Part shown: positions 1 through 64,000 of the stretch, piece by piece
How the letters are laid out: every line of letters starts with the position of its first letter
Position numbering within the stretch: the first letter of the stretch is position 1
Origin: Aquimarina spinulae
GTDB lineage: Bacteria; Bacteroidota; Bacteroidia; Flavobacteriales; Flavobacteriaceae
Direction of reading: 5' to 3'
DNA: 64,000 bases
NCBI RefSeq assembly: GCF_943373825.1
Contig: NZ_CALSBP010000001.1
Location: 620,001-684,000, forward strand
Translations under genes and position numbers: made by a program
The notes under the pieces: generated by a model
Told to the model about the DNA's origin: nothing
Seen by the model: only the letters and a program-made list of their open reading frames with translations
Database searches by the model: none

Positions 1-165
1 CTTTTTAGATATTTTTACGGGAACCCGCAGGAGTGAGATAAAAGTTTAATTCGATGAGGTAGAGGTGATTAGGTTTTTAGAAAATTTGCACCAAAGCCAT
101 AAGCTATGTAAGCAAGTTTTTGCATATTTACCGCTGTAAATGTTACTCAAAAACGATTGATTTTT
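1..165. other. Leading segment without a confirmed gene
   Basis: Bases 1-36 are open in frame 1 and end with TGA, giving the tail LFRYFYGNPQE. This could be the C-terminus of a + strand gene entering from the left, but eleven residues are too few to prove it. The remaining 129 bases up to the Crp/Fnr start are AT-rich, and I see no clear hairpin or promoter in them. Confidence 0.3.
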
Positions 166-735
166 ATGATAGAAGATATATTTAAAAAGATAACAGAAGA
201 GTATGGTGAAATTAGTGCCGAAGCTATTTATGATTGGTCCGAAAAAATAAAAATTGTTGAGTATAAGAAAAGAGATATACTGGTAAAAGAAGGTGCATAT
301 TCATATAAATTCTATTATATCATACAAGGCGCACTCAAAGCCTATTATAGGTCTGATGATAAAAAAATAACCGATTGGTTTGCATTAGAAAACGATTTTA
401 TCCCATCAACAACCGATCCTATACACGGCCGACCCAGCTCTCATACTATAGAAGTATTAGAAGACAGTACTCTGGTAGCATTAGCCCATGATGATTTAGA
501 GGCTTTATGTAAAAAATATCACGACTTCGAGCATCTGTACCGGCTTATCTTATCCAAAGTAATCTACCAACTTAGAGAACGCATAGCTTCTCTACAGTTT
601 AGAACGGTGCAACAACGTTATGATAGTTTGATTGATCTACACCCAAAAATAGAATCTCGTGTTCCTCTGGGAGATGTTGCTTCTTTTTTGGGGATCACAC
701 AAGAAACATTAAGTAGAATTAGAGCGTCGAAGTAA
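166..735 (+). CDS. Crp/Fnr family transcriptional regulator
   Basis: This protein of about 189 residues has the layout of small Bacteroidota Crp/Fnr regulators. An N-terminal cyclic-nucleotide-binding-type beta-roll (about residues 10-120) ends in a long dimerisation helix, and a short helix-turn-helix closes the protein with the recognition stretch ITQETLSRIR. The sensor half lacks the Cys cluster of true Fnr, so an oxygen role has no support. I chose the ATG at 166; a TTG three codons upstream (157) is in frame but less likely. The methyltransferase-like gene lies 120 bp downstream on the same strand and may be a target. The ligand and regulon are unknown. Confidence 0.85.
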   Translation: MIEDIFKKITEEYGEISAEAIYDWSEKIKIVEYKKRDILVKEGAYSYKFYYIIQGALKAYYRSDDKKITDWFALENDFIPSTTDPIHGRPSSHTIEVLEDSTLVALAHDDLEALCKKYHDFEHLYRLILSKVIYQLRERIASLQFRTVQQRYDSLIDLHPKIESRVPLGDVASFLGITQETLSRIRASK

Positions 736-855
736 GAATTTGATTTGGATCAAAACTTTGTGTTCGTTAAATCTATAATTTTGTTCTTGGATCTTAAAAA
801 AGAACTATTATTCTGATATGTTACTTGCCTTATTTTTCCTAATCCTTTTGATAAA

Positions 856-1635
856 ATGAAGAGAATACACCTATTTGAATTCGAAGACTTACCATGGTTT
901 CCTAATTGGATTAGAATCTGTATGACCAGGTTAATTGTGGTAATGCATAAAAAGTTTGGCACGAGTGAGGATATGGCTATGCTGCTTGTTGATCTTATTA
1001 AGCGTACCAAGACCAAAAAAATTATTGATTTATGCTCGGGTAGTGGGGGACCCATGCTCGATACAATAGCACTATTGAGAAATCAACATCATCTTGAAGA
1101 TGTCGAATTGGTTTTATCAGACTTATATCCCAACTTAGAAGCTGCTAAACGAATAAATAGTAGTAGCGATTATATAAGGTATAGAACGACTCCTCTTGAT
1201 GCTACGCATATTGATGATTCGATACAAGGGATATTTACAATGGTAGGTAGTTTTCATCATATGAGACCAGACCAGGCCAAAAGTATTTTAACAGCTGTAC
1301 AAAGCAAAAAGCAACCGATTTGTATTATGGAAATCAATAAAAAATTTCCGTTCCTGCTATGGTGGCTCTTTATCCCTCTTAGTGCCGTTTTATGCCTTTT
1401 TATCACGCCATTGGTGCGACCTTTAACGATCAGACAGCTTATTTTTACCTATATAATCCCTGTAATTCCTTTGTGCTTTGCGTGGGATGCTGTAATTACC
1501 AGCGGGAGAATATATCGATTAGAAGATCTCGATGAGCTTTTACAAGGCATTAAGGAGGATACCTATATCTGGAAAAAAGAGGTTATAGAAGGAAAGTCAG
1601 AAAAAATTTACCTAATAGGATATCCAAAAGAGTAG
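856..1635 (+). CDS. Class I SAM-dependent methyltransferase-like membrane-associated protein
   Basis: The 259-residue product has a Rossmann motif I (DLCSGSGGP, about residues 58-66) followed by an acidic strand end (LVLSDLYPN) as in class I S-adenosylmethionine methyltransferases. Later there is a SFHH segment where such enzymes carry motif IV. Unusually, residues 174-195 and 200-219 are hydrophobic enough to be membrane helices, so the enzyme may sit on the inner membrane and act on a lipid or membrane substrate. The substrate cannot be told from the sequence. The ATG at 856 is the first good start. It is preceded by a Crp/Fnr gene on the same strand. Confidence 0.7.
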   Translation: MKRIHLFEFEDLPWFPNWIRICMTRLIVVMHKKFGTSEDMAMLLVDLIKRTKTKKIIDLCSGSGGPMLDTIALLRNQHHLEDVELVLSDLYPNLEAAKRINSSSDYIRYRTTPLDATHIDDSIQGIFTMVGSFHHMRPDQAKSILTAVQSKKQPICIMEINKKFPFLLWWLFIPLSAVLCLFITPLVRPLTIRQLIFTYIIPVIPLCFAWDAVITSGRIYRLEDLDELLQGIKEDTYIWKKEVIEGKSEKIYLIGYPKE

Positions 1636-1808
1636 GATATTGTATTTCGTAAAACTAAACTACAAATCGTAGTACCTACTCTATGTTACAAATAACCATA
1701 TCTCTCGTCTTCTAGTTAAAGATAAGAACATGAGATATCCATTAATTAAGCCCAAATACTATTTTACATTGTTTAACGAATTCATCGGATTTATAAAAAA
1801 GCCGAAGT

Positions 1809-2480
1809 ATGAAAAAAAAACTGGAAAAATCTGTAACCCATAAAATATATGATACCATTGGGCTGTACTTTTTAAAATTCATATTATTGATTCCTGTAAT
1901 TTTGTTTTTTGCTTTCGTATATGACCCAGAGAACGTACAAAAGGCAAATATGTTAGAACGTTTTTCTCCATTGGTCTTATTAGTAGTCGGTGGGATAATT
2001 CTCCCTCTTGTAGAAGAAGTTGCTTTTAGGCTTTCCTTAAAATTTAAACCCATTTATATTGCGCTATCATCCAGTGTATTTTCATACTACGTATTGACCA
2101 AAATTGTTTTTCAAACAAAAATAAGTGCGATAGACGAAAGCTTTATGATACGAGTAGTTATCGCAATTGCATTAGGAATATTCTTGTATCCTGTAGTTAA
2201 TAGTACATCGATAAAAGAGAGATTGGCTAATTTCTGGAGAACACATTTTAGAAGTATATATTATATCTCTTGCGTGTGTTTTGCCTGGATACATATTACA
2301 AAGTATGAGTTAAACTGGACAAATATTCTTTTGCTTCCGATTCTTACCTTACCTCAATTAATGAGCGCATTAATTTATGGATATATAAGAGTATCTTTTG
2401 GTTTTAAGTATCCATTGTTTTTTCATATGTCTAACAATCTTCTGGCGATAAGCTTATCTCTTTTACCGTTTACAGGTTAA
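1809..2480 (+). CDS. CPBP family intramembrane metalloprotease-like protein
   Basis: The 223-residue protein has about six hydrophobic segments and the three signature motifs of CPBP (CAAX prenyl protease 2 / Abi) intramembrane proteases: EEVAFR at residues 69-74, FAWIH at 158-162 and HMSNN at 206-210. These hold the catalytic Glu pair, the conserved His and the His/Asn of the family. Bacterial members cleave within membranes or work in bacteriocin self-immunity; which applies here is unknown. It is the last + strand gene before a long hairpin at 2547-2607 and a convergent gene. The ATG at 1809 fits a cytoplasmic, Lys-rich N-terminus. Confidence 0.85.
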   Translation: MKKKLEKSVTHKIYDTIGLYFLKFILLIPVILFFAFVYDPENVQKANMLERFSPLVLLVVGGIILPLVEEVAFRLSLKFKPIYIALSSSVFSYYVLTKIVFQTKISAIDESFMIRVVIAIALGIFLYPVVNSTSIKERLANFWRTHFRSIYYISCVCFAWIHITKYELNWTNILLLPILTLPQLMSALIYGYIRVSFGFKYPLFFHMSNNLLAISLSLLPFTG

Positions 2481-2546
2481 GAAATTAAATACTCAATTTT
2501 TACCATAAAAAAATATTGCAGTAAAGAGGAGATTTCTGATACATCA

Positions 2547-2607
2547 AGGTGTTCTATAAGTAAGAATACATTAGGTTGTTATTATGTTTCTTAACTCAAG
2601 AACACCT
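2547..2607. repeat. Long intergenic stem-loop
   Basis: A perfect 9-bp inverted repeat AGGTGTTCT / AGAACACCT (2547-2555 and 2599-2607) encloses a second stem (AGT-AAGAA-ACAT against its complement, with small bulges) and a 12-base loop. It sits between convergent genes but lacks a run of T on either side, so it is not a textbook Rho-independent terminator. It may be a transcript-end hairpin or a small dispersed palindromic element. Confidence 0.55.
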
Positions 2608-2687
2608 ATAGGAATATGCATTTGGTACAGGCGCGAACCCCATTGTATATACCAACTATGATCCAATATGTTTTCTGGATTTCACTA

Positions 2688-2984
2688 TTATATAGTTAGT
2701 TTATGATAATATTTAATCTCTGGAGCTTCTATTAAAAAAGCAGAGAGCTTTGCCATGATTCCATTATTAGAAATAAAAGTTATATAATCTGTATGGTGAC
2801 TTTTACTTAGCCATTCCTCATAAAATACCATTTCATTAGTCTCTTTGTCAAAAAGTATTTTCACCGATAAACATCCATTAAACCCTCTTACATTAGGTAG
2901 ATTCTCTGTAAGAAAATTCATGAGATTATTTACCATAGAATTTTTGACTTTTGATTTTAAAATTACTTCACAATTTGTTTCCAT
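2688..2984 (-). CDS. Antibiotic biosynthesis monooxygenase (ABM) family protein
   Basis: A 98-residue single-domain protein of the dimeric alpha/beta-barrel (ABM, Pfam-type quinol monooxygenase) fold. It shows the typical helix of residues 12-30, the Gly-rich turn NVRGFNGCLS, the acidic strand FYEEWLSKSHHTDYI and a C-terminal strand. The conserved EEW and the H-x-x-Y/H spacing fit the family. Such proteins act on quinones, haem or reactive metabolites; small members are hard to assign. It is alone on the minus strand with its own upstream region, where a TAnnTTTG-like box and palindromes are found. Confidence 0.75.
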   Translation of the reverse strand: METNCEVILKSKVKNSMVNNLMNFLTENLPNVRGFNGCLSVKILFDKETNEMVFYEEWLSKSHHTDYITFISNNGIMAKLSAFLIEAPEIKYYHKLTI

Positions 2985-3298
2985 TGGTTTTTATTTAATC
3001 AATATTTGAAGCAAAATTAGAAAGCAAAGAGTTCAATATTCTTAATCTAAATTAAGAAATGAACTTAATGTTGTACATTGAAAAACGAGGAGGAAAAAAC
3101 CTTAATCTAACAATGAAACCGGCACTCTTTTTTGTTTATATCATAGATAAATTTTAAATATTCTTAGCAAACAATTGATTCGATGGCTGTTATTTGGTTA
3201 TCCCGTGTATAAAGTGGAAAACATAGCTATTCGGGAATTAATCCTTTTTGAAGTATCCCCGTTGCAGCCTATTTTTATATGGTAAAAATCAATATATT
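2985..3298. other. Divergent intergenic region with nested palindrome
   Basis: These 314 bases separate the divergent ABM and threonine synthase-like genes. CTTAAT/ATTAAG (3041-3046 and 3051-3056) is nested inside AGTTC/GAACT (3030-3034 and 3061-3065), and the 10-mer CTTAATCTAA recurs at 3101-3110. This is a plausible repressor site for the ABM gene. I see no recognisable leader peptide or riboswitch for the threonine synthase side. Confidence 0.4.
3012..3019 (-). promoter_or_regulatory. Putative -7 promoter box (TAATTTTG) of the ABM gene
   Basis: On the minus strand this reads TAATTTTG, matching the Bacteroidota -7 consensus TAnnTTTG, 27-35 bases upstream of the ABM start. A well-spaced -33 TTG is not obvious, so the call rests on one box. 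The nested palindrome at 3030-3065 lies just upstream of it. Confidence 0.35.
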
Positions 3299-4465
3299 AT
3301 GCTTACTAATGAATACTCCTATCTTCGATGTGATCACTGCGGAGAAATTTATGATAAGAACGAAGTACATAGCTTTTGCTTAAAAGATAATCAACCTCTG
3401 GTTGCGCATTATAATTTACGTAACCACTTTTCTAAAAATGATTTACAAGATAGGCCGGCAACTATGTGGCGGTATCATGAGCTGTTACCTGTAGAAAAAG
3501 AAGAGAACCGCATTAGCCTGGGAGAAGGGTTTACACCTCTTCTGGTATTATCAAAACTCGAATCTACCTATAACCAATATCAATTATTGCTTAAGGACGA
3601 ATCTGGTAACCCTACAGGTTCTTTTAAAGCTCGAGGGATTAGTATGGCAGTAAGTAAAGCAAAAGAACATGGGATTACAGCAATGTGTATTCCTACTGCC
3701 GGAAATGCAGGAAGCGCTCTTAGCGCGTATTGTGCTAAAGCAGGAATCAAAGCTCATATTTTTATGCCTGAAGAAACCCCTAAAACGTTCCAACTAGATT
3801 GTGAAATCATGGGAGCTAATGTTACTAAGGTAAAAGGAAATATTGGAGATGCTGCCAGTATGATGAGATCAAAAAATGATGGATCCTGGTTTGACGTATC
3901 TACATTGCAAGAGCCTTTTAGACTAGAAGGGAAAAAAACAATGGGGTATGAAATTGCAGAGCAGTTACAGTGGGAATTACCAGATGTAATCCTATACCCT
4001 ACAGGGGGAGGTACCGGATTAATAGGAATCTGGAAAGCCTTTCTTGAAATGAAAGCTCTACAATGGATAGATCATATTCCTACCCGAATGGTAGCTGTTC
4101 AAGGAGATGGATGTAATCCTATTATTACCTCTTTTCACAATGAAATGGATCATGTGCCAAAATATGAGAATCCCGCTCCAACGATAGCGAATGGGTTAAG
4201 GGTGCCAAAACCGTTTGGAGATCGATTGATCATGAAAACATTATATGAAAGTAACGGAACAGCCATTTCTATTTCTGATCATGAAATAAAAGAAGGGATG
4301 CAGGAATTTGCAAAAACAGAAGGGTTATTTATTTCTCCTGAAGGCTCTGCAGTATGGGCTGCCTATAAAAAATTGAAGCAAACTCACTGGATAAAAGATA
4401 ATGAATCTGTGGTACTACTTAATACAGGTTCTGTATATAAGTATACCGAAAATTTATATTCATGA
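3299..4465 (+). CDS. Threonine synthase-like PLP enzyme
   Basis: A fold-type II pyridoxal-phosphate enzyme of 388 residues. It starts with a small zinc-ribbon-like segment (Cys 11, 14 and 27), followed by GSFKARG, whose Lys110 should bind PLP, the PTAGNAGSA loop, and the Gly-rich phosphate loop PTGGGTG. The stretch EPFRLEGKKTMGYEIAEQ is characteristic of archaeal/plant-type threonine synthases, which turn O-phosphohomoserine into threonine. No hom or thrB gene is near, so it may be an accessory copy or act on a related substrate. I start it at the ATG at 3299; a longer in-frame TTG at 3248 would add 17 residues with no homology feel. Confidence 0.8.
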   Translation: MLTNEYSYLRCDHCGEIYDKNEVHSFCLKDNQPLVAHYNLRNHFSKNDLQDRPATMWRYHELLPVEKEENRISLGEGFTPLLVLSKLESTYNQYQLLLKDESGNPTGSFKARGISMAVSKAKEHGITAMCIPTAGNAGSALSAYCAKAGIKAHIFMPEETPKTFQLDCEIMGANVTKVKGNIGDAASMMRSKNDGSWFDVSTLQEPFRLEGKKTMGYEIAEQLQWELPDVILYPTGGGTGLIGIWKAFLEMKALQWIDHIPTRMVAVQGDGCNPIITSFHNEMDHVPKYENPAPTIANGLRVPKPFGDRLIMKTLYESNGTAISISDHEIKEGMQEFAKTEGLFISPEGSAVWAAYKKLKQTHWIKDNESVVLLNTGSVYKYTENLYS

Positions 4466-4513
4466 TTTGTAAATAATAGTGCTTCTTTTTAAGAGGAAAA
4501 ACAGCTTGTTACC

Positions 4514-4608
4514 GATCCAAAAAACTACACTGGGTAGACTACATAAATAAAAACTGTTTCACTGAAAACAGGGTAGTGTATACTGGGTACGGCTACTACT
4601 TTTGGATC
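4514..4608. repeat. Composite palindromic intergenic element
   Basis: Ends are a perfect 9-bp inverted repeat, GATCCAAAA (4514-4522) and TTTTGGATC (4600-4608). Inside lie two direct repeats, ACTGGGTAGACTAC (4529-4542) and ACTGGGTACGGCTAC (4582-4596), flanking a palindrome CTGTTTCACTGAAAACAG (4554-4571). The inner 22 bases recur inverted at 61138-61159. The element carries no coding sequence and lies between the threonine synthase-like gene and the lipoprotein array. Confidence 0.55.
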
Positions 4609-4717
4609 AAATAATTGATAGTATTTAGGCGCCTAATACGGTATGATCAGGGCTTACTGTGCTTTGGATTGTACATTCAATTATTCACAATCACACATTA
4701 ATTCTTAAAAATAAACA

Positions 4718-5434
4718 ATGAAAAAAACAATTTTTAAAGTAATCACTATTCTAACTTTGGCAATCTTTATTAGTAGTTGCGAAACCGATGATGGTATAGA
4801 ATCAAAATTAGAGAATACATCTTCTAGCAAAAAAAATGAAGAAAATAACAATTTAGAAACAAAGAGTTCGAGTAATGTTTTTTTATTAGTTACTAGTATT
4901 GATGGTCCCTATGATACAGTAGATGGAGTACGAATACCTAAAATAGGTTCTTATGTAAATATTTCTGGAGTTAAAATTCCATCAGGTCATTTTTATGGAA
5001 CCTGGGATGTTAAATTAGGTGGATATGAAATTGTAAAAAGATCCTCCCAAAGTGTCCGACTTAAAAGAGTAACTAAAGAAGATGCTATTGTTTTCTTTTT
5101 TTACACGGAGCATGTAAATGAAAACGGAAATATAGTATTGAAATCAGATATAGCTACCTATGGTTTATCTGCAATACCTGATCCAGTACCATGTCCTACC
5201 AGTGAGCATACCAAAATGAGACAAAGTTTTTCTAAATATGCTGCTGCTATTAATTATGATGAGAGGTACACATATAACTGGACAGTTGTTAACAAAGGAA
5301 ATACATATACCGAAACAGGAAGAAATGTAAGACTACGAGGTTTTGGAAACTTTAATGTCACTCTTACTATTGCTCAAGATGGTTGTACTACGCAAACTAG
5401 AACTCAAAATTTTTATGTGAATATTGGAAGGTAG
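4718..5434 (+). CDS. Tandem lipoprotein family, copy 1
   Basis: The 238-residue product has a lipoprotein signal peptide with lipobox Cys at residue 21 (SSCETDD). Acidic residues right after the Cys resemble the Bacteroidota lipoprotein export signal, so a surface location is likely. A low-complexity Asn/Ser/Lys linker is followed by a first beta-rich domain (about residues 50-150, with GPYD and a W-to-GGYEIV core) and by an Ig/PKD-like domain at 159-238 starting CPTSEHTKM and ending near GCTTQ. Its two Cys (159 and 223) could form a disulfide. No catalytic motif is visible. It is the first of four paralogs on this strand; function unknown. Confidence 0.85.
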   Translation: MKKTIFKVITILTLAIFISSCETDDGIESKLENTSSSKKNEENNNLETKSSSNVFLLVTSIDGPYDTVDGVRIPKIGSYVNISGVKIPSGHFYGTWDVKLGGYEIVKRSSQSVRLKRVTKEDAIVFFFYTEHVNENGNIVLKSDIATYGLSAIPDPVPCPTSEHTKMRQSFSKYAAAINYDERYTYNWTVVNKGNTYTETGRNVRLRGFGNFNVTLTIAQDGCTTQTRTQNFYVNIGR

Positions 5435-5572
5435 GCAATTGCATGAAAAATAGTCATGTTTTAGATTATAGACATACATAAAGTATACCTATAGGATACT
5501 GAGTATTTATAGTACTCAGTATCCTGTATTAAGTTATTTACAATCATACATTTAACTTTTAAATAATAAGTC

Positions 5573-6256
5573 ATGAAAAAAACAATTTTTAAAACGCTTT
5601 CTGTTTTAACACTAGCTATTTTTATGAGTAGCTGTGAAACCGATGACGGTACTCTTGATACTACCCAGGAGCAATCAAAAGAGATGATAATCGATAACTC
5701 TACTACTACGAAGATGAGACCCTCTGATGATGATCCTTTCTTTAAAGTTACAGGATTTGACGGTCCTTATGATGTAATTAATGGAGAGTATGTACCTCAT
5801 ATAGGAACTTATGTAAAGGTAAGAGCAAATAATCCTTTTGGGTTTTGGAAGGCTTCAGGATGTTTTAAGCAGGTAGGGTCACGATTTCTAAGAACAAATA
5901 AAGAAAAAGGCTCAATTACACATTCTGTGAGAAGAGCTGAAGGAGGGTTTAATAGTGTTGGACATGATTTTATTGCGATTCCTGTAGTATCGCCACCGCC
6001 ACCGCCACCACCATGTCCTACTAGTGAACATACCAAAATGAGGCAAAGTTTTTCTAAATATGCTGCGGCCAGTAATTATGATGATAGATATACATATAAC
6101 TGGACAGTAGTTAATAAAGGAAATACATACCATGGAACGGGAAGTAGTATCAGACTACAAGGTTATGGAAATTTTAATGTTACGCTTACGATTGTCCAGG
6201 ATGGTTGTACTACCCAAACCAGAACTCAAAACTTTTATGTGAACATAGGAAGGTAA
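5573..6256 (+). CDS. Tandem lipoprotein family, copy 2
   Basis: This 227-residue paralog of the preceding gene has lipobox Cys21 and the same acidic CETDD start. Its middle domain keeps the GPYD...IP.IG frame but is shorter and well diverged from copy 1. The C-terminal domain (148-227) differs from copy 1 at only about 10 of 80 positions. A run of seven prolines joins the two domains; it is encoded by three GCCACC hexamers plus ACC at 5992-6012. The intergenic distance from copy 1 is 138 bp, so each copy may have its own promoter. No enzymatic motif is seen. Confidence 0.85.
   Translation: MKKTIFKTLSVLTLAIFMSSCETDDGTLDTTQEQSKEMIIDNSTTTKMRPSDDDPFFKVTGFDGPYDVINGEYVPHIGTYVKVRANNPFGFWKASGCFKQVGSRFLRTNKEKGSITHSVRRAEGGFNSVGHDFIAIPVVSPPPPPPPCPTSEHTKMRQSFSKYAAASNYDDRYTYNWTVVNKGNTYHGTGSSIRLQGYGNFNVTLTIVQDGCTTQTRTQNFYVNIGR
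5992..6012 (+). repeat. GCCACC hexamer repeat encoding a proline linker
   Basis: Three perfect GCCACC units plus ACC lie exactly at the boundary between the variable and conserved domains of lipoprotein copy 2. The repeat unit is six bases, so slippage would lengthen or shorten the proline linker in frame rather than switch the gene off. Confidence 0.7.
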
Positions 6257-6356
6257 TTAGGCAGTAGACTTGTCTTCAACTTTGAGTCATAAGCATACAG
6301 AATAGGTATACCTAATGTAATATGACCATGACTTACTATGCTTTGTATCGAGTATC

Positions 6357-6421
6357 CTAATTATTTACAATTACACATCTAATTCATAAAACAACAAATC
6401 ATGAAAAAAACAATTTTTAAA
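6357..6421 (+). repeat. 65-bp leader repeat, unit in front of copy 3
   Basis: These 65 bases, covering 44 bases of 5' leader and the first 21 bases of the gene, are identical to 7459-7523 in front of copy 4. Looser versions (a TATTxACAATxAxACATxxAA core) precede copies 1 and 2. Perfect identity in non-coding DNA beside diverged coding sequence indicates recent duplication or gene conversion. Confidence 0.8.
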
Positions 6422-7108
6422 GTAATCACTATGGTAATGCTGGCAACTTTTATTAGTAGTTGCGAGACAGATGATAGTACTCTTGATGGTCTTGAAGGAG
6501 AATCAAAAAATATATCTGTAGAGACTTCTACAATAGATAAATCTGCTACAAAAGCAGCTAATAGTTGTCATAACTGGAGTATTAAAAGATATGAAGGTCC
6601 TATGTGGATGGATTTTAGGACCCGAAAAGTATATCCTTATGTAAATACGATCACAATTGCCGAGGCAAATTGTGATGGAGTCTGGGAGGCTACCGGAGGT
6701 TTTAAAATTATTGATAATACCCATAATAAAAGAACAGTACGGGTTAAAAGAATCAATAAGAACGAAGGCAAGCTTTTTTTTATTACCAGCAATGGCGGCT
6801 ATTCTGTTCTTACTTTTGATGCTTTTATTTATCCTGATATCACAGACCCTACAGCTCCATGCCCTACTAGTGAGCATACCAAAATGAAACGAACAGGAAG
6901 AAGAACCCTTTATGCAGAGAGTTATAAGGGATATTATGCCTACAAGTGGACTATCGTTAATAGAGGAAATACGTATTATGAAACAGGAAGGGCTATTACA
7001 TTACGTATTGGAAGTTCGGATGTAACCCTTACGGTATCCAAGAAGGATTGTGCTACACAAACAAGTGTTCGAAAAAACTTTTTTATCGATGCTAATCCTA
7101 ATAATTAA
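6401..7108 (+). CDS. Tandem lipoprotein family, copy 3
   Basis: The 235-residue third paralog has lipobox Cys21 followed by ETDD. The linker contains Ser/Thr/Lys. The middle domain (about 55-145) keeps the pattern of a Trp, a GGFKII core and a RVKRINKNEG segment, which is also strong in copy 4. The C-terminal domain (154-235) keeps the CPTSEHTKM start, the YKW/GNTY/TGR core and the second Cys, but its sequence has drifted from copies 1 and 2. The start is firm because the leader and first seven codons match copy 4 base for base. Role unknown; a binding or adhesion role is only a guess. Confidence 0.85.
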   Translation: MKKTIFKVITMVMLATFISSCETDDSTLDGLEGESKNISVETSTIDKSATKAANSCHNWSIKRYEGPMWMDFRTRKVYPYVNTITIAEANCDGVWEATGGFKIIDNTHNKRTVRVKRINKNEGKLFFITSNGGYSVLTFDAFIYPDITDPTAPCPTSEHTKMKRTGRRTLYAESYKGYYAYKWTIVNRGNTYYETGRAITLRIGSSDVTLTVSKKDCATQTSVRKNFFIDANPNN

Positions 7109-7502
7109 TACCAGAGATCGGTTTAAAAAAATAAAAAGAGGCTTCTGAAAAGGTAATTCAAGGACTAAATTGTCAGTCTTAGTTTATCGAAGGGCTCTGC
7201 TTGACATTGAAAACACCATTTTCAGACCTCTTTTTTATTATAAAAGCTTATGAAAAAATCTCAATTCTATCCAAATAGGTAGAGTAGTTTAAATTTCTAA
7301 CTTTTAATAAATATACTAACGATATACGTATTATTTCACAGTAAAGAAAGTATTTTAAAACCTTCAAACAGCTACATTTTTGATTTCAATAATTGATTAG
7401 TAATTAGATATTCCTAATGCAGTATAGCCATGGCTTGCTATCTCCTGTATTGAGCATTCTAATTATTTACAATTACACATCTAATTCATAAAACAACAAA
7501 TC
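7109..7502. other. 394-bp spacer in the lipoprotein array
   Basis: The gap before copy 4 is nearly three times longer than the gaps between the other copies. It holds a long imperfect hairpin at 7133-7236 and, from about 7403 to the start codon, the conserved leader shared with the other copies. The stretch between them (7240-7400) is AT-rich and I see nothing in it. Confidence 0.6.
7133..7236. repeat. Long imperfect hairpin, possible flavobacterial palindromic repeat
   Basis: The left arm AAAAAGAGGCTTCTGAAAAGG (7133-7153, given here only to show pairing: 9 + 8 + 2 paired bases with small bulges) pairs with 7216-7236. The loop contains a segment (7171-7205) with TGTCAGTCTTAG and ATCGAAG, which resembles a short dispersed repeat that I recall from flavobacterial genomes; that recollection is not verified. 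The 3' arm ends in six T, so it can also stop transcription of copy 3. Confidence 0.5.
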
Positions 7503-7523
7503 ATGAAAAAAACAATTTTTAAA
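7459..7523 (+). repeat. 65-bp leader repeat, unit in front of copy 4
   Basis: Exact duplicate of 6357-6421, including the first seven codons of the signal peptide. The sequence just upstream (7403-7458) is also clearly related to the leader of copy 3, with substitutions. Confidence 0.8.
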
Positions 7524-8213
7524 ATTGCTTCAATTCTAATGCTAACCATCTTTATTGGTAGTTGTGAAAAAGAAGATAGCAATCTTGATATATATGATCA
7601 AGAAATGAAGGAAGTTCCTTCAGAAACCGTTTTAAATAAAGGAAATGAGAATAATAAAGCTACAAATGTTGCAGTTAACAAGTCTTCTAAATTATGGAAA
7701 ATTCTAAAATACGTACCAGGTAAAGTTATTGTTGAAAATGGACAAACTATTCCGGAAGTAGGTGTTGATATAATTGCAGAAGGATACCACCCTAATTTTC
7801 TTTTTTGGTTAGTAGACGGCTGTTTTGAAATTGTAGGGTCTGACGAAGAACAAAAGGTAACAATCAAAAGAGTCAATAAAAATGAGGGAAATATTTATTA
7901 TACATATATGGAAAATAATAGTATCATGGCAAGTCATAGAAAGTTTGTTGCTATTCCCCCAGATCATTCTTCAACACCATGCCCAAGCAGTGGACATACA
8001 ATGATAGAGCAAATTTTTAATTCTGTTCTTGATGCCAAGAATTATGATACCAAGTACACGTATAAGTGGAAAGTTGTTCATAACGGCCGTGCCACTTATA
8101 AAACAGGAAGAAGTGTTTTGCTACGTAAAGGAGGATCTACCGTTACCCTTTCTGTATCTAAAAATGGATGCACCACTCAATCAAGTGGACCTAAAAACTA
8201 CTTTGTAAGATAA
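7503..8213 (+). CDS. Tandem lipoprotein family, copy 4
   Basis: The last paralog has 236 residues and is the most divergent. Its lipobox is GSCEKED (Cys21), so the acidic run is broken by Lys. The middle domain has VENGQTIPEVG, a W-to-GCFEIVG core and a RVNKNEG segment close to copy 3. The C-terminal domain (160-236) starts CPSSGHT and keeps the second Cys and the TGRSV strand. A strong terminator hairpin follows at 8254-8284. No homology to any enzyme is visible. Confidence 0.85.
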   Translation: MKKTIFKIASILMLTIFIGSCEKEDSNLDIYDQEMKEVPSETVLNKGNENNKATNVAVNKSSKLWKILKYVPGKVIVENGQTIPEVGVDIIAEGYHPNFLFWLVDGCFEIVGSDEEQKVTIKRVNKNEGNIYYTYMENNSIMASHRKFVAIPPDHSSTPCPSSGHTMIEQIFNSVLDAKNYDTKYTYKWKVVHNGRATYKTGRSVLLRKGGSTVTLSVSKNGCTTQSSGPKNYFVR

Positions 8214-8253
8214 GAGTAGTCTAAATTTGATGTAAACAAAAATTACCCTTATT

Positions 8254-8284
8254 AAACAGGCTGTCTTTTTAGACAGCCTGTTTT
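8254..8284. terminator. Bidirectional Rho-independent terminator
   Basis: A perfect 13-bp stem (AAACAGGCTGTCT with its complement) and a four-T loop, ending in TTTT on the + strand. It separates the convergent lipoprotein array and aminotransferase operon. Confidence 0.85.
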
Positions 8285-8321
8285 GATTATTTTAATGCTT
8301 AAAATTATGACAGGCAGACTG

Positions 8322-9443
8322 CTATGATAAATTAAACCGTTCTTTTAGAGCTTGTTTAACGCGTTCTAAACCCGCCAGGATATATTCTTTGCGTTCTCCA
8401 ATCCCTATTCTGAAATGATGGTCCATCCCATAACAATCTCCTGCCAAAATAAATACACTTTTTTCTGTACGTAACCATTCTGCCAGTTCGGTAGAATTAA
8501 TATCTAAATTGTATTTTATAAATAACATTCCGCCACTCTTTGGGGGTACATATTCAAATAAATCCCCATATTGATCGAGCCATTGCTTTACTACTATTAA
8601 GTTTTCATTAAGCATGGTTCTGTTTCGAGTTAGTATTTCTATACGTTTTTCGGGTCTTAATGCGATCTCACCAATATAATGACTCATTATGCCCGCAGTA
8701 ATAGAGGTATAATCATGATATGCCCATGTATCTGCAATCAGTGTTTCGGGACCTATTAACCACCCTAAACGTAATCCGGGTAGGGCATAGGCTTTAGATA
8801 GTCCACCGTTAACCATAACTTTGTCATACATCCCAATAAAACTTTCTATGATTTCTCCGTTTAATTCGGCTCCACGATATACTTCATCACAATATACCCA
8901 GGCATCTACACGCTTTGCGATAGCTACAATTTCCTGCATTTCTTCAGAAGAAAGTGTGTATCCTGTTGGGTTATTGGGATTACATAGCGCAATCATTTTT
9001 GTTTTTGAAGTGACAAGAGATTTTAATTCTTCGATATCGGGCCTCCATTTGTTTTCTTCACGCAAATGAAATGCCTTGGGGATACACCCCATTTCTTCGG
9101 CAATACCCCAGATCTGCATATAGTTGGGGACCATCATAACCACTTCATCTCCTTTTTCTAGCAGAGTATGACAAGCAATAAAATTCGCTTCAGAAGAGCC
9201 ATTGGTAACCAATACATTCTCCTCATTAGCGCCATTATACATCGCACTAATTCTTTTACGCAATGGGATAGAACCGTTAGTTTGCCCATACCCTAAAACA
9301 GTATTGGTAAGTGTATCTATCTGGTCTTTCTCTAATAGCTCATTAAGAGTGTAGGGATGAAAACCACTTTCTGTTAGATTATAATCTACTGTGTTTTCAA
9401 ATAAGGATTGTACTCTTTCGAGCTCAAAAATTGGAATATTCAT
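8322..9443 (-). CDS. Class I/II PLP-dependent aminotransferase
   Basis: A 373-residue fold-type I aminotransferase with NPNNPTG at residues 155-161, DEVYR at 186-190 and SKAYALPG with PLP-binding Lys217. An Arg near the C-terminus (HFRIGIG) should bind the substrate carboxylate. It is the last gene of a four-gene minus-strand operon, only five bases after the ornithine-cyclodeaminase-family gene. The context suggests it moves an amino group to or from a small amino acid such as aspartate. The exact substrate pair cannot be read from the sequence. Confidence 0.85.
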   Translation of the reverse strand: MNIPIFELERVQSLFENTVDYNLTESGFHPYTLNELLEKDQIDTLTNTVLGYGQTNGSIPLRKRISAMYNGANEENVLVTNGSSEANFIACHTLLEKGDEVVMMVPNYMQIWGIAEEMGCIPKAFHLREENKWRPDIEELKSLVTSKTKMIALCNPNNPTGYTLSSEEMQEIVAIAKRVDAWVYCDEVYRGAELNGEIIESFIGMYDKVMVNGGLSKAYALPGLRLGWLIGPETLIADTWAYHDYTSITAGIMSHYIGEIALRPEKRIEILTRNRTMLNENLIVVKQWLDQYGDLFEYVPPKSGGMLFIKYNLDINSTELAEWLRTEKSVFILAGDCYGMDHHFRIGIGERKEYILAGLERVKQALKERFNLS

Positions 9444-9448
9444 TCTAT

Positions 9449-10405
9449 TTATATTTTGATATTCATGTATGTTTTATAAACAGCTTTTGCAATCATTATA
9501 TCTTGTACTGCAACTCCTGTAAGGTCTACTATTGTTATTTGTTGATCATCGGTGCGTTGTAAGGCAGGGTCTTGAATTGCACTACCAAGCTCCACGATTT
9601 TTTCTTCGGAAATTGCTCCATCTTTAACAGCCCGATATATTTCGCCTCTACTTTTACTTTGCGGAATACTATCTGCAATAACGATATCTGCTTTTTGAAG
9701 CACTTCACTATCAAGTTCTTGTTTGTCTGAAGTGTCAGAGCCTACTGCTGTGATATGAGTACCTGGTAAGATATCTTTTGCGTCAAGCAGTGCGACTTCA
9801 GATGGAGTAGTAGTAACAATTAAAGTACTGTTTTTTGCTACTTCTGCAGGAGTTTTGGCAATATGAATATCAAAATCAGTACTCAATTCTGTGCTAAACT
9901 TCTCTGCATTTTCGGGTGTTCTTCCCCATACCCACACGGTTTTACAAGGATTGTTTTTCTGCAGGAATTGCAACTGTAGTTTTGCCTGGATCCCGGTACC
10001 TATAATACCAATAGCATTTATTTTTTCAGGAGCAAAATATGTGGCTGCCAGAGCACCTGCTGCTGCAGTACGAATATCAGTAAGATATCCTTCATCTAAT
10101 AAAATAGCTACTGGTTGCCCTGTTTTCTGACTAAATATGAGCATCATTCCCTGGCTGGAAGCGATCCCTAATTTTGAATTATTATAAAAACCAGAAGCAA
10201 TTTTGATGACATAAAAATCATCATTTTTTATATATCCATATTTAATATGTACATCCCCGGGAGGATCTTCAAATAATAATTCACCTACAGGCGGAACCAC
10301 CGTTTTTTCATTACTATAGTGTATAAAACCTTCTTTCATAGCTGCAACTACATCTAATGATTGTATACTTTCTTTAATATCTTTTAGATTAATAATAGTC
10401 GCCAT
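9449..10405 (-). CDS. Ornithine cyclodeaminase / mu-crystallin family reductase (EutC/BhcD-like)
   Basis: The 318-residue protein shows the family's N-terminal substrate lobe and a Rossmann segment GIIGTGIQAKLQLQ for NAD(P)H. Members include ornithine cyclodeaminase, alanine dehydrogenases of the archaeal type, the ectoine-use protein EutC, and the iminosuccinate reductase BhcD. The gene overlaps the preceding dehydratase gene by 17 bases, the pairing seen for eutB-eutC and for bhcB/bhcD. I infer reduction of an imino acid made by that dehydratase, for example iminosuccinate to aspartate. No eutD, eutE or bhcC homolog is present in the window. Confidence 0.75.
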   Translation of the reverse strand: MATIINLKDIKESIQSLDVVAAMKEGFIHYSNEKTVVPPVGELLFEDPPGDVHIKYGYIKNDDFYVIKIASGFYNNSKLGIASSQGMMLIFSQKTGQPVAILLDEGYLTDIRTAAAGALAATYFAPEKINAIGIIGTGIQAKLQLQFLQKNNPCKTVWVWGRTPENAEKFSTELSTDFDIHIAKTPAEVAKNSTLIVTTTPSEVALLDAKDILPGTHITAVGSDTSDKQELDSEVLQKADIVIADSIPQSKSRGEIYRAVKDGAISEEKIVELGSAIQDPALQRTDDQQITIVDLTGVAVQDIMIAKAVYKTYMNIKI

Positions 10406-11354
10406 ACTTTACCATTATTTGAGTTAATAATTGATTATCTATTTTTTTTCCTGTTAGTACCAGAACTACATTTTTGCCATGATACGCTTTGTTTTGTAAT
10501 AGTGCTGCTACCGGCAAAGCAGCGGTAGGTTCAATTTCTACTTTATGATATTTCAGCATAAAAGCCACAGCTTTTTTAATATCTTCTTCTTCAATGATCT
10601 CAAAACCCGACAAGTGTTTTTTACAAATATCATAAGTGATGGCATTATTTTCAATTCCGCCAGCAGATGCATCTGCGATAGTGGATAAAGTACTGGGAGG
10701 AACGATACCATTTTGTTTTATGGACAAATACATTTCTGATGCATTTTTGGGTTGACAACCAATGACTGAAACATTATCATTAGTACTAAAGTAAGTACTT
10801 ACCCCAGATGCCAGTCCACCACCACCAACAGGAGTTAAAATAGTATCTACTTCTGGTACTTGTTCTTCTATTTCAACAGCGATAGTACCTTGCCCTTTAA
10901 TAATTTCTAGGTCATTATAGGGGTGAATTAAAACACCGTTGATGTCTTTTGCATAGGCTGTTGCTTTTTCCTCAGTTTCCAGACTATTTTCACCATAGAA
11001 AATAACTCTCATCCCATATTGCTCAAGAGCTTTTATTTTTGCGTCACTTGTTTTCTTTGGAAGGAATAAAACACCTTTGAATCCAAATTTTTCTGAGGCA
11101 TACCCAAATGCTGCAGCATGATTTCCGGTAGATGCTGCAACAAAAGTTTTGTCAAAAATACTTTTGTCTAAACTACGTATTTTAGTAAGAACCCCTCGTA
11201 TTTTAAACGATCCCGTGTATTGCAAAAATTCCATTTTAAGAAAGACATTTGCTCCAGATATTTTGCTTAACTCCGGAGAATGTGCCATAGGTGTTCTATT
11301 CAAATCAGGCTTGCTAATTTTGTAAGCATCGATTATGTCTGTAGCATGTATCAT
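10389..11354 (-). CDS. Threonine/hydroxyaspartate dehydratase-like PLP enzyme (EutB/BhcB-like)
   Basis: A 321-residue fold-type II PLP enzyme with TGSFKIRG (PLP-binding Lys51), the STGNHAAAFG loop and the GGGGLASG phosphate-binding loop. It ends without the ACT regulatory domain of biosynthetic threonine dehydratase (IlvA), so a catabolic role is more likely. Length and pairing with the next gene fit EutB and beta-hydroxyaspartate dehydratase BhcB. Its ATG shares one base with the stop codon of the upstream protease gene (TAATG), which implies translational coupling. Serine/threonine dehydratase or racemase activity are alternatives. Confidence 0.78.
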   Translation of the reverse strand: MIHATDIIDAYKISKPDLNRTPMAHSPELSKISGANVFLKMEFLQYTGSFKIRGVLTKIRSLDKSIFDKTFVAASTGNHAAAFGYASEKFGFKGVLFLPKKTSDAKIKALEQYGMRVIFYGENSLETEEKATAYAKDINGVLIHPYNDLEIIKGQGTIAVEIEEQVPEVDTILTPVGGGGLASGVSTYFSTNDNVSVIGCQPKNASEMYLSIKQNGIVPPSTLSTIADASAGGIENNAITYDICKKHLSGFEIIEEEDIKKAVAFMLKYHKVEIEPTAALPVAALLQNKAYHGKNVVLVLTGKKIDNQLLTQIMVKYGDYY

Positions 11355-12835
11355 TACTTTGAATTTGGAAAATTTTGATCTATCGCTTCAATAGATTTCT
11401 GGATTAATTTTGCTACATTTTTATAGTATTCTGGATTTGTATCTTCGATATCATCGGTTGCCTGGTGATAACCTGGGTGGTCTTCTTCACTAAAAGTGAT
11501 ATTAGGGATTCCTTTCCTGAAAAAAGGACCATTGTCAGAAGAAAACATCCAATAGTCTTTGGTTTTATCCTCTGGATCATCATGCCCATAAGAAACGGTT
11601 AACGGGCTATCTTTTGCAATACTTTCGATTATAGGTTTAAACTGTGGATAAGGGTATGTACCAACCACATATATTTCGTTTTTAGGATTACGGCTAATCA
11701 TATCCATATTGATATTGAGTTTGATATCGGATAATAAAATCGGTGGGTTATCTACAAAATGTTTAGAACCAAATAGCCCTAATTCTTCGGCATCAAAAGC
11801 AGCAAAAAGAATAGAATGCTGAGGTTGGTTTTTAGAAAAATATTTAGCTAAGATCAATAGGGCAGAAGTACCAGATGCATTATCATCTGCACCATTGTAT
11901 ATCGTATCGTTTATAATACCAAGATGATCATAATGCGCACCAATAACAATATATTTCTTGGGATATGTTTTTCCTTTTACATAACCTATAAAATTAGTAC
12001 CTGCTCTCTCTTTTTTGGCTTTTCTATCTTTAAAAGTAAAGTGAGAATCGTAATCGGGATCTAATTTTTCTAAACCGATATTTTTAAAATACGACCTGAT
12101 AAAATCTTGAGCTTTTTGATTATTTCCTGTACCTCTTCCCAAATACTGATCTGATGATATTTGTTTTTGAATATCTAATAATTCGGTTGTTTCTATTCCC
12201 GAATCCGTTACTACATCATATTTTTTTATTTCGTTAGCTGTCATCCAGTGAATACTATCCGCAGGAGCTGCTTCTAATGTATACCAATAAAAAGCTGTAG
12301 GAATATTCATTTCGATATAGTAGTCTACATATTTTTTATGCTCTTGATGATCTTTAGGGAAATCTAGTGCTACACTATCTTCTCCCGACCAGGAATGCAC
12401 ACCCAGTTTAGCTGTAGCGTGAATATTTCGTTTTTCTCCAGCCAAAAACATATCTGTTCCGCCAGAAGCTACCATTCCGTTTTCGGGGATGTAAGTGTTT
12501 ATATGATGCTTCCTGATTTCACGAGAAGCCAGAAGATTTATTTCATCGTCTATAGATCCCGGAACTTCCTCCATTACCAACGTGGTTACTTTTGGATTTT
12601 CGAACAGAACTTCTTTAATATCATGTAGCGTATTAGAATAAATAACACCATTCATATATAGGGTGTCTTTTGTAGTTTGGTTTTCTTTAAAATAGAATTC
12701 TGCTACTTGATCGCCTTCCATTTTCATCAATATCTTTTGCCCAAAAGATGTGGTATATAAAATTTGAGGAAAGAAATACAAAGTGGCAACAGAAATAATA
12801 ATAATTGCCACAAATGCGATGATAACTTTTTTCAT
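11354..12835 (-). CDS. ClpP/COG3904-like domain fused to an M28 aminopeptidase
   Basis: This 493-residue protein has an N-terminal membrane anchor (about residues 4-22). Residues 60-215 resemble the periplasmic ClpP/SppA-fold family COG3904: EEVPGSIDDEI, then VASGGTDMFLAGEKR with a candidate nucleophile Ser124, then KLGVHSW with His147. Residues 240-490 are an M28 zinc aminopeptidase with H301-x-D303, D317, E350/E351, D378 and H457, so all metal ligands are present. I infer a periplasmic or surface peptidase with two hydrolase-type domains. It heads the operon with the amino-acid enzymes, which suggests it supplies their substrate from peptides. Confidence 0.75.
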   Translation of the reverse strand: MKKVIIAFVAIIIISVATLYFFPQILYTTSFGQKILMKMEGDQVAEFYFKENQTTKDTLYMNGVIYSNTLHDIKEVLFENPKVTTLVMEEVPGSIDDEINLLASREIRKHHINTYIPENGMVASGGTDMFLAGEKRNIHATAKLGVHSWSGEDSVALDFPKDHQEHKKYVDYYIEMNIPTAFYWYTLEAAPADSIHWMTANEIKKYDVVTDSGIETTELLDIQKQISSDQYLGRGTGNNQKAQDFIRSYFKNIGLEKLDPDYDSHFTFKDRKAKKERAGTNFIGYVKGKTYPKKYIVIGAHYDHLGIINDTIYNGADDNASGTSALLILAKYFSKNQPQHSILFAAFDAEELGLFGSKHFVDNPPILLSDIKLNINMDMISRNPKNEIYVVGTYPYPQFKPIIESIAKDSPLTVSYGHDDPEDKTKDYWMFSSDNGPFFRKGIPNITFSEEDHPGYHQATDDIEDTNPEYYKNVAKLIQKSIEAIDQNFPNSK

Positions 12836-12871
12836 AATAGTAATATGTTAATTAATACCAGATGTAATAAA

Positions 12872-12924
12872 AAAACCTCCGTACACCAAACCAACTTTTG
12901 TTGATTAAGGTATACGGAGGTTTT
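12872..12924 (-). terminator. Rho-independent terminator after the 13101 gene
   Basis: A 12-bp stem (AAAACCTCCGTA and complement) extended by three pairs after one mismatch, with a small inner CAAC/GTTG hairpin. On the minus strand it is followed by seven T. Confidence 0.8.
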
Positions 12925-13100
12925 CCGTAAGAAATTCACTTGCTTTTCCGATGTTCTTCCTTAAGCTAAAAAACAAGAGTGTAACATACTGTTACTGTAT
13001 TTCTATCTATACAAAGATAGAAAAAAAAATATTTAAGTAGATAAAAATTAGAAATATAGCTCCTAAATGTTTGTTTTGGTAAGTGAAATTTTGTAGGATA

Positions 13101-13538
13101 TCATTTTTTTTGAATAAAATAAATATCTACATAATCAGTTACTTCACTACAAGGATTACTCATTTCCTGGAGTCTCCAGTATTTTCTATTTCCCTTTACT
13201 TTAAAATTGAATTCTCCTTCTCTTTTACAAGGTTTTCCGTTGTTTATAAAATCTACCTGGGTCTCAATAGTCCCATTAAATACAAGGTGCTTTGCAGAGG
13301 CAGGAGTAATGGTACCTTTAATTTTTAAGAAATCACTATTTTCTTTGCTATTTTGATGGCCTTCTATTGTGTACACATTGTCTTTATCCGTTTTTTCGAT
13401 TTTGGTAGTTCCAAAATAATCCCATGAAATCCATTGAACAGACAGATAGTGATTACCGACCAGAATTTTATCTAAGTCGTTCTGCGAAAAAGAAAATAAT
13501 GGTAAGGATACTAAAAGAATTAAAACTATTTTTTTCAT
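13101..13538 (-). CDS. Secreted hypothetical protein
   Basis: The 145-residue product has a cleavable signal peptide (hydrophobic residues 4-17, cleavage near FSFSQ). The mature part is beta-rich with two Cys (in KPCKRE and NPCSEV) that may form a disulfide. I do not recognise the family; similar small secreted proteins are common in flavobacteria. It stands alone, followed by its own terminator at 12872-12924. Confidence 0.7.
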   Translation of the reverse strand: MKKIVLILLVSLPLFSFSQNDLDKILVGNHYLSVQWISWDYFGTTKIEKTDKDNVYTIEGHQNSKENSDFLKIKGTITPASAKHLVFNGTIETQVDFINNGKPCKREGEFNFKVKGNRKYWRLQEMSNPCSEVTDYVDIYFIQKK

Positions 13539-13698
13539 GCGTTCTCACATTAATAATTGATATACTTCTTGATTACTACAAACATCTTTGAATCAAAGAT
13601 AGATATCATGAGTAATTTATAGTACCTTGTTTTCAGTGAAATCATTACGTTGATAACTTCTTGATAGTGTTTGGAAATTGTTTTCTACGACATTATTT

Positions 13699-14475
13699 TT
13701 ATAACATTTTTCCTAAAATTTCTTTCATCATTTTGGCAGCCAGAAATGCTGTCATATTCTGAAAATCCCTATTAGGATTGTATTCTACGATATCGGCACC
13801 AACAATTTCGCCTTTTATATTGTGAATTAAATCAATTACTTGTCTAGATGATAGACCTCCTGGTTCATGATGCGAAACTCCAGGCGCATAAGCCGGGTCA
13901 AAACCATCCATATCCAGTGAGATATATATGGGATTATCAAATTGAGATATTTTGTTTACATCGAGGTTTTTCATTTGATGAATTTCGACATTAAATTTTT
14001 CTGCCTGTTCTGCCTGATGGGTATTTAATGTTCTAATCCCCACCTGAACTAACCTGGCGGCGAATCCATTTTCCATAATTCTTGCAAAAGGACAAGCATG
14101 GGAGTATTTGTCACCTTCAAAGTTATCATACAAATCAGAATGCGCGTCGATATGTAAAATATCTAATTTCGGATATTTTTTATGATATGCTTTAATAATA
14201 GGAAATGTAATAGAATGATCCCCTCCCAAGGTAAAAACTTTTGTTTCAGATGCTAAATGATTTGAAGTTATGGTCTCTATCTCAAAATAATCTGAAATAT
14301 CAAAATCTCCTTTATCGGTTATTCGGGAATCTTCGATTGTGATTCCGTTTTCGGTAAATAAATTAAGCGAACCACAGTGTAATGCTTCTCTAATTAATGG
14401 GGGAGCAAGTCCTGGACCTTGTTGAAAAGAGGACTTTTTATCAAATTGTATTCCTTGTATAGCAATTTTACTCAT
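13699..14475 (-). CDS. Ureohydrolase (agmatinase/arginase/formimidoylglutamase family)
   Basis: The 258-residue protein carries all manganese-binding motifs of the ureohydrolase superfamily: GGDHS (His87), DAHSD (Asp110, His112, Asp114) and DMDGFDP (Asp188, Asp190). These enzymes release urea or formamide from guanidino or formimino compounds. It is somewhat shorter than typical SpeB (about 300), missing the N-terminal extension. Agmatinase, arginase and formimidoylglutamase cannot be told apart from motifs alone. It lies 12 bases after the ketopantoate-reductase-like gene, so the two are likely co-transcribed. Confidence 0.85.
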   Translation of the reverse strand: MSKIAIQGIQFDKKSSFQQGPGLAPPLIREALHCGSLNLFTENGITIEDSRITDKGDFDISDYFEIETITSNHLASETKVFTLGGDHSITFPIIKAYHKKYPKLDILHIDAHSDLYDNFEGDKYSHACPFARIMENGFAARLVQVGIRTLNTHQAEQAEKFNVEIHQMKNLDVNKISQFDNPIYISLDMDGFDPAYAPGVSHHEPGGLSSRQVIDLIHNIKGEIVGADIVEYNPNRDFQNMTAFLAAKMMKEILGKML

Positions 14476-14487
14476 TTATTTTAGGTA

Positions 14488-15360
14488 TTAATTCTGATTT
14501 ATTTGCCTGAGTAATTTACAAATAGTATCGTTAATTGGTGTCGCAATTTTATTTTTTAGAGCCACCTTTTCAATCGCTCCGTTTTTTGCATTAACTTCTA
14601 TGATGTTTCCGAATAATCGATCTGATAGCATTGAGCTTCCTTTTGTTTTAGAGTACGTAGCTATTTTATGTAATATTTCAGGCTCGAAACTACTTTCAAT
14701 CATAGCCCCATCGGACTTTGCTACTTCAATTCCTTCTCTCAATAGATTTTTAAAGAGATCAACGATTTCCTGATTTTCGAAAACAGAACATGTTCTTCCG
14801 GTTAAGCATAGTATGGATCCCAGTGCAGAACTTTCTATTAATTTTTTCCAATTTTCAGTTTTGTAATCTAGTACTTCTATTATTTGCACATCATTTTTGG
14901 TGAAAAGCTCTCTAAATCGTTTTGCTAATTCACTTTTTTGGACTTTAAGTGTTGGTTTTGAAAATTGTAAGTAATAATTATCCTCTATAGGTTGAGTTGG
15001 ACAATCAATCATACATTCCAAAATATTTTTATCTGTGGTAAAAGGCGTAATAGGTGCTTTTAATTCTATACCGTTTCTTATAACAGCTACTTTAGTATTC
15101 GTTCCAATTAATTGTGCCAATTTATCATTAGCAGTGTCAAAATGATATTCTTTTAAGCATATAAGTAACCAATCTAGTTCTTCTGATCTTTCTTTTTTAG
15201 AATTGATAGGTATTTCTATTTTTTCATCTTGAAATTGTATTTTGATTTTTGATTTAGGGGTTCTGGTATAATAGAATATTTCGTTTTCGGGATGTGCTAC
15301 TAATATCCGTGACATTACAGAACCTATTGCACCAAGACCGAGTATTCCAATTTTTCTCAT
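14488..15360 (-). CDS. Ketopantoate reductase-like (ApbA/PanE family) oxidoreductase
   Basis: The 290-residue product starts with a Rossmann fold (GLGAIGSVMSRIL) and has the two-domain layout of ApbA/PanE 2-dehydropantoate 2-reductases, including the C-terminal helical domain with ENWKKLIESSALGSI, which holds the family Lys. True PanE makes pantoate for coenzyme A. No panB or panC is near, and the partner gene is a ureohydrolase, so another 2-oxoacid may be the substrate. Confidence 0.75.
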   Translation of the reverse strand: MRKIGILGLGAIGSVMSRILVAHPENEIFYYTRTPKSKIKIQFQDEKIEIPINSKKERSEELDWLLICLKEYHFDTANDKLAQLIGTNTKVAVIRNGIELKAPITPFTTDKNILECMIDCPTQPIEDNYYLQFSKPTLKVQKSELAKRFRELFTKNDVQIIEVLDYKTENWKKLIESSALGSILCLTGRTCSVFENQEIVDLFKNLLREGIEVAKSDGAMIESSFEPEILHKIATYSKTKGSSMLSDRLFGNIIEVNAKNGAIEKVALKNKIATPINDTICKLLRQINQN

Positions 15361-15433
15361 GTATTGTTTTTTATTATGAATAGGTTAAAAAATAGAGTTT
15401 AAATCTACCTTAAAATCACCCTGTATTAACTAA

Positions 15434-16270
15434 TTATATTTGTTGTGTATTGTAACTTAGAATTTGTTGTTCAATAATTTTAATTACTTTTTTAGACCAA
15501 AGCATTTTAAAATGTCCAGTCCCTTCTATTTCAATAAATTTAGAGTTCTTAAATAAGGAACTTACCGATTTAGTTTTTTCTATTGGGATTATTTTATCAT
15601 ATTTATCATGAATGAATGTTACATCTTTCATTTCTATATCTTTAATAACAGTACCGACTTTAAATGTTACAGGGTCGTACTTTGTTGTCGTTTTTTTTAT
15701 TTTATTAATCAATAATTTAGTGGTCTCAGTTGTTAAACCAAATTGAATAACAGCAAGTCCAATAAATTCTAAAAACCTGCTAGGGGTCGTTAATATAATC
15801 ATTTGGTTTATTTTATATTTTAATGTACTCATAGCTGTAAAGGCAAGTACAGAACCCATTGAATGTGTAATTATTAAATCGTATTTGTCTTTTTCTAAAA
15901 ACAATTTTACGACATCAGACATTTCAAAAAAACTTGTTTTCTTCTTTGTACTGGCTCCATGACAAGGGCCATCAAAACTTATAACTTGGTATCCGTTTTT
16001 TGTCAATTCAGGAATGATTGCTCCAAAATTAGAAGCTCTTCCTCCCCATCCATGTATCAATAATGCTTTCTTATTTCCGTTTCCCCATGTATAGGTCTTA
16101 ATATTAAATTTTTTAAACCGAATTATGCTTTCCGTAGCAATTTCTAATATCGATTTTTCAAATGCTCTTATTTTCCTGTTTTTGGGTTTTGAAATAAAAT
16201 TAAATGCTATTTGTGCAGTTAATCTTGGAGATATCTTCTGTAAGATGTTAAGTGCTTTTTTTAAATTCAT
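15434..16270 (-). CDS. Alpha/beta hydrolase
   Basis: A 278-residue alpha/beta hydrolase without signal peptide. The oxyanion HGWGGR (about residue 73), the nucleophile elbow THSMGS with Ser137, an acid in IHDKYDKI and the catalytic His in GTGHFKM are all in order. The substrate is unknown. It follows a Crp/Fnr regulator gene by 38 bases on the same strand, so the pair is probably one regulator-enzyme unit. Confidence 0.82.
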   Translation of the reverse strand: MNLKKALNILQKISPRLTAQIAFNFISKPKNRKIRAFEKSILEIATESIIRFKKFNIKTYTWGNGNKKALLIHGWGGRASNFGAIIPELTKNGYQVISFDGPCHGASTKKKTSFFEMSDVVKLFLEKDKYDLIITHSMGSVLAFTAMSTLKYKINQMIILTTPSRFLEFIGLAVIQFGLTTETTKLLINKIKKTTTKYDPVTFKVGTVIKDIEMKDVTFIHDKYDKIIPIEKTKSVSSLFKNSKFIEIEGTGHFKMLWSKKVIKIIEQQILSYNTQQI

Positions 16271-16308
16271 TTGATAGGTTATTGATAACCTTACAAAAAT
16301 CTATCATT

Positions 16309-16947
16309 TTAGAATTTATTACATGACACATTTGTGTCAATATTAAATTGAGTTAATCTTTTTCTAATTCGGGTTAATGTTTGTCGTTTAATGCCTAAAA
16401 AAGAAGAAAGATGTGTAAGTGAAATACGATTTAGAATGTCTTTATTTTGTGAAATAAAGTTAATATATCTTTGCTCAGCATTCTCAAATAAAAAACTTTC
16501 AATCCTATTTTGTCTTCTATTTAAATGTTTTTCAGCAATCAATCTACCGTATTTTTCGAAATTTTTATATTTAGAATAACATTCTTGTATTAAAGTAAAT
16601 GGAACATTTACTAATAAACATGATTCTAAGGTTTGAATGTAATACTTAGAAGGAGTTTGACTGATAAAAGCACCATAATCTGTTGCATAATTATTCTCTT
16701 TTATGAAAGAAATTGTTATTTCTTCTCCCTTATCATTGATATAGAAACTTCGTAATAAACCTTTAAAGGCAAAACCTAAACTTTCTTGAATTTCTCCAGC
16801 TGTTAAATATAGTTTTTTAGCCTTTAACTTGGTAACTGTAACTTTACTGCTTATAAAATGTATTTCATCAGAGTTTAAATCGGGATAAATTTTTCTTAAA
16901 GCGTTTGAATATGCCTGAATAGGTTTAATGATATTACTTACTTCCAT
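16309..16947 (-). CDS. Crp/Fnr family transcriptional regulator
   Basis: About 212 residues with an N-terminal cyclic-nucleotide-binding-type domain (ESLGFAFKGLLRSFYINDKGEE) and a C-terminal HTH (FLGIKRQTLTRIRKRL). It is a paralog in layout of the regulator at 166-735. A GTG six codons upstream (16965) is in frame; I prefer the ATG at 16947. The gene heads a two-gene unit with the alpha/beta hydrolase. Confidence 0.82.
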   Translation of the reverse strand: MEVSNIIKPIQAYSNALRKIYPDLNSDEIHFISSKVTVTKLKAKKLYLTAGEIQESLGFAFKGLLRSFYINDKGEEITISFIKENNYATDYGAFISQTPSKYYIQTLESCLLVNVPFTLIQECYSKYKNFEKYGRLIAEKHLNRRQNRIESFLFENAEQRYINFISQNKDILNRISLTHLSSFLGIKRQTLTRIRKRLTQFNIDTNVSCNKF

Positions 16948-17040
16948 TTCTTGTGTATTATGCACAATCGTTAAATATAAGCACCAAGGTAATTATAATT
17001 TCTAAGTTGTGAGTATGGTTAGGAGAATTACAGGCAAGAA

Positions 17041-17083
17041 AAAGCCCAAAAAACTTCCCTGTCTTGATTGTTTTTTGGGCTTT
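17041..17083 (-). terminator. Rho-independent terminator after the serine hydrolase gene
   Basis: A perfect 14-bp stem, AAAGCCCAAAAAAC with its complement, and a 15-base loop; on the minus strand T-rich sequence continues after the stem. Confidence 0.8.
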
Positions 17084-17107
17084 AGTAGTGTATAGGAAAG
17101 TTGACTA

Positions 17108-19261
17108 TTACTCTTTCTTTTGCTTACCAGTAATTAAAAACTCTAATAAAGCAGTATTAAGACTATCCCCTGTATTACTATTGGTGAATACAACATATCC
17201 CATATTGAGATCACTATACAGTATAGCTTCACATCTAAAATCACCATTATTACCTCCATGTCCAAAACTAGGACCAAATGGTGTTTTTTGCATATGGATA
17301 CTTAATCCAAAATAGTTTTCCCATCCTTCTGGAACAGGATCTTCTTTATCTTTAGGAATTCTGGTTTGTATTTTGAACATTTCTTTATAGGTTTCTGGTT
17401 TTAGCCCTTTTTTGTTCTGTAATCCTAATAAGAAATTGGTAAATGTTTTAGCTTCTGTATGCATACTCCAGGCCATACCCGGATTTTCTGGTAATGAAGC
17501 CTGTGATGGCAGGTTATCAAAATGACCATTAGATACTACTTTGACCAGGTATTCATTTTTAGAGAAATAGGTGTTTTCTAATCCTAATGGTGTAAGTACT
17601 TCTTCTTTTAGTATAGTATTGATATCCTTACCTGTTACTTTGGTAACTACTCTTTTTAAGTATTCAAAACCTTCGCCAGAATATTGATATTTGGTACCTG
17701 GTGTAAATTTAATATCAATCTTTCCATCTTCGTTCATCCAAGCCCAGTTTGGAAATCCTGTTTTGTGAGACATTACATGTCGGGCTGTTATAAGTTTATA
17801 GCGATCATCATGAGCAATGGCTTCAAATGGCAAATATTCATATAATGGTTTATCAAGATCAATAATACCACGTTCTACTAATCGCATTACAGCAAAACCA
17901 AAAACAGGTTTGGTAATCGAAGCTGCTTCGAATAAGGTATTGTGATCTACTTTCTTTTTTGTGAGTGTGTTCTTTACTCCGTAGGTTTGATGATAGACGA
18001 CTTTACCATTTTTAATCAATGCAAGGGATACTCCGGGGATTTGATAATGTTCCTGATATGTTTTAATAAACGTATCGATTATAGAAGCTTTTTTGATATC
18101 AAAATTGTGTAAAACTCCTTTGTTTGGGATTATATCTGGATTAGAAATAGTAGATAATTCTAATGTTGGCGCTGTGATGTTTTTATTTGCTACCGCTGTG
18201 ACTTTGATATTGGCATCTTTTGTATGTATTCTAAAAAGCTCTTTGTCTCTAAATTGACTTTCATCTTGGTAAAATAAACCTGATGCTGGTGAAATGATAT
18301 ACTCACCAGAGGGGAGATCTAAGGTGTAATTTCCAGTTGAATCTACTGAGGTTTGCGTCCAAAGGGCAGGGTTATGAGTAGATGTAAATCGAATTCGGTT
18401 AGGATAGCCTTTTATAGCGCTATTTTTCCATTTTAATTTTCCACTGATTGTACCTGTTTTTTCTTTTTCTTTCATCAATATTACATCACCAAGTCTTCCT
18501 GGGGCACTACTTTTACCGCCACTATTTCCCCAGGCAATAAAAGAATTAGAGTTTTGATCATCGTCGGCATCTTTATCTATGAACACATGATCGATTCCAA
18601 TAGATTTACCTGTAGTTATGGTACTATTCAGTTTTACTTTACATTCATAAATAGTGGTGTTTTTATTTCGTTTGGACTTGATCTCTATAGCATCCCAATT
18701 CGTATTTTTCTTTGTAGGATCCCAGCTTATAGATTGATTATTGGTGTCTTTATAATTTTCGCTATACTGATATAAATCTACACCAGAGCCATCGGGAGAG
18801 TGTTGCTCGTCGATATAGAAATTAAAGGTATCTTGTGTATTCCACTCTGATGCATCGGTAGTATCTACAATATGAGAGTCGTCTGTTATTACAACAATAA
18901 TGTAAAGCGCTTTTTCAGAGAGGTTATATCCTACCTGAAAATAAGCATCAAAATCATTTTTGTCTTTAGGCCCACCACCATATGGTAGTTTATTGATAGG
19001 ATAACGAGTAAAATCTTTTGGCCAATCTTGGGTATTCCCATCAATAGTTATAGAAGATACAGGGTATGCATATGCGATAGCACCATTAGACATCTCTATT
19101 AAATTTTCTAATTTTGTTTTTATGTCAATCGAATTACTATATACAGTATTGAAAAACACAAAAAAGAGTAGTGCTATATACACTACTCTTTTTGAAATAT
19201 TTGGACGTTCGTTGGATTGATGATGAATGGTATCTGTAAGAGAATTAAAACGCAAATCCAT
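17108..19261 (-). CDS. CBM9-like domain fused to a beta-lactamase-family serine hydrolase
   Basis: This large 717-residue protein has a membrane or signal segment at residues 26-43 after an unusually long, charged N-terminus. Residues 68-262 look like a CBM9/DOMON-type sugar-binding domain (start ITIDGNTQDW; WNTQDTFNFYIDE). Residues 268-372 look like a carboxypeptidase-regulatory-like beta-sandwich. Residues 395-710 are a class C beta-lactamase-fold hydrolase with SITK (Ser448, Lys451), YSG (Tyr527) and HGG (His668). Such enzymes are esterases or D-amino-acid peptidases more often than true beta-lactamases. The sugar-binding front end suggests an ester or peptide on a polysaccharide or cell wall as substrate (inference). 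Confidence 0.8.
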   Translation of the reverse strand: MDLRFNSLTDTIHHQSNERPNISKRVVYIALLFFVFFNTVYSNSIDIKTKLENLIEMSNGAIAYAYPVSSITIDGNTQDWPKDFTRYPINKLPYGGGPKDKNDFDAYFQVGYNLSEKALYIIVVITDDSHIVDTTDASEWNTQDTFNFYIDEQHSPDGSGVDLYQYSENYKDTNNQSISWDPTKKNTNWDAIEIKSKRNKNTTIYECKVKLNSTITTGKSIGIDHVFIDKDADDDQNSNSFIAWGNSGGKSSAPGRLGDVILMKEKEKTGTISGKLKWKNSAIKGYPNRIRFTSTHNPALWTQTSVDSTGNYTLDLPSGEYIISPASGLFYQDESQFRDKELFRIHTKDANIKVTAVANKNITAPTLELSTISNPDIIPNKGVLHNFDIKKASIIDTFIKTYQEHYQIPGVSLALIKNGKVVYHQTYGVKNTLTKKKVDHNTLFEAASITKPVFGFAVMRLVERGIIDLDKPLYEYLPFEAIAHDDRYKLITARHVMSHKTGFPNWAWMNEDGKIDIKFTPGTKYQYSGEGFEYLKRVVTKVTGKDINTILKEEVLTPLGLENTYFSKNEYLVKVVSNGHFDNLPSQASLPENPGMAWSMHTEAKTFTNFLLGLQNKKGLKPETYKEMFKIQTRIPKDKEDPVPEGWENYFGLSIHMQKTPFGPSFGHGGNNGDFRCEAILYSDLNMGYVVFTNSNTGDSLNTALLEFLITGKQKKE

Positions 19262-19299
19262 AATGATTGATTTAAAAAGTGAATAAATAGCTATATTCC

Positions 19300-19337
19300 T
19301 TAAAAAAGATGAGGCTAAAGAGCATCATCTTTTTTAA
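19300..19337 (-). terminator. Rho-independent terminator after the DJ-1/PfpI gene
   Basis: A perfect 13-bp stem (TTAAAAAAGATGA and complement) with a 12-base loop; on the minus strand the T run lies inside the 3' arm. It separates the DJ-1/PfpI gene from the serine hydrolase gene. Confidence 0.75.
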
Positions 19338-19435
19338 AGATACTATTGTTTAAAGATTGTTACAGTTTTGCGTTATAAATTGAAATAAAAGTTGAACAAG
19401 GGAGATTTTAAACTGTGCTGTTAGATAGATTGGTA

Positions 19436-20497
19436 TTAATTACTTAGTTTATGAAATATTGTTTTTGGATGTTGTGAAGATGTGTATCCTGTAACTTTTT
19501 TATTTTTATCCTTTATAAATGTGATCTTATGATTAGCCAGGTTCTTAAAAATATTATTTTGTACATGAAAAATCGGATAGTTTCTATCATCTACTATGGC
19601 ATAAAGAGCTTTTTCTCTAGGGTTGATTTTTAATTTTACTTTAGCCCCATCCAGATATTCATAAGTTCCGGTGTATGCTTCCAGAATTGTTCTGTCACTA
19701 TAATTTTTATAAGGATCATCTTCTGATAAAATTACCCCTTCTCCTGGTACCCACTTATCATACTCCATATGGTATGCTATTCTTCGTGCTTCATTAAACC
19801 CTTGAAGTTTTGCTACCAAATGTAAGGCACCATCAATACCTGCAGAAATACCAGCTGTGGTGATTACTTGTCCGTTATCAACAAATCGGGCATCTTTTAT
19901 CACTGTTATATTTGGGTAATTACTTTCTAATCCATTCAACGCGTTATGAAAAGTGGTTGCTGATTTACCATCAAGAACTCCGGCTTTTGCTAATGCAAAT
20001 ACTCCTGTACATACCGAGAAATGGTATTCGATGTTTTGTTGTGTTTTTATCCATTCAATTACTTTCGGATCATTAAAAGCACTGGAAGAGTTTCCTCCAA
20101 AAAAAGCAAGTATATCTGCATTAGGGCTATTGGCTATACTGTAATCCGGGAGTATTTTCAGGATTCCCTGAGAGATAATAGGTTCTTTGGTTTTAGAAAC
20201 GGTAAAAACTTCAAAATTTGCATATGCAAATACTTCCATAGGTCCAGCAAAATCTAATACTTCTATACCAGGTTGTAAATAGAAGGCAATTGTCATTTTT
20301 TTGTTGGCTAGTTTTTGAAGTTCCTTTTTTGTAGTAAGTTTCATATTACAATGGTGGCAGGTTCCAGGTTTGCTAAATTTTAAAGTGTCGCAACTACTAT
20401 TGCAAGGAGGACATACATAAATTTCATTAGAATTTACTGAAGATTGTGATATAGCTGATATATTGATCAACAACAATAATAATAGTAACTTTTGCAT
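19436..20497 (-). CDS. Secreted DJ-1/PfpI family protein with Cys-rich N-terminus
   Basis: The 353-residue product has a signal peptide (residues 1-18). A short Cys-rich module follows (Cys29, 32, 36, 47, 50; CPPC and CHHC), resembling the heavy-metal-binding domain found in copper proteins of Bacteroidota. Residues 67-250 form a DJ-1/PfpI (class I glutamine amidotransferase-like) domain with the nucleophile-elbow Cys163 in SVCTGVFA. The tail (about 265-353) is a small beta domain. The neighbour upstream is a GlxA-type regulator with the same fold in its sensor half. A redox or metal-stress role is my inference. Confidence 0.75.
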   Translation of the reverse strand: MQKLLLLLLLINISAISQSSVNSNEIYVCPPCNSSCDTLKFSKPGTCHHCNMKLTTKKELQKLANKKMTIAFYLQPGIEVLDFAGPMEVFAYANFEVFTVSKTKEPIISQGILKILPDYSIANSPNADILAFFGGNSSSAFNDPKVIEWIKTQQNIEYHFSVCTGVFALAKAGVLDGKSATTFHNALNGLESNYPNITVIKDARFVDNGQVITTAGISAGIDGALHLVAKLQGFNEARRIAYHMEYDKWVPGEGVILSEDDPYKNYSDRTILEAYTGTYEYLDGAKVKLKINPREKALYAIVDDRNYPIFHVQNNIFKNLANHKITFIKDKNKKVTGYTSSQHPKTIFHKLSN

Positions 20498-20586
20498 TCT
20501 TTTTTGAGTAATGATTAATTCTTCAAAATTAAATGTCTTTTATGTGCCTTAAAAGGACAAGTGTGCGCAGTATTAGGACAGATATA

Positions 20587-21546
20587 TTATATATATGTGA
20601 AGTTAACAGGCAATACACCTTTATGTTTTTTAAGTAAGGCTCTTAATTGGTTCGTACTTTTTAATCCACATTGGTTGGCAACATAGCTAACTTTATTACC
20701 ATCGGCCAAAAGATGTATGGCTTTATCTATTCTAAGTTTTTCGAGATAGGCACCAATAGTAATCCCCGTTGTTTTTTTAAAGAGTCGCGTAAGATTACGA
20801 CTACTCATATGTACATAATCAGCCATATTTTCTAGGGTGAATGAAGTATGGAGGTGTTTTGTCATATAATCTTGGGCATCATGAATCCGAGTGTCCAGAT
20901 GATTTCGATATTGTAAGAAAACACTCAGTTGAGGGTCAGATTCGCTACGACGAAAATATATAACTACTTCTTTGGCTATATCTGTAGCAAACTTAGGGCC
21001 ATATAATTGCTCGATAATAAATAAAGAAAGATCAATACCAGAACTGACTCCTGCACTAGAATACAAACGATTATCTACAACAAATAATCTATTATTAACC
21101 AGATCAACTTTGCGAAACTTATTAGTGAATTCTTTAAAATATTTCCAATGCGTTGTACATTTATGCCCATCTAATAATCCTGATTCTGCAAGTAAAAAAC
21201 TTCCCGTACATACAGAACAGATATTGACTCCGTTAGAATATTGAATATGTAACCAATCAAAAAATGCTTTACTTTTTTGTATAAATTCAGAATCAGAAAG
21301 TAATTGAAATTCTATCCCAGGGATAAAAATAAAATCACCCTCTGTTAATTCAAATTTCTCAAAATTAGAAAGCTTAGCAAAATACAGCCCAGCACTGCTC
21401 TCTATTTCTTCTTCATTGTTTATGGTAACAAAATGAAGATCGATATCAGCCCCATATTCTTTGGCTTCATAAAAGATATGTGCTGGACCATTAATATCTA
21501 ATAAATGAACTTTGGGTGGTATGACAAAAATGATATTTTTGATAAT
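20587..21546 (-). CDS. GlxA-family AraC-type regulator with no standard start codon
   Basis: The frame is open from the stop at 20587 back to a TAA at 21553-21555. It codes for a DJ-1/PfpI-like sensor domain (VIPPKVHLLDINGPAHIFYE, ICSVCTGSFLLAESGLLDG) joined to an AraC-type double helix-turn-helix (FTLENMADYVHMSSRNLTRLF). This is the normal length of about 319 residues for GlxA-type regulators. However, no ATG, GTG or TTG lies before residue 160; the first TTG is at 21066 and would delete the sensor. The likely start is ATT at 21544-21546 (then ATC AAA AAT), or the start codon was lost by mutation. It lies next to a DJ-1/PfpI gene on the same strand. Confidence 0.7.
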   Translation of the reverse strand: MIKNIIFVIPPKVHLLDINGPAHIFYEAKEYGADIDLHFVTINNEEEIESSAGLYFAKLSNFEKFELTEGDFIFIPGIEFQLLSDSEFIQKSKAFFDWLHIQYSNGVNICSVCTGSFLLAESGLLDGHKCTTHWKYFKEFTNKFRKVDLVNNRLFVVDNRLYSSAGVSSGIDLSLFIIEQLYGPKFATDIAKEVVIYFRRSESDPQLSVFLQYRNHLDTRIHDAQDYMTKHLHTSFTLENMADYVHMSSRNLTRLFKKTTGITIGAYLEKLRIDKAIHLLADGNKVSYVANQCGLKSTNQLRALLKKHKGVLPVNFTYI

Positions 21547-21615
21547 CTGATTTTAAGCTAAAATACTAATAAATAGTATTATTTATATATTATTAAATGG
21601 GCAAAGAGAAGGCTT

Positions 21616-22221
21616 TTATGCTTCGTTTTCTTCAATAATTTTATTTTTTAGCTCAATAATTTCTAAAAGGGTTCGTATTTCTTTTTGAATACTACTTCTA
21701 ACGAACTTAATAAAGATAATAGCACCAATAACATAGGAAATGTCGATCATTACCATTTGCCATGTAGTAAAGTATAAGCTAAATTCTGGAGTGATCATAT
21801 AAAAACCAATAGTGTACAATGCTATGATGGTTATAGTGATTGGCCCATGAATACGTTTTCTAAACTTATAAAATGCTATTGTATTATTGGTTGTTTTTAA
21901 GACATTGTCTATTACATCGATCTTTTTTGATTTTAAGACACTAATACATTCGATTAGTATTCGTAGTAGTAATCCTCCTATCATTAGCGCTACTCCAATT
22001 CTACTTAGTATTTCTTTTACTGGAGCTATATAATAGAAAAAGGTAGATATTCCTATTAATGTGATTGATAGTATTATGATATTTCCGTAGTGAAAACGGA
22101 TATTAGAATTTTTCTTCGAAGTAATAGAAGATAATGTCTCTTCTAGTACTCCAGAATTACTCTCAATATCTTTTTTTCTTTTTTGCCACTTACGTTGCAA
22201 TTCGTCAAATTCATTACTCAT
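21616..22221 (-). CDS. Four-helix membrane protein in the sigma-factor operon
   Basis: The 201-residue protein has a charged cytoplasmic N-terminus (about 45 residues) and four hydrophobic segments (about 46-64, 71-91, 123-141 and 149-168), then a C-terminal helix rich in Lys/Glu. Its start overlaps the end of the ECF sigma gene by eight bases. That position is where anti-sigma factors are often coded, so it may hold the sigma factor at the membrane, but I recognise no anti-sigma motif. Confidence 0.7.
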   Translation of the reverse strand: MSNEFDELQRKWQKRKKDIESNSGVLEETLSSITSKKNSNIRFHYGNIIILSITLIGISTFFYYIAPVKEILSRIGVALMIGGLLLRILIECISVLKSKKIDVIDNVLKTTNNTIAFYKFRKRIHGPITITIIALYTIGFYMITPEFSLYFTTWQMVMIDISYVIGAIIFIKFVRSSIQKEIRTLLEIIELKNKIIEENEA

Positions 22222-22708
22222 GATCTAATATTTTTTTAAGTCGTTTCTTTATTCTGTGAATTTTCACCCTAACATTGGTGGGTTTAATACCTAAAACATG
22301 TGATATAGTTTCATAGTCCTGTCCTTCTAACACCATCATAATGATTAACCTATCCAGTTCTTCTAATTGGCCTATGGCTATATACAATCCTTGTTCTTGT
22401 TCTGCATCTTGGTTTTGTGACTCATCAACCAGTACATGTTCTATTTTATCAAAGGATAATCTCTTTTTATTTTTTTCTTTTCTTATGTATTGCAAGCATG
22501 TATTTACCGTGATTCTATACACCCAGGTTTTATGAGTAGATTGCCCTTTAAAGTTTTCGAGAGCATTCCAGATATTAATGAATACTTCTTGCGAAAGGTC
22601 ATTAGCCATATCTATATCTCCTTTCATAAAACCGAGACACATTTGCTGAACCATAGGGTAACACTGACGATATACAGTCTCAAAAAGTTGTTGATTTTTT
22701 TTACTCAT
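22214..22708 (-). CDS. ECF-type RNA polymerase sigma factor
   Basis: A 164-residue sigma-70 family factor of the ECF group. Region 2 (FLKG-like FMKGDIDMANDLSQEVFINI) binds core polymerase and the -10 element, and region 4 (DYETISHVLGIKPTNVRVKI) is the -35-binding helix-turn-helix. It lacks regions 1 and 3. It overlaps the hydrolase gene upstream and the membrane-protein gene downstream by eight bases each, so the three are translationally coupled. Its target promoters are unknown, but autoregulation is usual for the group. Confidence 0.88.
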   Translation of the reverse strand: MSKKNQQLFETVYRQCYPMVQQMCLGFMKGDIDMANDLSQEVFINIWNALENFKGQSTHKTWVYRITVNTCLQYIRKEKNKKRLSFDKIEHVLVDESQNQDAEQEQGLYIAIGQLEELDRLIIMMVLEGQDYETISHVLGIKPTNVRVKIHRIKKRLKKILDHE

Positions 22709-23540
22709 TTGCTAGGAAAGCGTTTACTGTTGTATAAAACCATTGGGGTTGATCAAACATAATAAAGTGTTTACTGTTTGAAGCCATCTTGATAGATTTG
22801 TTTGCTAAAGTAGCATATTGTTTTTCATAATTAGATTTTGCAACCTCTACAGAAGGAAATGATGCTCCCAGAATTAAAGTTTTTGCAGTTACCTTGTTTA
22901 GAATTTTTCTTAAATCCAGTTTTAATAAATCGGTATATCCATATACATAGGTTTCGCGATCAGCTTCCATAATCCAATTAATTAGAGTATCTACTTTATC
23001 TTTATTATTGGTCATGTTTTGTGCCATCATGGTAGCAGTCTGTTTAAACTGTGTATCTTCTGCCTGTAGCATTTGCTTGTTATATGGGCTATCGTATTGT
23101 ATTTGACTTTCTGGTACTCCTGGCATCATTAATTCTCGCATACACGGGATAGAATCTACAATAACTAACCGGGTAATTGTATCGGGTAGTGCTGCAGCAA
23201 GATCAATAGCTAAGTTTCCACCCATACTATGTCCTATAATAGTTACATTGGTTAGATTTTTGTTTTTGATATATACGATCAATTCTTTTTTAATAGTATC
23301 ATACCATGGCATCGCAATAGGCTGGTTGCCATTAAAACCAGCATAAGAAATAAGATGAGCTTCACTTTTTGTAGTTAAATGTTCAACGGTTTCGTTCCAT
23401 ATCGATCCAGGAGTGGTAAAACCAGGTAAAAATAATACAGGATTTCCTTGCCCAACTATTTCAGTTTTGATAGCTGATGTTTGACTAAATCCTAAGTTTA
23501 TAATAATTAGCACTAATAAGGTAATTCTAAATGTTTTCAT
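22701..23540 (-). CDS. Secreted alpha/beta hydrolase
   Basis: The 279-residue protein has an N-terminal signal peptide (residues 1-19) and an alpha/beta hydrolase fold: oxyanion segment LPGFTTPGSIW, nucleophile GHSMGG, and a C-terminal His in SKHFIMFDQP. It is the first gene of a three-gene operon with an ECF sigma factor and a membrane protein. This arrangement, enzyme first and sigma second with 8-bp overlaps, is unusual. The substrate is unknown. Confidence 0.82.
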   Translation of the reverse strand: MKTFRITLLVLIIINLGFSQTSAIKTEIVGQGNPVLFLPGFTTPGSIWNETVEHLTTKSEAHLISYAGFNGNQPIAMPWYDTIKKELIVYIKNKNLTNVTIIGHSMGGNLAIDLAAALPDTITRLVIVDSIPCMRELMMPGVPESQIQYDSPYNKQMLQAEDTQFKQTATMMAQNMTNNKDKVDTLINWIMEADRETYVYGYTDLLKLDLRKILNKVTAKTLILGASFPSVEVAKSNYEKQYATLANKSIKMASNSKHFIMFDQPQWFYTTVNAFLANE

Positions 23541-23720
23541 GTCTTTATTTTTATTGTATTTCTATTTTGATTTTCCCCTTTGATGCAGAAAGTTGTGAAT
23601 TGTTACACATGGGATAAAAAAATAAAAACGAATAAAAATAACTTGTTAGAATCAAGCTAATAAAGTATAGAATAGCTAAAGCTATTGGATAGGAACTGTC
23701 TATAAGAGAAGGTGTTGTAA

Positions 23721-24176
23721 TTAATGTTTGGACGAATCGTTAAATTGCCAAAGGACATTTACAATTTTCCATGTGCCGTTTATTTTTACAATATGCATAT
23801 AATCAATCCACTCATCGGCAATAAGTTTTACAGAAGCTGTCTTGTCAAAAACATCTAATATAATAACCTCTTTTTTTGGTTTTTTGGGAAACTTATCTCC
23901 GTTACTATTATAAAACTCTGAGAGAATTACCATAAAATCAGTAAATGTTTCTCGAAGGTATTCTTTGTTTGTAGCTTTGTTTTTCCAAAAAGTCCTTTTT
24001 ACCATTCTAGGATGGGCAGCGCGTTCAAATTGCTTGGGGTTTACATTGTGTTGGGCTTCTAGATAATCCAAAGCTACTTGTTTAATATCCAGAGAATCTT
24101 GTTTGGATTGTGCATTTGTTTGATACGTCAATAAACTAATACCAGATACCAAAACAATTTTAAGTATATATTTCAT
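23721..24176 (-). CDS. Secreted NTF2-like (lumazine-binding-type) protein
   Basis: The 151-residue product has a signal peptide ending near TNAQS and then an NTF2/SnoaL-like fold: a helix with ALDYLEAQHN, an AAHPRMVKR loop, and C-terminal strands with SVKLIADEWIDYMHIVKING and WKIVNVLW. Proteins of this type (putative lumazine-binding) are common in Bacteroidota and have no proven reaction. The gene is downstream of an AraC-type regulator on the same strand. Confidence 0.75.
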   Translation of the reverse strand: MKYILKIVLVSGISLLTYQTNAQSKQDSLDIKQVALDYLEAQHNVNPKQFERAAHPRMVKRTFWKNKATNKEYLRETFTDFMVILSEFYNSNGDKFPKKPKKEVIILDVFDKTASVKLIADEWIDYMHIVKINGTWKIVNVLWQFNDSSKH

Positions 24177-24273
24177 GATGAAGACCTTTTATTTTCACTT
24201 CTAAAAATATATGATATCTAATAATTTAATTTGAAAATTTTCTTAAATGTTAACGAGCAATAAATATTATTTT

Positions 24274-25380
24274 TTATTGCTGAGAAGTAAAATATTCTTT
24301 TGGAGACGTTCCCATCAATTTTTTGAAAGACTTATTAAATGTAGTTTTAGAATTAAAACCAGCTTCCTGGGCCAGCCCGAAAAAAGTGAAGTTTTTTGCT
24401 TTATCTGTTTGTGCTAATTCTACAAATTCTTTAATTCGATGATAATTAATATATTCAAAGAAATTCATGCCGATATTTTCGTTCAATAATCGGGCTATTT
24501 CTGGACTGCTTACTCCCAGCATGTCAGCAAGTTCTGCTTTTAATAATTTTCTATTGAGATACGGTTTTTTCTCTACCATTAACTGATCTAATTTGGCTTG
24601 CAATTGATCTAGATCTGATTTAGATAATTTGGATTGCGCATACTTTTTTTGAGCCCCGACAGGGATGATTTTAAATAGGTTAGGAGAAATCATACCGTAA
24701 TAAGCAATAAAAAGAATGATTAATGCAATACTTAACCAAATTGTTTCTCTTGCTGTCCTTTCTATGGTTTCAAATCCAAAAATACTAATGAAATACACAA
24801 TAACCCAGCATAGTAAGCAAATACCAATTGCAATCAGAAAATTAAGGAAAAACTGTGTCTTTACGGTGTAACTTAATTCATCGCGCAACCCTTTCCTAAA
24901 AGAAAGAAATAACTGAAGACTCATTACCCAATATGTAATGTTGAATAATAGACCAATACCAATAAAAATAGTTATGGTACGAAATAATTCTCCACTTTTA
25001 ATTCTTGCTCCAATAACTTCGTCTGTAGGAAGCATAAACATAAAAACAACAAAGATGATATAGAAAATCCCAGGGAGGTAGTGTAACAAATCCTGATATG
25101 AAAAACGTTTGTTTAATAATGAAGATTTGGTAAACAAGTAAATTGTGGATCCAAATAGGAGTGTTGCAAACTCAGAAAATGCAATCAACCGAAAGTTTTT
25201 ACCAAAGATATCTGATATATAAAGTACTCGGCCCGATAAACCAATCATAAGAACCAAAACCAAAAAAGCAACATATCCATTAATGTTTTTTCTGTTTTTT
25301 GGCGAAAAAAAATAAATACAGAGTAAAAATAAACTCTGGAAATAACCAAAATATACGAGTTGATTTAAAAGTGTTTGCAT
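24274..25380 (-). CDS. Membrane-bound AraC family transcriptional regulator
   Basis: The 368-residue protein has seven hydrophobic helices in residues 1-235 and an AraC-type DNA-binding domain at about 255-366 (LKAELADMLGVSSPEIARLL and FGLAQEAGFNSKTTFNKSFK). This 7TM-HTH layout is common in flavobacteria. The sensor half would detect a signal at the membrane, and the ligand is unknown. It lies 57 bases after a secreted protein gene, with a hairpin between the two. Confidence 0.85.
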   Translation of the reverse strand: MQTLLNQLVYFGYFQSLFLLCIYFFSPKNRKNINGYVAFLVLVLMIGLSGRVLYISDIFGKNFRLIAFSEFATLLFGSTIYLFTKSSLLNKRFSYQDLLHYLPGIFYIIFVVFMFMLPTDEVIGARIKSGELFRTITIFIGIGLLFNITYWVMSLQLFLSFRKGLRDELSYTVKTQFFLNFLIAIGICLLCWVIVYFISIFGFETIERTARETIWLSIALIILFIAYYGMISPNLFKIIPVGAQKKYAQSKLSKSDLDQLQAKLDQLMVEKKPYLNRKLLKAELADMLGVSSPEIARLLNENIGMNFFEYINYHRIKEFVELAQTDKAKNFTFFGLAQEAGFNSKTTFNKSFKKLMGTSPKEYFTSQQ

Positions 25381-25391
25381 AATGATGTATT

Positions 25392-25416
25392 AAGCAGGTT
25401 ATTTAATAACCTGCTT
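25392..25416. terminator. Hairpin between the secreted-protein and AraC genes
   Basis: A perfect 11-bp stem, AAGCAGGTTAT with its complement and a three-base loop. A T-run follows only on the + strand, although both neighbours are on the minus strand, so it may reduce rather than end read-through. Confidence 0.55.
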
Positions 25417-25437
25417 TTTATAGGTCTAAAATAGTTA

Positions 25438-26136
25438 CTAAATCTGAAATTGGTTCACATGTTTCACCGAACTATGATCCATTTTTAGATTTTCTTTATA
25501 AAATTGTTCAAAAGCGGCCTTGTTTTCCCAGGTAGTAATCACCAAATAATCTGGATTGTAGTTATACCCAAAAGGAGACGCACCTTCTGTAAATTCAACT
25601 TGTGTTTGACCGCCTGCTTTTTTCATTTTTTGTATCCATCTTTGTTTAAATTTTTGAAAAGACGACTTGTCTTTATGCCAATACGCAGTAACCATATTAA
25701 ATTTCTCAGGATTAATACTAAAAGAAAGATCTTGTTTTAATTCGTAATAAGTAAGACCAAATGTAGACCAGATATTTCTTCTCTCTTCATGAAAATCTGG
25801 CATTGTTTTTTGAATATCCTGTAAGAATTTCTCTCGCCCATTAAGGGTATCCCAATATCCAAAAATCATACTTTCGGGATGATAATTGCCTTGAGTCGGA
25901 CTTCCTTTTATAGCAACGCCAGGTAACCTATGGTACCCCATTTTTTCGGCAACAGGAAATGCAGTTTTAAAGTAATTCTGTAGTTTTTGTTTAGTGTCGG
26001 GTTTGGTATTTATAAAAATGATATCAAATACGTGCCCTTTTTTTAGGGTATATGATATTGTCTTTGATTGCGCATTCAGAGATGTAAAATTAACAGTCAA
26101 AAAGAGTGTTAATAATGAGATTTTTAAAAGCTTCAT
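25438..26136 (-). CDS. Secreted dimeric alpha/beta-barrel-like protein
   Basis: About 232 residues with a signal peptide (MKLLKISLLTLFLTVN, cleavage near LNAQ). The mature part has two repeats of a ferredoxin-like alpha/beta pattern; FDIIFINTKPDTKQKLQNYF and FNMVTAYWHKDKSSFQKFKQ begin each, and WDTLNGREKF and WENKAAFEQF are matching segments. This resembles ABM/NIPSNAP-type domains. Function unknown. I start at the ATG at 26136; a TTG four codons upstream is in frame. The next gene is an AraC regulator. Confidence 0.72.
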   Translation of the reverse strand: MKLLKISLLTLFLTVNFTSLNAQSKTISYTLKKGHVFDIIFINTKPDTKQKLQNYFKTAFPVAEKMGYHRLPGVAIKGSPTQGNYHPESMIFGYWDTLNGREKFLQDIQKTMPDFHEERRNIWSTFGLTYYELKQDLSFSINPEKFNMVTAYWHKDKSSFQKFKQRWIQKMKKAGGQTQVEFTEGASPFGYNYNPDYLVITTWENKAAFEQFYKENLKMDHSSVKHVNQFQI

Positions 26137-26332
26137 ATAGTTTTTCAATTTTAATTAATGAATTTTTTTCACAAGACAAATGTATATGCTATCATCTGGG
26201 AAATGAAGAATAATAGGGGACGAAAGGTACATATACCGTATGTGTACTTTTATTTGAAGATAAAATTGCGAAAATTGGTAGTGTAGAGATACTTCAATTA
26301 AAAACTGCTAACTCTAAGTATGAACTATGCGT

Positions 26333-26686
26333 TTAATTGGTATTTGTTTTGTTGTTGATTTGATCAACCAAATTACATATGTATCGATTAAATTCAACAT
26401 TTCTTGCCCCATAACTGGCAAGCCCTATTAATTTTACGTCCTGGTTCCCTTCAGAATTTACTTTTAAGATAAATAAGGAGTAACCTTCCTTGGTTCTAAA
26501 TCTAAGACTATCTTCTTCTTTTATAATTTCATAATCGCTTAGGGCATCAGAATATGGTGAATCTCTTATTAAAATATAGTTTTCATAAAGAATACAATTG
26601 GATATTGGTTTTCGCTTATTTAGAAGAACAATAAGAATGATGATAATACTAACCGCTATGGTACTCACTATTATTAAGAGTCTCAT
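26333..26686 (-). CDS. Small membrane-anchored hypothetical protein
   Basis: A 117-residue protein with one N-terminal membrane helix (about residues 3-22) and a mixed alpha/beta outer part. I do not recognise a family. It is free-standing, with more than 90 bases on either side. Confidence 0.6.
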   Translation of the reverse strand: MRLLIIVSTIAVSIIIILIVLLNKRKPISNCILYENYILIRDSPYSDALSDYEIIKEEDSLRFRTKEGYSLFILKVNSEGNQDVKLIGLASYGARNVEFNRYICNLVDQINNKTNTN

Positions 26687-26782
26687 TTTTTACTTTTTTT
26701 GATCTTATTGATTTTAATAACATTTGATATATCAAAATCAGTTTTTCTAGTTTTGGCTTACTTTTTAAGGAGTATTTTTATG

Positions 26783-27298
26783 TTATTTATCACTAGAAAT
26801 AGAAAAAATAATATTATCTGGATTATCACTATCTATTCTATCTTCAATATGATTGAAATTGTTTCTTATGAGTAGCTTTTTTGAAGCTTCATTGTTTTTA
26901 TGAGTAAACGCTTCTATAGTATCTAGTTCTAAAGTTTTAAACCCATAATCTAGGATACTTACTAGTGCTTCATTCATAATCCCTTGTCTATAAAAATTTG
27001 GGTGTAAATCATACCCTACTTCTGCTGTTTTTTTGTTTTCAGAGAAATTCCACAGACAGATAGTACCGATAAGTTTGGGTTTATCTTTTACTGTTATTCC
27101 CCAAAATAACCAATTTTGCTCATCAATACCTTTATTAATTTTGTTGATGAAATTGATAGCTTCTTCAATTGTATTTGTTTTAGGTCTTTTTACAAATGTA
27201 TTAACGATTTCATTAGATCGTAAAAAGAGAATCACTTGATCATCACTTTCTTTTAATTGTCTTAGGAATAATCTTTCGGTTTGTAGTTCTGGAAACAT
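26783..27298 (-). CDS. GNAT family N-acetyltransferase (RimJ/RimL type)
   Basis: The 171-residue product has the layout of RimJ/RimL-like acetyltransferases: the TERLFLRQLKESD start, the strand LIGTICLWNF, the acetyl-CoA loop segment EVGYDLHPNFYRQGIMNEAL, and NNEASKKLLIRNNF near the C-terminus. Such enzymes acetylate protein N-termini or small amines; the acceptor is unknown. Confidence 0.88.
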   Translation of the reverse strand: MFPELQTERLFLRQLKESDDQVILFLRSNEIVNTFVKRPKTNTIEEAINFINKINKGIDEQNWLFWGITVKDKPKLIGTICLWNFSENKKTAEVGYDLHPNFYRQGIMNEALVSILDYGFKTLELDTIEAFTHKNNEASKKLLIRNNFNHIEDRIDSDNPDNIIFSISSDK

Positions 27299-27451
27299 TG
27301 TAAATTTCGTTTTTTGAAACTTTTATAAAGGCTAAAAATATTCAAAAGAAATTACATTTTGGTAGCTATTGAATAAAACAGTGATTTTTGCCAAGTTTTA
27401 ACCTAAAGTATTTAAACAATTACACCAGAAATCATTTGATATCACTTGTAA

Positions 27452-28177
27452 TTATTTGAATAAAATAACTAACCCTCCAATTGCTGTCATGATTAAAATA
27501 AATTTTCGGTATTGGTGATCTTTAAATTGCTTTACTACTTTAAGTCCAATAATGAATCCTAATACAACTCCTGGAACTAAATATAAATCCACGGTTAACG
27601 ACTTTGTATTTATGGTATTCCAACTAAAAATATGAAAAGGTAGTTTAAATAGGTTAATTATAAAAAAAAGCCAGGCTGCAGTGCCAATAAACTCATTTTT
27701 TGGTATTCGAGTTGCCATAAAAAAGATATTGGTAAAGGCTCCTGCCAGGTTCCCGATCATTGTAGTAAAACCTGCTGCAAATCCAGTACTGCCAATAAAC
27801 CAAAGCTTATTAGGGATATTTTTCTTATCGTATCGTTCCCAAAAAAACATAATGATAACACTACTAATGATAATCACGGCCATTCCTTTCTTAAATATAT
27901 ATTCAGGAAGATCTTTTCCTACAAAAACAGCTATTAGAACTCCACCAATCATCCATGGGAGAAATTGGAAGAGATATTTCCAACGGGCATGTCGGTTATA
28001 ATAGAGTACAGCCAAAACGTCTGCAAAAATTAGAAGAGGTAGTAGTATTCCTGTAGATGCTTTTGCACCATGTGCCAATGCCATTAGAGTTACGACCACA
28101 ATCCCCATTCCTTTGAGTCCCGATTTAGATACACCTAATATAAAAGCAGCGGTAAACGGAATAAGATAAGATGCCAT
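27452..28177 (-). CDS. TauE/SafE family permease
   Basis: A 241-residue membrane protein with about eight hydrophobic segments and the family's Gly-rich helices (TAAFILGVSKSGLKGMGIVV at the N-terminus, GFAAGFTTMIGNLAGAFTNI in the second half). TauE/SafE proteins export sulfite, sulfoacetate or related organosulfur anions. It begins nine bases after the M1 peptidase gene, so the two are probably co-transcribed although a functional link is unclear. Confidence 0.87.
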   Translation of the reverse strand: MASYLIPFTAAFILGVSKSGLKGMGIVVVTLMALAHGAKASTGILLPLLIFADVLAVLYYNRHARWKYLFQFLPWMIGGVLIAVFVGKDLPEYIFKKGMAVIIISSVIIMFFWERYDKKNIPNKLWFIGSTGFAAGFTTMIGNLAGAFTNIFFMATRIPKNEFIGTAAWLFFIINLFKLPFHIFSWNTINTKSLTVDLYLVPGVVLGFIIGLKVVKQFKDHQYRKFILIMTAIGGLVILFK

Positions 28178-28186
28178 TTTATATTA

Positions 28187-29809
28187 CTATAGTTCTTTTA
28201 TGTTTACATAAAAATTAGGATCTACAGTAAGTTTATTTCCTTTAAGATCTTTTGTCTGCCAATTGGCATTAGGCTGTATCCATTCTGGATTATCATCTAT
28301 AAAGAGACGTACGGGCATATCAAATTTATCTACGATATTGCTATAACGATATTTTAATTTGCCGTCTTTAAAATTATATTCGAGAACGGGTACTTTTACG
28401 GTTCTTAGATATTGATCAAAAAACTGAGTTAAATCGATGTTGGTTTGTTTGCTAATATAATCTTCGATCTGTTTTGTTGTCACTGTTTTATGATAAAATG
28501 TATCATTAAGCCCTCTAAGAACAGATCTCCATTTTTCATCATCTTCTATAAGTTGACGTAGTGTGTGTAACATGTTTGATCCCTTAAGATACATATCACT
28601 TGATCCTTCATTATTTACATTATATGTACCGATGATTGGAGAATCATTTTGGATTTTTTTTCTGGTACCTATTACATATTCTGCAGCGGCCTTTTTTCCA
28701 TAATGATAATCAAGAAAAAGACTTTCAGAATACGCTGTAAAACCTTCATGAATCCACATATCTGCAGCATCCTTATAGGTGATGTTATTAGCAAACCATT
28801 CGTGACCAGATTCGTGAATAATGATAAAATCAAATTTTAATCCCCATCCTGATCCAGAAAGATCATTACCAAGGTATCCATTTATATATTTGTTTCCATA
28901 AGTGACAGAGCTTTGATGTTCCATCCCTAGATAAGGTACTTCTACCAGTTTAAAGCTATCTTCATAAAATGGATAGGGGCCAAACCAATGCTCAAAGGCT
29001 TTCATCATCTTTGGGGCATCTTTAAATTGTTTTTTCGCTTTTTCCAGGTTGTCTCTTAATACATAATAATCCATATCGAGTTTACCTTTTTCACCTTCAT
29101 ATTGTTCTCCAAAATGCACATAATCTCCGATATTGATATTTACACCGTAGTTATTAATTGGATTACTTACGAACCAATGATATGTTTTAGTATCATTGTC
29201 ATGTTTTTCTGTTTTACGCAATCGGCCATTAGATACATTCATAAGGGTAGATGGTACATTAACACTAATTAGTAAACTATCTACTTCATCATACATATGA
29301 TCTTTGTTGGGCCACCAAACGCTAGCTCCTAATCCCTGGCAAGAGGAAGCTACAAAATGTTTCCCATTTTGATCTTTTTTCCATGAAATACCACCATCCC
29401 ATGGTGCCCGAACGGCTTCACGAGGTTTACCACTATAGTATACTTCTATTGCATTTTTGCTATTTTCTTTTTGCGCTGTTGCTAGTGTTATAAAATGAGC
29501 ATTTCCTTCAGATGTTACTTGTAACGGTTTATTATCCTGAAGTACTTTTTCTATTTTTAAAGGTGGTTGCAGATCGATTTGCATTACGTTATGCTCTTTC
29601 AACACTTTATAATGAATTGTATTTTTTCCTGAAATAGTTTTTTTATCGGGATCTACAGCAATATCAAGATGGTAATAGGTTAAATCCCACCATGCTCTTT
29701 CTGGAGTTATCGATCCTCGTAATGAATCTTGCCTGGTAAATTGTGACTCTTGCGCAGATAGTAGGGTAAAGCTTAAAATGCTAAAGGCTATAGTATAGAA
29801 TGTCTTCAT
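28187..29809 (-). CDS. Secreted M1 family metallopeptidase
   Basis: The 540-residue protein has a signal peptide (residues 1-19), an N-terminal beta-saddle domain (WWDLTYYHLDIAVDPDKKTI) and a gluzincin catalytic domain: HESGH as zinc site, followed by WIHEGFT with the third ligand Glu. The exopeptidase motif appears as LGMEHQS instead of the usual GAMEN. M1 enzymes remove N-terminal amino acids from peptides. It is shorter than classical M1 proteins because the C-terminal helical domain is reduced. It belongs to a run of secreted hydrolases (28-33 kb). Confidence 0.88.
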   Translation of the reverse strand: MKTFYTIAFSILSFTLLSAQESQFTRQDSLRGSITPERAWWDLTYYHLDIAVDPDKKTISGKNTIHYKVLKEHNVMQIDLQPPLKIEKVLQDNKPLQVTSEGNAHFITLATAQKENSKNAIEVYYSGKPREAVRAPWDGGISWKKDQNGKHFVASSCQGLGASVWWPNKDHMYDEVDSLLISVNVPSTLMNVSNGRLRKTEKHDNDTKTYHWFVSNPINNYGVNINIGDYVHFGEQYEGEKGKLDMDYYVLRDNLEKAKKQFKDAPKMMKAFEHWFGPYPFYEDSFKLVEVPYLGMEHQSSVTYGNKYINGYLGNDLSGSGWGLKFDFIIIHESGHEWFANNITYKDAADMWIHEGFTAYSESLFLDYHYGKKAAAEYVIGTRKKIQNDSPIIGTYNVNNEGSSDMYLKGSNMLHTLRQLIEDDEKWRSVLRGLNDTFYHKTVTTKQIEDYISKQTNIDLTQFFDQYLRTVKVPVLEYNFKDGKLKYRYSNIVDKFDMPVRLFIDDNPEWIQPNANWQTKDLKGNKLTVDPNFYVNIKEL

Positions 29810-29927
29810 CTATGGTATGTTTATTTCTCGATAATTATACTAATGTCTAACTGTTAGATCAGTAGAATTCGCATAATAATCATTTTTGTATTAGTTTCGA
29901 AATTATTAGCAGACTCTTTTCTGTAAT

Positions 29928-31265
29928 TTATCTAAAAGTTTCTGATGGAAATACAACCGGACTCTCATGACCGTTTATTCCGACAGTGGCTATTCCGAAG
30001 AAGAAATTGTCAATAACAATGCCATTTAGAACAAAATTGTCTACATTTCCTACAAAACGGCTATGATTCCAGGTAGGAGAAGTGGTATCTCGCCAGTATA
30101 TTTTGTAACCTTTAATATTTGAGTCATTGGCTTTTTTCCATTTAAATTTTGCCGAAGGCTCTACAATACCGCCTATTTTTACTTCGGATGGGGCAGGAGG
30201 AGCCCAGGCAATACTTGCTAAATTTATAGCATTAACTGCGGTAAGTTTTGCAGCATAATCAAAGTTAACATGTTCTACAACATCTCCGTATTTGATTCCG
30301 TTTTCTTCACGAATATTTTGATGTTGTTGTGTGTAATTTTCATGTGCTTCCATAATTCGAATTCCGGCGTAGCCTAAATCATTAAAAGGTCTGTGATGCC
30401 CACCACGACCAAAGCGATCTAATCGATAAATCATCATTGGGTTCATCTCTGGCATATAGGCTTTTACATTTTTATGCACATATCGGGCCAATTGACGTGA
30501 AATTCCATCGACCTCTCCACCATAAAAACGTCTACGTCTTACCGTTTTTTCGTCATCGGTAAGATTGGTAGGTTCAGAAAATATTCTAAACGCACGATTA
30601 TCGATAACCCCGTCTACTCCTTTAATATTTCCAATCATATCATTATTAAGGATTCCTATAATGTCCCAGCCTTTGTTTTTAGCATATTTTGCTAATCCAC
30701 CACCACCAAAGAGACCTTGTTCTTCTCCAGACAATCCAACATAAATAATACTGTTCTCAAAAGTGTATTTTGATAATACCCTTGCAGCTTCAATGGTTCC
30801 TGCCATCCCGCTAGCATTATCATTTGCACCGGGAGCATCGGTAGTAAAATCCATAGTATCACTGGCTCGAGAATCGATATCTCCACTCATAATAATGTAG
30901 CGGTTAGGATACTTTGTTCCTTTTTGTACAGCTACTACATTTACCACCCAGGCATCATGAGGTACTCTGGATCCCATATCTTTGGTTACAAAATCTTTTT
31001 GATAAAATACATCTAAACAGTTTTTACAATCGGTAGAGATTTTCTCAAATTCTGTTTTGATCCACCTTCGGGCTGCTCCAATACCTCGTGTCTGAGAAAT
31101 AGTATCACTAAATGTATTGCGAGTTCCGAAATTTGCTAATTTTTTGATATCAGTTTCAATTCTATCTGCAGAGACTGCATTAATGATATCATAAATACGT
31201 TGATCTGTTTGTGCAATTAAAATGGTAGATAATAGAAGTAAGGTAGCGGTAAAAAATGTTTTCAT
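29928..31265 (-). CDS. Secreted M28 peptidase with C-terminal fibronectin-like domain
   Basis: The 445-residue product has a signal peptide (1-18), an M28 aminopeptidase-type catalytic domain (about 30-350), and a fibronectin type III-like tail (about 355-440, FKWKKANDSNIKGYKIYW). Ligand motifs are GANDNASG, SGEEQGLFG, NNDMIG and the late His in EAHENYTQQHQ. The first site reads SGDIDSRASD, with Asp where classical M28 enzymes have His, so metal binding may differ. Two Cys (DCKNCLD) could pair. It probably degrades peptides outside the cell or in the periplasm. Confidence 0.85.
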   Translation of the reverse strand: MKTFFTATLLLLSTILIAQTDQRIYDIINAVSADRIETDIKKLANFGTRNTFSDTISQTRGIGAARRWIKTEFEKISTDCKNCLDVFYQKDFVTKDMGSRVPHDAWVVNVVAVQKGTKYPNRYIIMSGDIDSRASDTMDFTTDAPGANDNASGMAGTIEAARVLSKYTFENSIIYVGLSGEEQGLFGGGGLAKYAKNKGWDIIGILNNDMIGNIKGVDGVIDNRAFRIFSEPTNLTDDEKTVRRRRFYGGEVDGISRQLARYVHKNVKAYMPEMNPMMIYRLDRFGRGGHHRPFNDLGYAGIRIMEAHENYTQQHQNIREENGIKYGDVVEHVNFDYAAKLTAVNAINLASIAWAPPAPSEVKIGGIVEPSAKFKWKKANDSNIKGYKIYWRDTTSPTWNHSRFVGNVDNFVLNGIVIDNFFFGIATVGINGHESPVVFPSETFR

Positions 31266-31346
31266 TTGTGTGAATTTGATCGCCTAATGTAAAGAAAAGA
31301 GTCAAGTAATGATGATCTCTTAACAAATTTATAAGATGATGGTATA

Positions 31347-32876
31347 TCACTGAATAAAAATAACCTTAGTTATTTTCTCATTATTTACCTCATAAATCGC
31401 TACAGCACTATAGTGTTGTTTATTGATGGTTAGAAATTCTTCATCAATAACGACATTGCCCATAACAATCCTGTTTTTGATTTTGCAATTAAGATCAGGT
31501 GTGCTATTAAAGAAATTGGCATATCCCTCTTTGATTTTTTTATGACCCTCATATAAGAATTCATAAGGGAAATTATAGACTTTTATATCTTCGGTATATG
31601 TAGCAACAAAAGCATCAATATCTCTGGTGTTGTATGCATCGAGTTGTTTATCAACAATGTTTAAAGTACTTTTTTCAAGATCATTATCATATTGAGGTTT
31701 AATAAAAGTTACTTTTGCAATCTTTCCGTTTTTAATTTCATATATAGAAATAACTCTTACTTTTCGATCGCTATAAGTAACATATTCTTCGTCGATTACT
31801 TTGTTACCAAATACAATACGATGCTTTATTTCACAAAATAAATTAGGTTGATTCTTAAATTTTTTGTCATAATATGGGCGCATAGCTTCTTTACCTTTAT
31901 ACCGTACTGTATTTGGATAGTCATAAATTAATACATTGTCATTATATGTAGCTAAAAAAGCATCTATATCTCTGGCATTATAGGCGTCTAATTGTTTTTG
32001 AACAATATGTTCGGGAGATACATCTGATACTACAGTGAGCATGTTTCCGGTGGTATTTGTCGCTATTCTTGAAATATGACCAATTTCTTTATCCATAAAA
32101 GTATAAAAGGTCTTCCAGCCAGAATCTGTTTTTGGATTGAACTTAAAAATCTGGTTTTGTTTCCCCATCAGGATAGTACCATCTGGTAACCAACACAGAT
32201 CTTCGGATCCTGATATTGTATTTATGATTTTTTTGGTAGCTCCGGTTATAGGATCAATCGATTTAATTTCCCAATTTTTGTTTTCTTTACTGATATAGCT
32301 AATTAGGTTTGAATTTGGTATTTTATGCAACGATCTTCCTACTTTTTTTTGAAAAGTATGATTGGTATTTTCTTTTATATTAGATACTACCAATGACATT
32401 GCATTATCTTCGAGTACCGATGAAACCAATATATCTTGATTAAACCAGGTATGATACCCTACTTTAAGTCCTTCTAATAGAACTTTAGACTCTCCGGTTT
32501 TATAATCATAACGATACAGGAGTTGTTTGCCATCTTGATCAAGACGAATAGAAGAAATTTCATTTTTTCCTGGGATTTTAGTAGGAGAGTATTCACTACC
32601 ATTTTTGGTTTCTGTAATCCAATCTACTTTAGCTTTTTTACTATTATATACAGCTATATCTGTTTGTTTATTGCGTGTAGAGGAAAACAAAACCATGGTA
32701 TCATTAAAGATAGAAGGTTGATTATCATATCCTTTGTTGTTAGATATGTTTCTTTGGTTGTTAAGTTTGATTGTTTCTCCTTTTTTGATGATATCAAAAA
32801 GATATACTTCGGTGTCGGTTTGTGAGAAAGCAGGGATTGCAGCGAGTAATACTAAAAGAACAATTGTGTGTTTCAT
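31347..32876 (-). CDS. Secreted beta-propeller protein with two tandem SnoaL-like domains
   Basis: The 509-residue protein has a signal peptide (1-18), then a TolB/WD40-like propeller to about residue 285, and two SnoaL/NTF2-like domains at about 290-400 and 404-509. The two are a clear internal duplication: both open with KQLDAYN.RDIDAF.ATY and both hold IVFGNKVIDEEY- or IVMGNVVIDEEF-type strands. SnoaL folds bind small hydrophobic ligands or act as lyases. A propeller fused to two of them is an uncommon layout. It is the first gene of a run of secreted hydrolases. Confidence 0.78.
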   Translation of the reverse strand: MKHTIVLLVLLAAIPAFSQTDTEVYLFDIIKKGETIKLNNQRNISNNKGYDNQPSIFNDTMVLFSSTRNKQTDIAVYNSKKAKVDWITETKNGSEYSPTKIPGKNEISSIRLDQDGKQLLYRYDYKTGESKVLLEGLKVGYHTWFNQDILVSSVLEDNAMSLVVSNIKENTNHTFQKKVGRSLHKIPNSNLISYISKENKNWEIKSIDPITGATKKIINTISGSEDLCWLPDGTILMGKQNQIFKFNPKTDSGWKTFYTFMDKEIGHISRIATNTTGNMLTVVSDVSPEHIVQKQLDAYNARDIDAFLATYNDNVLIYDYPNTVRYKGKEAMRPYYDKKFKNQPNLFCEIKHRIVFGNKVIDEEYVTYSDRKVRVISIYEIKNGKIAKVTFIKPQYDNDLEKSTLNIVDKQLDAYNTRDIDAFVATYTEDIKVYNFPYEFLYEGHKKIKEGYANFFNSTPDLNCKIKNRIVMGNVVIDEEFLTINKQHYSAVAIYEVNNEKITKVIFIQ

Positions 32877-32991
32877 TGTTTTTGTTTTCTAAAATACATT
32901 GAAATATTGACGTTATTCTTAAGTAAATGTTAATGAACTCATTTATGCTTTTTCGATTTGCTGAAAAAATGTTGTTTCCGGTCCTGTTTTT

Positions 32992-33063
32992 GCCTTTTTC
33001 CTTTCTGTAGTTCTGCTATGCAATTCAATCCCGAGTGTTCAGGGCAACAGAACTAAAAAAGGC
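32992..33063 (-). ncRNA. Candidate structured leader RNA or small RNA
   Basis: Two nested perfect stems: GCCTTTTT/AAAAAGGC (32992-32999 with 33056-33063) and AGTTCTG/CAGAACT (33009-33015 with 33048-33054), the inner one capped by a 32-base loop with a possible CCC/GGG pairing (33030-33032 with 33042-33044). An asymmetric 9-base bulge separates the stems. It lies 116 bases upstream of the propeller gene start, a position that suits a 5' leader. I do not recognise a named riboswitch. Confidence 0.4.
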
Positions 33064-33154
33064 TTAATTTTTATTTAAAACCCAAAAGATGGATGAGTTT
33101 AATATAAGAATGATATTCTATACTTGGTATTTAGAAAAAATGAAATTAATCAAA

Positions 33155-33180
33155 AAACCCAGAGCAAATGCTCCGGGTTT
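33155..33180 (-). terminator. Rho-independent terminator of the fecR-susCD operon
   Basis: A 12-bp stem with one mismatch (AAACCCxGAGCA and complement) and a two-base loop; on the minus strand it is followed by six T. It lies 110 bases past the stop of the last operon gene. Confidence 0.85.
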
Positions 33181-33290
33181 TCGAAAGTTGAGTTAGAAAG
33201 GCTATTGAGGGAACAATAGTTTATTGTGTATATTGTTAATAAGATTAGATTCCATACACGGAGAATCTAAACGTAAGTTGAGTATTTATT

Positions 33291-34661
33291 TTATGGATTA
33301 CGCCAGAAAGTATACACTCTTAATGTAGGATCTGCCGCGCTGGTAAATGTTCCTGCTTTATTTGAGAAATTCTGGAAATTACCAGTTGTTTCATAATAAA
33401 GACCCTCAGGATTACCAAAAAAGTCTAATAATGGCTGAGCAAAAGGTTGGAAGAACGCAAAGTTACCAAAAGTATCAGGCTCGTTCACTCCAACAAATGT
33501 CAGTACTAATTTCTTATCTACTATTGATGATGTATAGTCGTAGATACCCCAGAATAAAGCATCATCTGTTGTTCTTCTAAAACCTATCCAAATTTGAGTA
33601 TCTCTAGCATCACCGGTACGAGTTGATCTCAATTCTAATCGATCAAATATGAAGATACCGAGACCACCATTTGCAAGGTTGGTAGTAACTTGTTCTGTCA
33701 ATGCTTGAAATGCAAGAGAAGTTCTAGTATCAGGAGGAAATACTCTTGGAATATATACAAAATCTGTGAATTCAGTTCCGATATCGAAAATATCATTATT
33801 AATAAATGGAGGTTGATTAATAAATCCAATTGTTGCTTTACTTCCATCTACTCCAGAAATATAAGATTCTGATACAGTATCAAAAACAAAGTTTTCGTAT
33901 GTATTTCCGCCTATTTCTATTGCAGGGCTAACAACAAGTCCTTCTGGTGTATATGCTATACCGTAAGCGACTTCTGTAACCGTACCATCGTCAGCTTGGT
34001 TTTGAGAATTAGCAAAAAGACGTAAACTATCATAGTTAAACGTATAAAATGTTTTACCAGAACCATCTTCGATAGTTAACCCCTGAAAAACTGAAGTAGT
34101 AATTGTTGGTAAAAGACTAGCTCTTCTTCCCAAAGAAATATTAACATTATCCCATTCTGCTGCAGTTACAGGTTCGAAAACTAAAATTGCATCATGTCGA
34201 GGTTCTTTAAATGTAATTTTTCCACCTTCATTTTTAATATACTGGAAATTTGAATTTCCTTCAAATCCAGATCCGATAAGACCTTGGATATTACTATCCG
34301 ATACCTTATGAATGTGATTACGCGAAGAAAAAACTAATTCTGTAGTAGATCCCATCTTAACTTCATATCTACTAGAAGTAATTGCGGTTTCTGAATCAAA
34401 ATCAGAAGTCATCTCTACGGTACCATTACTATTAAATTTCATATAAAAAGTAAATCCACCATATTCATCATTCTTCGTGAAATAAACAGCTTTATATCCA
34501 TCAGGAGATGCCAAAAGTAAATTTTGAAGTTCTGTTACACGCTGTTCAATTCTACTACTTGGTGTTCCTTCGAATAATACCTCATTGTCATCATTGCTAC
34601 AAGAGAAAAAAATCAGTAGTAATGACCAAAACCATATTTTATTTAATGCTTTTATAACCAT
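33291..34661 (-). CDS. DUF4302-type lipoprotein of the SusCD locus
   Basis: About 456 residues with a lipoprotein signal (lipobox IFFSCSNDDNE, acidic residues after Cys). The body is beta-rich and matches what I know of DUF4302, a family coded next to SusC/SusD and HExxH lipoproteins in Bacteroidota. Key stretches are ELQNLLLASPDGYKAVYFTK near the N-terminus and GGFTFYMKFNSNGTV. Function is unknown; surface binding or holding of the imported substrate is likely. I start at the ATG at 34661; an in-frame TTG at 34685 would overlap the upstream gene. Confidence 0.8.
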   Translation of the reverse strand: MVIKALNKIWFWSLLLIFFSCSNDDNEVLFEGTPSSRIEQRVTELQNLLLASPDGYKAVYFTKNDEYGGFTFYMKFNSNGTVEMTSDFDSETAITSSRYEVKMGSTTELVFSSRNHIHKVSDSNIQGLIGSGFEGNSNFQYIKNEGGKITFKEPRHDAILVFEPVTAAEWDNVNISLGRRASLLPTITTSVFQGLTIEDGSGKTFYTFNYDSLRLFANSQNQADDGTVTEVAYGIAYTPEGLVVSPAIEIGGNTYENFVFDTVSESYISGVDGSKATIGFINQPPFINNDIFDIGTEFTDFVYIPRVFPPDTRTSLAFQALTEQVTTNLANGGLGIFIFDRLELRSTRTGDARDTQIWIGFRRTTDDALFWGIYDYTSSIVDKKLVLTFVGVNEPDTFGNFAFFQPFAQPLLDFFGNPEGLYYETTGNFQNFSNKAGTFTSAADPTLRVYTFWRNP

Positions 34662-34674
34662 TTTCTTTATTTTA

Positions 34675-35523
34675 TTAATTAACAATGTCTAAGGTATTTT
34701 GATTTACCAATTCTTGTAGCTCATATAAGTCAATGTTAAATTCATCACTAAAATATTTAACAACAAATTGCTCTTTCGTTCTTATAGAAGCTTTACCTTC
34801 TGCACTTGTAATACCATCAACAATGGCATCAAATTCAGTTTTTGAAGTGGTTAGTATAGTTGCTACCATTTCTGCAAAATCCTCTGTATCTGAACTTGAA
34901 GCGTAATCAGTTATATACCCTAATTCTCTGGCTTCTGCTATACTCCTGTTAAACCATTGAGCGGTATAATTCTGTGGGTTTACTTGCCCATAATCAGGGT
35001 CATATGGTTTAGTTTGATTTAAAATATGTGCATATTCATGCTGAATAGTTTTAAAGTATCTTCTAGTAAGTGTAAGATCTGTTAAATCTAATTGATCAAC
35101 ATTAAATAGTGTAATCTTAGTTCCTGCTTCTGCAATACCCAGAGTAATTGTTCCCGTTTGATTAAAATTGAAACCACCAACGAGAGTGAATTGTCTTGGA
35201 GAAATATTTTTAATAAAGTCTTCTCCTCCCAATTGTGTATACGGATCTATCCATACAGCTTTAACAACTTCTAATAGTGGTTGAACGTTTTCTTCTGTAG
35301 GAGGGTACAAAAATCTATTTAGATCCACTTCATTTTCATTCCACTTATATTGGATAGCTATATTATAAGGAGAAATAAAATTTTCTTTTATCCAAGAATC
35401 AAGACTAGATAACTGTGGAGCTTCTGTATTGATTTGAGAAGGCCCAATACTATCACCTTTGTCGCAATTTATAACTATTACTGTGATTGCAACTATGGTT
35501 ATCCATTTTATTATTTTTTTCAT
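34675..35523 (-). CDS. SusCD-associated zinc metallohydrolase lipoprotein
   Basis: The 282-residue lipoprotein (lipobox VINCDKGDS) carries the zinc-binding motif HEYAH in FKTIQHEYAHILNQ and a downstream EDFAEMVA with a candidate third ligand Glu. This fits the family described as substrate import-associated zinc metallohydrolase lipoproteins, coded with TonB-dependent receptors. It may trim a peptide or glycan substrate at the cell surface before uptake. It lies between susD and the DUF4302 gene, with 13-28-base gaps. Confidence 0.85.
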   Translation of the reverse strand: MKKIIKWITIVAITVIVINCDKGDSIGPSQINTEAPQLSSLDSWIKENFISPYNIAIQYKWNENEVDLNRFLYPPTEENVQPLLEVVKAVWIDPYTQLGGEDFIKNISPRQFTLVGGFNFNQTGTITLGIAEAGTKITLFNVDQLDLTDLTLTRRYFKTIQHEYAHILNQTKPYDPDYGQVNPQNYTAQWFNRSIAEARELGYITDYASSSDTEDFAEMVATILTTSKTEFDAIVDGITSAEGKASIRTKEQFVVKYFSDEFNIDLYELQELVNQNTLDIVN

Positions 35524-35551
35524 AATTATATGTTCTTAAAATTATTTAATA

Positions 35552-37042
35552 TTATCTAGGATTTTGTTGCAAACCAAAACTTTGCGCATCTACAGGGATC
35601 TGTAATTGTTTTCTGTTATCCGTTTTAGTAAGAATGCTTTCGTTGTCAAAGAAATCTTCATGAATGACTGATAGATTAAATCTTTTTATGTCAAACCAAC
35701 GTAATCCTTCATTCTGAAATTCTCTTCTTCTGTATTCTACAATACCATTTATTAAGGCTAGTTTTTCTGTATCGATAGTATAAAAAGGAGTATAGATACC
35801 TTCGGCAACAGCATGTATAGTATTAAGTTGATCTACTGTTAATACATCGGTAGCGGCATCATAATCTCTGACTTTTTTAGATAAAAAAGCATTAAGATCG
35901 TTTACGGCATTACCAGTTTGACCAAGCATAGTATATGCTTCTGCTCTGTTTAATAAGACTTCGTCTGTAGTAAGAAGTACAGAGTTTACAAAAGCAAATC
36001 CAATATTTGCAGCTGCATTGGTTGTTCTGAAATATTCAACATATTTAGGAAGGTTTAAGAATAAGTCATTACCAAATACTCGGTACCCCCATCCTTTACC
36101 ATTAACCTGAGAACCACTAAAGAAAAGGCTAGTTGCTAAATCTGATGATAATTGATATCTGGAACCTGCATAATTTCTTGCATATAGTGAATTTCCTGAT
36201 ACAAGTAGTAGGTTTGCAACCTCTGCTGTCGAAGAATATTCATTACCTATCTGAGCAAAAGTAAAACCTCTATATTTACCATTCCAATCTCTTAAAAGAT
36301 CTGCAGGAGCATCACCTAATACTTCGTTACTATATTGTACAACTTTTTCCCAATCTCCTTTGAATAAATAGAATCTTGAAGCAAAAGCATTTGCTGCACT
36401 TTTAGTAAAATGAAATTTAGGAATATCATAAGAATTAGTAACTAAAGGTAATCCTGCTACGATATCGGCTTCGATTTTTTCATAAACCTCTTTTACAGTT
36501 CCTCGTGTATAGTCCTTAATTACTATATTTTCTGGTTCAGTTACATAAGGAATTCCTAAATCAGATCCTGCAGTTGAAGGGTCATAGGTTTTAGACCAAA
36601 TATTCACTAACATAAAATGAGTATATGCTCTAGCTATTAAAGCTTCTCCTTTTAGATAATCTAACTCGCTACCACCTCCTAACTCTTCGATAGCTTGTAA
36701 TGCGTGATTAGCTTGCGAAATGGCTTCATAACACTCATTCCAATAATCAGTTGGGAAATCTGTATTGTTATCATTTACATCTCTCCAGAAATACATTTCT
36801 GTATTTACTCTTTGTTCATTTGCTGTAGGTCCTTTATCATCTGCATTATCAGTCATTGGGGCTAAAAAAGGTGCGTAGGTACCTGCTGGGTAAGCAAGTG
36901 TAATTAATTCTGCAATTTTTTCGGCAGTATCAATTTGTGTTCTATTATCTGGTATTTCATCTAATGAATCCTCACAAGAAGATATCATAAATAATGTTAA
37001 TAGACTTATACCAATTAATTTGATGTTTGTTTTCATAATCAT
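35552..37042 (-). CDS. susD: SusD/RagB family nutrient-binding lipoprotein
   Basis: The 496-residue lipoprotein has lipobox ISSCEDSLDEIP and the SusD/RagB helical TPR scaffold (YFWRDVNDNNTDFPTDYWNE; YLKGEALIARAYTHFMLVNI; C-terminal EYRRREFQNEGLRWFDIKRF). SusD proteins cap the SusC pore and bind the substrate at the cell surface. Start may be the ATG at 37042 or the next one at 37036. It follows susC by six bases. The substrate is not identifiable; an HExxH partner points to peptides or glycoproteins. Confidence 0.92.
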   Translation of the reverse strand: MIMKTNIKLIGISLLTLFMISSCEDSLDEIPDNRTQIDTAEKIAELITLAYPAGTYAPFLAPMTDNADDKGPTANEQRVNTEMYFWRDVNDNNTDFPTDYWNECYEAISQANHALQAIEELGGGSELDYLKGEALIARAYTHFMLVNIWSKTYDPSTAGSDLGIPYVTEPENIVIKDYTRGTVKEVYEKIEADIVAGLPLVTNSYDIPKFHFTKSAANAFASRFYLFKGDWEKVVQYSNEVLGDAPADLLRDWNGKYRGFTFAQIGNEYSSTAEVANLLLVSGNSLYARNYAGSRYQLSSDLATSLFFSGSQVNGKGWGYRVFGNDLFLNLPKYVEYFRTTNAAANIGFAFVNSVLLTTDEVLLNRAEAYTMLGQTGNAVNDLNAFLSKKVRDYDAATDVLTVDQLNTIHAVAEGIYTPFYTIDTEKLALINGIVEYRRREFQNEGLRWFDIKRFNLSVIHEDFFDNESILTKTDNRKQLQIPVDAQSFGLQQNPR

Positions 37043-37048
37043 TTCTTT

Positions 37049-40000
37049 TTAAAATCCAAGATTTAATGATACAGTATATTGTTTAGCAATTGGGTAAGCA
37101 ACACCTCCTGCTCTAAAGAATTCGGGATCCTGACCGTTTAATGCGTCATCTGAATAAATTAAGAAAGGGTTTGTTGACTGAAACGTCATTTTTAGATTTG
37201 ATAATCCGATTCTATCAATAGCGTCTTTAGGAAAAGTATAGGATAAAGAAATATTCTTCATTCTTATGAAATCTCCATCAGCAATTCTTTCTGTAGAGAA
37301 ATTATATGCATTATACGCTCTTGCGATTTCATTAGTTCCAACCTCATTTACCAATCTTCTTGACGGTATAACTGGGATATTGGTAGTGTTTTCATCTCCT
37401 GGAAATAACCATCTGTTCGTGAATTCTGTTGGGAAAACCGATAGGTCACTATAAAAAGATGAGTAGTAAGGGTCTAATCTAATTTTGTTTCCTGCAGAGA
37501 ATGTAAGAAAGAAACTTAAATCCCAGTTCTTATAAGTAAAATTGTTGGCAAATCCACCTGTTAAGTTTGGTTCAACAGATCCTTCGAATTTAAGATATTC
37601 CTGAATGTCTTCTACTTCCTGGAAATCAACACCAGAGATAGGGTCTCTATCATCATTAAAAACATAAGTTGGTAACCCTCTATCATCTAGTTTGTCAAAT
37701 TGGAATGAAAATAAAGATCCTCTAGGAAAACCAATTGCATTACCTCCTGTATTTGATACTAAGTCAAACACATTTGGTCTTTGTTGTAATTCGGTGATTT
37801 CCTGATCAAAATACGCAACATTAATTGTTGTTTCCCATTTAAAATTAGGACTAACAATGTTTTGTGTATTTAATTGAAATTCTATACCGTTAGTATTCAT
37901 GGATGCATTATTGGCAAGCTTAACCGATTGTCCACCAATCCCTGAGGTTCTGATTTCATCGATTAGATCTTCTCCTTTTCTAAAATATACATCTGTAACA
38001 AGAGAAATTCTATTATTAAAGAAACCAGCTTCTAAACCAAGGTTAAGTTCGAATGTCTTTTCCCAGGTTAATTCTGTGTTTTGTAAAGCAGCAATGTTTA
38101 TAGCATTCTCACGTGTATTAGGATTTAAACGATCCGTAACCACATTTCTGAAAATTGCCAAGTTATTACTTACATTATCGGCAAGTAATCCAACTAACCC
38201 ATAACTTGGTCTCAATGCAAGTTTTGAAATCCAATCTATTCTTTGAATAACGGGCTCTTGATCAATATTCCATTTAGCACCAATGTTATATGTTGGTAAC
38301 CATCTTGCATTAGATGATTTACCAGCTCTGTTTGATCCTTCATAGTTACCTGTTACATTTAAAACGTACTTATCATCAAAAGAATATGTTGCCGTAGCAA
38401 AGAAAGTAGCTCCTCTTTCTCTGGTCTGTTCTAAACCAAAATAGTTACCACCATCTAATATTATTTTATCTATTATATTAGGATCTGTGAATGGAGTACC
38501 ACCTTTATCGAATTGATATCCAAATCCTCGACTAAAACTTTCTTCTCTATTGGTAAATCTATATTCCTGACCTAGATATACTCTAATATCACTTCTTTCA
38601 CTTATGTTTTTTGTGTAGTCTAATGTGTTTCTGAAATTATAAGAGATAATCTTATTGTCTCTTCTTGTATAAATACCCCCAAATGGTAATACTACTTGTG
38701 GTCTTGAATTAGGTTGATCCGGATCTTGGAATAGAAAAGTATTTGCATTTTCAACAATCGTAGTTTCATTAGCTCTGTATGCTCCAGCAACGTTAGAGTT
38801 TTCTGTTGCTTTATGTTCATTTGCAGAAGTAGCATATCTTGCCGTACCTAAAAAGTTATATTTTAAATTATCATTGATTTTGGCTTCAAGCTCTCCTTGA
38901 ACTTTTAAATCAAGTACCGTTAATTCTGTAGTGTTGTTCTCAATTTCATTTAGAATATTAAATGGAGCCCAGTTATATCTGAAATATTCTAGGTCACCAT
39001 TATTATCTCTTGGTCTAAGTGCACGACTGGTATTAAGTGCATAACTAAAAGGATTAATATCAAAATCTCTGTCAAACCCACCATTAACTACATCAGACAA
39101 CCTGTCAAATGCACCTGGTGCATTCTGATCTCTATAAGACCCTTGTACCAAAGTAGTTACTTTATATCTGTCTCCCAGGTAGTATGTATTTCTGATATTT
39201 CCTGTAAGTCTTCTTACACGATCGGCGATTGTCCATCCCGGATCAGTAAAATATCCTATAGAAGAATAATGAGAAGAACTTTCACCACCTCCAGAAAAAC
39301 TTATAGAATGATTCTGAGTTAAACTTTCTCTAAATAATTCTTTAAACCAATCTGTATTGGCTAATTCATATTGTTGCAAAAATTGAGCTCTGGCTTCAGG
39401 AGTATTTGCAAGTTGAAAAGAGTTAGTTTCTGGATTAAAATTATTAATAGCTCTATACATTTGGTTATAAATACCACCAAATCTTCCTTGTAAACTTGAT
39501 GCAAGACTTAAATATCCTTTAGATTCTAGTTCTCTATAGATAGAAACAGTTTCTTGAGAATTAAGTAAATCAAATTGAGAATAGGTTGGTCTTGATCTTA
39601 CAGCATATTCTGCAGAGTAGCTAACCTTTGTTTTTTCATTTCTCTTTCCTGATTTTGTAGTAATTACTACTACACCATTTAGTGCTCTTGCACCATATAA
39701 TGCTGTTGCAGAAGCATCTTTTAAGATTTCAATACTAGCAATATCAGAACCGTTTAATCCTGCGACAGCAGAACTTAATAACGTACTTGAGTCTCCCGAA
39801 ACAAGATCATTTAATGATACATTTACTATTTCTTCTTGTATAGCACCATCGATAATCCAAATAGGTTTGGTGTCTCCAAGAATAGATGAAGATCCTCTAA
39901 TTGTTATTCTAGGGGTAGCACCAAAAGTTCCAGTAACATTTTGTATGGTAACACCTGCAGCACGCCCCTCTAAAGATCTAGAAATATCTGGTACACCTTC

Positions 40001-40753
40001 TAATTTTATTTCTTCGGCTTTCAAAGATTGAGCTGCTCCAGTAAAAAATTTCTTCTGGATATTTTGATAACCAGTTATTACTATTTCTTCGAGACCTTCA
40101 ACGTTTTCTTTTAATACGATATTAAATGTTGTTGTATTCTTATCTGTAATCGTAATAGTTTGAGTTTCGAAACCTATGTTTTCGATTTTAAGTATATCTG
40201 ATACCGAAACTCGCATCGTGAAATTTCCATCAAAGTCTGTAACTACTCCTTGAGTAGTTCCTTGAATAGATACAGTAGACCCGGGGATGGGGAGACCGTT
40301 TTTATCAACTACCTGCCCGCTAATTTCAAAACCTTTTTGAGGTTTAACAAGTGCAGACTGTCGTTTTTTGATTGTTGGTATATTAGAATTAGTTTCTTTT
40401 TTTACCAATACGATTTGCTTATCTACTATTTTATAAGAAACATTAGTATTTCTAAATATTTTATCTAAAATATATTCTACTCTTTTGTTAGAAGCTTTAA
40501 AGGATACCTTTCTTTTAGTATTTACTTCGGCATCTTTAAAAAATACTTTAAATTCAGTTTTTTGCTGTATTAAATCAAATACTCTCTCAATTGTAAAGTT
40601 TTTCACATCTAGTGAAATCTTGGTGTTTTGAGAATACGTATTTGCATTTATTCTAAATAGAGACAATATAATTAATAGTATTGTTAGCCTCATTTTCAAA
40701 TTAAATATTAATTTTGCCACACCATTTGTGTGGTTTTGTCTAATTATTTTCAT
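37049..40753 (-). CDS. susC: SusC/RagA TonB-dependent outer-membrane receptor with STN domain
   Basis: About 1234 residues. After the signal sequence (about 22-42) comes an STN domain (ISLDVKNFTIERVFDLI...VFFKDAEV), then a carboxypeptidase-regulatory-like domain (FEISGQVVDKNGLPIPGSTV), the plug with DVSRSLEGRAAG-type and GALRNGVVVITTK-type SusC signatures, and the 22-strand barrel. The STN domain means it also signals inward to the FecR-type anti-sigma factor coded just upstream, like FecA. It imports a substrate captured by SusD using TonB energy. I prefer the ATG at 40753 to one ten codons earlier (40783). Confidence 0.92.
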   Translation of the reverse strand: MKIIRQNHTNGVAKLIFNLKMRLTILLIILSLFRINANTYSQNTKISLDVKNFTIERVFDLIQQKTEFKVFFKDAEVNTKRKVSFKASNKRVEYILDKIFRNTNVSYKIVDKQIVLVKKETNSNIPTIKKRQSALVKPQKGFEISGQVVDKNGLPIPGSTVSIQGTTQGVVTDFDGNFTMRVSVSDILKIENIGFETQTITITDKNTTTFNIVLKENVEGLEEIVITGYQNIQKKFFTGAAQSLKAEEIKLEGVPDISRSLEGRAAGVTIQNVTGTFGATPRITIRGSSSILGDTKPIWIIDGAIQEEIVNVSLNDLVSGDSSTLLSSAVAGLNGSDIASIEILKDASATALYGARALNGVVVITTKSGKRNEKTKVSYSAEYAVRSRPTYSQFDLLNSQETVSIYRELESKGYLSLASSLQGRFGGIYNQMYRAINNFNPETNSFQLANTPEARAQFLQQYELANTDWFKELFRESLTQNHSISFSGGGESSSHYSSIGYFTDPGWTIADRVRRLTGNIRNTYYLGDRYKVTTLVQGSYRDQNAPGAFDRLSDVVNGGFDRDFDINPFSYALNTSRALRPRDNNGDLEYFRYNWAPFNILNEIENNTTELTVLDLKVQGELEAKINDNLKYNFLGTARYATSANEHKATENSNVAGAYRANETTIVENANTFLFQDPDQPNSRPQVVLPFGGIYTRRDNKIISYNFRNTLDYTKNISERSDIRVYLGQEYRFTNREESFSRGFGYQFDKGGTPFTDPNIIDKIILDGGNYFGLEQTRERGATFFATATYSFDDKYVLNVTGNYEGSNRAGKSSNARWLPTYNIGAKWNIDQEPVIQRIDWISKLALRPSYGLVGLLADNVSNNLAIFRNVVTDRLNPNTRENAINIAALQNTELTWEKTFELNLGLEAGFFNNRISLVTDVYFRKGEDLIDEIRTSGIGGQSVKLANNASMNTNGIEFQLNTQNIVSPNFKWETTINVAYFDQEITELQQRPNVFDLVSNTGGNAIGFPRGSLFSFQFDKLDDRGLPTYVFNDDRDPISGVDFQEVEDIQEYLKFEGSVEPNLTGGFANNFTYKNWDLSFFLTFSAGNKIRLDPYYSSFYSDLSVFPTEFTNRWLFPGDENTTNIPVIPSRRLVNEVGTNEIARAYNAYNFSTERIADGDFIRMKNISLSYTFPKDAIDRIGLSNLKMTFQSTNPFLIYSDDALNGQDPEFFRAGGVAYPIAKQYTVSLNLGF

Positions 40754-40875
40754 ATTTTTAATATGATTTAATGATTGAACCATTGTTAAATTACGCTTAC
40801 TCTAAATCGGGAGATGTTGCAGCATTTCTCGATTTTTTTGTTTTCTAGTCATTTTGGAAACATACTTTTTTTGCT

Positions 40876-42045
40876 TTAGGGGTTAATAATTATTTCATTT
40901 TCTTTGATGGTGAAATTAAAGAAGGTGTTGCTTTTAAACGTTTTTAGCACATCTTCTATATTTTCTACATCGAACTGACCTGTAAATTTTTCTTTCTTTA
41001 TTTTTTGATAATTAATTGTTATCTTTTTGTCATAAGACCTCTCAAGTTTCTTAATGATATTCTCAAAACTTTCATTTTTAAAGAGTAATATCCCATCAAC
41101 CCAAGCAGTATAATTTTCTGTTTTTACTGTAGAAATATCCAAATTCTGTCCTGTTTTTAAAAGACTAGCCTTTTGATTTGGCTTAAGTATTTGATCGGTA
41201 TCTTTATTAAAACGTTCTTTGTTTTTAAATACACCTACACTACCTTCTACCAAAACAACTTCAGAAAACGAATCATCTGCATAAGAAGAGACATTAAATT
41301 TTGTTCCTAAAACTTCAGTTTTAATACCATTGGTAGATACTACGAACGGAGCTTCTTCATTTCTAGCAACTTCAAAATAGGCTTCACCAGATAATTCTAC
41401 TTCACGAACATGCCCGGCAACAAAATGCACAGGAAATTTTAATGTAGAACCTGCATTAACATGAACCGTTGTACCATCAGATAATTCTAACTTAAATTTC
41501 CTTCCATAAGGAACTTTTAACGTATTGATCTTTGGTTTAACTTCTGCGATGTTATTTTTTTCGTTGTGATATACTATTTTACCTTTTTCCTGAACCCCTA
41601 CTACAGTACCATCATTATTTTTAATTTCTTTAAATAACTCATTCTCTTGTATGGTTTCAAGACTGCCATCACTTAACTGTAATGTTACTTCGTTTAGTGT
41701 AGAATCAGTATCAAAAAAAGTATTGTTGTAGTATAAAGTACTGCCAATTATAAGCCCTACAAAAACTGCAGCATATTTTAAATAATTATTGATTCTATTT
41801 TTGCGGATTTTAGTACGAGATTTTGTACTTTGTATATGTTTTTGGAATGATGATGCTGCTTTTTGGTTATCAAAATCATTTTTACCTAATTGGATGTAAT
41901 GATCGGTGATAATATATTTTTTAAATTCGTTTAAATTTTCTTCATCATTCAATAGTTTTTTGAACTCGGTGAGTTCTCGTTCGGACATCTCATTATTTAG
42001 GTATTTAAGTATTTGATTTATATCCAAATCTTTATTTTTTTTCAT
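40876..42045 (-). CDS. FecR family anti-sigma factor / transmembrane sensor
   Basis: The 389-residue protein has a cytoplasmic N-terminus (LKYLNNEMSERELTEFKKLL) that should bind the sigma factor, one membrane helix at about residues 88-106, a FecR domain (about 185-290, VPYGRKFKLELSDGTTVHVN) and a C-terminal DUF4974-type STN-like domain. It passes the signal from the SusC STN domain through the inner membrane to the divergent ECF sigma factor. It is followed by susC after 122 bases. Unlike the common arrangement, its sigma factor is coded on the opposite strand. Confidence 0.93.
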   Translation of the reverse strand: MKKNKDLDINQILKYLNNEMSERELTEFKKLLNDEENLNEFKKYIITDHYIQLGKNDFDNQKAASSFQKHIQSTKSRTKIRKNRINNYLKYAAVFVGLIIGSTLYYNNTFFDTDSTLNEVTLQLSDGSLETIQENELFKEIKNNDGTVVGVQEKGKIVYHNEKNNIAEVKPKINTLKVPYGRKFKLELSDGTTVHVNAGSTLKFPVHFVAGHVREVELSGEAYFEVARNEEAPFVVSTNGIKTEVLGTKFNVSSYADDSFSEVVLVEGSVGVFKNKERFNKDTDQILKPNQKASLLKTGQNLDISTVKTENYTAWVDGILLFKNESFENIIKKLERSYDKKITINYQKIKKEKFTGQFDVENIEDVLKTFKSNTFFNFTIKENEIIINP

Positions 42046-42184
42046 GCGAATTATTGGCTTATTTATAGTTAAGACTTGAAAAAAATAAAAAACCCTTACT
42101 TCTGAAACTATTTTTTTTATTATTTATGTAAAGTTTTTGTTAATTATTTTGTGAGAGGGTTTAAAAATGAGTTAAAAAAAGAGT

Positions 42185-42721
42185 ATTATAAAGAACGAGA
42201 CCCAAATAAAGGAACTTAAGGAAGGTAATGAATTTGTATACAGGCATTTGTATGAAATGCACTATAACGAATTGTGCTCCTATATCTATAGTTTATCAAG
42301 GAATAAACAACAGGCAGAAGACGTTGTTCAGAACGTAATGCTTAAGATTTGGAAGAATAAAAAAAAATTAAATATTAATACTTCTATTAAGAGTTATTTA
42401 TACAAAGCATGTTATTATGAATTGATAGATACTTATAATAAAAATAAAAAAGAGTTAAGTTATATAGAACAAATACAAAAAAACACTTTAGATGTTTTTG
42501 TAGAGGAGGATACTGATTTTATCAAGAATAAAATAAACCTTGTTCAGGCCGAAATCGAAAAACTTCCTCCAAAATGTAAAGAGGTATTTGTTTTAAATAA
42601 AATTCAGGGATTTAAGTATAAAGAAGTAGCTGAACAATTAGATATTTCGATAAAAACTGTTGAAGCTCAAATGTCAAAAGCTATGTCAAGAATTAAGGAA
42701 GCCCTAGAGCCTGTTGACTAG
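42185..42721 (+). CDS. ECF sigma factor of the FecR/SusC system, no standard start codon
   Basis: Region 2 (LYEMHYNELCSYIYSLSRNKQ, with QAEDVVQNVMLKIWKNKKKL) and region 4 (CKEVFVLNKIQGFKYKEVAE, EQLDISIKTVEAQMSKAM) are those of the Bacteroidota FecI-like sigma group. The frame extends upstream of the first TTG (42248) with family-like sequence KNETQIKELKEGNEFVYRHL, back to a TAA at 42173-42175. No ATG, GTG or TTG lies in that part. Likely starts are ATT at 42185 or a lost codon. An ATG at 42167 is in frame but is stopped after two codons (ATG AGT TAA). The TTG at 42248 would cut into region 2. Confidence 0.75.
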   Translation: MIKNETQIKELKEGNEFVYRHLYEMHYNELCSYIYSLSRNKQQAEDVVQNVMLKIWKNKKKLNINTSIKSYLYKACYYELIDTYNKNKKELSYIEQIQKNTLDVFVEEDTDFIKNKINLVQAEIEKLPPKCKEVFVLNKIQGFKYKEVAEQLDISIKTVEAQMSKAMSRIKEALEPVD

Positions 42722-42772
42722 AAAATTTCTTCTTAAAAAGAATACTCCCAACCCCATTAGTACTTAAGATAC

Positions 42773-43927
42773 TTATTTTCTTAACGTATATATTCCTAAA
42801 ATTGGCCCTATACTTAAAAATACGTAAAGCATAGTGTTGTCTAATTTTCCTGCTAAAAAAGATAATAGCTGAATACTAATTATAGTAATAGCAAATCCAA
42901 TACAATTGATAATTGTAAGAGCAGTACCTCTTAATTCTGGAGGTACAGCGGCAGCTACCATTGTTGAGAATTGAGGAGAATCGGAAATGACTAACATTCC
43001 CCAAATACATAAGGCAATTAAAAATAATTCGGGTGGTAATAGGAAAAGCAGGGGAGAAGCAAGGCAAAATATTCCGGAAATTAATAATGAATTATATGCT
43101 ACTTTTCTGCTCCCGGTTTTTAATGAAATAAAACCACCCAGAATACAAGAAATAAAACCAACGCCTATAATGATAAAAGACCAAAATGGCACTGGTAGTT
43201 GTATAGATTGTAAGCGAGAATACGTTTTAAGGATAATAGGGATAAATCCCCAAAAGGCATAGAGTTCCCACATATGCCCAAAATATCCAAAAGCAGCTTT
43301 TTTAAAACTGGGGATGTTAAAAAGTTGTGTAACTATCCCAAGCTGAAGCTTAGAAACAAGTTTTCTGTATGGGCCATCCGGAACCAAAAACCACATTGCT
43401 GATCCTCCAACAAATGCTAAAATAGATGTACTAATAATTACTGCTTTATAATCACTACTCCAGGAAAATTGATTAATTAAGTGAGGAAAAGCTGTTCCTA
43501 ACACCAAAGCACCTACAAGATATCCAAGCGCTTTACCGAGCCCATCTTTATAGTAATCAGAAGCTATTTTCATACCAATGGGGTATATTCCGGCAAGGAA
43601 AAAACCAGTACCAAATCTTGCTGTAAGTAAATTAAAAACTGTGATGTCCGGAATAAGCAATGATAGGTTACTTAGTCCTCCTAGAAAAGCACAAATCATA
43701 AATATACGAGAAGGAGAAAACCGATCGGCTAATGTTAATAAAGCAAACGTAAGTGTTCCTACAATAAACCCGAATTGCACAAAAGATAAAAGATACCCCA
43801 GGATATTAAATCCCACATTAAACTGAGAGGCAAGGTCATCGATAACAGCATTACCAGCAAACCATAGCGAAGTACAAAAAAACTGCGAAATGATAATCAC
43901 CGGGAGTATGTAGAATTTTGATTTCAA
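42773..43927 (-). CDS. MFS transporter
   Basis: A 384-residue transporter with about 12 hydrophobic segments and the MFS loop FALLTLADRFSPSRIF between helices 2 and 3. It starts with TTG at 43927, four bases after the stop of the CBM9-like lipoprotein gene; no ATG lies within the first 75 residues. The second half has the repeated motif LGGFISLKTGSRKVAY. The substrate is not evident, but position beside the SusCD locus and a sugar-binding lipoprotein suggests uptake of the released product. Confidence 0.85.
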   Translation of the reverse strand: MKSKFYILPVIIISQFFCTSLWFAGNAVIDDLASQFNVGFNILGYLLSFVQFGFIVGTLTFALLTLADRFSPSRIFMICAFLGGLSNLSLLIPDITVFNLLTARFGTGFFLAGIYPIGMKIASDYYKDGLGKALGYLVGALVLGTAFPHLINQFSWSSDYKAVIISTSILAFVGGSAMWFLVPDGPYRKLVSKLQLGIVTQLFNIPSFKKAAFGYFGHMWELYAFWGFIPIILKTYSRLQSIQLPVPFWSFIIIGVGFISCILGGFISLKTGSRKVAYNSLLISGIFCLASPLLFLLPPELFLIALCIWGMLVISDSPQFSTMVAAAVPPELRGTALTIINCIGFAITIISIQLLSFLAGKLDNTMLYVFLSIGPILGIYTLRK

Positions 43928-43931
43928 TACG

Positions 43932-44726
43932 TTATTCTTCTAAAATGATTGTGCCAAAAATATCGGCATTAATCCATCCCAGGTTTTTTTCTTCTCCCGG
44001 GATAAAAACAGAACCAATAAAATTTTCTCTTTCTTTGCTGCCATCATTATCATTATAAGCAATAGCGAAACCTAGTTTCTGATCTTTTTTTAGGATCATC
44101 GGGTCATTAACTTTTCCTTCTTCATAAGTATCATCATATACAATAATCTCAAACTCCCATACCGATACATCACCATTAGTAACACGTTTAGAACTAACAT
44201 GATTATTATATAGTAAAGGTTTTTTATGTTTATCCAGATCCACCACATTTCCATCTAATGCCACATGATATGCAAATGCATTATTAGAATATTGATGATC
44301 CCCACCAGAGTTATCTGCGTCAATAAAAATTTCTACACAATCATCATCCCACCATAAACTTAGCGGATCTTTGTTTTGATCAAATAAAACATCATCCTTG
44401 ATTTCGACTAATACATATAAGGCTTCTGGAGTCCAGACCACTTTGTATCTTCCAAAAAAATCATTAAAGGTATAAGGTGCCCCTAACCATTTTTGATCAA
44501 AACCATACCAGGTAGCTTCTTTCCATATAGGGTCATTCATTATGCCATCTAGCTTAGGAACAATTACTGCTTTTTTAACTTTTCTGATTTGATGATCAAT
44601 TTTAACGTTCTGTTTTCGTAAATCTTTTTGATCTAGGATTGCCAGTTCGTCGTTAGTCGAGTTAGGAAGGTTTTTTTTACAGCTTAGTATAAATAATAAA
44701 ATGAATAATAAAAGTATTCTTTTCAT
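43932..44726 (-). CDS. CBM9-like carbohydrate-binding lipoprotein
   Basis: About 264 residues from the ATG at 44726 (MKRILLLF, lipobox ILSCKKN). After a Lys-rich linker comes a single family-9 carbohydrate-binding-like beta-sandwich: KLDGIMNDPIWKEA opening, ALYVLVEIKDD strand, WWDDDCVEIFIDADN, and WEFEIIVYDD. The C-terminal stretch NLGWINADIFGTIIL is typical for the family. No catalytic motif is present. It is coupled to the MFS gene (4-base gap). A TTG further upstream (44768) is in frame but lacks a signal peptide. Confidence 0.82.
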   Translation of the reverse strand: MKRILLLFILLFILSCKKNLPNSTNDELAILDQKDLRKQNVKIDHQIRKVKKAVIVPKLDGIMNDPIWKEATWYGFDQKWLGAPYTFNDFFGRYKVVWTPEALYVLVEIKDDVLFDQNKDPLSLWWDDDCVEIFIDADNSGGDHQYSNNAFAYHVALDGNVVDLDKHKKPLLYNNHVSSKRVTNGDVSVWEFEIIVYDDTYEEGKVNDPMILKKDQKLGFAIAYNDNDGSKERENFIGSVFIPGEEKNLGWINADIFGTIILEE

Positions 44727-44931
44727 AATGAGATTTAGTGACATAATCATGATAAATGTAGTGAACAAAATTTAAAAATTAGTTGTAGCATATAAATAAG
44801 TAATAATCATTTGTATTTCTAACAGTAGATTACGGGATAACCAGAAATAGATATTTTATATTCATATGACGTTAAAAGGTGGATTAAGTTGAGTTTTGAT
44901 TTTAATGAGTGATTCAATAAAGCTTAATACC

Positions 44932-44949
44932 TTATTTTAAAATAAAATA
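44932..44949 (+). promoter_or_regulatory. Candidate operator, copy 1
   Basis: TTATTTTAAAATAAAATA, containing the perfect palindrome TTATTTTAAAATAA, matches the site at 45191-45208 in 15 of 18 positions. ArsR-type repressors bind AT-rich palindromes of this kind; the winged-helix gene at 46697 is the natural candidate. Confidence 0.5.
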
Positions 44950-45190
44950 CTAGGTTTTGCTTAGTATTAAAAGAATGACATAAAAGATATATAGACAGAA
45001 TTTAGGTACTAAATAATAAAAGGAGCTTTTGATTATTATTGTTTAGGAAGAAAAAATATTGTTGTTTTCATGTTTAATCGTGTTAGTAGTATACCTTGCT
45101 AAAGATACAATAAGAAAATATTTTCTTTTAAAAAGTTAATATGCATGTCATGTCTCTTGTTTTTGAAATTATAGATTAAAATTTCATACT

Positions 45191-45208
45191 TCATTTTAGA
45201 ATGAAATA
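45191..45208 (+). promoter_or_regulatory. Candidate operator, copy 2
   Basis: TCATTTTAGAATGAAATA, with the perfect inverted repeat TTCATT/AATGAA (45190-45195 and 45200-45205). It lies 19 bases upstream of the -7 box at 45227, where a bound repressor would cover the -33 region. Confidence 0.55.
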
Positions 45209-45226
45209 AAAAATATATAGCTGTTT

Positions 45227-45234
45227 TACTTTTG
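45227..45234 (+). promoter_or_regulatory. Putative -7 box (TACTTTTG) of the OsmC operon
   Basis: TACTTTTG matches the Bacteroidota -7 consensus TAnnTTTG and lies 25 bases before the start codon. I see no clear -33 TTG at the expected spacing, as expected if activity is low or controlled. Confidence 0.5.
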
Positions 45235-45259
45235 CGTTACACAGAAACCAATAAGTAGA

Positions 45260-45721
45260 ATGAAACACTCGGCAAGAATATTTTGGAAGAAAAATCAACA
45301 TGAAATATTTAAAGATGGGAAATATAGCAGGGTGCATGCCTGGCATTTTGATGGAGGTGCAGAAGTACTAGCTTCTTCTTCTCCAGGCATAATTCCTACT
45401 CCAATGTCTGATGCATCTGCTGTAGATCCTGAAGAAGCGTTTTTAGCATCTGTTTCGAGCTGTCATATGCTATTTTTTCTTTCTATTGCTTCGAAGAAAA
45501 AATACGTTATAGAGCATTATGAAGATCATCCTGTAGGATTGTTAAAAGAAATAAAAGGAAAAAAAGCAATTACGACGATTACATTATCTCCTAAGGTGAT
45601 TTTTAAAGGAAACTCTCCTTCAATAAAAACTATAGAGCAAATGCATAATCTGGCACATTCTAATTGCTATATCGCGAACTCTATTATAGCAAATATTCAA
45701 ATTAAACTAATATCAAATTAA
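45260..45721 (+). CDS. OsmC/Ohr family peroxidase-like protein
   Basis: The 153-residue protein has the OsmC fold with two conserved cysteines: one in VSSCHMLFFL and one in HSNCYIAN. The second is the reactive pair partner in OsmC/Ohr thiol peroxidases, which reduce organic hydroperoxides. The stretch DPEEAFLASVSSCH is a strong family signature. It heads a four-gene + strand operon, four bases before the ACT gene. Regulation by the winged-helix protein at the end of the operon is likely. Confidence 0.9.
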   Translation: MKHSARIFWKKNQHEIFKDGKYSRVHAWHFDGGAEVLASSSPGIIPTPMSDASAVDPEEAFLASVSSCHMLFFLSIASKKKYVIEHYEDHPVGLLKEIKGKKAITTITLSPKVIFKGNSPSIKTIEQMHNLAHSNCYIANSIIANIQIKLISN

Positions 45722-45724
45722 AGT

Positions 45725-46117
45725 ATGAGAAATTTAGCAATCAAATTAGACAATAAACCAGGAGCTTTGGCAGAAATGGGAGAGGTTTTAGGAAATGCAG
45801 GAGTGAGCCTCGAAGGAGGAGGTGTTTTTGTGCATAACAATATAGGGGTGGCCAATTTTTTGGTAGATGATGCAGAAAAAGGAAAGAAAATATTAGAATC
45901 TTTTGGTGTCGAAGTTTTTGCAATTAATAAAGTGCTAATTCAAAAATTAGATCAGGAAGTACCTGGGCAGTTAGGAAAAATTTGCCGTTTGATGGAAAAA
46001 AATGATATTAATATAATAACACAATATAGTGATCACGATAATCAGTTAATATTAGTTGTAGATGATTATGAAAAAGGCAAAGTTGTTTCAGAGAATTGGA
46101 GTAGAGGAATATATTAA
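45725..46117 (+). CDS. Double ACT-domain protein
   Basis: A 130-residue protein made of two ACT domains, the first with the typical NKPGALAEMGEVLGNAGVSLEG and the second with EVPGQLGKICRLMEKNDINI. Stand-alone ACT proteins sense amino acids or similar small ligands. No enzyme is fused. Its position between OsmC and DinB genes is unusual, and its partner is unknown. Confidence 0.85.
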   Translation: MRNLAIKLDNKPGALAEMGEVLGNAGVSLEGGGVFVHNNIGVANFLVDDAEKGKKILESFGVEVFAINKVLIQKLDQEVPGQLGKICRLMEKNDINIITQYSDHDNQLILVVDDYEKGKVVSENWSRGIY

Positions 46118-46128
46118 AAACACATATT

Positions 46129-46599
46129 ATGAATTCGATAGAAATTATTTTGTTAAACTGTAGAGAGACAAGAAGGCGAAGTGTTAAATTATGGAAAGGA
46201 ATACCAGAAGAATATTTTGATTGGAAACCAGATGAAAATGCTTTCTCTGTTATCGAAATGATTAGACATGTGTTAGAAACCGAACATTTATTTCATAAGA
46301 TAATTGACAACAGAGGAAACTTAGGTGATTACCATTCACCATGGGAAGGAATGAAGTATGAGGATCTGGAGTTTGAGCTAGAGATAGCAAAGAGTTATAG
46401 AAAGAATTTTCTTGATATGATAGAGGAGTTAACAGAGGCAGATCTCGAAAGCATAAGAATAGAAAGAACAGAGGTAGGGCAGAGCAAAAAACTTGGTGAC
46501 TATCTAAATAGAATTGTTTTTCATGAAGCAGTGCATATGGGACAGATGCTTGATTATTTGAGAACACTTGGAGTAAATAGGCCTAAAATATGGGATTAA
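46129..46599 (+). CDS. DinB family protein
   Basis: A 156-residue four-helix protein of the DinB/YfiT type, with metal-binding-type His residues at RHVLETEHLFH and FHEAVHMGQM, and WKGIPEEYFDWKPDENAFSV near the N-terminus. Members are thiol transferases or metal-dependent hydrolases, often in thiol or stress metabolism. The link with OsmC fits thiol-based detoxification (inference). Confidence 0.87.
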   Translation: MNSIEIILLNCRETRRRSVKLWKGIPEEYFDWKPDENAFSVIEMIRHVLETEHLFHKIIDNRGNLGDYHSPWEGMKYEDLEFELEIAKSYRKNFLDMIEELTEADLESIRIERTEVGQSKKLGDYLNRIVFHEAVHMGQMLDYLRTLGVNRPKIWD

Positions 46600-46696
46600 A
46601 AATGATGATATCGGTTATATTATAGTAAATTCATGGCGCAAATAGTATTGCATTAGTTTTATGTATTGAAACCAGATCATATTGTGATAATAGGTA

Positions 46697-47386
46697 ATGG
46701 AAGAGTTTGAAAATAAATTTGCTGAGATCGCCTCTTTATTAGGGGATAAATCTCGATCTGTCATGCTATGGTGTTTATTAGATGGTAGAGCATATACAGC
46801 TCTTGAGCTGTCGATATGTGCAAATATTTCTGCACAATCAGCCAGTAATCATTTAAAAAAATTAATTCAGGCTAAAATATTACTAGTAGAAAAACAAGGA
46901 AGACATCGGTATTATAGGTATGCGACTTCAGAAGTAGCTCAAGTTATTGAATCTATGGCAGGGCTAGTATCTATTAACGATGAATATACCAGAACTAAAA
47001 AGCCAGAACTTAACGGTATTACATATGCCAGAACCTGTTATGATCATTTGGCAGGAGAAATTGGAGTAAAAATTACAGATGCTTTACTTGATAAAGGGAT
47101 GTTAGAAATTGTAGAAAGAATGTATAAAGTTACTTCTACAGGAAAGAGTTGGTTTCAAAATGTTGGTATTGATGTCGATGATATAATGCTACAAAAACGA
47201 TCTTTTGCTCATCTGTGTCTGGATTGGAGTGAGCGTAGACATCACTTGGCAGGTGCACTTGGTGCTTCTTTTCTTACGATGATGTTGCAAAATGATTGGA
47301 TACGAAGAAAGAAAGATTCAAGAGAGATTTTGGTAACAGGAAAAGGAAAGCTAGAATTAAAAACAAGGCTAAATTTGGAAATATAA
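46697..47386 (+). CDS. ArsR-like winged-helix transcriptional regulator
   Basis: The 229-residue product begins with a winged-helix domain (residues 1-85: RSVMLWCLLDGRAYTALELS, SAQSASNHLKKLIQAKIL, RHRYYRY wing), followed by a longer C-terminal half of unknown role with CLDWSERRHHLAGALGASFL, a signature seen in ArsR-type proteins with this extension. It is the last gene of the OsmC operon and probably controls it through the palindromes at 44932 and 45191. Confidence 0.87.
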   Translation: MEEFENKFAEIASLLGDKSRSVMLWCLLDGRAYTALELSICANISAQSASNHLKKLIQAKILLVEKQGRHRYYRYATSEVAQVIESMAGLVSINDEYTRTKKPELNGITYARTCYDHLAGEIGVKITDALLDKGMLEIVERMYKVTSTGKSWFQNVGIDVDDIMLQKRSFAHLCLDWSERRHHLAGALGASFLTMMLQNDWIRRKKDSREILVTGKGKLELKTRLNLEI

Positions 47387-47418
47387 AAACCGCCTTCTAA
47401 TTATTTAAAAGGCGGTTT
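47387..47418. terminator. Bidirectional Rho-independent terminator
   Basis: A perfect 10-bp stem, AAACCGCCTT and complement with a 12-base loop, between the convergent winged-helix and fadE genes. T-rich runs occur on both sides. Confidence 0.8.
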
Positions 47419-47472
47419 CTTATGATAAAATTAAACACATTACAATGTTTTGTGTTCTTTTATTTTAATTGA

Positions 47473-49284
47473 CTATCCAATAAAATATCCGTTTTCTTTG
47501 GCAATTTTATCGGCAATTTTGGTTCTTAATGCAACTACATTTGGTTGATTCGCATATTTAGTAAAACGCTTAAGTCCCATTAGCATCATTCGTTGTTCAT
47601 CTCCTTCTGCAAAAGAAACTATTCCTTCTTTTCCTTTTCTGATAATGATATCTACCGCATTGTATAAGTATAATTGAGACATTGCTATTTGAGTTTCCTG
47701 AGCTTCTTCACCAAAACGTTTTGCATTTTTCTCGGTACGTAAGATTGCAGATTCTGCCATGTAAATTTCAATTAAAATGTCTGAAGCAGCTAGTAATAAC
47801 TGTTGGTGATCCTCAAGTTGTGGTCCAAATTTTTGAACAGCAGCTCCTGCTACCATCAAAAATACTTTCTTTAGCTTAGCTATAATTTCTTTTTCTTCAG
47901 AAAATAAAACTGAGTAATCAGGAGTATCAAAAGATGGGATCCCGGTAAGTTCATCTGCAACTTTCATGGCAGGTCCAAGAAGATCTACATGACCTTTCAT
48001 TGCTTTCTTTACTAACATTCCTACAGCAAGCATACGGTTGATCTCATTGGTACCTTCATAGATACGGGAGATACGAGCATCTCTCCATGCAGATTCCATT
48101 GGGGTATCTGCAGAGAATCCCATACCACCAAAAATCTGTACACCTTCATCAGTACAACTTTGTACATCTTCAGAAACGGCAACTTTAAGAATAGAGCACT
48201 CAATTGCATATTCTTCGACACCTTTTAGTTCTGCTTCCTGATGTGTGTTTCCTTCCGCTTGACGGATAGCAATTCTATCTTCAATATTTTTTGCAGCTCT
48301 GTAACTAGCAGATTCATCGGCATATGTATTGGTCGCCATTTCTGCTATTTTAGCTTTAATAGCTCCAAAATTCATAATAGGTGTTTTGAACTGGATACGT
48401 TCATTAGCGTATTTGGTAGCTTCGCCAATCACACGACGTTGCGCATCAAGACAGGCAGCAGCAAGTTTGATACGGCCTACATTTAATGCGTTCATTGCAA
48501 TTTTAAACCCATTACCTCTTTCTGATAGCATGTTTTCTACCGGTACTTTGGTATCGCTAAAGAATACTTGGCGAGTAGAAGAGGAATGAATACCTAACTT
48601 CTTTTCTTCATCACCGAGAGAAATCCCATTAGATGGATCATTTTCTACAATAAATCCTGTAATATTTTTATCGTCTTCAATACGAGCAAAAACAATAAAT
48701 AAACTACAGAAACCGGCATTAGATATCCACATTTTCTGACCAGAAATCGAGTAATGCGTTCCATCCTCAGAAAGAACAGCTTTTGTTTTACCAGAATTGG
48801 CATCTGATCCTGCACCTGGTTCTGTTAAGCAGTATGCTCCAAACCACTCACCGGTAGCAAGCTTAGGAACATATTTTTTCTTTTGCTCTTCATTTCCATA
48901 CAAGGTGATTGGCATGGTACCGATACCAGTATGAGCTCCAAAAGCAGTACTAAATGATCCAGTAGCTCCAGAGATATAATCGCAAACTAACATTGTAGAT
49001 ACAAATCCCATTCCTAAACCATCATATGCTTCGGGTACAGAAACTCCTAAAAGTCCAAGTTCACCAGCTTTACGCATACACTCTTCTGTATATGCATAGT
49101 CTTTACTTTCGAATCGCTCCCAATGAGCCCATAGCTCACGGTCTACAAACTCTCTAGCGCTATCACGCATCATTCTTTGCTCCTCAGAAAAATCTTCTGG
49201 AGTAAATACATCTTCACATTTAGTTTCTTTAACAAGGAATTGTCCTCCTCTAAGAATATCTTTATTTATAGTTTTATCACTCAT
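47473..49284 (-). CDS. fadE: Acyl-CoA dehydrogenase
   Basis: A 603-residue FAD-dependent acyl-CoA dehydrogenase with the family motifs GAYCLTEPGAGSDANSGKT, WISNAGF, and the catalytic Glu in IYEGTNEINR, followed by a C-terminal extension of about 150 residues. It carries out the first step of beta-oxidation. Length and layout match the long FadE of Bacillus. It is the last gene of the MarR-fadN-fadA-fadE operon, 80 bases after fadA. Confidence 0.92.
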   Translation of the reverse strand: MSDKTINKDILRGGQFLVKETKCEDVFTPEDFSEEQRMMRDSAREFVDRELWAHWERFESKDYAYTEECMRKAGELGLLGVSVPEAYDGLGMGFVSTMLVCDYISGATGSFSTAFGAHTGIGTMPITLYGNEEQKKKYVPKLATGEWFGAYCLTEPGAGSDANSGKTKAVLSEDGTHYSISGQKMWISNAGFCSLFIVFARIEDDKNITGFIVENDPSNGISLGDEEKKLGIHSSSTRQVFFSDTKVPVENMLSERGNGFKIAMNALNVGRIKLAAACLDAQRRVIGEATKYANERIQFKTPIMNFGAIKAKIAEMATNTYADESASYRAAKNIEDRIAIRQAEGNTHQEAELKGVEEYAIECSILKVAVSEDVQSCTDEGVQIFGGMGFSADTPMESAWRDARISRIYEGTNEINRMLAVGMLVKKAMKGHVDLLGPAMKVADELTGIPSFDTPDYSVLFSEEKEIIAKLKKVFLMVAGAAVQKFGPQLEDHQQLLLAASDILIEIYMAESAILRTEKNAKRFGEEAQETQIAMSQLYLYNAVDIIIRKGKEGIVSFAEGDEQRMMLMGLKRFTKYANQPNVVALRTKIADKIAKENGYFIG

Positions 49285-49364
49285 TTTTTTAGTAAGGTTT
49301 TAGTAGTTAGTATCGAGGCCAATTAAAAATGTAATTTTTTAATACTTAGATCTCAATTCTAATT

Positions 49365-50555
49365 TTAATTTAAAAATTCATAAATACCGGCAGCACCTTG
49401 TCCTGTACCTACACACATGGTTACCATTCCGTATTTACCTTTCATATCGCGTTTACGCATTTCGTCAAATAATTGAACCGAAAGTTTTGCTCCCGTACAT
49501 CCTAGTGGGTGTCCTAATGCAATTGCACCTCCATTAACATTTACGATATCCTGATTAAGACCTAATTCTCTCATTACTGCAAGAGATTGTGAAGCAAAGG
49601 CTTCATTAAGCTCTATCAGTTCTATATCATCTTGTTTTAATCCGGCTTGTTTTAAAGCTTTCGGAATTGCTTTTACTGGTCCGATACCCATGATTCTTGG
49701 TTCTACACCGGCAGCGGCATAATTAACAAGCCTTGCAATAGGTTCAAGGTTTAGTTCTTTAACCATTTCTTCACTCATGACCATCACAAAAGCAGCACCA
49801 TCACTCATTTGCGAAGAATTACCAGCAGTTACGCTTCCTCCAGCTTCGAATACAGGTCTAAGTTTACCTAGCACTTCTTTACTGGTTCCTGCACGAGGTC
49901 CTTCATCTTTAGATACAGTATATGATTTTGTAGCTTTTTTTCCATTTTCATCAACGTAGATTTGTTCTACATTAATAGGAACTATTTGATCCTGAAAACG
50001 CTCTTCTGCTTGTGCTTTTAAGGCCTTCATATGAGAGTTGTATGCAAATTCATCTTGATCTTCCCGAGATACTTTAAATTGATGAGCAACTGCTTCTGCA
50101 GTATTACCCATTCCCCAGTAATAATCTTCATGCCCTGATTTGGCTAAGTCATAATTAAGTTCTGTCTTATATCCTGTCATAGGAACTGCGCTCATGCTTT
50201 CTGCTCCACCTGCAATAATGCAATCTGCCATTCCAGATTGTATTTTGGCTGTTGCAATACCAATAGTTTCTATTCCTGATGAACAAAATCTATTTACTGT
50301 TACTCCGGGAACATCAACAGAATTTAATCCCATTAACGAGATTAAACGTGCCATATTTAACCCTTGAGACCCTTCGGGCATGGCATTACCAACGATTACA
50401 TCGTCGATACGTGCTTTGTCAAGGTTAGGAAGCTCTTTCATCATATGTGCTATGGTTTCGGCTGCCAATTCATCTGTTCTTTTAAACCTGAACACCCCAC
50501 GAGGAGCTTTTCCTACGGCTGTTCTATATGCTTTTACTATATATGCTGTTTTCAT
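49365..50555 (-). CDS. fadA: Acetyl-CoA acyltransferase (thiolase)
   Basis: The 396-residue thiolase has the nucleophile Cys in NRFCSSGIE, GGAESMS, the His in NGGAIALGHPLGCTGAK and the second Cys in MCVGTGQG. It performs the last step of beta-oxidation, releasing acetyl-CoA. It lies 12 bases after fadN, so the two subunits of the beta-oxidation complex are made together. Confidence 0.95.
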   Translation of the reverse strand: MKTAYIVKAYRTAVGKAPRGVFRFKRTDELAAETIAHMMKELPNLDKARIDDVIVGNAMPEGSQGLNMARLISLMGLNSVDVPGVTVNRFCSSGIETIGIATAKIQSGMADCIIAGGAESMSAVPMTGYKTELNYDLAKSGHEDYYWGMGNTAEAVAHQFKVSREDQDEFAYNSHMKALKAQAEERFQDQIVPINVEQIYVDENGKKATKSYTVSKDEGPRAGTSKEVLGKLRPVFEAGGSVTAGNSSQMSDGAAFVMVMSEEMVKELNLEPIARLVNYAAAGVEPRIMGIGPVKAIPKALKQAGLKQDDIELIELNEAFASQSLAVMRELGLNQDIVNVNGGAIALGHPLGCTGAKLSVQLFDEMRKRDMKGKYGMVTMCVGTGQGAAGIYEFLN

Positions 50556-50567
50556 TGTTTTCTTTTT

Positions 50568-52973
50568 CTAGTTTCTTAGAGGTTTTCCTTTCTTAAGCAT
50601 ATGCTCGATACGCTCAAGAGTCTTACGTTCTGTACAAAGTGACAAGAAAGCTTCACGTTCCAGATCCAATAAGTATTGCTCTGTAACCAATGTTGGTTCA
50701 GATAAGTCTCCACCAGCCATTACATATCCTAGCTTGTTAGCTATTTTATGATCATGCTCAGAAATATATTTACTAGCTTCCATAGAGTCAGTTCCTACCA
50801 AGAACATACCTAATGCTTGTTTCCCCAAGACTTTTACATCCTTACGTTTTACAGGTTGTGTATACCCTTGTTCTGCCATTAATTTTGCATGTGCTTTTGC
50901 TGTAGCGATTTGGCGATCTTTATTAACGACTACAATATCTTTTCCTTTTTGAAGGATGTTGGTATCGTATGCTTCATAAGCAGAAGTAGATACTTTGGCC
51001 ATACCAATAGTTAAGAAGTGCTCTTGTAGTACATTAAGTTCTACATCATTTTTCTTAAAAGTATCTGAGGCTCTTAATGCCATTTCTTTGGATCCACCAC
51101 CACCGGGGATAACACCAACACCAAATTCTACTAGCCCTATATATGTTTCTGCAGCAGCAACTACTTTATCTGCATGCATAGAAAGCTCACATCCGCCACC
51201 AAGCGTCATACCATGAGGAGCAGCAATTGTTGGGATCGCAGAATAACGCATGCGCATCATAGAATCCTGAAAGTACTTAATTGCCATATTAAGCTCATCA
51301 TATTCTTGCTCAACAGCCATCATAAATATCATTCCGATATTTGCACCTACAGAGAAATTTGCAGCCTGATTACCAACAACCAATCCTTGGAAATCTTTTT
51401 CGGCAATATCGATAGCTTTGTTTAGTCCAGCTAACACATCACCACCAATAGTGTTCATCTTACTTTGAAATTCTACATTTAGGATTCCATCACCAAGATC
51501 TTCTACTACAACTCCACTATTTTTAAATACTTCTGAAGATTTGCGAATATTATCCAGAATGATAAATGCATCTTGTCCTGGTACTTTTACTTGTTCTTTT
51601 TTAGGAATATCATAGAAAAATGTAGCTCCGTTATTTATGGTATAAAAGGAAGTACTTCCCGAGGCGATCATATCTAGTACCCATGAAGCAGGTTCATAAC
51701 CTTCTGCACGCATCATTTCGATTCCTTTTTCTACTCCGACAGCATCCCAGATCTGAAAAGGACCATGCTCCCATCCAAAACCAGCTTTCATTGCATCATC
51801 GATTTTATATAAATCATCTGTAATTTCAGGAATACGATTAGATACATATGCGAATAATGCAGATAAATTTTTACGATAGAACTCTCCAGCTTTATCTTTA
51901 CCCGATACTAATACTTTAAAACGATCAACTACTTTATCTATAGTTTTTGTCATTTCAAGCGTAGCAAAAGAGGCTCTTTTCTTTTCTCTATATTCTAACG
52001 TATCTAAATCCAAAGACAGGATTTCTCTTTTTCCGTCGGCACCAACATTCTTTTTATAAAACCCTTGCTTGGTTTTACTTCCTAACCATTTGTTTTCCAT
52101 CATAGAGTTGATGAAATCCGGAAGTTTGAATAATTCATGACGTTCGTCATCTGGGCAATTATCGGCAATACCATTAGCCACATGAACTAAGGTATCGAGA
52201 CCTACCACATCTACTGTACGGAATGTAGCCGATTTTGGACGACCGATTACAGGACCAGTAAGTTTATCAACTTCTTCTATGGTTAATCCCATTTCTTTTA
52301 CCATATGGAATAAACTCATAATACTAAAGATTCCTATTCTATTACCAATAAAAGCAGGAGTATCTTTTGCAACTACAGATGTTTTTCCCAGGTATTGTTC
52401 TCCATAACCATTAAGGAAATCCAAAACTTCCTGAGAAGTATTTGGACCAGGAATGATTTCGAATAGTTTAAGATAACGAGCAGGGTTAAAGAAATGAGTT
52501 CCGCAGAAATGTTTTTGGAAATCTTCACTTCTTCCTTCACTCATAAAATGAATAGGAATACCAGAGGTATTAGAAGTAATTAATGTACCTGGTGTTCTGT
52601 GTTTTTCAAGATTCTCAAAAACTATTTTTTTGATATCTAATCTTTCTACAACAACTTCTATAATCCAATCTACATCTGCAACTTTTGCGATATCATCTTC
52701 CAGGTTTCCTGTAGTGATTCGATTTGCAAATTTTTGATGGTATATAGGAGAGGGTTTAGATTTAAGAGCAGCGGTAAGTGAATCATTTACTAATCGATTA
52801 CGCACCACTTTGTTGTCAAGAGTAAGGCCTTTCGCTTTTTCTTTGTCGTTAAGTTCTCTAGGTACTATATCTAGTAATAGTACTTCGACACCAATATTAG
52901 CGAAATGACATGCAATACCGGATCCCATGATTCCTGAACCGATAACTGCAACTTTTTTAATGATTCTTTTCAT
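50568..52973 (-). CDS. fadN: 3-hydroxyacyl-CoA dehydrogenase/enoyl-CoA hydratase
   Basis: The 801-residue bifunctional enzyme has the dehydrogenase part first: Rossmann GSGIMGSGIACHFANIG (about residue 11), and HFFNPARYLKLFEII. A crotonase-type hydratase follows in the last third (PHGMTLGGGCELSMHADKVV, EFGVGVIPGGGG). This order (dehydrogenase then hydratase) is that of Bacillus FadN, opposite to E. coli FadB. It catalyses hydration and oxidation steps of beta-oxidation. It starts 17 bases after the MarR gene and shares its operon. Confidence 0.93.
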   Translation of the reverse strand: MKRIIKKVAVIGSGIMGSGIACHFANIGVEVLLLDIVPRELNDKEKAKGLTLDNKVVRNRLVNDSLTAALKSKPSPIYHQKFANRITTGNLEDDIAKVADVDWIIEVVVERLDIKKIVFENLEKHRTPGTLITSNTSGIPIHFMSEGRSEDFQKHFCGTHFFNPARYLKLFEIIPGPNTSQEVLDFLNGYGEQYLGKTSVVAKDTPAFIGNRIGIFSIMSLFHMVKEMGLTIEEVDKLTGPVIGRPKSATFRTVDVVGLDTLVHVANGIADNCPDDERHELFKLPDFINSMMENKWLGSKTKQGFYKKNVGADGKREILSLDLDTLEYREKKRASFATLEMTKTIDKVVDRFKVLVSGKDKAGEFYRKNLSALFAYVSNRIPEITDDLYKIDDAMKAGFGWEHGPFQIWDAVGVEKGIEMMRAEGYEPASWVLDMIASGSTSFYTINNGATFFYDIPKKEQVKVPGQDAFIILDNIRKSSEVFKNSGVVVEDLGDGILNVEFQSKMNTIGGDVLAGLNKAIDIAEKDFQGLVVGNQAANFSVGANIGMIFMMAVEQEYDELNMAIKYFQDSMMRMRYSAIPTIAAPHGMTLGGGCELSMHADKVVAAAETYIGLVEFGVGVIPGGGGSKEMALRASDTFKKNDVELNVLQEHFLTIGMAKVSTSAYEAYDTNILQKGKDIVVVNKDRQIATAKAHAKLMAEQGYTQPVKRKDVKVLGKQALGMFLVGTDSMEASKYISEHDHKIANKLGYVMAGGDLSEPTLVTEQYLLDLEREAFLSLCTERKTLERIEHMLKKGKPLRN

Positions 52974-52990
52974 TTTTTAACTTCGAGTTG

Positions 52991-53446
52991 TTAAGGTTTT
53001 ATAGATTCTTGTTTTGAGTAAATTTTTTTAGATGATATCAGATCATTTATGGTTTGAAACACCTCTAAGAAAATGTCTAACTTCTCTTGTGGGACATGTT
53101 TTCTTACCATAGTATCAAAAGTAAAAACGACTTCTTTAGAGAAATTTCTCATTTCTACGCCAAATGGAGTGAGGTAGATCAATACACCGCGCCCATCCTG
53201 AGGATTTTTCTTTCTGAAAATCAATCCTTTTTCTTCCATGGTTTTCAAAGTGCGTGATAAACTTGTAGCTTCCATTCCCATTTTGGGACCTAGTGAAGTT
53301 GAAGGTGTACCGCTTTCTGGATCTATGCTTAGTAATGCAAATCCAGTAGCCATTGTACTTCCTTTTTTGCTGGCTTCTTCATTATACATCTTAGCGACCG
53401 CCATCCAAGTGGCTCTAAGTGCATAATCGATTGTCTTTTCTCTCAT
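52991..53446 (-). CDS. MarR family regulator of the fad operon
   Basis: A 151-residue winged-helix protein of the MarR type: KMGMEATSLSRTLKTMEEKG is the recognition region and FRKKNPQDGRGVLIYLT the wing. It is the first gene of the fadN-fadA-fadE operon. The perfect palindrome at 53481-53504, 35 bases upstream of its start, and the matching site before the acyl-CoA ligase gene suggest it represses itself and both units. Acyl-CoA is the likely inducer by analogy with FadR-type control, not shown by sequence. Confidence 0.9.
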   Translation of the reverse strand: MREKTIDYALRATWMAVAKMYNEEASKKGSTMATGFALLSIDPESGTPSTSLGPKMGMEATSLSRTLKTMEEKGLIFRKKNPQDGRGVLIYLTPFGVEMRNFSKEVVFTFDTMVRKHVPQEKLDIFLEVFQTINDLISSKKIYSKQESIKP

Positions 53447-53480
53447 TCAAAAAAATTATTATAAATGTAAAGGTAAGGAA

Positions 53481-53504
53481 ATTTATTATGCGTGCATAAT
53501 AAAT
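53481..53504. promoter_or_regulatory. MarR operator of the fad operon
   Basis: Perfect 11-bp arms, ATTTATTATGC and GCATAATAAAT, with GT between. It lies 35 bases upstream of the MarR start, overlapping the expected promoter. Its core ATTATGCGTGCATA recurs exactly at 55546-55559. Confidence 0.75.
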
Positions 53505-53562
53505 AAAGTAAAAAATTGAGAAAAGTTGATGTAATTTACACTTTTTTGTTGAATTAATAAAA

Positions 53563-53587
53563 AAACTCCCCATAAAATGAGGAGTTT
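53563..53587 (-). terminator. Rho-independent terminator after the acyl-CoA ligase gene
   Basis: Stem AAACTCC/GGAGTTT extended by CAT/ATG past one mismatch, with a three-base loop; seven T follow on the minus strand. It isolates the acyl-CoA ligase gene from the MarR operon promoter. Confidence 0.8.
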
Positions 53588-53641
53588 ACTGATTAACAGT
53601 TAAAGCTTACATATGTTTTGCGTTGTAATCAGTTAATTGAA

Positions 53642-55414
53642 TTAGCCATAAATTTTAGAATAAAGATCTTTGTATTTTTCTTTTATTACTTTTCTTTTTA
53701 ATTTCATAGTAGGAGTGAGGTGACCCGCATCAATACTCCATTCATCCGATGTAAGTTCGAATCGTTTCACACGTTCCCATTTTCCGAACTTTTTATTATG
53801 CTCGTCGACTTCTTCCTGGTAACGATCAATAATTGATTGATTTTTAAGGGCTTCTGACATAGAGTTGCCTATTTGTATACCTTTACGCTCTGCCCACTCT
53901 TTTAAAAATTCGAAGTTAGGTTGTATAAATGCTGCAGGCATTTTCTCTCCTTCACCAATTACCATTATTTGCTCGATAAAACGAGATTGTTTCATGGCAT
54001 TTTCTATTAATTGCGGAGCGACATATTTACCTCCAGAAGTTTTAAACATTTCTTTTTTACGATCGGTAATACGCAAAAAACCATCACTATCAACTTCGCC
54101 AATATCTCCGGTATGGAAATACCCATTTTTTAATACCTCTTTGGTTTTTTCTTCATCTTTATAATATCCTAACATTACTTGAGGACCTTTTACCAAAATC
54201 TCACCATCTTCTGCTATTTTTACTTCGGTATCAGGGATCATTCTTCCTACAGTGCCTATTTTCATTCCTCTGTTTCCTGTTTCGTTTACAGAAATTACAG
54301 GTGACGTTTCGGTAAGACCATATCCTTCCATAACTCCCATTCCTGCCGCATTAAATATTCGTGCAAGTCTTGGTTGTAGTGCAGCACTACCAGAAGCAAT
54401 TAGTTTTAAATTACCTCCCAGAGCTTCTTGCCATTTACTAAAAATAAGTTTTCGGGCAAGACCTAATTTTTTCTCATACCACCAACCATTTGCTCCATAG
54501 GGTTCGTATTTTAATCCCAGGTCTACTGCCCAAAAGAATAATTTCTTTTTAATCCCTGTGAGATCAGCTCCTTTGGCGATAATTTTATCATATACTTTTT
54601 CTAGTAATCTAGGTACCGCAGTCATAACCTCGGGTTTAACCTCTTTTAGGTTATCACTAATAGTTTCTAAAGATTCTGCAAAATAAATACTCACACCACG
54701 GTATTGATACAAATACATTAACATTCTTTCATAAATGTGGCATACGGGAAGAAAACTTAAGGCTTTAGTTTCTCCATCTACGATAGGGAATCTGGAAGAA
54801 CTATTTATCGAATTGCTTACTACATTTTTATGACTAAGCATAACTCCTTTAGGTCTTCCTGTAGTTCCTGAAGTATATATTAAGGTAGCAAGATCATCTT
54901 CTTTTACAGAAGCCATAATTTCTTCTACTTCTGATTGATTGCTATCGTCTTTACCTAATTCAAGAATTTCATTCCAGCTTTTGCAGCCCGAAATATCATC
55001 ATAAGAATAGACTTCTTTTAATGAAGGTACGTTAGCCTTAATATTTTTAACCTTTTCAAATACTTCTTCATCAGAGACAAAACAGTACGTTGATTCAGAA
55101 TGATTTAAAACGTATTCATAATCTTCTTGAGAAATTGTAGGGTAAATAGGAACATCTTGCGCTCCAATTTGAAGGACACCAATATCGGTGATATTCCATT
55201 CTGTTCTGTTATTAGAAGATATAATTGCTATTTTATCATTGGGTTTTACTCCTAATCGTAACAAACCACGGCTAATTTGATTTGCTTTTTCTACATATTC
55301 CTTAGTAGAAGTGGCAATCCATTCACCATTATATTTAGTTATTAAAGCCTTGTCTAAATTAAATTTTTCTAATTGATAGTGTGGGAAATCAAATAATCTC
55401 GTAATTTTTGTCAT
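53642..55414 (-). CDS. Long-chain-fatty-acid--CoA ligase
   Basis: The 590-residue adenylate-forming enzyme has the ATP loop YTSGTTGRPKG, the YGLTETSP motif, GYFHTGDIGE and a C-terminal Lys-rich lid (TPTMKLKRKVI). It activates fatty acids to acyl-CoA, the substrate of the neighbouring beta-oxidation enzymes. Long-chain class is inferred from the length and the lid. It is transcribed alone and carries a copy of the MarR operator core 130-147 bases upstream. Confidence 0.92.
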   Translation of the reverse strand: MTKITRLFDFPHYQLEKFNLDKALITKYNGEWIATSTKEYVEKANQISRGLLRLGVKPNDKIAIISSNNRTEWNITDIGVLQIGAQDVPIYPTISQEDYEYVLNHSESTYCFVSDEEVFEKVKNIKANVPSLKEVYSYDDISGCKSWNEILELGKDDSNQSEVEEIMASVKEDDLATLIYTSGTTGRPKGVMLSHKNVVSNSINSSSRFPIVDGETKALSFLPVCHIYERMLMYLYQYRGVSIYFAESLETISDNLKEVKPEVMTAVPRLLEKVYDKIIAKGADLTGIKKKLFFWAVDLGLKYEPYGANGWWYEKKLGLARKLIFSKWQEALGGNLKLIASGSAALQPRLARIFNAAGMGVMEGYGLTETSPVISVNETGNRGMKIGTVGRMIPDTEVKIAEDGEILVKGPQVMLGYYKDEEKTKEVLKNGYFHTGDIGEVDSDGFLRITDRKKEMFKTSGGKYVAPQLIENAMKQSRFIEQIMVIGEGEKMPAAFIQPNFEFLKEWAERKGIQIGNSMSEALKNQSIIDRYQEEVDEHNKKFGKWERVKRFELTSDEWSIDAGHLTPTMKLKRKVIKEKYKDLYSKIYG

Positions 55415-55504
55415 AAGTTGTTTAAAAATAATTTTTGTAGCCTTCTAAAGCTCTTTATAGATGGTTGTTTTTAAGGTGATTGGATAATTAAATTTATAGA
55501 TAAA

Positions 55505-55512
55505 CAAATTTA
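55505..55512 (-). promoter_or_regulatory. Putative -7 box (TAAATTTG) of the acyl-CoA ligase gene
   Basis: On the minus strand this reads TAAATTTG, matching TAnnTTTG, 91-98 bases before the start codon. The MarR operator core lies 34 bases further upstream, close to the -33 to -50 region, as expected for repression or activation. No well-placed TTG is seen. Confidence 0.4.
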
Positions 55513-55545
55513 GAATACAACATTACCTAAGAACTTTAAAGAACT

Positions 55546-55561
55546 ATTATGCGTGCATAGT
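55546..55561. promoter_or_regulatory. MarR operator of the acyl-CoA ligase gene
   Basis: ATTATGCGTGCATAGT shares its first 14 bases with the operator at 53481-53504 and keeps a TATGC/GCATA inverted repeat. An exact 14-base match at two promoters of one pathway is unlikely by chance. Confidence 0.7.
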
Positions 55562-55715
55562 TTCGCAAATTATAAAAAATCTTATAATACACAACTCTAA
55601 GATATAAAAAAAAGAGGCTGTAATTTGTTAACTTCTCAATATTTTATCGTTTTTAATAAAATACTTATTGTTTAAAAGCTTAAAAACAACGTTAACAATT
55701 TATAGAAAAACAAAC

Positions 55716-56273
55716 TTAATGTCTTATTAGTTCGTCTTTTATCTGCTCAAAATTTTTAACTTCTATTTTTCCATTGGTCAGAATCATATTTTGCCAAACC
55801 CAATTATAATGCTCAATTACTTTTTTAGCTCTCAAATGGGGGCGATCTCCAGTCGTATGACCATCTGCTATTACAGTTATGTTGTAATCTTTTGTTAAAG
55901 CAAATTGGACAGTAGATTCTACACAAAAATCGGTTGCACAACCTGTAATAAATAACTCATTAATATTTAAGTCGTTTAATTTTGATTGAAGCTTAGATTT
56001 ATAAAATATATCATTTGCATACTTGTTTAGAAAAATGTCTGTTGTCTCAGTTTCTAAATCATCTAGTAATTCCCACTCTACTGTATTTGGTATAAACTCA
56101 TTCATTTTAGTACCATCGTGTTGAACAAAAAACACAGGGAAATCAGAGGCTCTAAATAGTTGCGCAAGTGTATTAATCCTACTTACAACTCCTTTTGTAT
56201 CATATCGTGGAGTTTGAGAGGTAAAAGAACCCTTTTGCATATCAATTACTAAGAGCGCTTTTCTGTTTTTCAT
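55716..56273 (-). CDS. Isochorismatase family cysteine hydrolase
   Basis: The 185-residue protein shows the family catalytic triad: Asp in LVIDMQKGSF, a central Lys (about 90-110) and Cys in ITGCATDFCVES. The superfamily includes nicotinamidases and isochorismatases; the metal-binding residues of nicotinamidase (DxHxxxH) are absent, so an amide or vinyl-ether hydrolase is more likely. Its start overlaps the purL stop by four bases, implying coupled translation. Confidence 0.85.
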   Translation of the reverse strand: MKNRKALLVIDMQKGSFTSQTPRYDTKGVVSRINTLAQLFRASDFPVFFVQHDGTKMNEFIPNTVEWELLDDLETETTDIFLNKYANDIFYKSKLQSKLNDLNINELFITGCATDFCVESTVQFALTKDYNITVIADGHTTGDRPHLRAKKVIEHYNWVWQNMILTNGKIEVKNFEQIKDELIRH

Positions 56274-59200
56274 TCAGAAGCACTTTTCTCTAACCATTTT
56301 CGGGCATTTACAAAGGCTTCGATCCAAGGGGACACTTCATCGTGTCTATTCTGTGGATAGTTAGCCCAGTTCCATTGAAAGATCGAACGTTCAATATGAG
56401 GCATCATTACCAAATGGCGACCTGTTTTATCTGTCATCATAGCTGTATTATAATCTGATCCGTTAGGGTTAGAGGGATATCCTTCATATCCATATTTTGC
56501 TACAATGTTATATTGATCTTCGGATAGAGGTAAATCAAATTTTCCTTCGCCATGAGAAATCCATACTCCCAGTGTACTTCCTGCCAAAGTAGATAGCATT
56601 ACAGAGTTATTATCCTGTACTTTTACAGAAGTAAAATTACTCTCATGCTTATGAGAATCATTATAGGTTAGTTTACCATGTTTTTTATGTTCTGGATTAA
56701 TAACCTCTAGTTCCATAAATAACTGGCAACCGTTACAAATACCCACAGATAAAGTGTCTTCTCTTTTGAAGAAATTTTTTAAGGCTGTATTTGCTTTTTC
56801 GTTATATAAAAAGGCACCTGCCCACCCTTTGGCAGATCCCAAAACATCACTATTAGAAAAGCCTCCTACGGCTCCAATAAACTGAATATCTTCTAATGTT
56901 TCACGACCAGAAATCAAATCGGTCATATGCACATCCTTTACATCAAAACCAGCTAGATACATGGCATTTGCCATTTCACGTTCAGAATTACTTCCTTTTT
57001 CACGTATGATAGCTGCTTTTGGTCTTTTAAGCTCACTAGAAATCAAAGGTCGTTTACCATCAAAGTGTTTTGGAAAAGAATACTGTAATGGTTGGTTCGC
57101 ATAATTTTCGAACCGATCTTTTGCTAAATCATTTGCAGTTTGTTTTTGATCTAATAAGAAAGAAGTTGTATACCAAGTATTTCTTAATTCTTCTATTGGA
57201 AGATCAAAGGAGTCATTTTGATTTTTGATACTTAAAGAAGCTTCTTCTTTTATCGTACCGATATTGAAAAACTCAATATTGTTTTTAGAGAGTATAGATT
57301 CGATATCTGAATTTGAAGCACTCTGAAAAACGATTCCCGAATTTTCTGCAAACAATAATTTGATAGAATCAGATTCCCCAATTTTGGTAAGATCAAGCTC
57401 AGCTCCCAGGTTACGATCTGCAAAACATAACTCTAATAATGTAGTTATTAGTCCACCCGAACTGACATCGTGCCCAGCTGAAATAAAATCTAAAGAAATT
57501 AGTTTTTGAATGGTATTGAATACTGTTGCAAAATATTCATTATCAATAATTGTAGGAGCTTCGTTTCCGATAGCATTTACAATTTGACCAAAAGAAGAGC
57601 CGCCAAGTTTAAATTCATCTTTAGATAAATTGATATAATAGATGTCACCACCATTTTTTTGTAAAACCGGTTCAATAACTCTGGTGATGTCGTTACAATG
57701 TGCGGCTGCAGATATCACTACGGTTCCGGGAGCTATAACTTCTTCATTTGCATATTTTTGCTTCATCGATAGTGAATCTTTACCTGTAGGCACATTAATT
57801 CCTAAATCAATAGCAAAATCTGAAATTGCTTTTACGGCTTTATATAATCTGGCATCTTCACCTTCATTTTTGCAAGGCCACATCCAGTTTGCAGATAAAG
57901 AAACAGATTTCAAACCTTCATGTAATGGAGCCCATATGATATTGGTCAATGCTTCTGCAATAGAATTTTTACTACCAGCTTCTGGATCAATAAGCCCTGA
58001 GATGGGAGAGTGCCCAATGCTAGTTGCAATACCTTCTTTACCATTATAATCAAGAGCCATGACTCCGCAATTATTTAAAGGTAATTGTAATGGCCCTGCA
58101 CATTGTTGTTTTGCAACTTTTCCTCCTACACACCGATCTACCTTATTGGTTAACCAATCTTTACAGGCAACAGCTTCTAACTGCAGTACTTGTTTGAGGT
58201 AGTTTTCAAAATTTTCTTTACTATAGGAAATGTTATCATATTTACGATCAATGGTCTTGTCGTTCATTATGGTTTTAGGAGAACTACCAAACATATCTTC
58301 TAATGCCAGGTCCATTGGTTTATCTCCTTTGGTCTTGGATTGAAAGGTAAAACGGTGATCTCCGGTAACATCTCCTACTTCATACATGGGTGAGCGTTCG
58401 CGCTCTGCAATACGTTGTAGCGTATCTATATTTTGTTGACCGATCACTAATCCCATACGTTCCTGGGATTCGTTACCGATAATTTCTTTTGCAGATAATG
58501 TGGGATCACCTACAGGTAGTTTATCCAAATCGATTTTTCCTCCGGTTTCTTCTACCAATTCAGAAAGACAGTTAAGATGGCCTCCTGCACCATGATCATG
58601 TATTGATACAATCGTATTTTCTTCACTTTCTACCATACCTCTAATTGCATTAGAAGCACGCTTTTGCATTTCTGGATTAGAGCGCTGTATCGCATTTAAT
58701 TCGATACCGCTACTAAATTCTCCTGTATCTGCAGAAGATACGGCTGCACCTCCCATACCAATTCGATAATTTTCTCCTCCCAGGATTACAATTTTATCTC
58801 CTTTTTCTGGAGTGGCTTTGATAGCTTGTTCGGCTTTACCATATCCAATACCGCCTGCCTGCATGATTACTTTGTCGAAACCAAGTTTTCGGGCGTTTTC
58901 TTCATGCTCAAAAGTAAGTACAGATCCTGTGATAAGGGGTTGCCCAAATTTATTTCCAAAATCAGAAGCTCCATTAGAGGCTTTTATCAAAATATCCATA
59001 GGAGTTTGATATAGCCAATCTCTTTCTACCATTGCTTTCTCCCATGGTCGATTATCTTGTAATCGCGAATATGAGGTCATATATACAGCGGTTCCGGCAA
59101 GAGGTAAAGATCCTTTTCCTCCGGCAAGACGATCCCTGATTTCTCCTCCAGATCCTGTTGCAGCTCCATTAAATGGTTCTACAGTAGTAGGGAAATTATG

Positions 59201-59944
59201 TGTTTCCGCTTTAAGCGAAATCACACTATTAAATTCGGTTTCCTGATAAAAATCAGGCTTATCAGCAGTTTTTGGGGCAAACTGAGTAACTTTTGGCCCT
59301 TTTATAAAGGCTACATTATCTTTATAAGCAGAAACAATGTCGTTTGGATGTGTCTCTGATGTCTTTTTGATTAATTTAAAAAGTGAAGTAGGTTGTTCTT
59401 CTCCATCAATCACAAAAGTCCCGTTAAATATTTTATGACGGCAGTGTTCAGAATTTACTTGCGAAAATCCAAAAACTTCTGAGTCTGTAAGTTGTCTCCC
59501 TATTTTTTTACTCACTCCTTCGAGGTATTCAACCTCGTCATCACTAAGCGCTAAACCTTCGGCAATATTATAGGCAGCAATGTCATCAATTTCTATAATC
59601 GATTCTGGTTCTATATCTATGGTATAGATATCCTGATCTAATTTGCTATACTTTTGAGAGAGCATAGGATCAAAATCGGTATAATCTTTTGTAACACCAT
59701 TAAATTCTTCTATTCGTATAATTCCTTCTATACCCATATTCTGAGTGATCTCTACGGCATTGGTACTCCATGGAGTAATCATTGCGGCACGAGGACCAAC
59801 AAAAAAAGCGTCAATAGACGCCGCAGATAGTTGAGGTTGGTTGCCAAATAACCATGTTAATTTTTTTATGGTTTCAGGGGAGATTTCATTGGCGGTTTGA
59901 ACTGCAAATACTTTCTCGTTTTGGTTTCCGAAGAAATGAATCAT
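56270..59944 (-). CDS. purL: Phosphoribosylformylglycinamidine synthase
   Basis: The 1224-residue enzyme is the large single-chain form of purine step 4: an N-terminal PurS-like segment (to about 160), the synthase domains with SEHCRHKIF, GGKGSLPLAGTAVY and SIHDHGAGGHLN, and a C-terminal glutaminase (from about 970) with the nucleophile Cys in GICNGCQLF and a His in ERSIFQWN-region upstream MPHIE. It converts FGAR, glutamine and ATP to FGAM. It is complete in this window. The isochorismatase-like gene is coupled to it downstream. Confidence 0.95.
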   Translation of the reverse strand: MIHFFGNQNEKVFAVQTANEISPETIKKLTWLFGNQPQLSAASIDAFFVGPRAAMITPWSTNAVEITQNMGIEGIIRIEEFNGVTKDYTDFDPMLSQKYSKLDQDIYTIDIEPESIIEIDDIAAYNIAEGLALSDDEVEYLEGVSKKIGRQLTDSEVFGFSQVNSEHCRHKIFNGTFVIDGEEQPTSLFKLIKKTSETHPNDIVSAYKDNVAFIKGPKVTQFAPKTADKPDFYQETEFNSVISLKAETHNFPTTVEPFNGAATGSGGEIRDRLAGGKGSLPLAGTAVYMTSYSRLQDNRPWEKAMVERDWLYQTPMDILIKASNGASDFGNKFGQPLITGSVLTFEHEENARKLGFDKVIMQAGGIGYGKAEQAIKATPEKGDKIVILGGENYRIGMGGAAVSSADTGEFSSGIELNAIQRSNPEMQKRASNAIRGMVESEENTIVSIHDHGAGGHLNCLSELVEETGGKIDLDKLPVGDPTLSAKEIIGNESQERMGLVIGQQNIDTLQRIAERERSPMYEVGDVTGDHRFTFQSKTKGDKPMDLALEDMFGSSPKTIMNDKTIDRKYDNISYSKENFENYLKQVLQLEAVACKDWLTNKVDRCVGGKVAKQQCAGPLQLPLNNCGVMALDYNGKEGIATSIGHSPISGLIDPEAGSKNSIAEALTNIIWAPLHEGLKSVSLSANWMWPCKNEGEDARLYKAVKAISDFAIDLGINVPTGKDSLSMKQKYANEEVIAPGTVVISAAAHCNDITRVIEPVLQKNGGDIYYINLSKDEFKLGGSSFGQIVNAIGNEAPTIIDNEYFATVFNTIQKLISLDFISAGHDVSSGGLITTLLELCFADRNLGAELDLTKIGESDSIKLLFAENSGIVFQSASNSDIESILSKNNIEFFNIGTIKEEASLSIKNQNDSFDLPIEELRNTWYTTSFLLDQKQTANDLAKDRFENYANQPLQYSFPKHFDGKRPLISSELKRPKAAIIREKGSNSEREMANAMYLAGFDVKDVHMTDLISGRETLEDIQFIGAVGGFSNSDVLGSAKGWAGAFLYNEKANTALKNFFKREDTLSVGICNGCQLFMELEVINPEHKKHGKLTYNDSHKHESNFTSVKVQDNNSVMLSTLAGSTLGVWISHGEGKFDLPLSEDQYNIVAKYGYEGYPSNPNGSDYNTAMMTDKTGRHLVMMPHIERSIFQWNWANYPQNRHDEVSPWIEAFVNARKWLEKSASE

Positions 59945-60114
59945 ACTTCGATTATTTGTGTTGATTTTTATTAAGCTGCAAATTTACTACTTTCTTACTA
60001 AAATTTGGTAAAAAACTAAGATAGAATCCCAGAGTTATTCACCGAATTTTGAACAATTGCAGTAGGGGGAAAATATATTAAGTGAATTTCGTTATATCAA
60101 ACTCACTTTATTTA

Positions 60115-60393
60115 CTACCTTTTATCTTCTTTTATGGGTACTCGATATTTTTTTACAACCTGAAGATTTTTAGTAACCGAATCATAATCAATATTAGGAT
60201 GTTTTATAGCATTATCAATATTGATTCCTTTAATTGTCGTTATTTGAACTTGCCTTCCATTTTTATAATAATTAAGCGTGGTGATGATTTCATACTTTTC
60301 GTTGTTTTTTTGAATACGTTTTGTTTCATCAAGCGTATTACAGGATGATAATGCTAAAACTGTTGCAATCAGAATTATGAATGTTTTTTTCAT
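60115..60393 (-). CDS. Small lipoprotein of unknown function
   Basis: A 92-residue lipoprotein (lipobox ALSSCNTLDETK, Cys18) with a short charged body that is rich in Lys, Asn and Ile. No domain is recognisable. It lies 48 bases after the membrane-protein gene on the same strand, so the two may be one unit. Confidence 0.65.
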   Translation of the reverse strand: MKKTFIILIATVLALSSCNTLDETKRIQKNNEKYEIITTLNYYKNGRQVQITTIKGINIDNAIKHPNIDYDSVTKNLQVVKKYRVPIKEDKR

Positions 60394-60440
60394 TATTATA
60401 ATAGTTTAGAATTCTCTACATCATCTTTATAATAACCTAC

Positions 60441-61091
60441 TTACGATGATTTTGCTCTATTTTGTTTAATAGATTTTTCTATTTCTTCAATAAAATGGTT
60501 GAGATCTTCTTTGTTAAGTATTTGATTTTGAAATGTTATGGATTGCTCAGTGTTTTGCGAATTTAAAAAAGTAAGACGTAGATATTCTTTATTTTTGTCT
60601 AAAGTACTGATTTGGCTTTTTTTTATGAATTTTGAAAGACCGAATGAATTAAGTTTTATTTCTATGTATTCTGGATAGATTATAATTGGTACTTGGGCTA
60701 CCTTAAAGATAAAAGAAATAGCAAGGATTATTATTATTGGTAATAAGATTGAAATCGAATAGAAATAATATATGCTAATTAGTAGTACGGAAGATAAAAA
60801 TAGTCCTGATGCTTTTTCTGGGTTCATGCGGTATGCTTTGGTAGGTTTTTGATTATTCAGAAGTTTGTTTTTGTTTATTGTATTAAGTAGCTTCTGAGAA
60901 CCATAAATCCCTATTAAAACTATAGGGAAAAACATAACACAACCTATTAAGAACATATTAGCTCCAAATTTTGGAAGCCCAAATATGATAAAACTACTGG
61001 AAGTCTGAAATGTTGACCATGCAGAATATATGACATATAAATGAGTGCATAAAGCAACTATAATTTGTGTATTGATACTTTTCATTTGCAT
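60441..61091 (-). CDS. Membrane protein of unknown function
   Basis: About 216 residues with four hydrophobic segments (two in the first 70, two around residues 95-140) and a C-terminal cytoplasmic part of about 80 residues with a PH-like strand pattern (YPEYIEIKLNSFGL, EYLRLTF). I prefer the ATG at 61091 (MQMKSINTQ); a GTG at 61136 is in frame. The 22-bp inverted repeat copy at 61138-61159 lies just upstream. No function can be assigned. Confidence 0.65.
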   Translation of the reverse strand: MQMKSINTQIIVALCTHLYVIYSAWSTFQTSSSFIIFGLPKFGANMFLIGCVMFFPIVLIGIYGSQKLLNTINKNKLLNNQKPTKAYRMNPEKASGLFLSSVLLISIYYFYSISILLPIIIILAISFIFKVAQVPIIIYPEYIEIKLNSFGLSKFIKKSQISTLDKNKEYLRLTFLNSQNTEQSITFQNQILNKEDLNHFIEEIEKSIKQNRAKSS

Positions 61092-61137
61092 TGTATATAT
61101 AATGCAAAGATGATACGTAAAGCATCTGAATATCACA

Positions 61138-61159
61138 CTGTTTTCAGTGAAACAGTTTT
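61138..61159 (-). repeat. Dispersed 22-bp palindromic repeat, second copy
   Basis: The sequence is the exact reverse complement of 4550-4571, with 7-bp arms (ACTGTTT/AAACAGT, when base 61137 is included) around TCAGTG. A 14-base core recurs at 13628-13641. All three lie between genes. Confidence 0.65.
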
Positions 61160-61204
61160 CCTAGTTTTCTGAGGTGGTAAAGGTTTTAGTAGTAATGTGT
61201 TAAA

Positions 61205-62413
61205 TTACTTCTTCTGAAGCAATGCCATATAGAACCCGTCATATCCTGATTTATGAGAAAGTACTTTCTTGTCTTTGATTAAGGTGAAATCATTTCCTGT
61301 TTCTTTAGAAAGGAAATTCTTTACCTGGTCCTGATTCTCAGAAGGTAAAATAGAACAGGTAGCATACACTAATTTTCCTCCTGGCTTTACCATTTTAGAA
61401 TAACTCTCAAGTATTTCGGCCTGTGTATGTTTGATTTTATCTAAAAATTCTGGTTGTAATTTCCATTTGGCATCAGGATTTCGTCGCAAAACTCCCAAAC
61501 CACTACAAGGAGCATCGATAAGAACGCGATCTGCTTTACCATGTAATTTTTTGATGTCTTTTGTGCTTTCGATCACTCGGGTTTCGATATTGTGTGCACC
61601 ATCTCTACGAGCTCTTCTTTTAAGCTCTTTAAGTTTGTTACCATAAATATCCATAGCAATAACCTGCCCTTTATTTTGCATCAATGCTGCTAAATGGAGG
61701 CTTTTACCACCAGCACCTGCACAGGTATCTACAACGCGTTGCCCTGGTTGTACTTCTAGAAAATCAGCTACCAACTGAGAAGAAGCATCTTGTACTTCAA
61801 ATAATCCATTTTTGAATGCTTCTGTAGTAAATACATTAGTTCTTTCGATCAGCCTAAGTGCGTCTGGATATCCTTTAATAAATTCGGTATCGATCTTTTC
61901 GTCTTCTAGCAGACTTCTAAGTTTTTCTCTTGATGTTTTTAAAGTATTTGCACGCAGAATTACAGGAGCCTGCTCATTAAGTGCAGTAATTTCTTTATCC
62001 CATAGTTTACCTAGTTCCTGTTCTCCCAATTGATCCATCCAATCGGGAATAGATTCTTTAAATTTTCTTATTTTACTTAATTCATCAAAACGTCCTTTGA
62101 TACGACGAGTAGGTGTGGGGGCAATTTGTTTCCAATCGGGTAAAGAAATCCCTCTTAGTGTAGCCCATACGGCAAAGACTCTCCATAAGTTTTCCCTAGA
62201 GAAAGGTTCTTTTACTTCAGCTATTTCGGTATATAGGCGTTTCCATCGTACAATTTCATATACGGTCTCGGCAATAAAACTACGATCACGTGATCCCCAT
62301 CTTTTATCTCGTTTCAGTAATTTCTGAACCACTTTATCTGCATAGCTTCCTTCATTAAATATTTCGTGTAATCCATCTATAACAGCAAAGACAAGATTTC
62401 TATGTAAACGCAT
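61205..62413 (-). CDS. RsmB/NOP-type rRNA m5C methyltransferase
   Basis: About 402 residues. The N-terminal NusB-like domain (ESIPDWMDQL region) is followed by a SAM-dependent catalytic domain with CAGAGGKSLHLAALM, DAPCSGLGVLRRNPDAKW and TCSILPSENQDQV, holding the two Cys of m5C methyltransferases. It most likely makes m5C967 in 16S rRNA. I start at the ATG at 62413; a TTG at 62437 would extend it by eight residues. Confidence 0.9.
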   Translation of the reverse strand: MRLHRNLVFAVIDGLHEIFNEGSYADKVVQKLLKRDKRWGSRDRSFIAETVYEIVRWKRLYTEIAEVKEPFSRENLWRVFAVWATLRGISLPDWKQIAPTPTRRIKGRFDELSKIRKFKESIPDWMDQLGEQELGKLWDKEITALNEQAPVILRANTLKTSREKLRSLLEDEKIDTEFIKGYPDALRLIERTNVFTTEAFKNGLFEVQDASSQLVADFLEVQPGQRVVDTCAGAGGKSLHLAALMQNKGQVIAMDIYGNKLKELKRRARRDGAHNIETRVIESTKDIKKLHGKADRVLIDAPCSGLGVLRRNPDAKWKLQPEFLDKIKHTQAEILESYSKMVKPGGKLVYATCSILPSENQDQVKNFLSKETGNDFTLIKDKKVLSHKSGYDGFYMALLQKK

Positions 62414-62497
62414 TGTATTATTTTTTAAGGTGTGCAAAGGTAGACCTTTGTGATCAAATACTATTATATTTGACTATAATTATTGATATCAGAACCT

Positions 62498-63562
62498 ATG
62501 AAACTAATCTATGCCTTATTATTTGTTTTGACTTTTGTTTTTTGCACTACAGAAGAGAAAGTGGTTACTCATCATTTTTCTAAAGTTGAAATAGAAACTA
62601 TTTTAAAAGATTCTATAAGTATACGAGCTTTAGCTATATATAATGATACTTTGATTGGTTTTGGTTATAATAAAGGATATGGTTTTATAAATCTAGCTAC
62701 AAAAAAGAAGACTATTATCGAGTTTTCGGAAACTGATACTATAGAAAAAAAGAAAAACTGGATTGCAGAACAACGCGCTGTTGGTTTTACCGATAAGTCG
62801 TTTTTTAGTTTAGGAGTAAGTTCTCCTGCACGATTAAGAAAAATAGATAGAGAGAGTAAAGAGGAGAAAATAGTATATACCGAAATGCACGAAAAGGCGT
62901 TCTATGATGCAATTGCATTTTGGAATGTTAACGAAGGAATTGCAATGGGAGACCCTACAGATACGTGTTTGTCTATACTTATTACAAGAGATGGGGGAGA
63001 CACCTGGAAAAAGATTTCTTGCGAAGATCTACCTAAAACTTTTGTTGGAGAAGCGGCATTTGCTGCTAGTAATGGAAACATTGCAATTATAGGCGATAAG
63101 ACATGGATTGCAACCGGAGGGATGAAGTCAAGGGTGTTTTTCTCTCCTGATAAAGGAAAAACATGGGAGGTTTATGATACTCCTATCATTCAGGGAAAAG
63201 AAACTACGGGAGCGTATTCTATTGATTTTTATGACGAGAATAACGGTTTTGTTTATGGAGGAGATTATACAGCTCCAGAAGGTAATGAGGCAAATAAGGC
63301 GATTACAAAAGATGGAGGAAAAACCTGGGAATTAGTATCAGATGGTAGTGGAGCAGGGTATAAGAGTTGTATACGATATATACCTAATGGTGGTGGTAAA
63401 GAAATGGTAGCTGTTGGATTTACAGGAATATCGATTTCGAATGATCTAGGAGGAAGCTGGAAAGAATTAAGTAAAGAAGGCTTTTATACGGTAAGATTTA
63501 TAAATGATAGTGTTGCTATAGCGGCAGGCAAAGGAAGAATTGCCAAACTGGTTTTTAAATAA
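62498..63562 (+). CDS. BNR/sialidase-like beta-propeller lipoprotein
   Basis: About 354 residues from the ATG at 62498, with lipobox TFVFCTTEE. The body contains Asp-box repeats (DGGDTW, DKGKTW, DGGKTW, DLGGSW) typical of BNR and YCF48-type propellers. Such lipoproteins are widespread in flavobacteria, often labelled oxidoreductase without biochemical support. No catalytic residues are evident. It diverges from the rRNA methyltransferase gene. Confidence 0.82.
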   Translation: MKLIYALLFVLTFVFCTTEEKVVTHHFSKVEIETILKDSISIRALAIYNDTLIGFGYNKGYGFINLATKKKTIIEFSETDTIEKKKNWIAEQRAVGFTDKSFFSLGVSSPARLRKIDRESKEEKIVYTEMHEKAFYDAIAFWNVNEGIAMGDPTDTCLSILITRDGGDTWKKISCEDLPKTFVGEAAFAASNGNIAIIGDKTWIATGGMKSRVFFSPDKGKTWEVYDTPIIQGKETTGAYSIDFYDENNGFVYGGDYTAPEGNEANKAITKDGGKTWELVSDGSGAGYKSCIRYIPNGGGKEMVAVGFTGISISNDLGGSWKELSKEGFYTVRFINDSVAIAAGKGRIAKLVFK

Positions 63563-63590
63563 AAAAAGAGATTTATAACAACCTCTTTTT
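63563..63590. terminator. Bidirectional Rho-independent terminator
   Basis: An 8-bp A/T-rich stem (AAAAAGAG/CTCTTTTT) with a 12-base loop and T runs in both directions, between two convergent genes. Confidence 0.7.
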
Positions 63591-63609
63591 CTGTTTTCTT
63601 ATAATAATT

Positions 63610-64000
63610 TTAGTGTCTTTTTCTTCGTTCTTTAATTCTTGCCAGCATACGTTTGTGAAAATCTGCTTCTGCTTTTATGAGCTTTAGAATTTTCTTACTC
63701 GACATGACTTTCTTTAAACCGACGATTAATTTTTTTCGGGATTGCGATTTCTGTTCTTCTACCTCCAGAAAACTGTTTATAGCATCCTCGGCTTGCTTAT
63801 CACTTAAACCGTTAGGGTTATCGTTGGCTTCTTTTATACTTCTAATTAATTTACGCTCTCGGCGTCTAAGTTTTCCAACGGTCTCTTCATGTGCATTATA
63901 AACGGGCCAGAATTGTTGTGCTTCTTTACTGGTTAAATCTAATTTTTCAGTAATATATGCGATTTTAAATGCCTTTATTTTTTCTCTTGACCCATGTTGA
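63610..64000 (-). CDS. Spy/CpxP-like protein, N-terminus outside the window
   Basis: The minus-strand frame is open from 64000 to the stop at 63610-63612, giving 129 complete residues. The product starts QHGSREKIKAFKIAYITEKL and continues LTSKEAQQFWPVYNAHEETV, then a long helix (LRRRERKLIRSIKEAND) and a basic tail ending RRKRH. This pattern (ITEKLDLTxxEAQxFWPVY) is typical of flavobacterial periplasmic Spy/CpxP-type sensors coded beside ECF sigma genes. The start codon and signal peptide should lie past 64000. Confidence 0.8.
   Translation of the reverse strand, partial: QHGSREKIKAFKIAYITEKLDLTSKEAQQFWPVYNAHEETVGKLRRRERKLIRSIKEANDNPNGLSDKQAEDAINSFLEVEEQKSQSRKKLIVGLKKVMSSKKILKLIKAEADFHKRMLARIKERRKRH

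Follow-up and report, generated by a model that had tools for sequence, protein, structure and literature searches.

A lineage-restricted tandem array of predicted surface lipoproteins in Aquimarina with re-paired middle and C-terminal domains

Known variable lipoproteins and the Aquimarina locus

The variable lipoprotein families of Mycoplasma and Borrelia have a conserved leader and a variable body, recombine among paralogues, and vary within a clone. An array of four genes in the window (a 64,000-nucleotide stretch of the Aquimarina spinulae genome) resembles these families in its conserved leader, variable body, and apparent recombination among paralogues but, in contrast to their within-clone variation, its differences were observed between genomes only. 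An excerpt of PMC10730906 describes the DUF576 (Lpl/Csa/TilA) proteins of Staphylococcus aureus as lipoprotein paralogues arranged in tandem that differ from strain to strain in both number and sequence, and the Aquimarina array shares this pattern. That system belongs to another phylum, however, and in Aquimarina the four window proteins gave no DUF576 match (Pfam scan, E up to 10), no toxin was recognized among the ten flanking genes, and the middle domains are re-paired with separate classes of C-terminal domain (C-domain). For Bacteroides thetaiotaomicron BT1927, an excerpt of PMC12548429 describes phase-variable S-layer lipoproteins affecting phage resistance. The four Aquimarina genes, by contrast, lie on the same strand, and the features of shufflon-type invertible genes were not found: the array DNA holds no long inverted repeats (at ≥20 nt just three inverted pairs of 23-30 nt and 73-78% identity) and no opposite cassettes, and no recombinase was recognized among the ten flanking genes (Pfam scan; 3 of the 10 without a Pfam match). 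Shorter inverted repeats in the spacers are hairpin-sized and different in each spacer. Finally, the PKD and CHU_C-associated Ig-like domains of secreted Bacteroidota proteins share the Y-x-W ... G-x-x-x-V-T-L ... C pattern of the C-domain and may share its predicted sandwich fold; the array proteins differ in being short lipoproteins, with a best PKD-type match among 29 members of E 0.18 (PKD_6, in one member). The lineage-restricted family thus compared appears to be new, and its kind of evolution appears to be known.

Organization of the array and its proteins

Four intact open reading frames were confirmed at 4718-8213 of the window (Table 1), with products of 238, 227, 235, and 236 residues. 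The lipobox cysteine at residue 21 and the Cys-bounded C-terminal domain of one family, both claimed by the first-pass annotation, were found in all four products; the C-domain is ∼80 residues long, is 43-88% identical among the four proteins, and has two boundary cysteines, both conserved without exception across the 25 C-domains aligned. The same annotation had described constant ends and a middle differing greatly in length and sequence. The signal peptides (62-81% identity among the four) and the C-domains of proteins 1 and 2 (88%) agree with constant ends, whereas the C-domains of the remaining five pairs are only 43-48% identical. The middles do differ strongly in sequence (20-32% pairwise identity) but not in length, the distance from Cys21 to the C-domain cysteine being 137, 126, 132, and 138 residues in proteins 1-4. 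Nor are they unrelated: they form one diverged homologous family, since a single alignment holds all middle classes with an invariant Trp and Arg, and the predicted structures made for proteins 1 and 2 show nine strands in identical order in the middle domain.

Table 1. Coordinates of the array and its neighbors in the window.
Feature	Position	Strand	Remarks
Left flank, PLP-dependent enzyme	3248..4465	+	PALP Pfam match; threonine-synthase-like by eye
Lipoprotein 1, M1-Ca	4718..5434	+	Signal peptide with Cys21; middle 4871-5191; C-domain 5192-5431
Repeat block	5188..5659	+	C-domain of gene 1, spacer, signal peptide of gene 2
Lipoprotein 2, M2-Ca	5573..6256	+	Middle 5729-6013, poly-Pro hinge at its end; C-domain 6014-6253
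Leader and signal peptide of gene 3	6303..6487	+	81% identity to leader of gene 4 (7405-7589)
Lipoprotein 3, M3-Cb	6401..7108	+	Middle 6563-6859; C-domain 6860-7105
Lipoprotein 4, M4-Cc	7503..8213	+	Middle 7683-7979; C-domain 7980-8210
Right flank, class I/II aminotransferase	8322..9443	-	Pfam match

On the basis of these models, both domains are predicted to be Ig-like beta-sandwiches behind a disordered, lipid-anchored N-terminus; in the model of protein 2, pLDDT is ≥90 at 124 of 227 residues and every stretch below 50 falls within residues 1-53. An origin of the middle and C-domain by internal duplication received no support (profile comparison probability 1.9% over 12 columns). Directly after the lipobox cysteine, protein 4 reads C-E-K-E-D and proteins 1-3 read C-E-T-D-D. 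Only protein 4 fits exactly the surface-export (LES) optimum published for Capnocytophaga, C-X-K-(D/E)2-X; the other three fit just a looser motif of a polar residue followed by two acidic residues, which was present in 21 of 27 family open reading frames compared with 4 of 36 other lipobox open reading frames of the fetched stretches. The N-termini thus resemble the Bacteroidetes surface-export signal, and the proteins are predicted to reside on the outer surface.

On sequence evidence, DNA within the array is repeated beyond chance. A block of ∼480 bp comprising a C-domain, the spacer, and the next signal peptide occurs at 5188-5659 and again at 6010-6487 with 77% identity (728-1199 and 1550-2027 in array coordinates, where position 1 is window position 4461), so the middle cassettes are flanked by homologous DNA. 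The starts of genes 3 and 4 share 185 bp at 81% identity. Leaders upstream of the array genes resemble one another, and their comparison allowed no firm assignment of a conserved promoter. In a Pfam scan the ten flanking genes encoded PLP enzymes, an ornithine-cyclodeaminase type, a peptidase, a cNMP-binding protein, and one weakly matched monooxygenase.

The first-pass annotation knew no named family with this domain order, and none was convincingly matched here. Up to E 10, the Pfam scan returned no family for proteins 1-3 and four families for protein 4, all below cut-off and none of them PKD. Among 29 members, the best match of any family was Sgo0707_N2 (E 0.0029, in two), Ig_7 was listed in four (best E 0.021), and none matched PKD, PKD_4, or PKD_6 significantly. 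The profile searches gave no match of the middles to one known enzyme or binding family, whereas such a match had been named as telling against the proposal, and at the level of search results the array was not found in the literature. The genome search gave matches in 18 of 66 genomes, with 12 of the 66 reaching the C-domain; in the other 6, where the best E ranged from 1e-5 to 5e-4, the matches were weak and fell on the N-terminal part. The middle domain was found in Aquimarina only, in a search that for distant genomes scored, e.g., 9, 13, or 14 of up to 56 candidates. At the same sensitivity, the C-domain was weakly matched (E 8e-6 to 1e-3) by long open frames in 12 further genomes from the order; one such long protein was scanned and contains PKD and CHU_C domains, with the C-domain match lying outside its best PKD stretch.

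Copy number, re-pairing, and divergence of the modules

The fetched stretches contained 32 family open reading frames or fragments, 26 of which were used in alignment A2. Six were omitted: from megaterium, one signal-peptide fragment and a contig-end copy that matches the next contig with no mismatch over 604 nt; from G056, two fragments; from G024, a copy lacking the middle; and from A. mytili, one copy. Copy numbers at a single chromosomal site in eight genomes are 0, 1, 1, 2, 3, at least 3, 4, and 4, the megaterium count being a minimum because its array ends at the contig end. The left and right flanks are 136 bp apart at the empty site of G035, and the right-flank aminotransferase adjoins the array in all seven genomes with an array at this site. 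The array thus varies among relatives in gene number and content, as had been proposed, and its constancy in all related genomes is contradicted.

The 21 proteins compared show nine combinations of middle and C-domain class. Middles are 67-100% identical within a class (75-100% with two single-gene M3' proteins set apart) and 18-36% between classes, and C-domains about 64-100% and 35-51%, respectively. Middles occur with differing C-domains and differing signal peptides, and the middle and C-domain trees reject each other (delta logL 751, AU p 0.001; delta logL 397, AU p 0.019). For MAG_2, atl_2, and AU_2 the switch points lie near the Cys-Pro junction; that of AU_4 falls in the signal-peptide region.

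Synonymous divergence of the modules was compared with that of flanking genes between genome pairs in 29 tests, with a Bonferroni limit of 0.0017 and synonymous sites treated as independent. Five tests passed, all for middles and all with lower divergence than the flanks: M4 between the window genome and AU58, between the window genome and atlantica, and between AU58 and atlantica (these three not being mutually independent), M2 between AU58 and atlantica, and M5 between AU58 and megaterium. For the AU58-atlantica M2 pair, pS was 0.043 versus 0.282 in 9 flanking genes, and the C-domains attached to these two middles gave 0.317; in two other passing tests the attached C-domain divergence was also somewhat low. 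The other 24 tests fell short of the limit, and M2 of the window genome and AU58 had diverged as much as the flanks. C-domain divergence was nominally low for window genome-AU58 Cb (p 0.010), window genome-atlantica Cc (p 0.003), AU58-atlantica Cc (p 0.042), and AU58-megaterium Cc (p 0.031), which suggests that exchange is not limited to middles. As judged by pS, the sharing of some middles between genomes postdates the divergence of the flanking genes. Together with the re-pairing and the tree conflict, the results indicate exchange of the middle, at times with neighboring parts, by recombination. Diversifying selection on point mutations was rejected on the basis of pairwise dN/dS, which within a middle class (0.16-0.60, compared with 0.01-0.13 in four flanking genes) never exceeded 1; the diversity thus seems to arise from swapped modules rather than selected point mutations.

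Interpretation of the array

We favor, with a probability of roughly 0.6, a lineage-restricted array of predicted surface lipoproteins in which the middle is a recombining cassette and recognition part kept diverse by selection. The cassette is bordered by homologous DNA, namely that of the leader and signal peptide before it and of the C-domain after it, and would be swapped by ordinary homologous recombination, through unequal crossing-over among the array genes and through exchange following DNA transfer. Less certainly, the proteins may stand on the outer surface with the middle as their recognition part, and selection for difference (by phage, contact toxins, predators, or host/neighbor recognition) may keep several middle classes circulating. 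The pattern would be that expected of surface molecules pushed to differ, with phage, rival, or host recognition as candidate purposes, alongside the surface-binding, self-recognition, phage-receptor, and toxin-like roles that the first-pass annotation had named. Against recognition, no partner gene points to a ligand and the variable domain sits immediately after the linker, a membrane-proximal position unusual for a recognition domain; against positive selection, within-class dN/dS is below 1, though above that of the four flanking genes. If true, the favored reading would provide a compact example in environmental Bacteroidota of interspecies exchange of a single surface-domain cassette, with clear switch points and a relative age estimate from synonymous divergence, and a handle on what drives Aquimarina surface diversity (phages, contact toxins, or algal/animal hosts). 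A tentative and rather doubtful extension treats the locus as a library of domains for surface recognition that is fed by recombination, similar in its logic to loci for allorecognition or variable receptors: strains would trade middle cassettes across species through recombination in the conserved signal-peptide and C-domain DNA, each showing a private Ig-like set to phages, rivals, or partners.

Other readings of the diverse middles were weighed. The proteins may be surface lipoproteins that bind substrates or glycans, each middle class a different glycan, a role that we regard as quite improbable. In its favor, Ig-like modules are common in such proteins, and Foldseek listed Bacteroides ovatus SGBP-B (6e57, E 0.007) among weak matches; against it, the fold matches do not stand out from those to numerous unrelated Ig-like chains, and no glycan-uptake or glycan-degrading gene was recognized among the ten flanking genes. 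We consider it highly improbable that the proteins serve as immunity or decoy lipoproteins, with each middle class neutralizing a different secreted toxin of rivals in the manner of DUF576 (Lpl/TilA). The outward pattern is that of the S. aureus cluster, as far as the excerpt of PMC10730906 describes it, but the absence of a DUF576 match in the four proteins argues against this role, as does the Pfam scan of the ten flanking genes (3 of them unmatched), in which no toxin or secretion gene was recognized. Selection could also be dispensed with if alike tandem paralogues simply recombine, by neutral birth-and-death and gene conversion, into functionally meaningless mosaics. This account, which we regard as unlikely, draws on the ∼480 bp repeat blocks, which invite recombination, on purifying selection within middle classes, and on the nominally low divergence of some C-domains. 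Among the 28 Ca pairs, dS is smallest between the two Ca domains of megaterium (0.198, with 0.315 the next value), which is what within-genome conversion predicts, and in all five multi-gene arrays the final gene keeps a Cc C-domain, which would follow if its unique flank anchors that gene. All five Bonferroni-passing tests nevertheless concern middles, even though the tests also covered the C-domains of these genes, and several anciently diverged middle classes persist across genomes.

Layout of the array and its chromosomal site

The genome (6.24 Mb, three contigs) carries the four array genes as plus-strand ORFs encoding proteins of 238, 227, 235, and 236 aa. As the first-pass annotation had stated for the lipobox Cys, the signal peptide at the start of each of the four proteins ends at Cys21. 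In the alignment, the N-terminus is conserved and the middle divergent, and Cys-Pro opens the C-terminal domain (C-domain). The spans from Cys21 to the C-domain Cys were 137, 126, 132, and 138 residues in proteins 1, 2, 3, and 4, respectively, so the middles vary by sequence and little by length; the earlier claim that they differ greatly in both is retained for sequence and withdrawn for length. Between genes 1 and 2 lies an inverted repeat (16-nt arms, 94% complementary, 7-nt loop) that is possibly a terminator, and none as good was found in the remaining array spacers. The hinge of protein 2 is encoded by a short CCGCCA-type repeat whose length varies among relatives.

The right-flank aminotransferase was present in 16 of the 66 genomes searched, and the site was compared in the 8 whose aminotransferase is at least 97% identical; in the other 8 no family gene adjoins the aminotransferase and the neighbourhood differs. 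Gene number among relatives, a comparison proposed in the first-pass annotation, varies from 0 to 4 across the 8 genomes: four family genes in both the window's genome and AU58, three in atlantica, at least three in megaterium (a contig break lies inside the array, with a 604-nt overlap without mismatch), two in a metagenome-assembled genome (MAG), one each in G024 and macrocephali, and none in G035, where the PLP enzyme and aminotransferase are 136 bp apart. The PLP enzyme was not seen adjoining the array in the MAG and G024. AU58 bears the species label of the window's genome, yet its array has a different gene set.

Locations of the array, its flanks, and related genes (window positions unless otherwise indicated)
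Feature	Location	Strand
PLP-dependent enzyme, left flank	3248-4465	
Inverted repeat, gene 1-gene 2 spacer	5490-5528	
Protein 2 hinge repeat	5990-6013	
Aminotransferase, right flank	8322-9443	
Putative SusC/SusD-type set	33291-40783	-
407-aa lipoprotein, same genome	C2 near 694085 (L005:1501-2724)	
157-aa relative, G024	L061:8170-8643	
324-aa relative, A. mytili	L067:6592-7566	
Second-site genes, four genomes	L058:8631-9365, L060:8401-9108, L063:8977-9702, L065:8524-9249	
Apparently broken family gene, G056	L070:8179-8888	

Re-pairing of middles and C-domains

Twenty-one family proteins were cut into signal peptide, middle, and C-domain, and the modules fell into discrete classes (middles M1 to M5, C-domains Ca to Cd). 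M2 was joined to Ca in four proteins and to Cc in two, M3 to Cb in three and to Ca in two, and M4 to Cc in two and to Ca in two, one with a divergent Ca; the remaining pairings were M1-Ca (one protein), M3'-Cd (two), and M5-Cc (three, whose signal peptides are of two kinds). Identity between the two M2-Cc proteins is 96-100% in both domains, and the pair may represent a single lineage. The maximum-likelihood trees of middles and C-domains each rejected the other. By sliding identity, three mosaics switch class around the Cys-Pro junction (gene positions of about nt 410-500), whereas the switch of a fourth falls within the signal-peptide region. Cc was present in, and confined to, the last gene in 5 of 5 multi-gene arrays, as expected if the unique downstream flank anchors that gene; the arrays are related and not five independent cases.

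Exchange between genomes and its probable agent

Synonymous differences in the modules were compared with those in 7 to 9 flanking genes for four genomes (29 tests, Bonferroni limit 0.0017). Five tests passed the limit, all of them middles with too few differences: M4 between the window's genome and AU58 (p = 0.0016, barely under the limit) or atlantica (p = 6e-6), M2 and M4 between AU58 and atlantica (p = 1e-6 and 1e-7, respectively), and M5 between AU58 and megaterium (p = 4e-7); the three M4 tests have genomes in common. For the AU58-atlantica M2 genes, synonymous divergence was 0.043 in the middle versus 0.317 in their own C-domain and 0.282 in the flanks, in agreement with the identity profile, which stays high to about nt 550 and reaches the C-domain start. 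Nominally low values were also obtained for the Cc attached to M4 (window's genome-atlantica, p = 0.003) and to M5 (AU58-megaterium, p = 0.031), for Cb (window's genome-AU58, p = 0.010), for Cc (AU58-atlantica, p = 0.042), and for M3 in three genome pairs (p = 0.009-0.022). The low middles and C-domains together indicate shared stretches of varying extent, centred on the middle. A given module had low divergence only in certain genome pairs, a pattern that favours transfer over constraint. In the middles, pairwise dN/dS was 0.16-0.60, versus 0.01-0.13 in four flanking genes; the middles are under looser, yet purifying, selection.

We conclude that the middle is a cassette-like segment between homologous DNA, re-paired and recently shared across genomes, in arrays of varying gene number. 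We infer homologous recombination as the agent of swapping, because neither long inverted repeats in the array region nor a recombinase among the flanking genes was recognised. With less certainty, the array proteins would face outward and the middle would be the part pressed to differ, with phage, rival, and host all as candidate drivers. Neutral conversion among the array genes is a serious, if less likely, rival explanation.

Putative export signals and related genes elsewhere

One study (PMC5080379) reports C-X-K-(D/E)2-X as the optimal lipoprotein export signal of Capnocytophaga and lists signals for two further Bacteroidetes, SDDDD and SDDFE. The sequence from the lipobox Cys onward is C-E-K-E-D in protein 4 and C-E-T-D-D in proteins 1-3. 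A loose pattern (C, any residue, K/Q/T/S/N, two acidic residues) matched 21 of 27 family ORFs versus 4 of 36 other lipobox ORFs in the fetched stretches. Such motifs make surface display of the array lipoproteins likely. Among the papers listed on Aquimarina lipoproteins or PKD domains, tandem lipoprotein clusters, Bacteroidetes domain shuffling, and variable cassettes, none was recognisable as dealing with this family; nearest in outward pattern among them are the Staphylococcus aureus DUF576 lipoprotein clusters (PMC10730906).

The G024 relative consists of signal peptide and C-domain without a middle, and that of A. mytili has two consecutive C-domains. A single diverged family gene occupies a second site in four genomes, with neighbours alike as judged from ORF lengths; no second-site copy was found in the window's genome. 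The G056 gene is spread over two frames and apparently broken. The 407-aa lipoprotein is array-like in its N-terminal region only, the remainder being ∼36-aa repeats that show the pattern V-I-P-x-x-W-V-L and W-x-I-x-C. The putative SusC/SusD-type set, judged by eye from gene size and order, includes two additional lipobox ORFs, also by eye.
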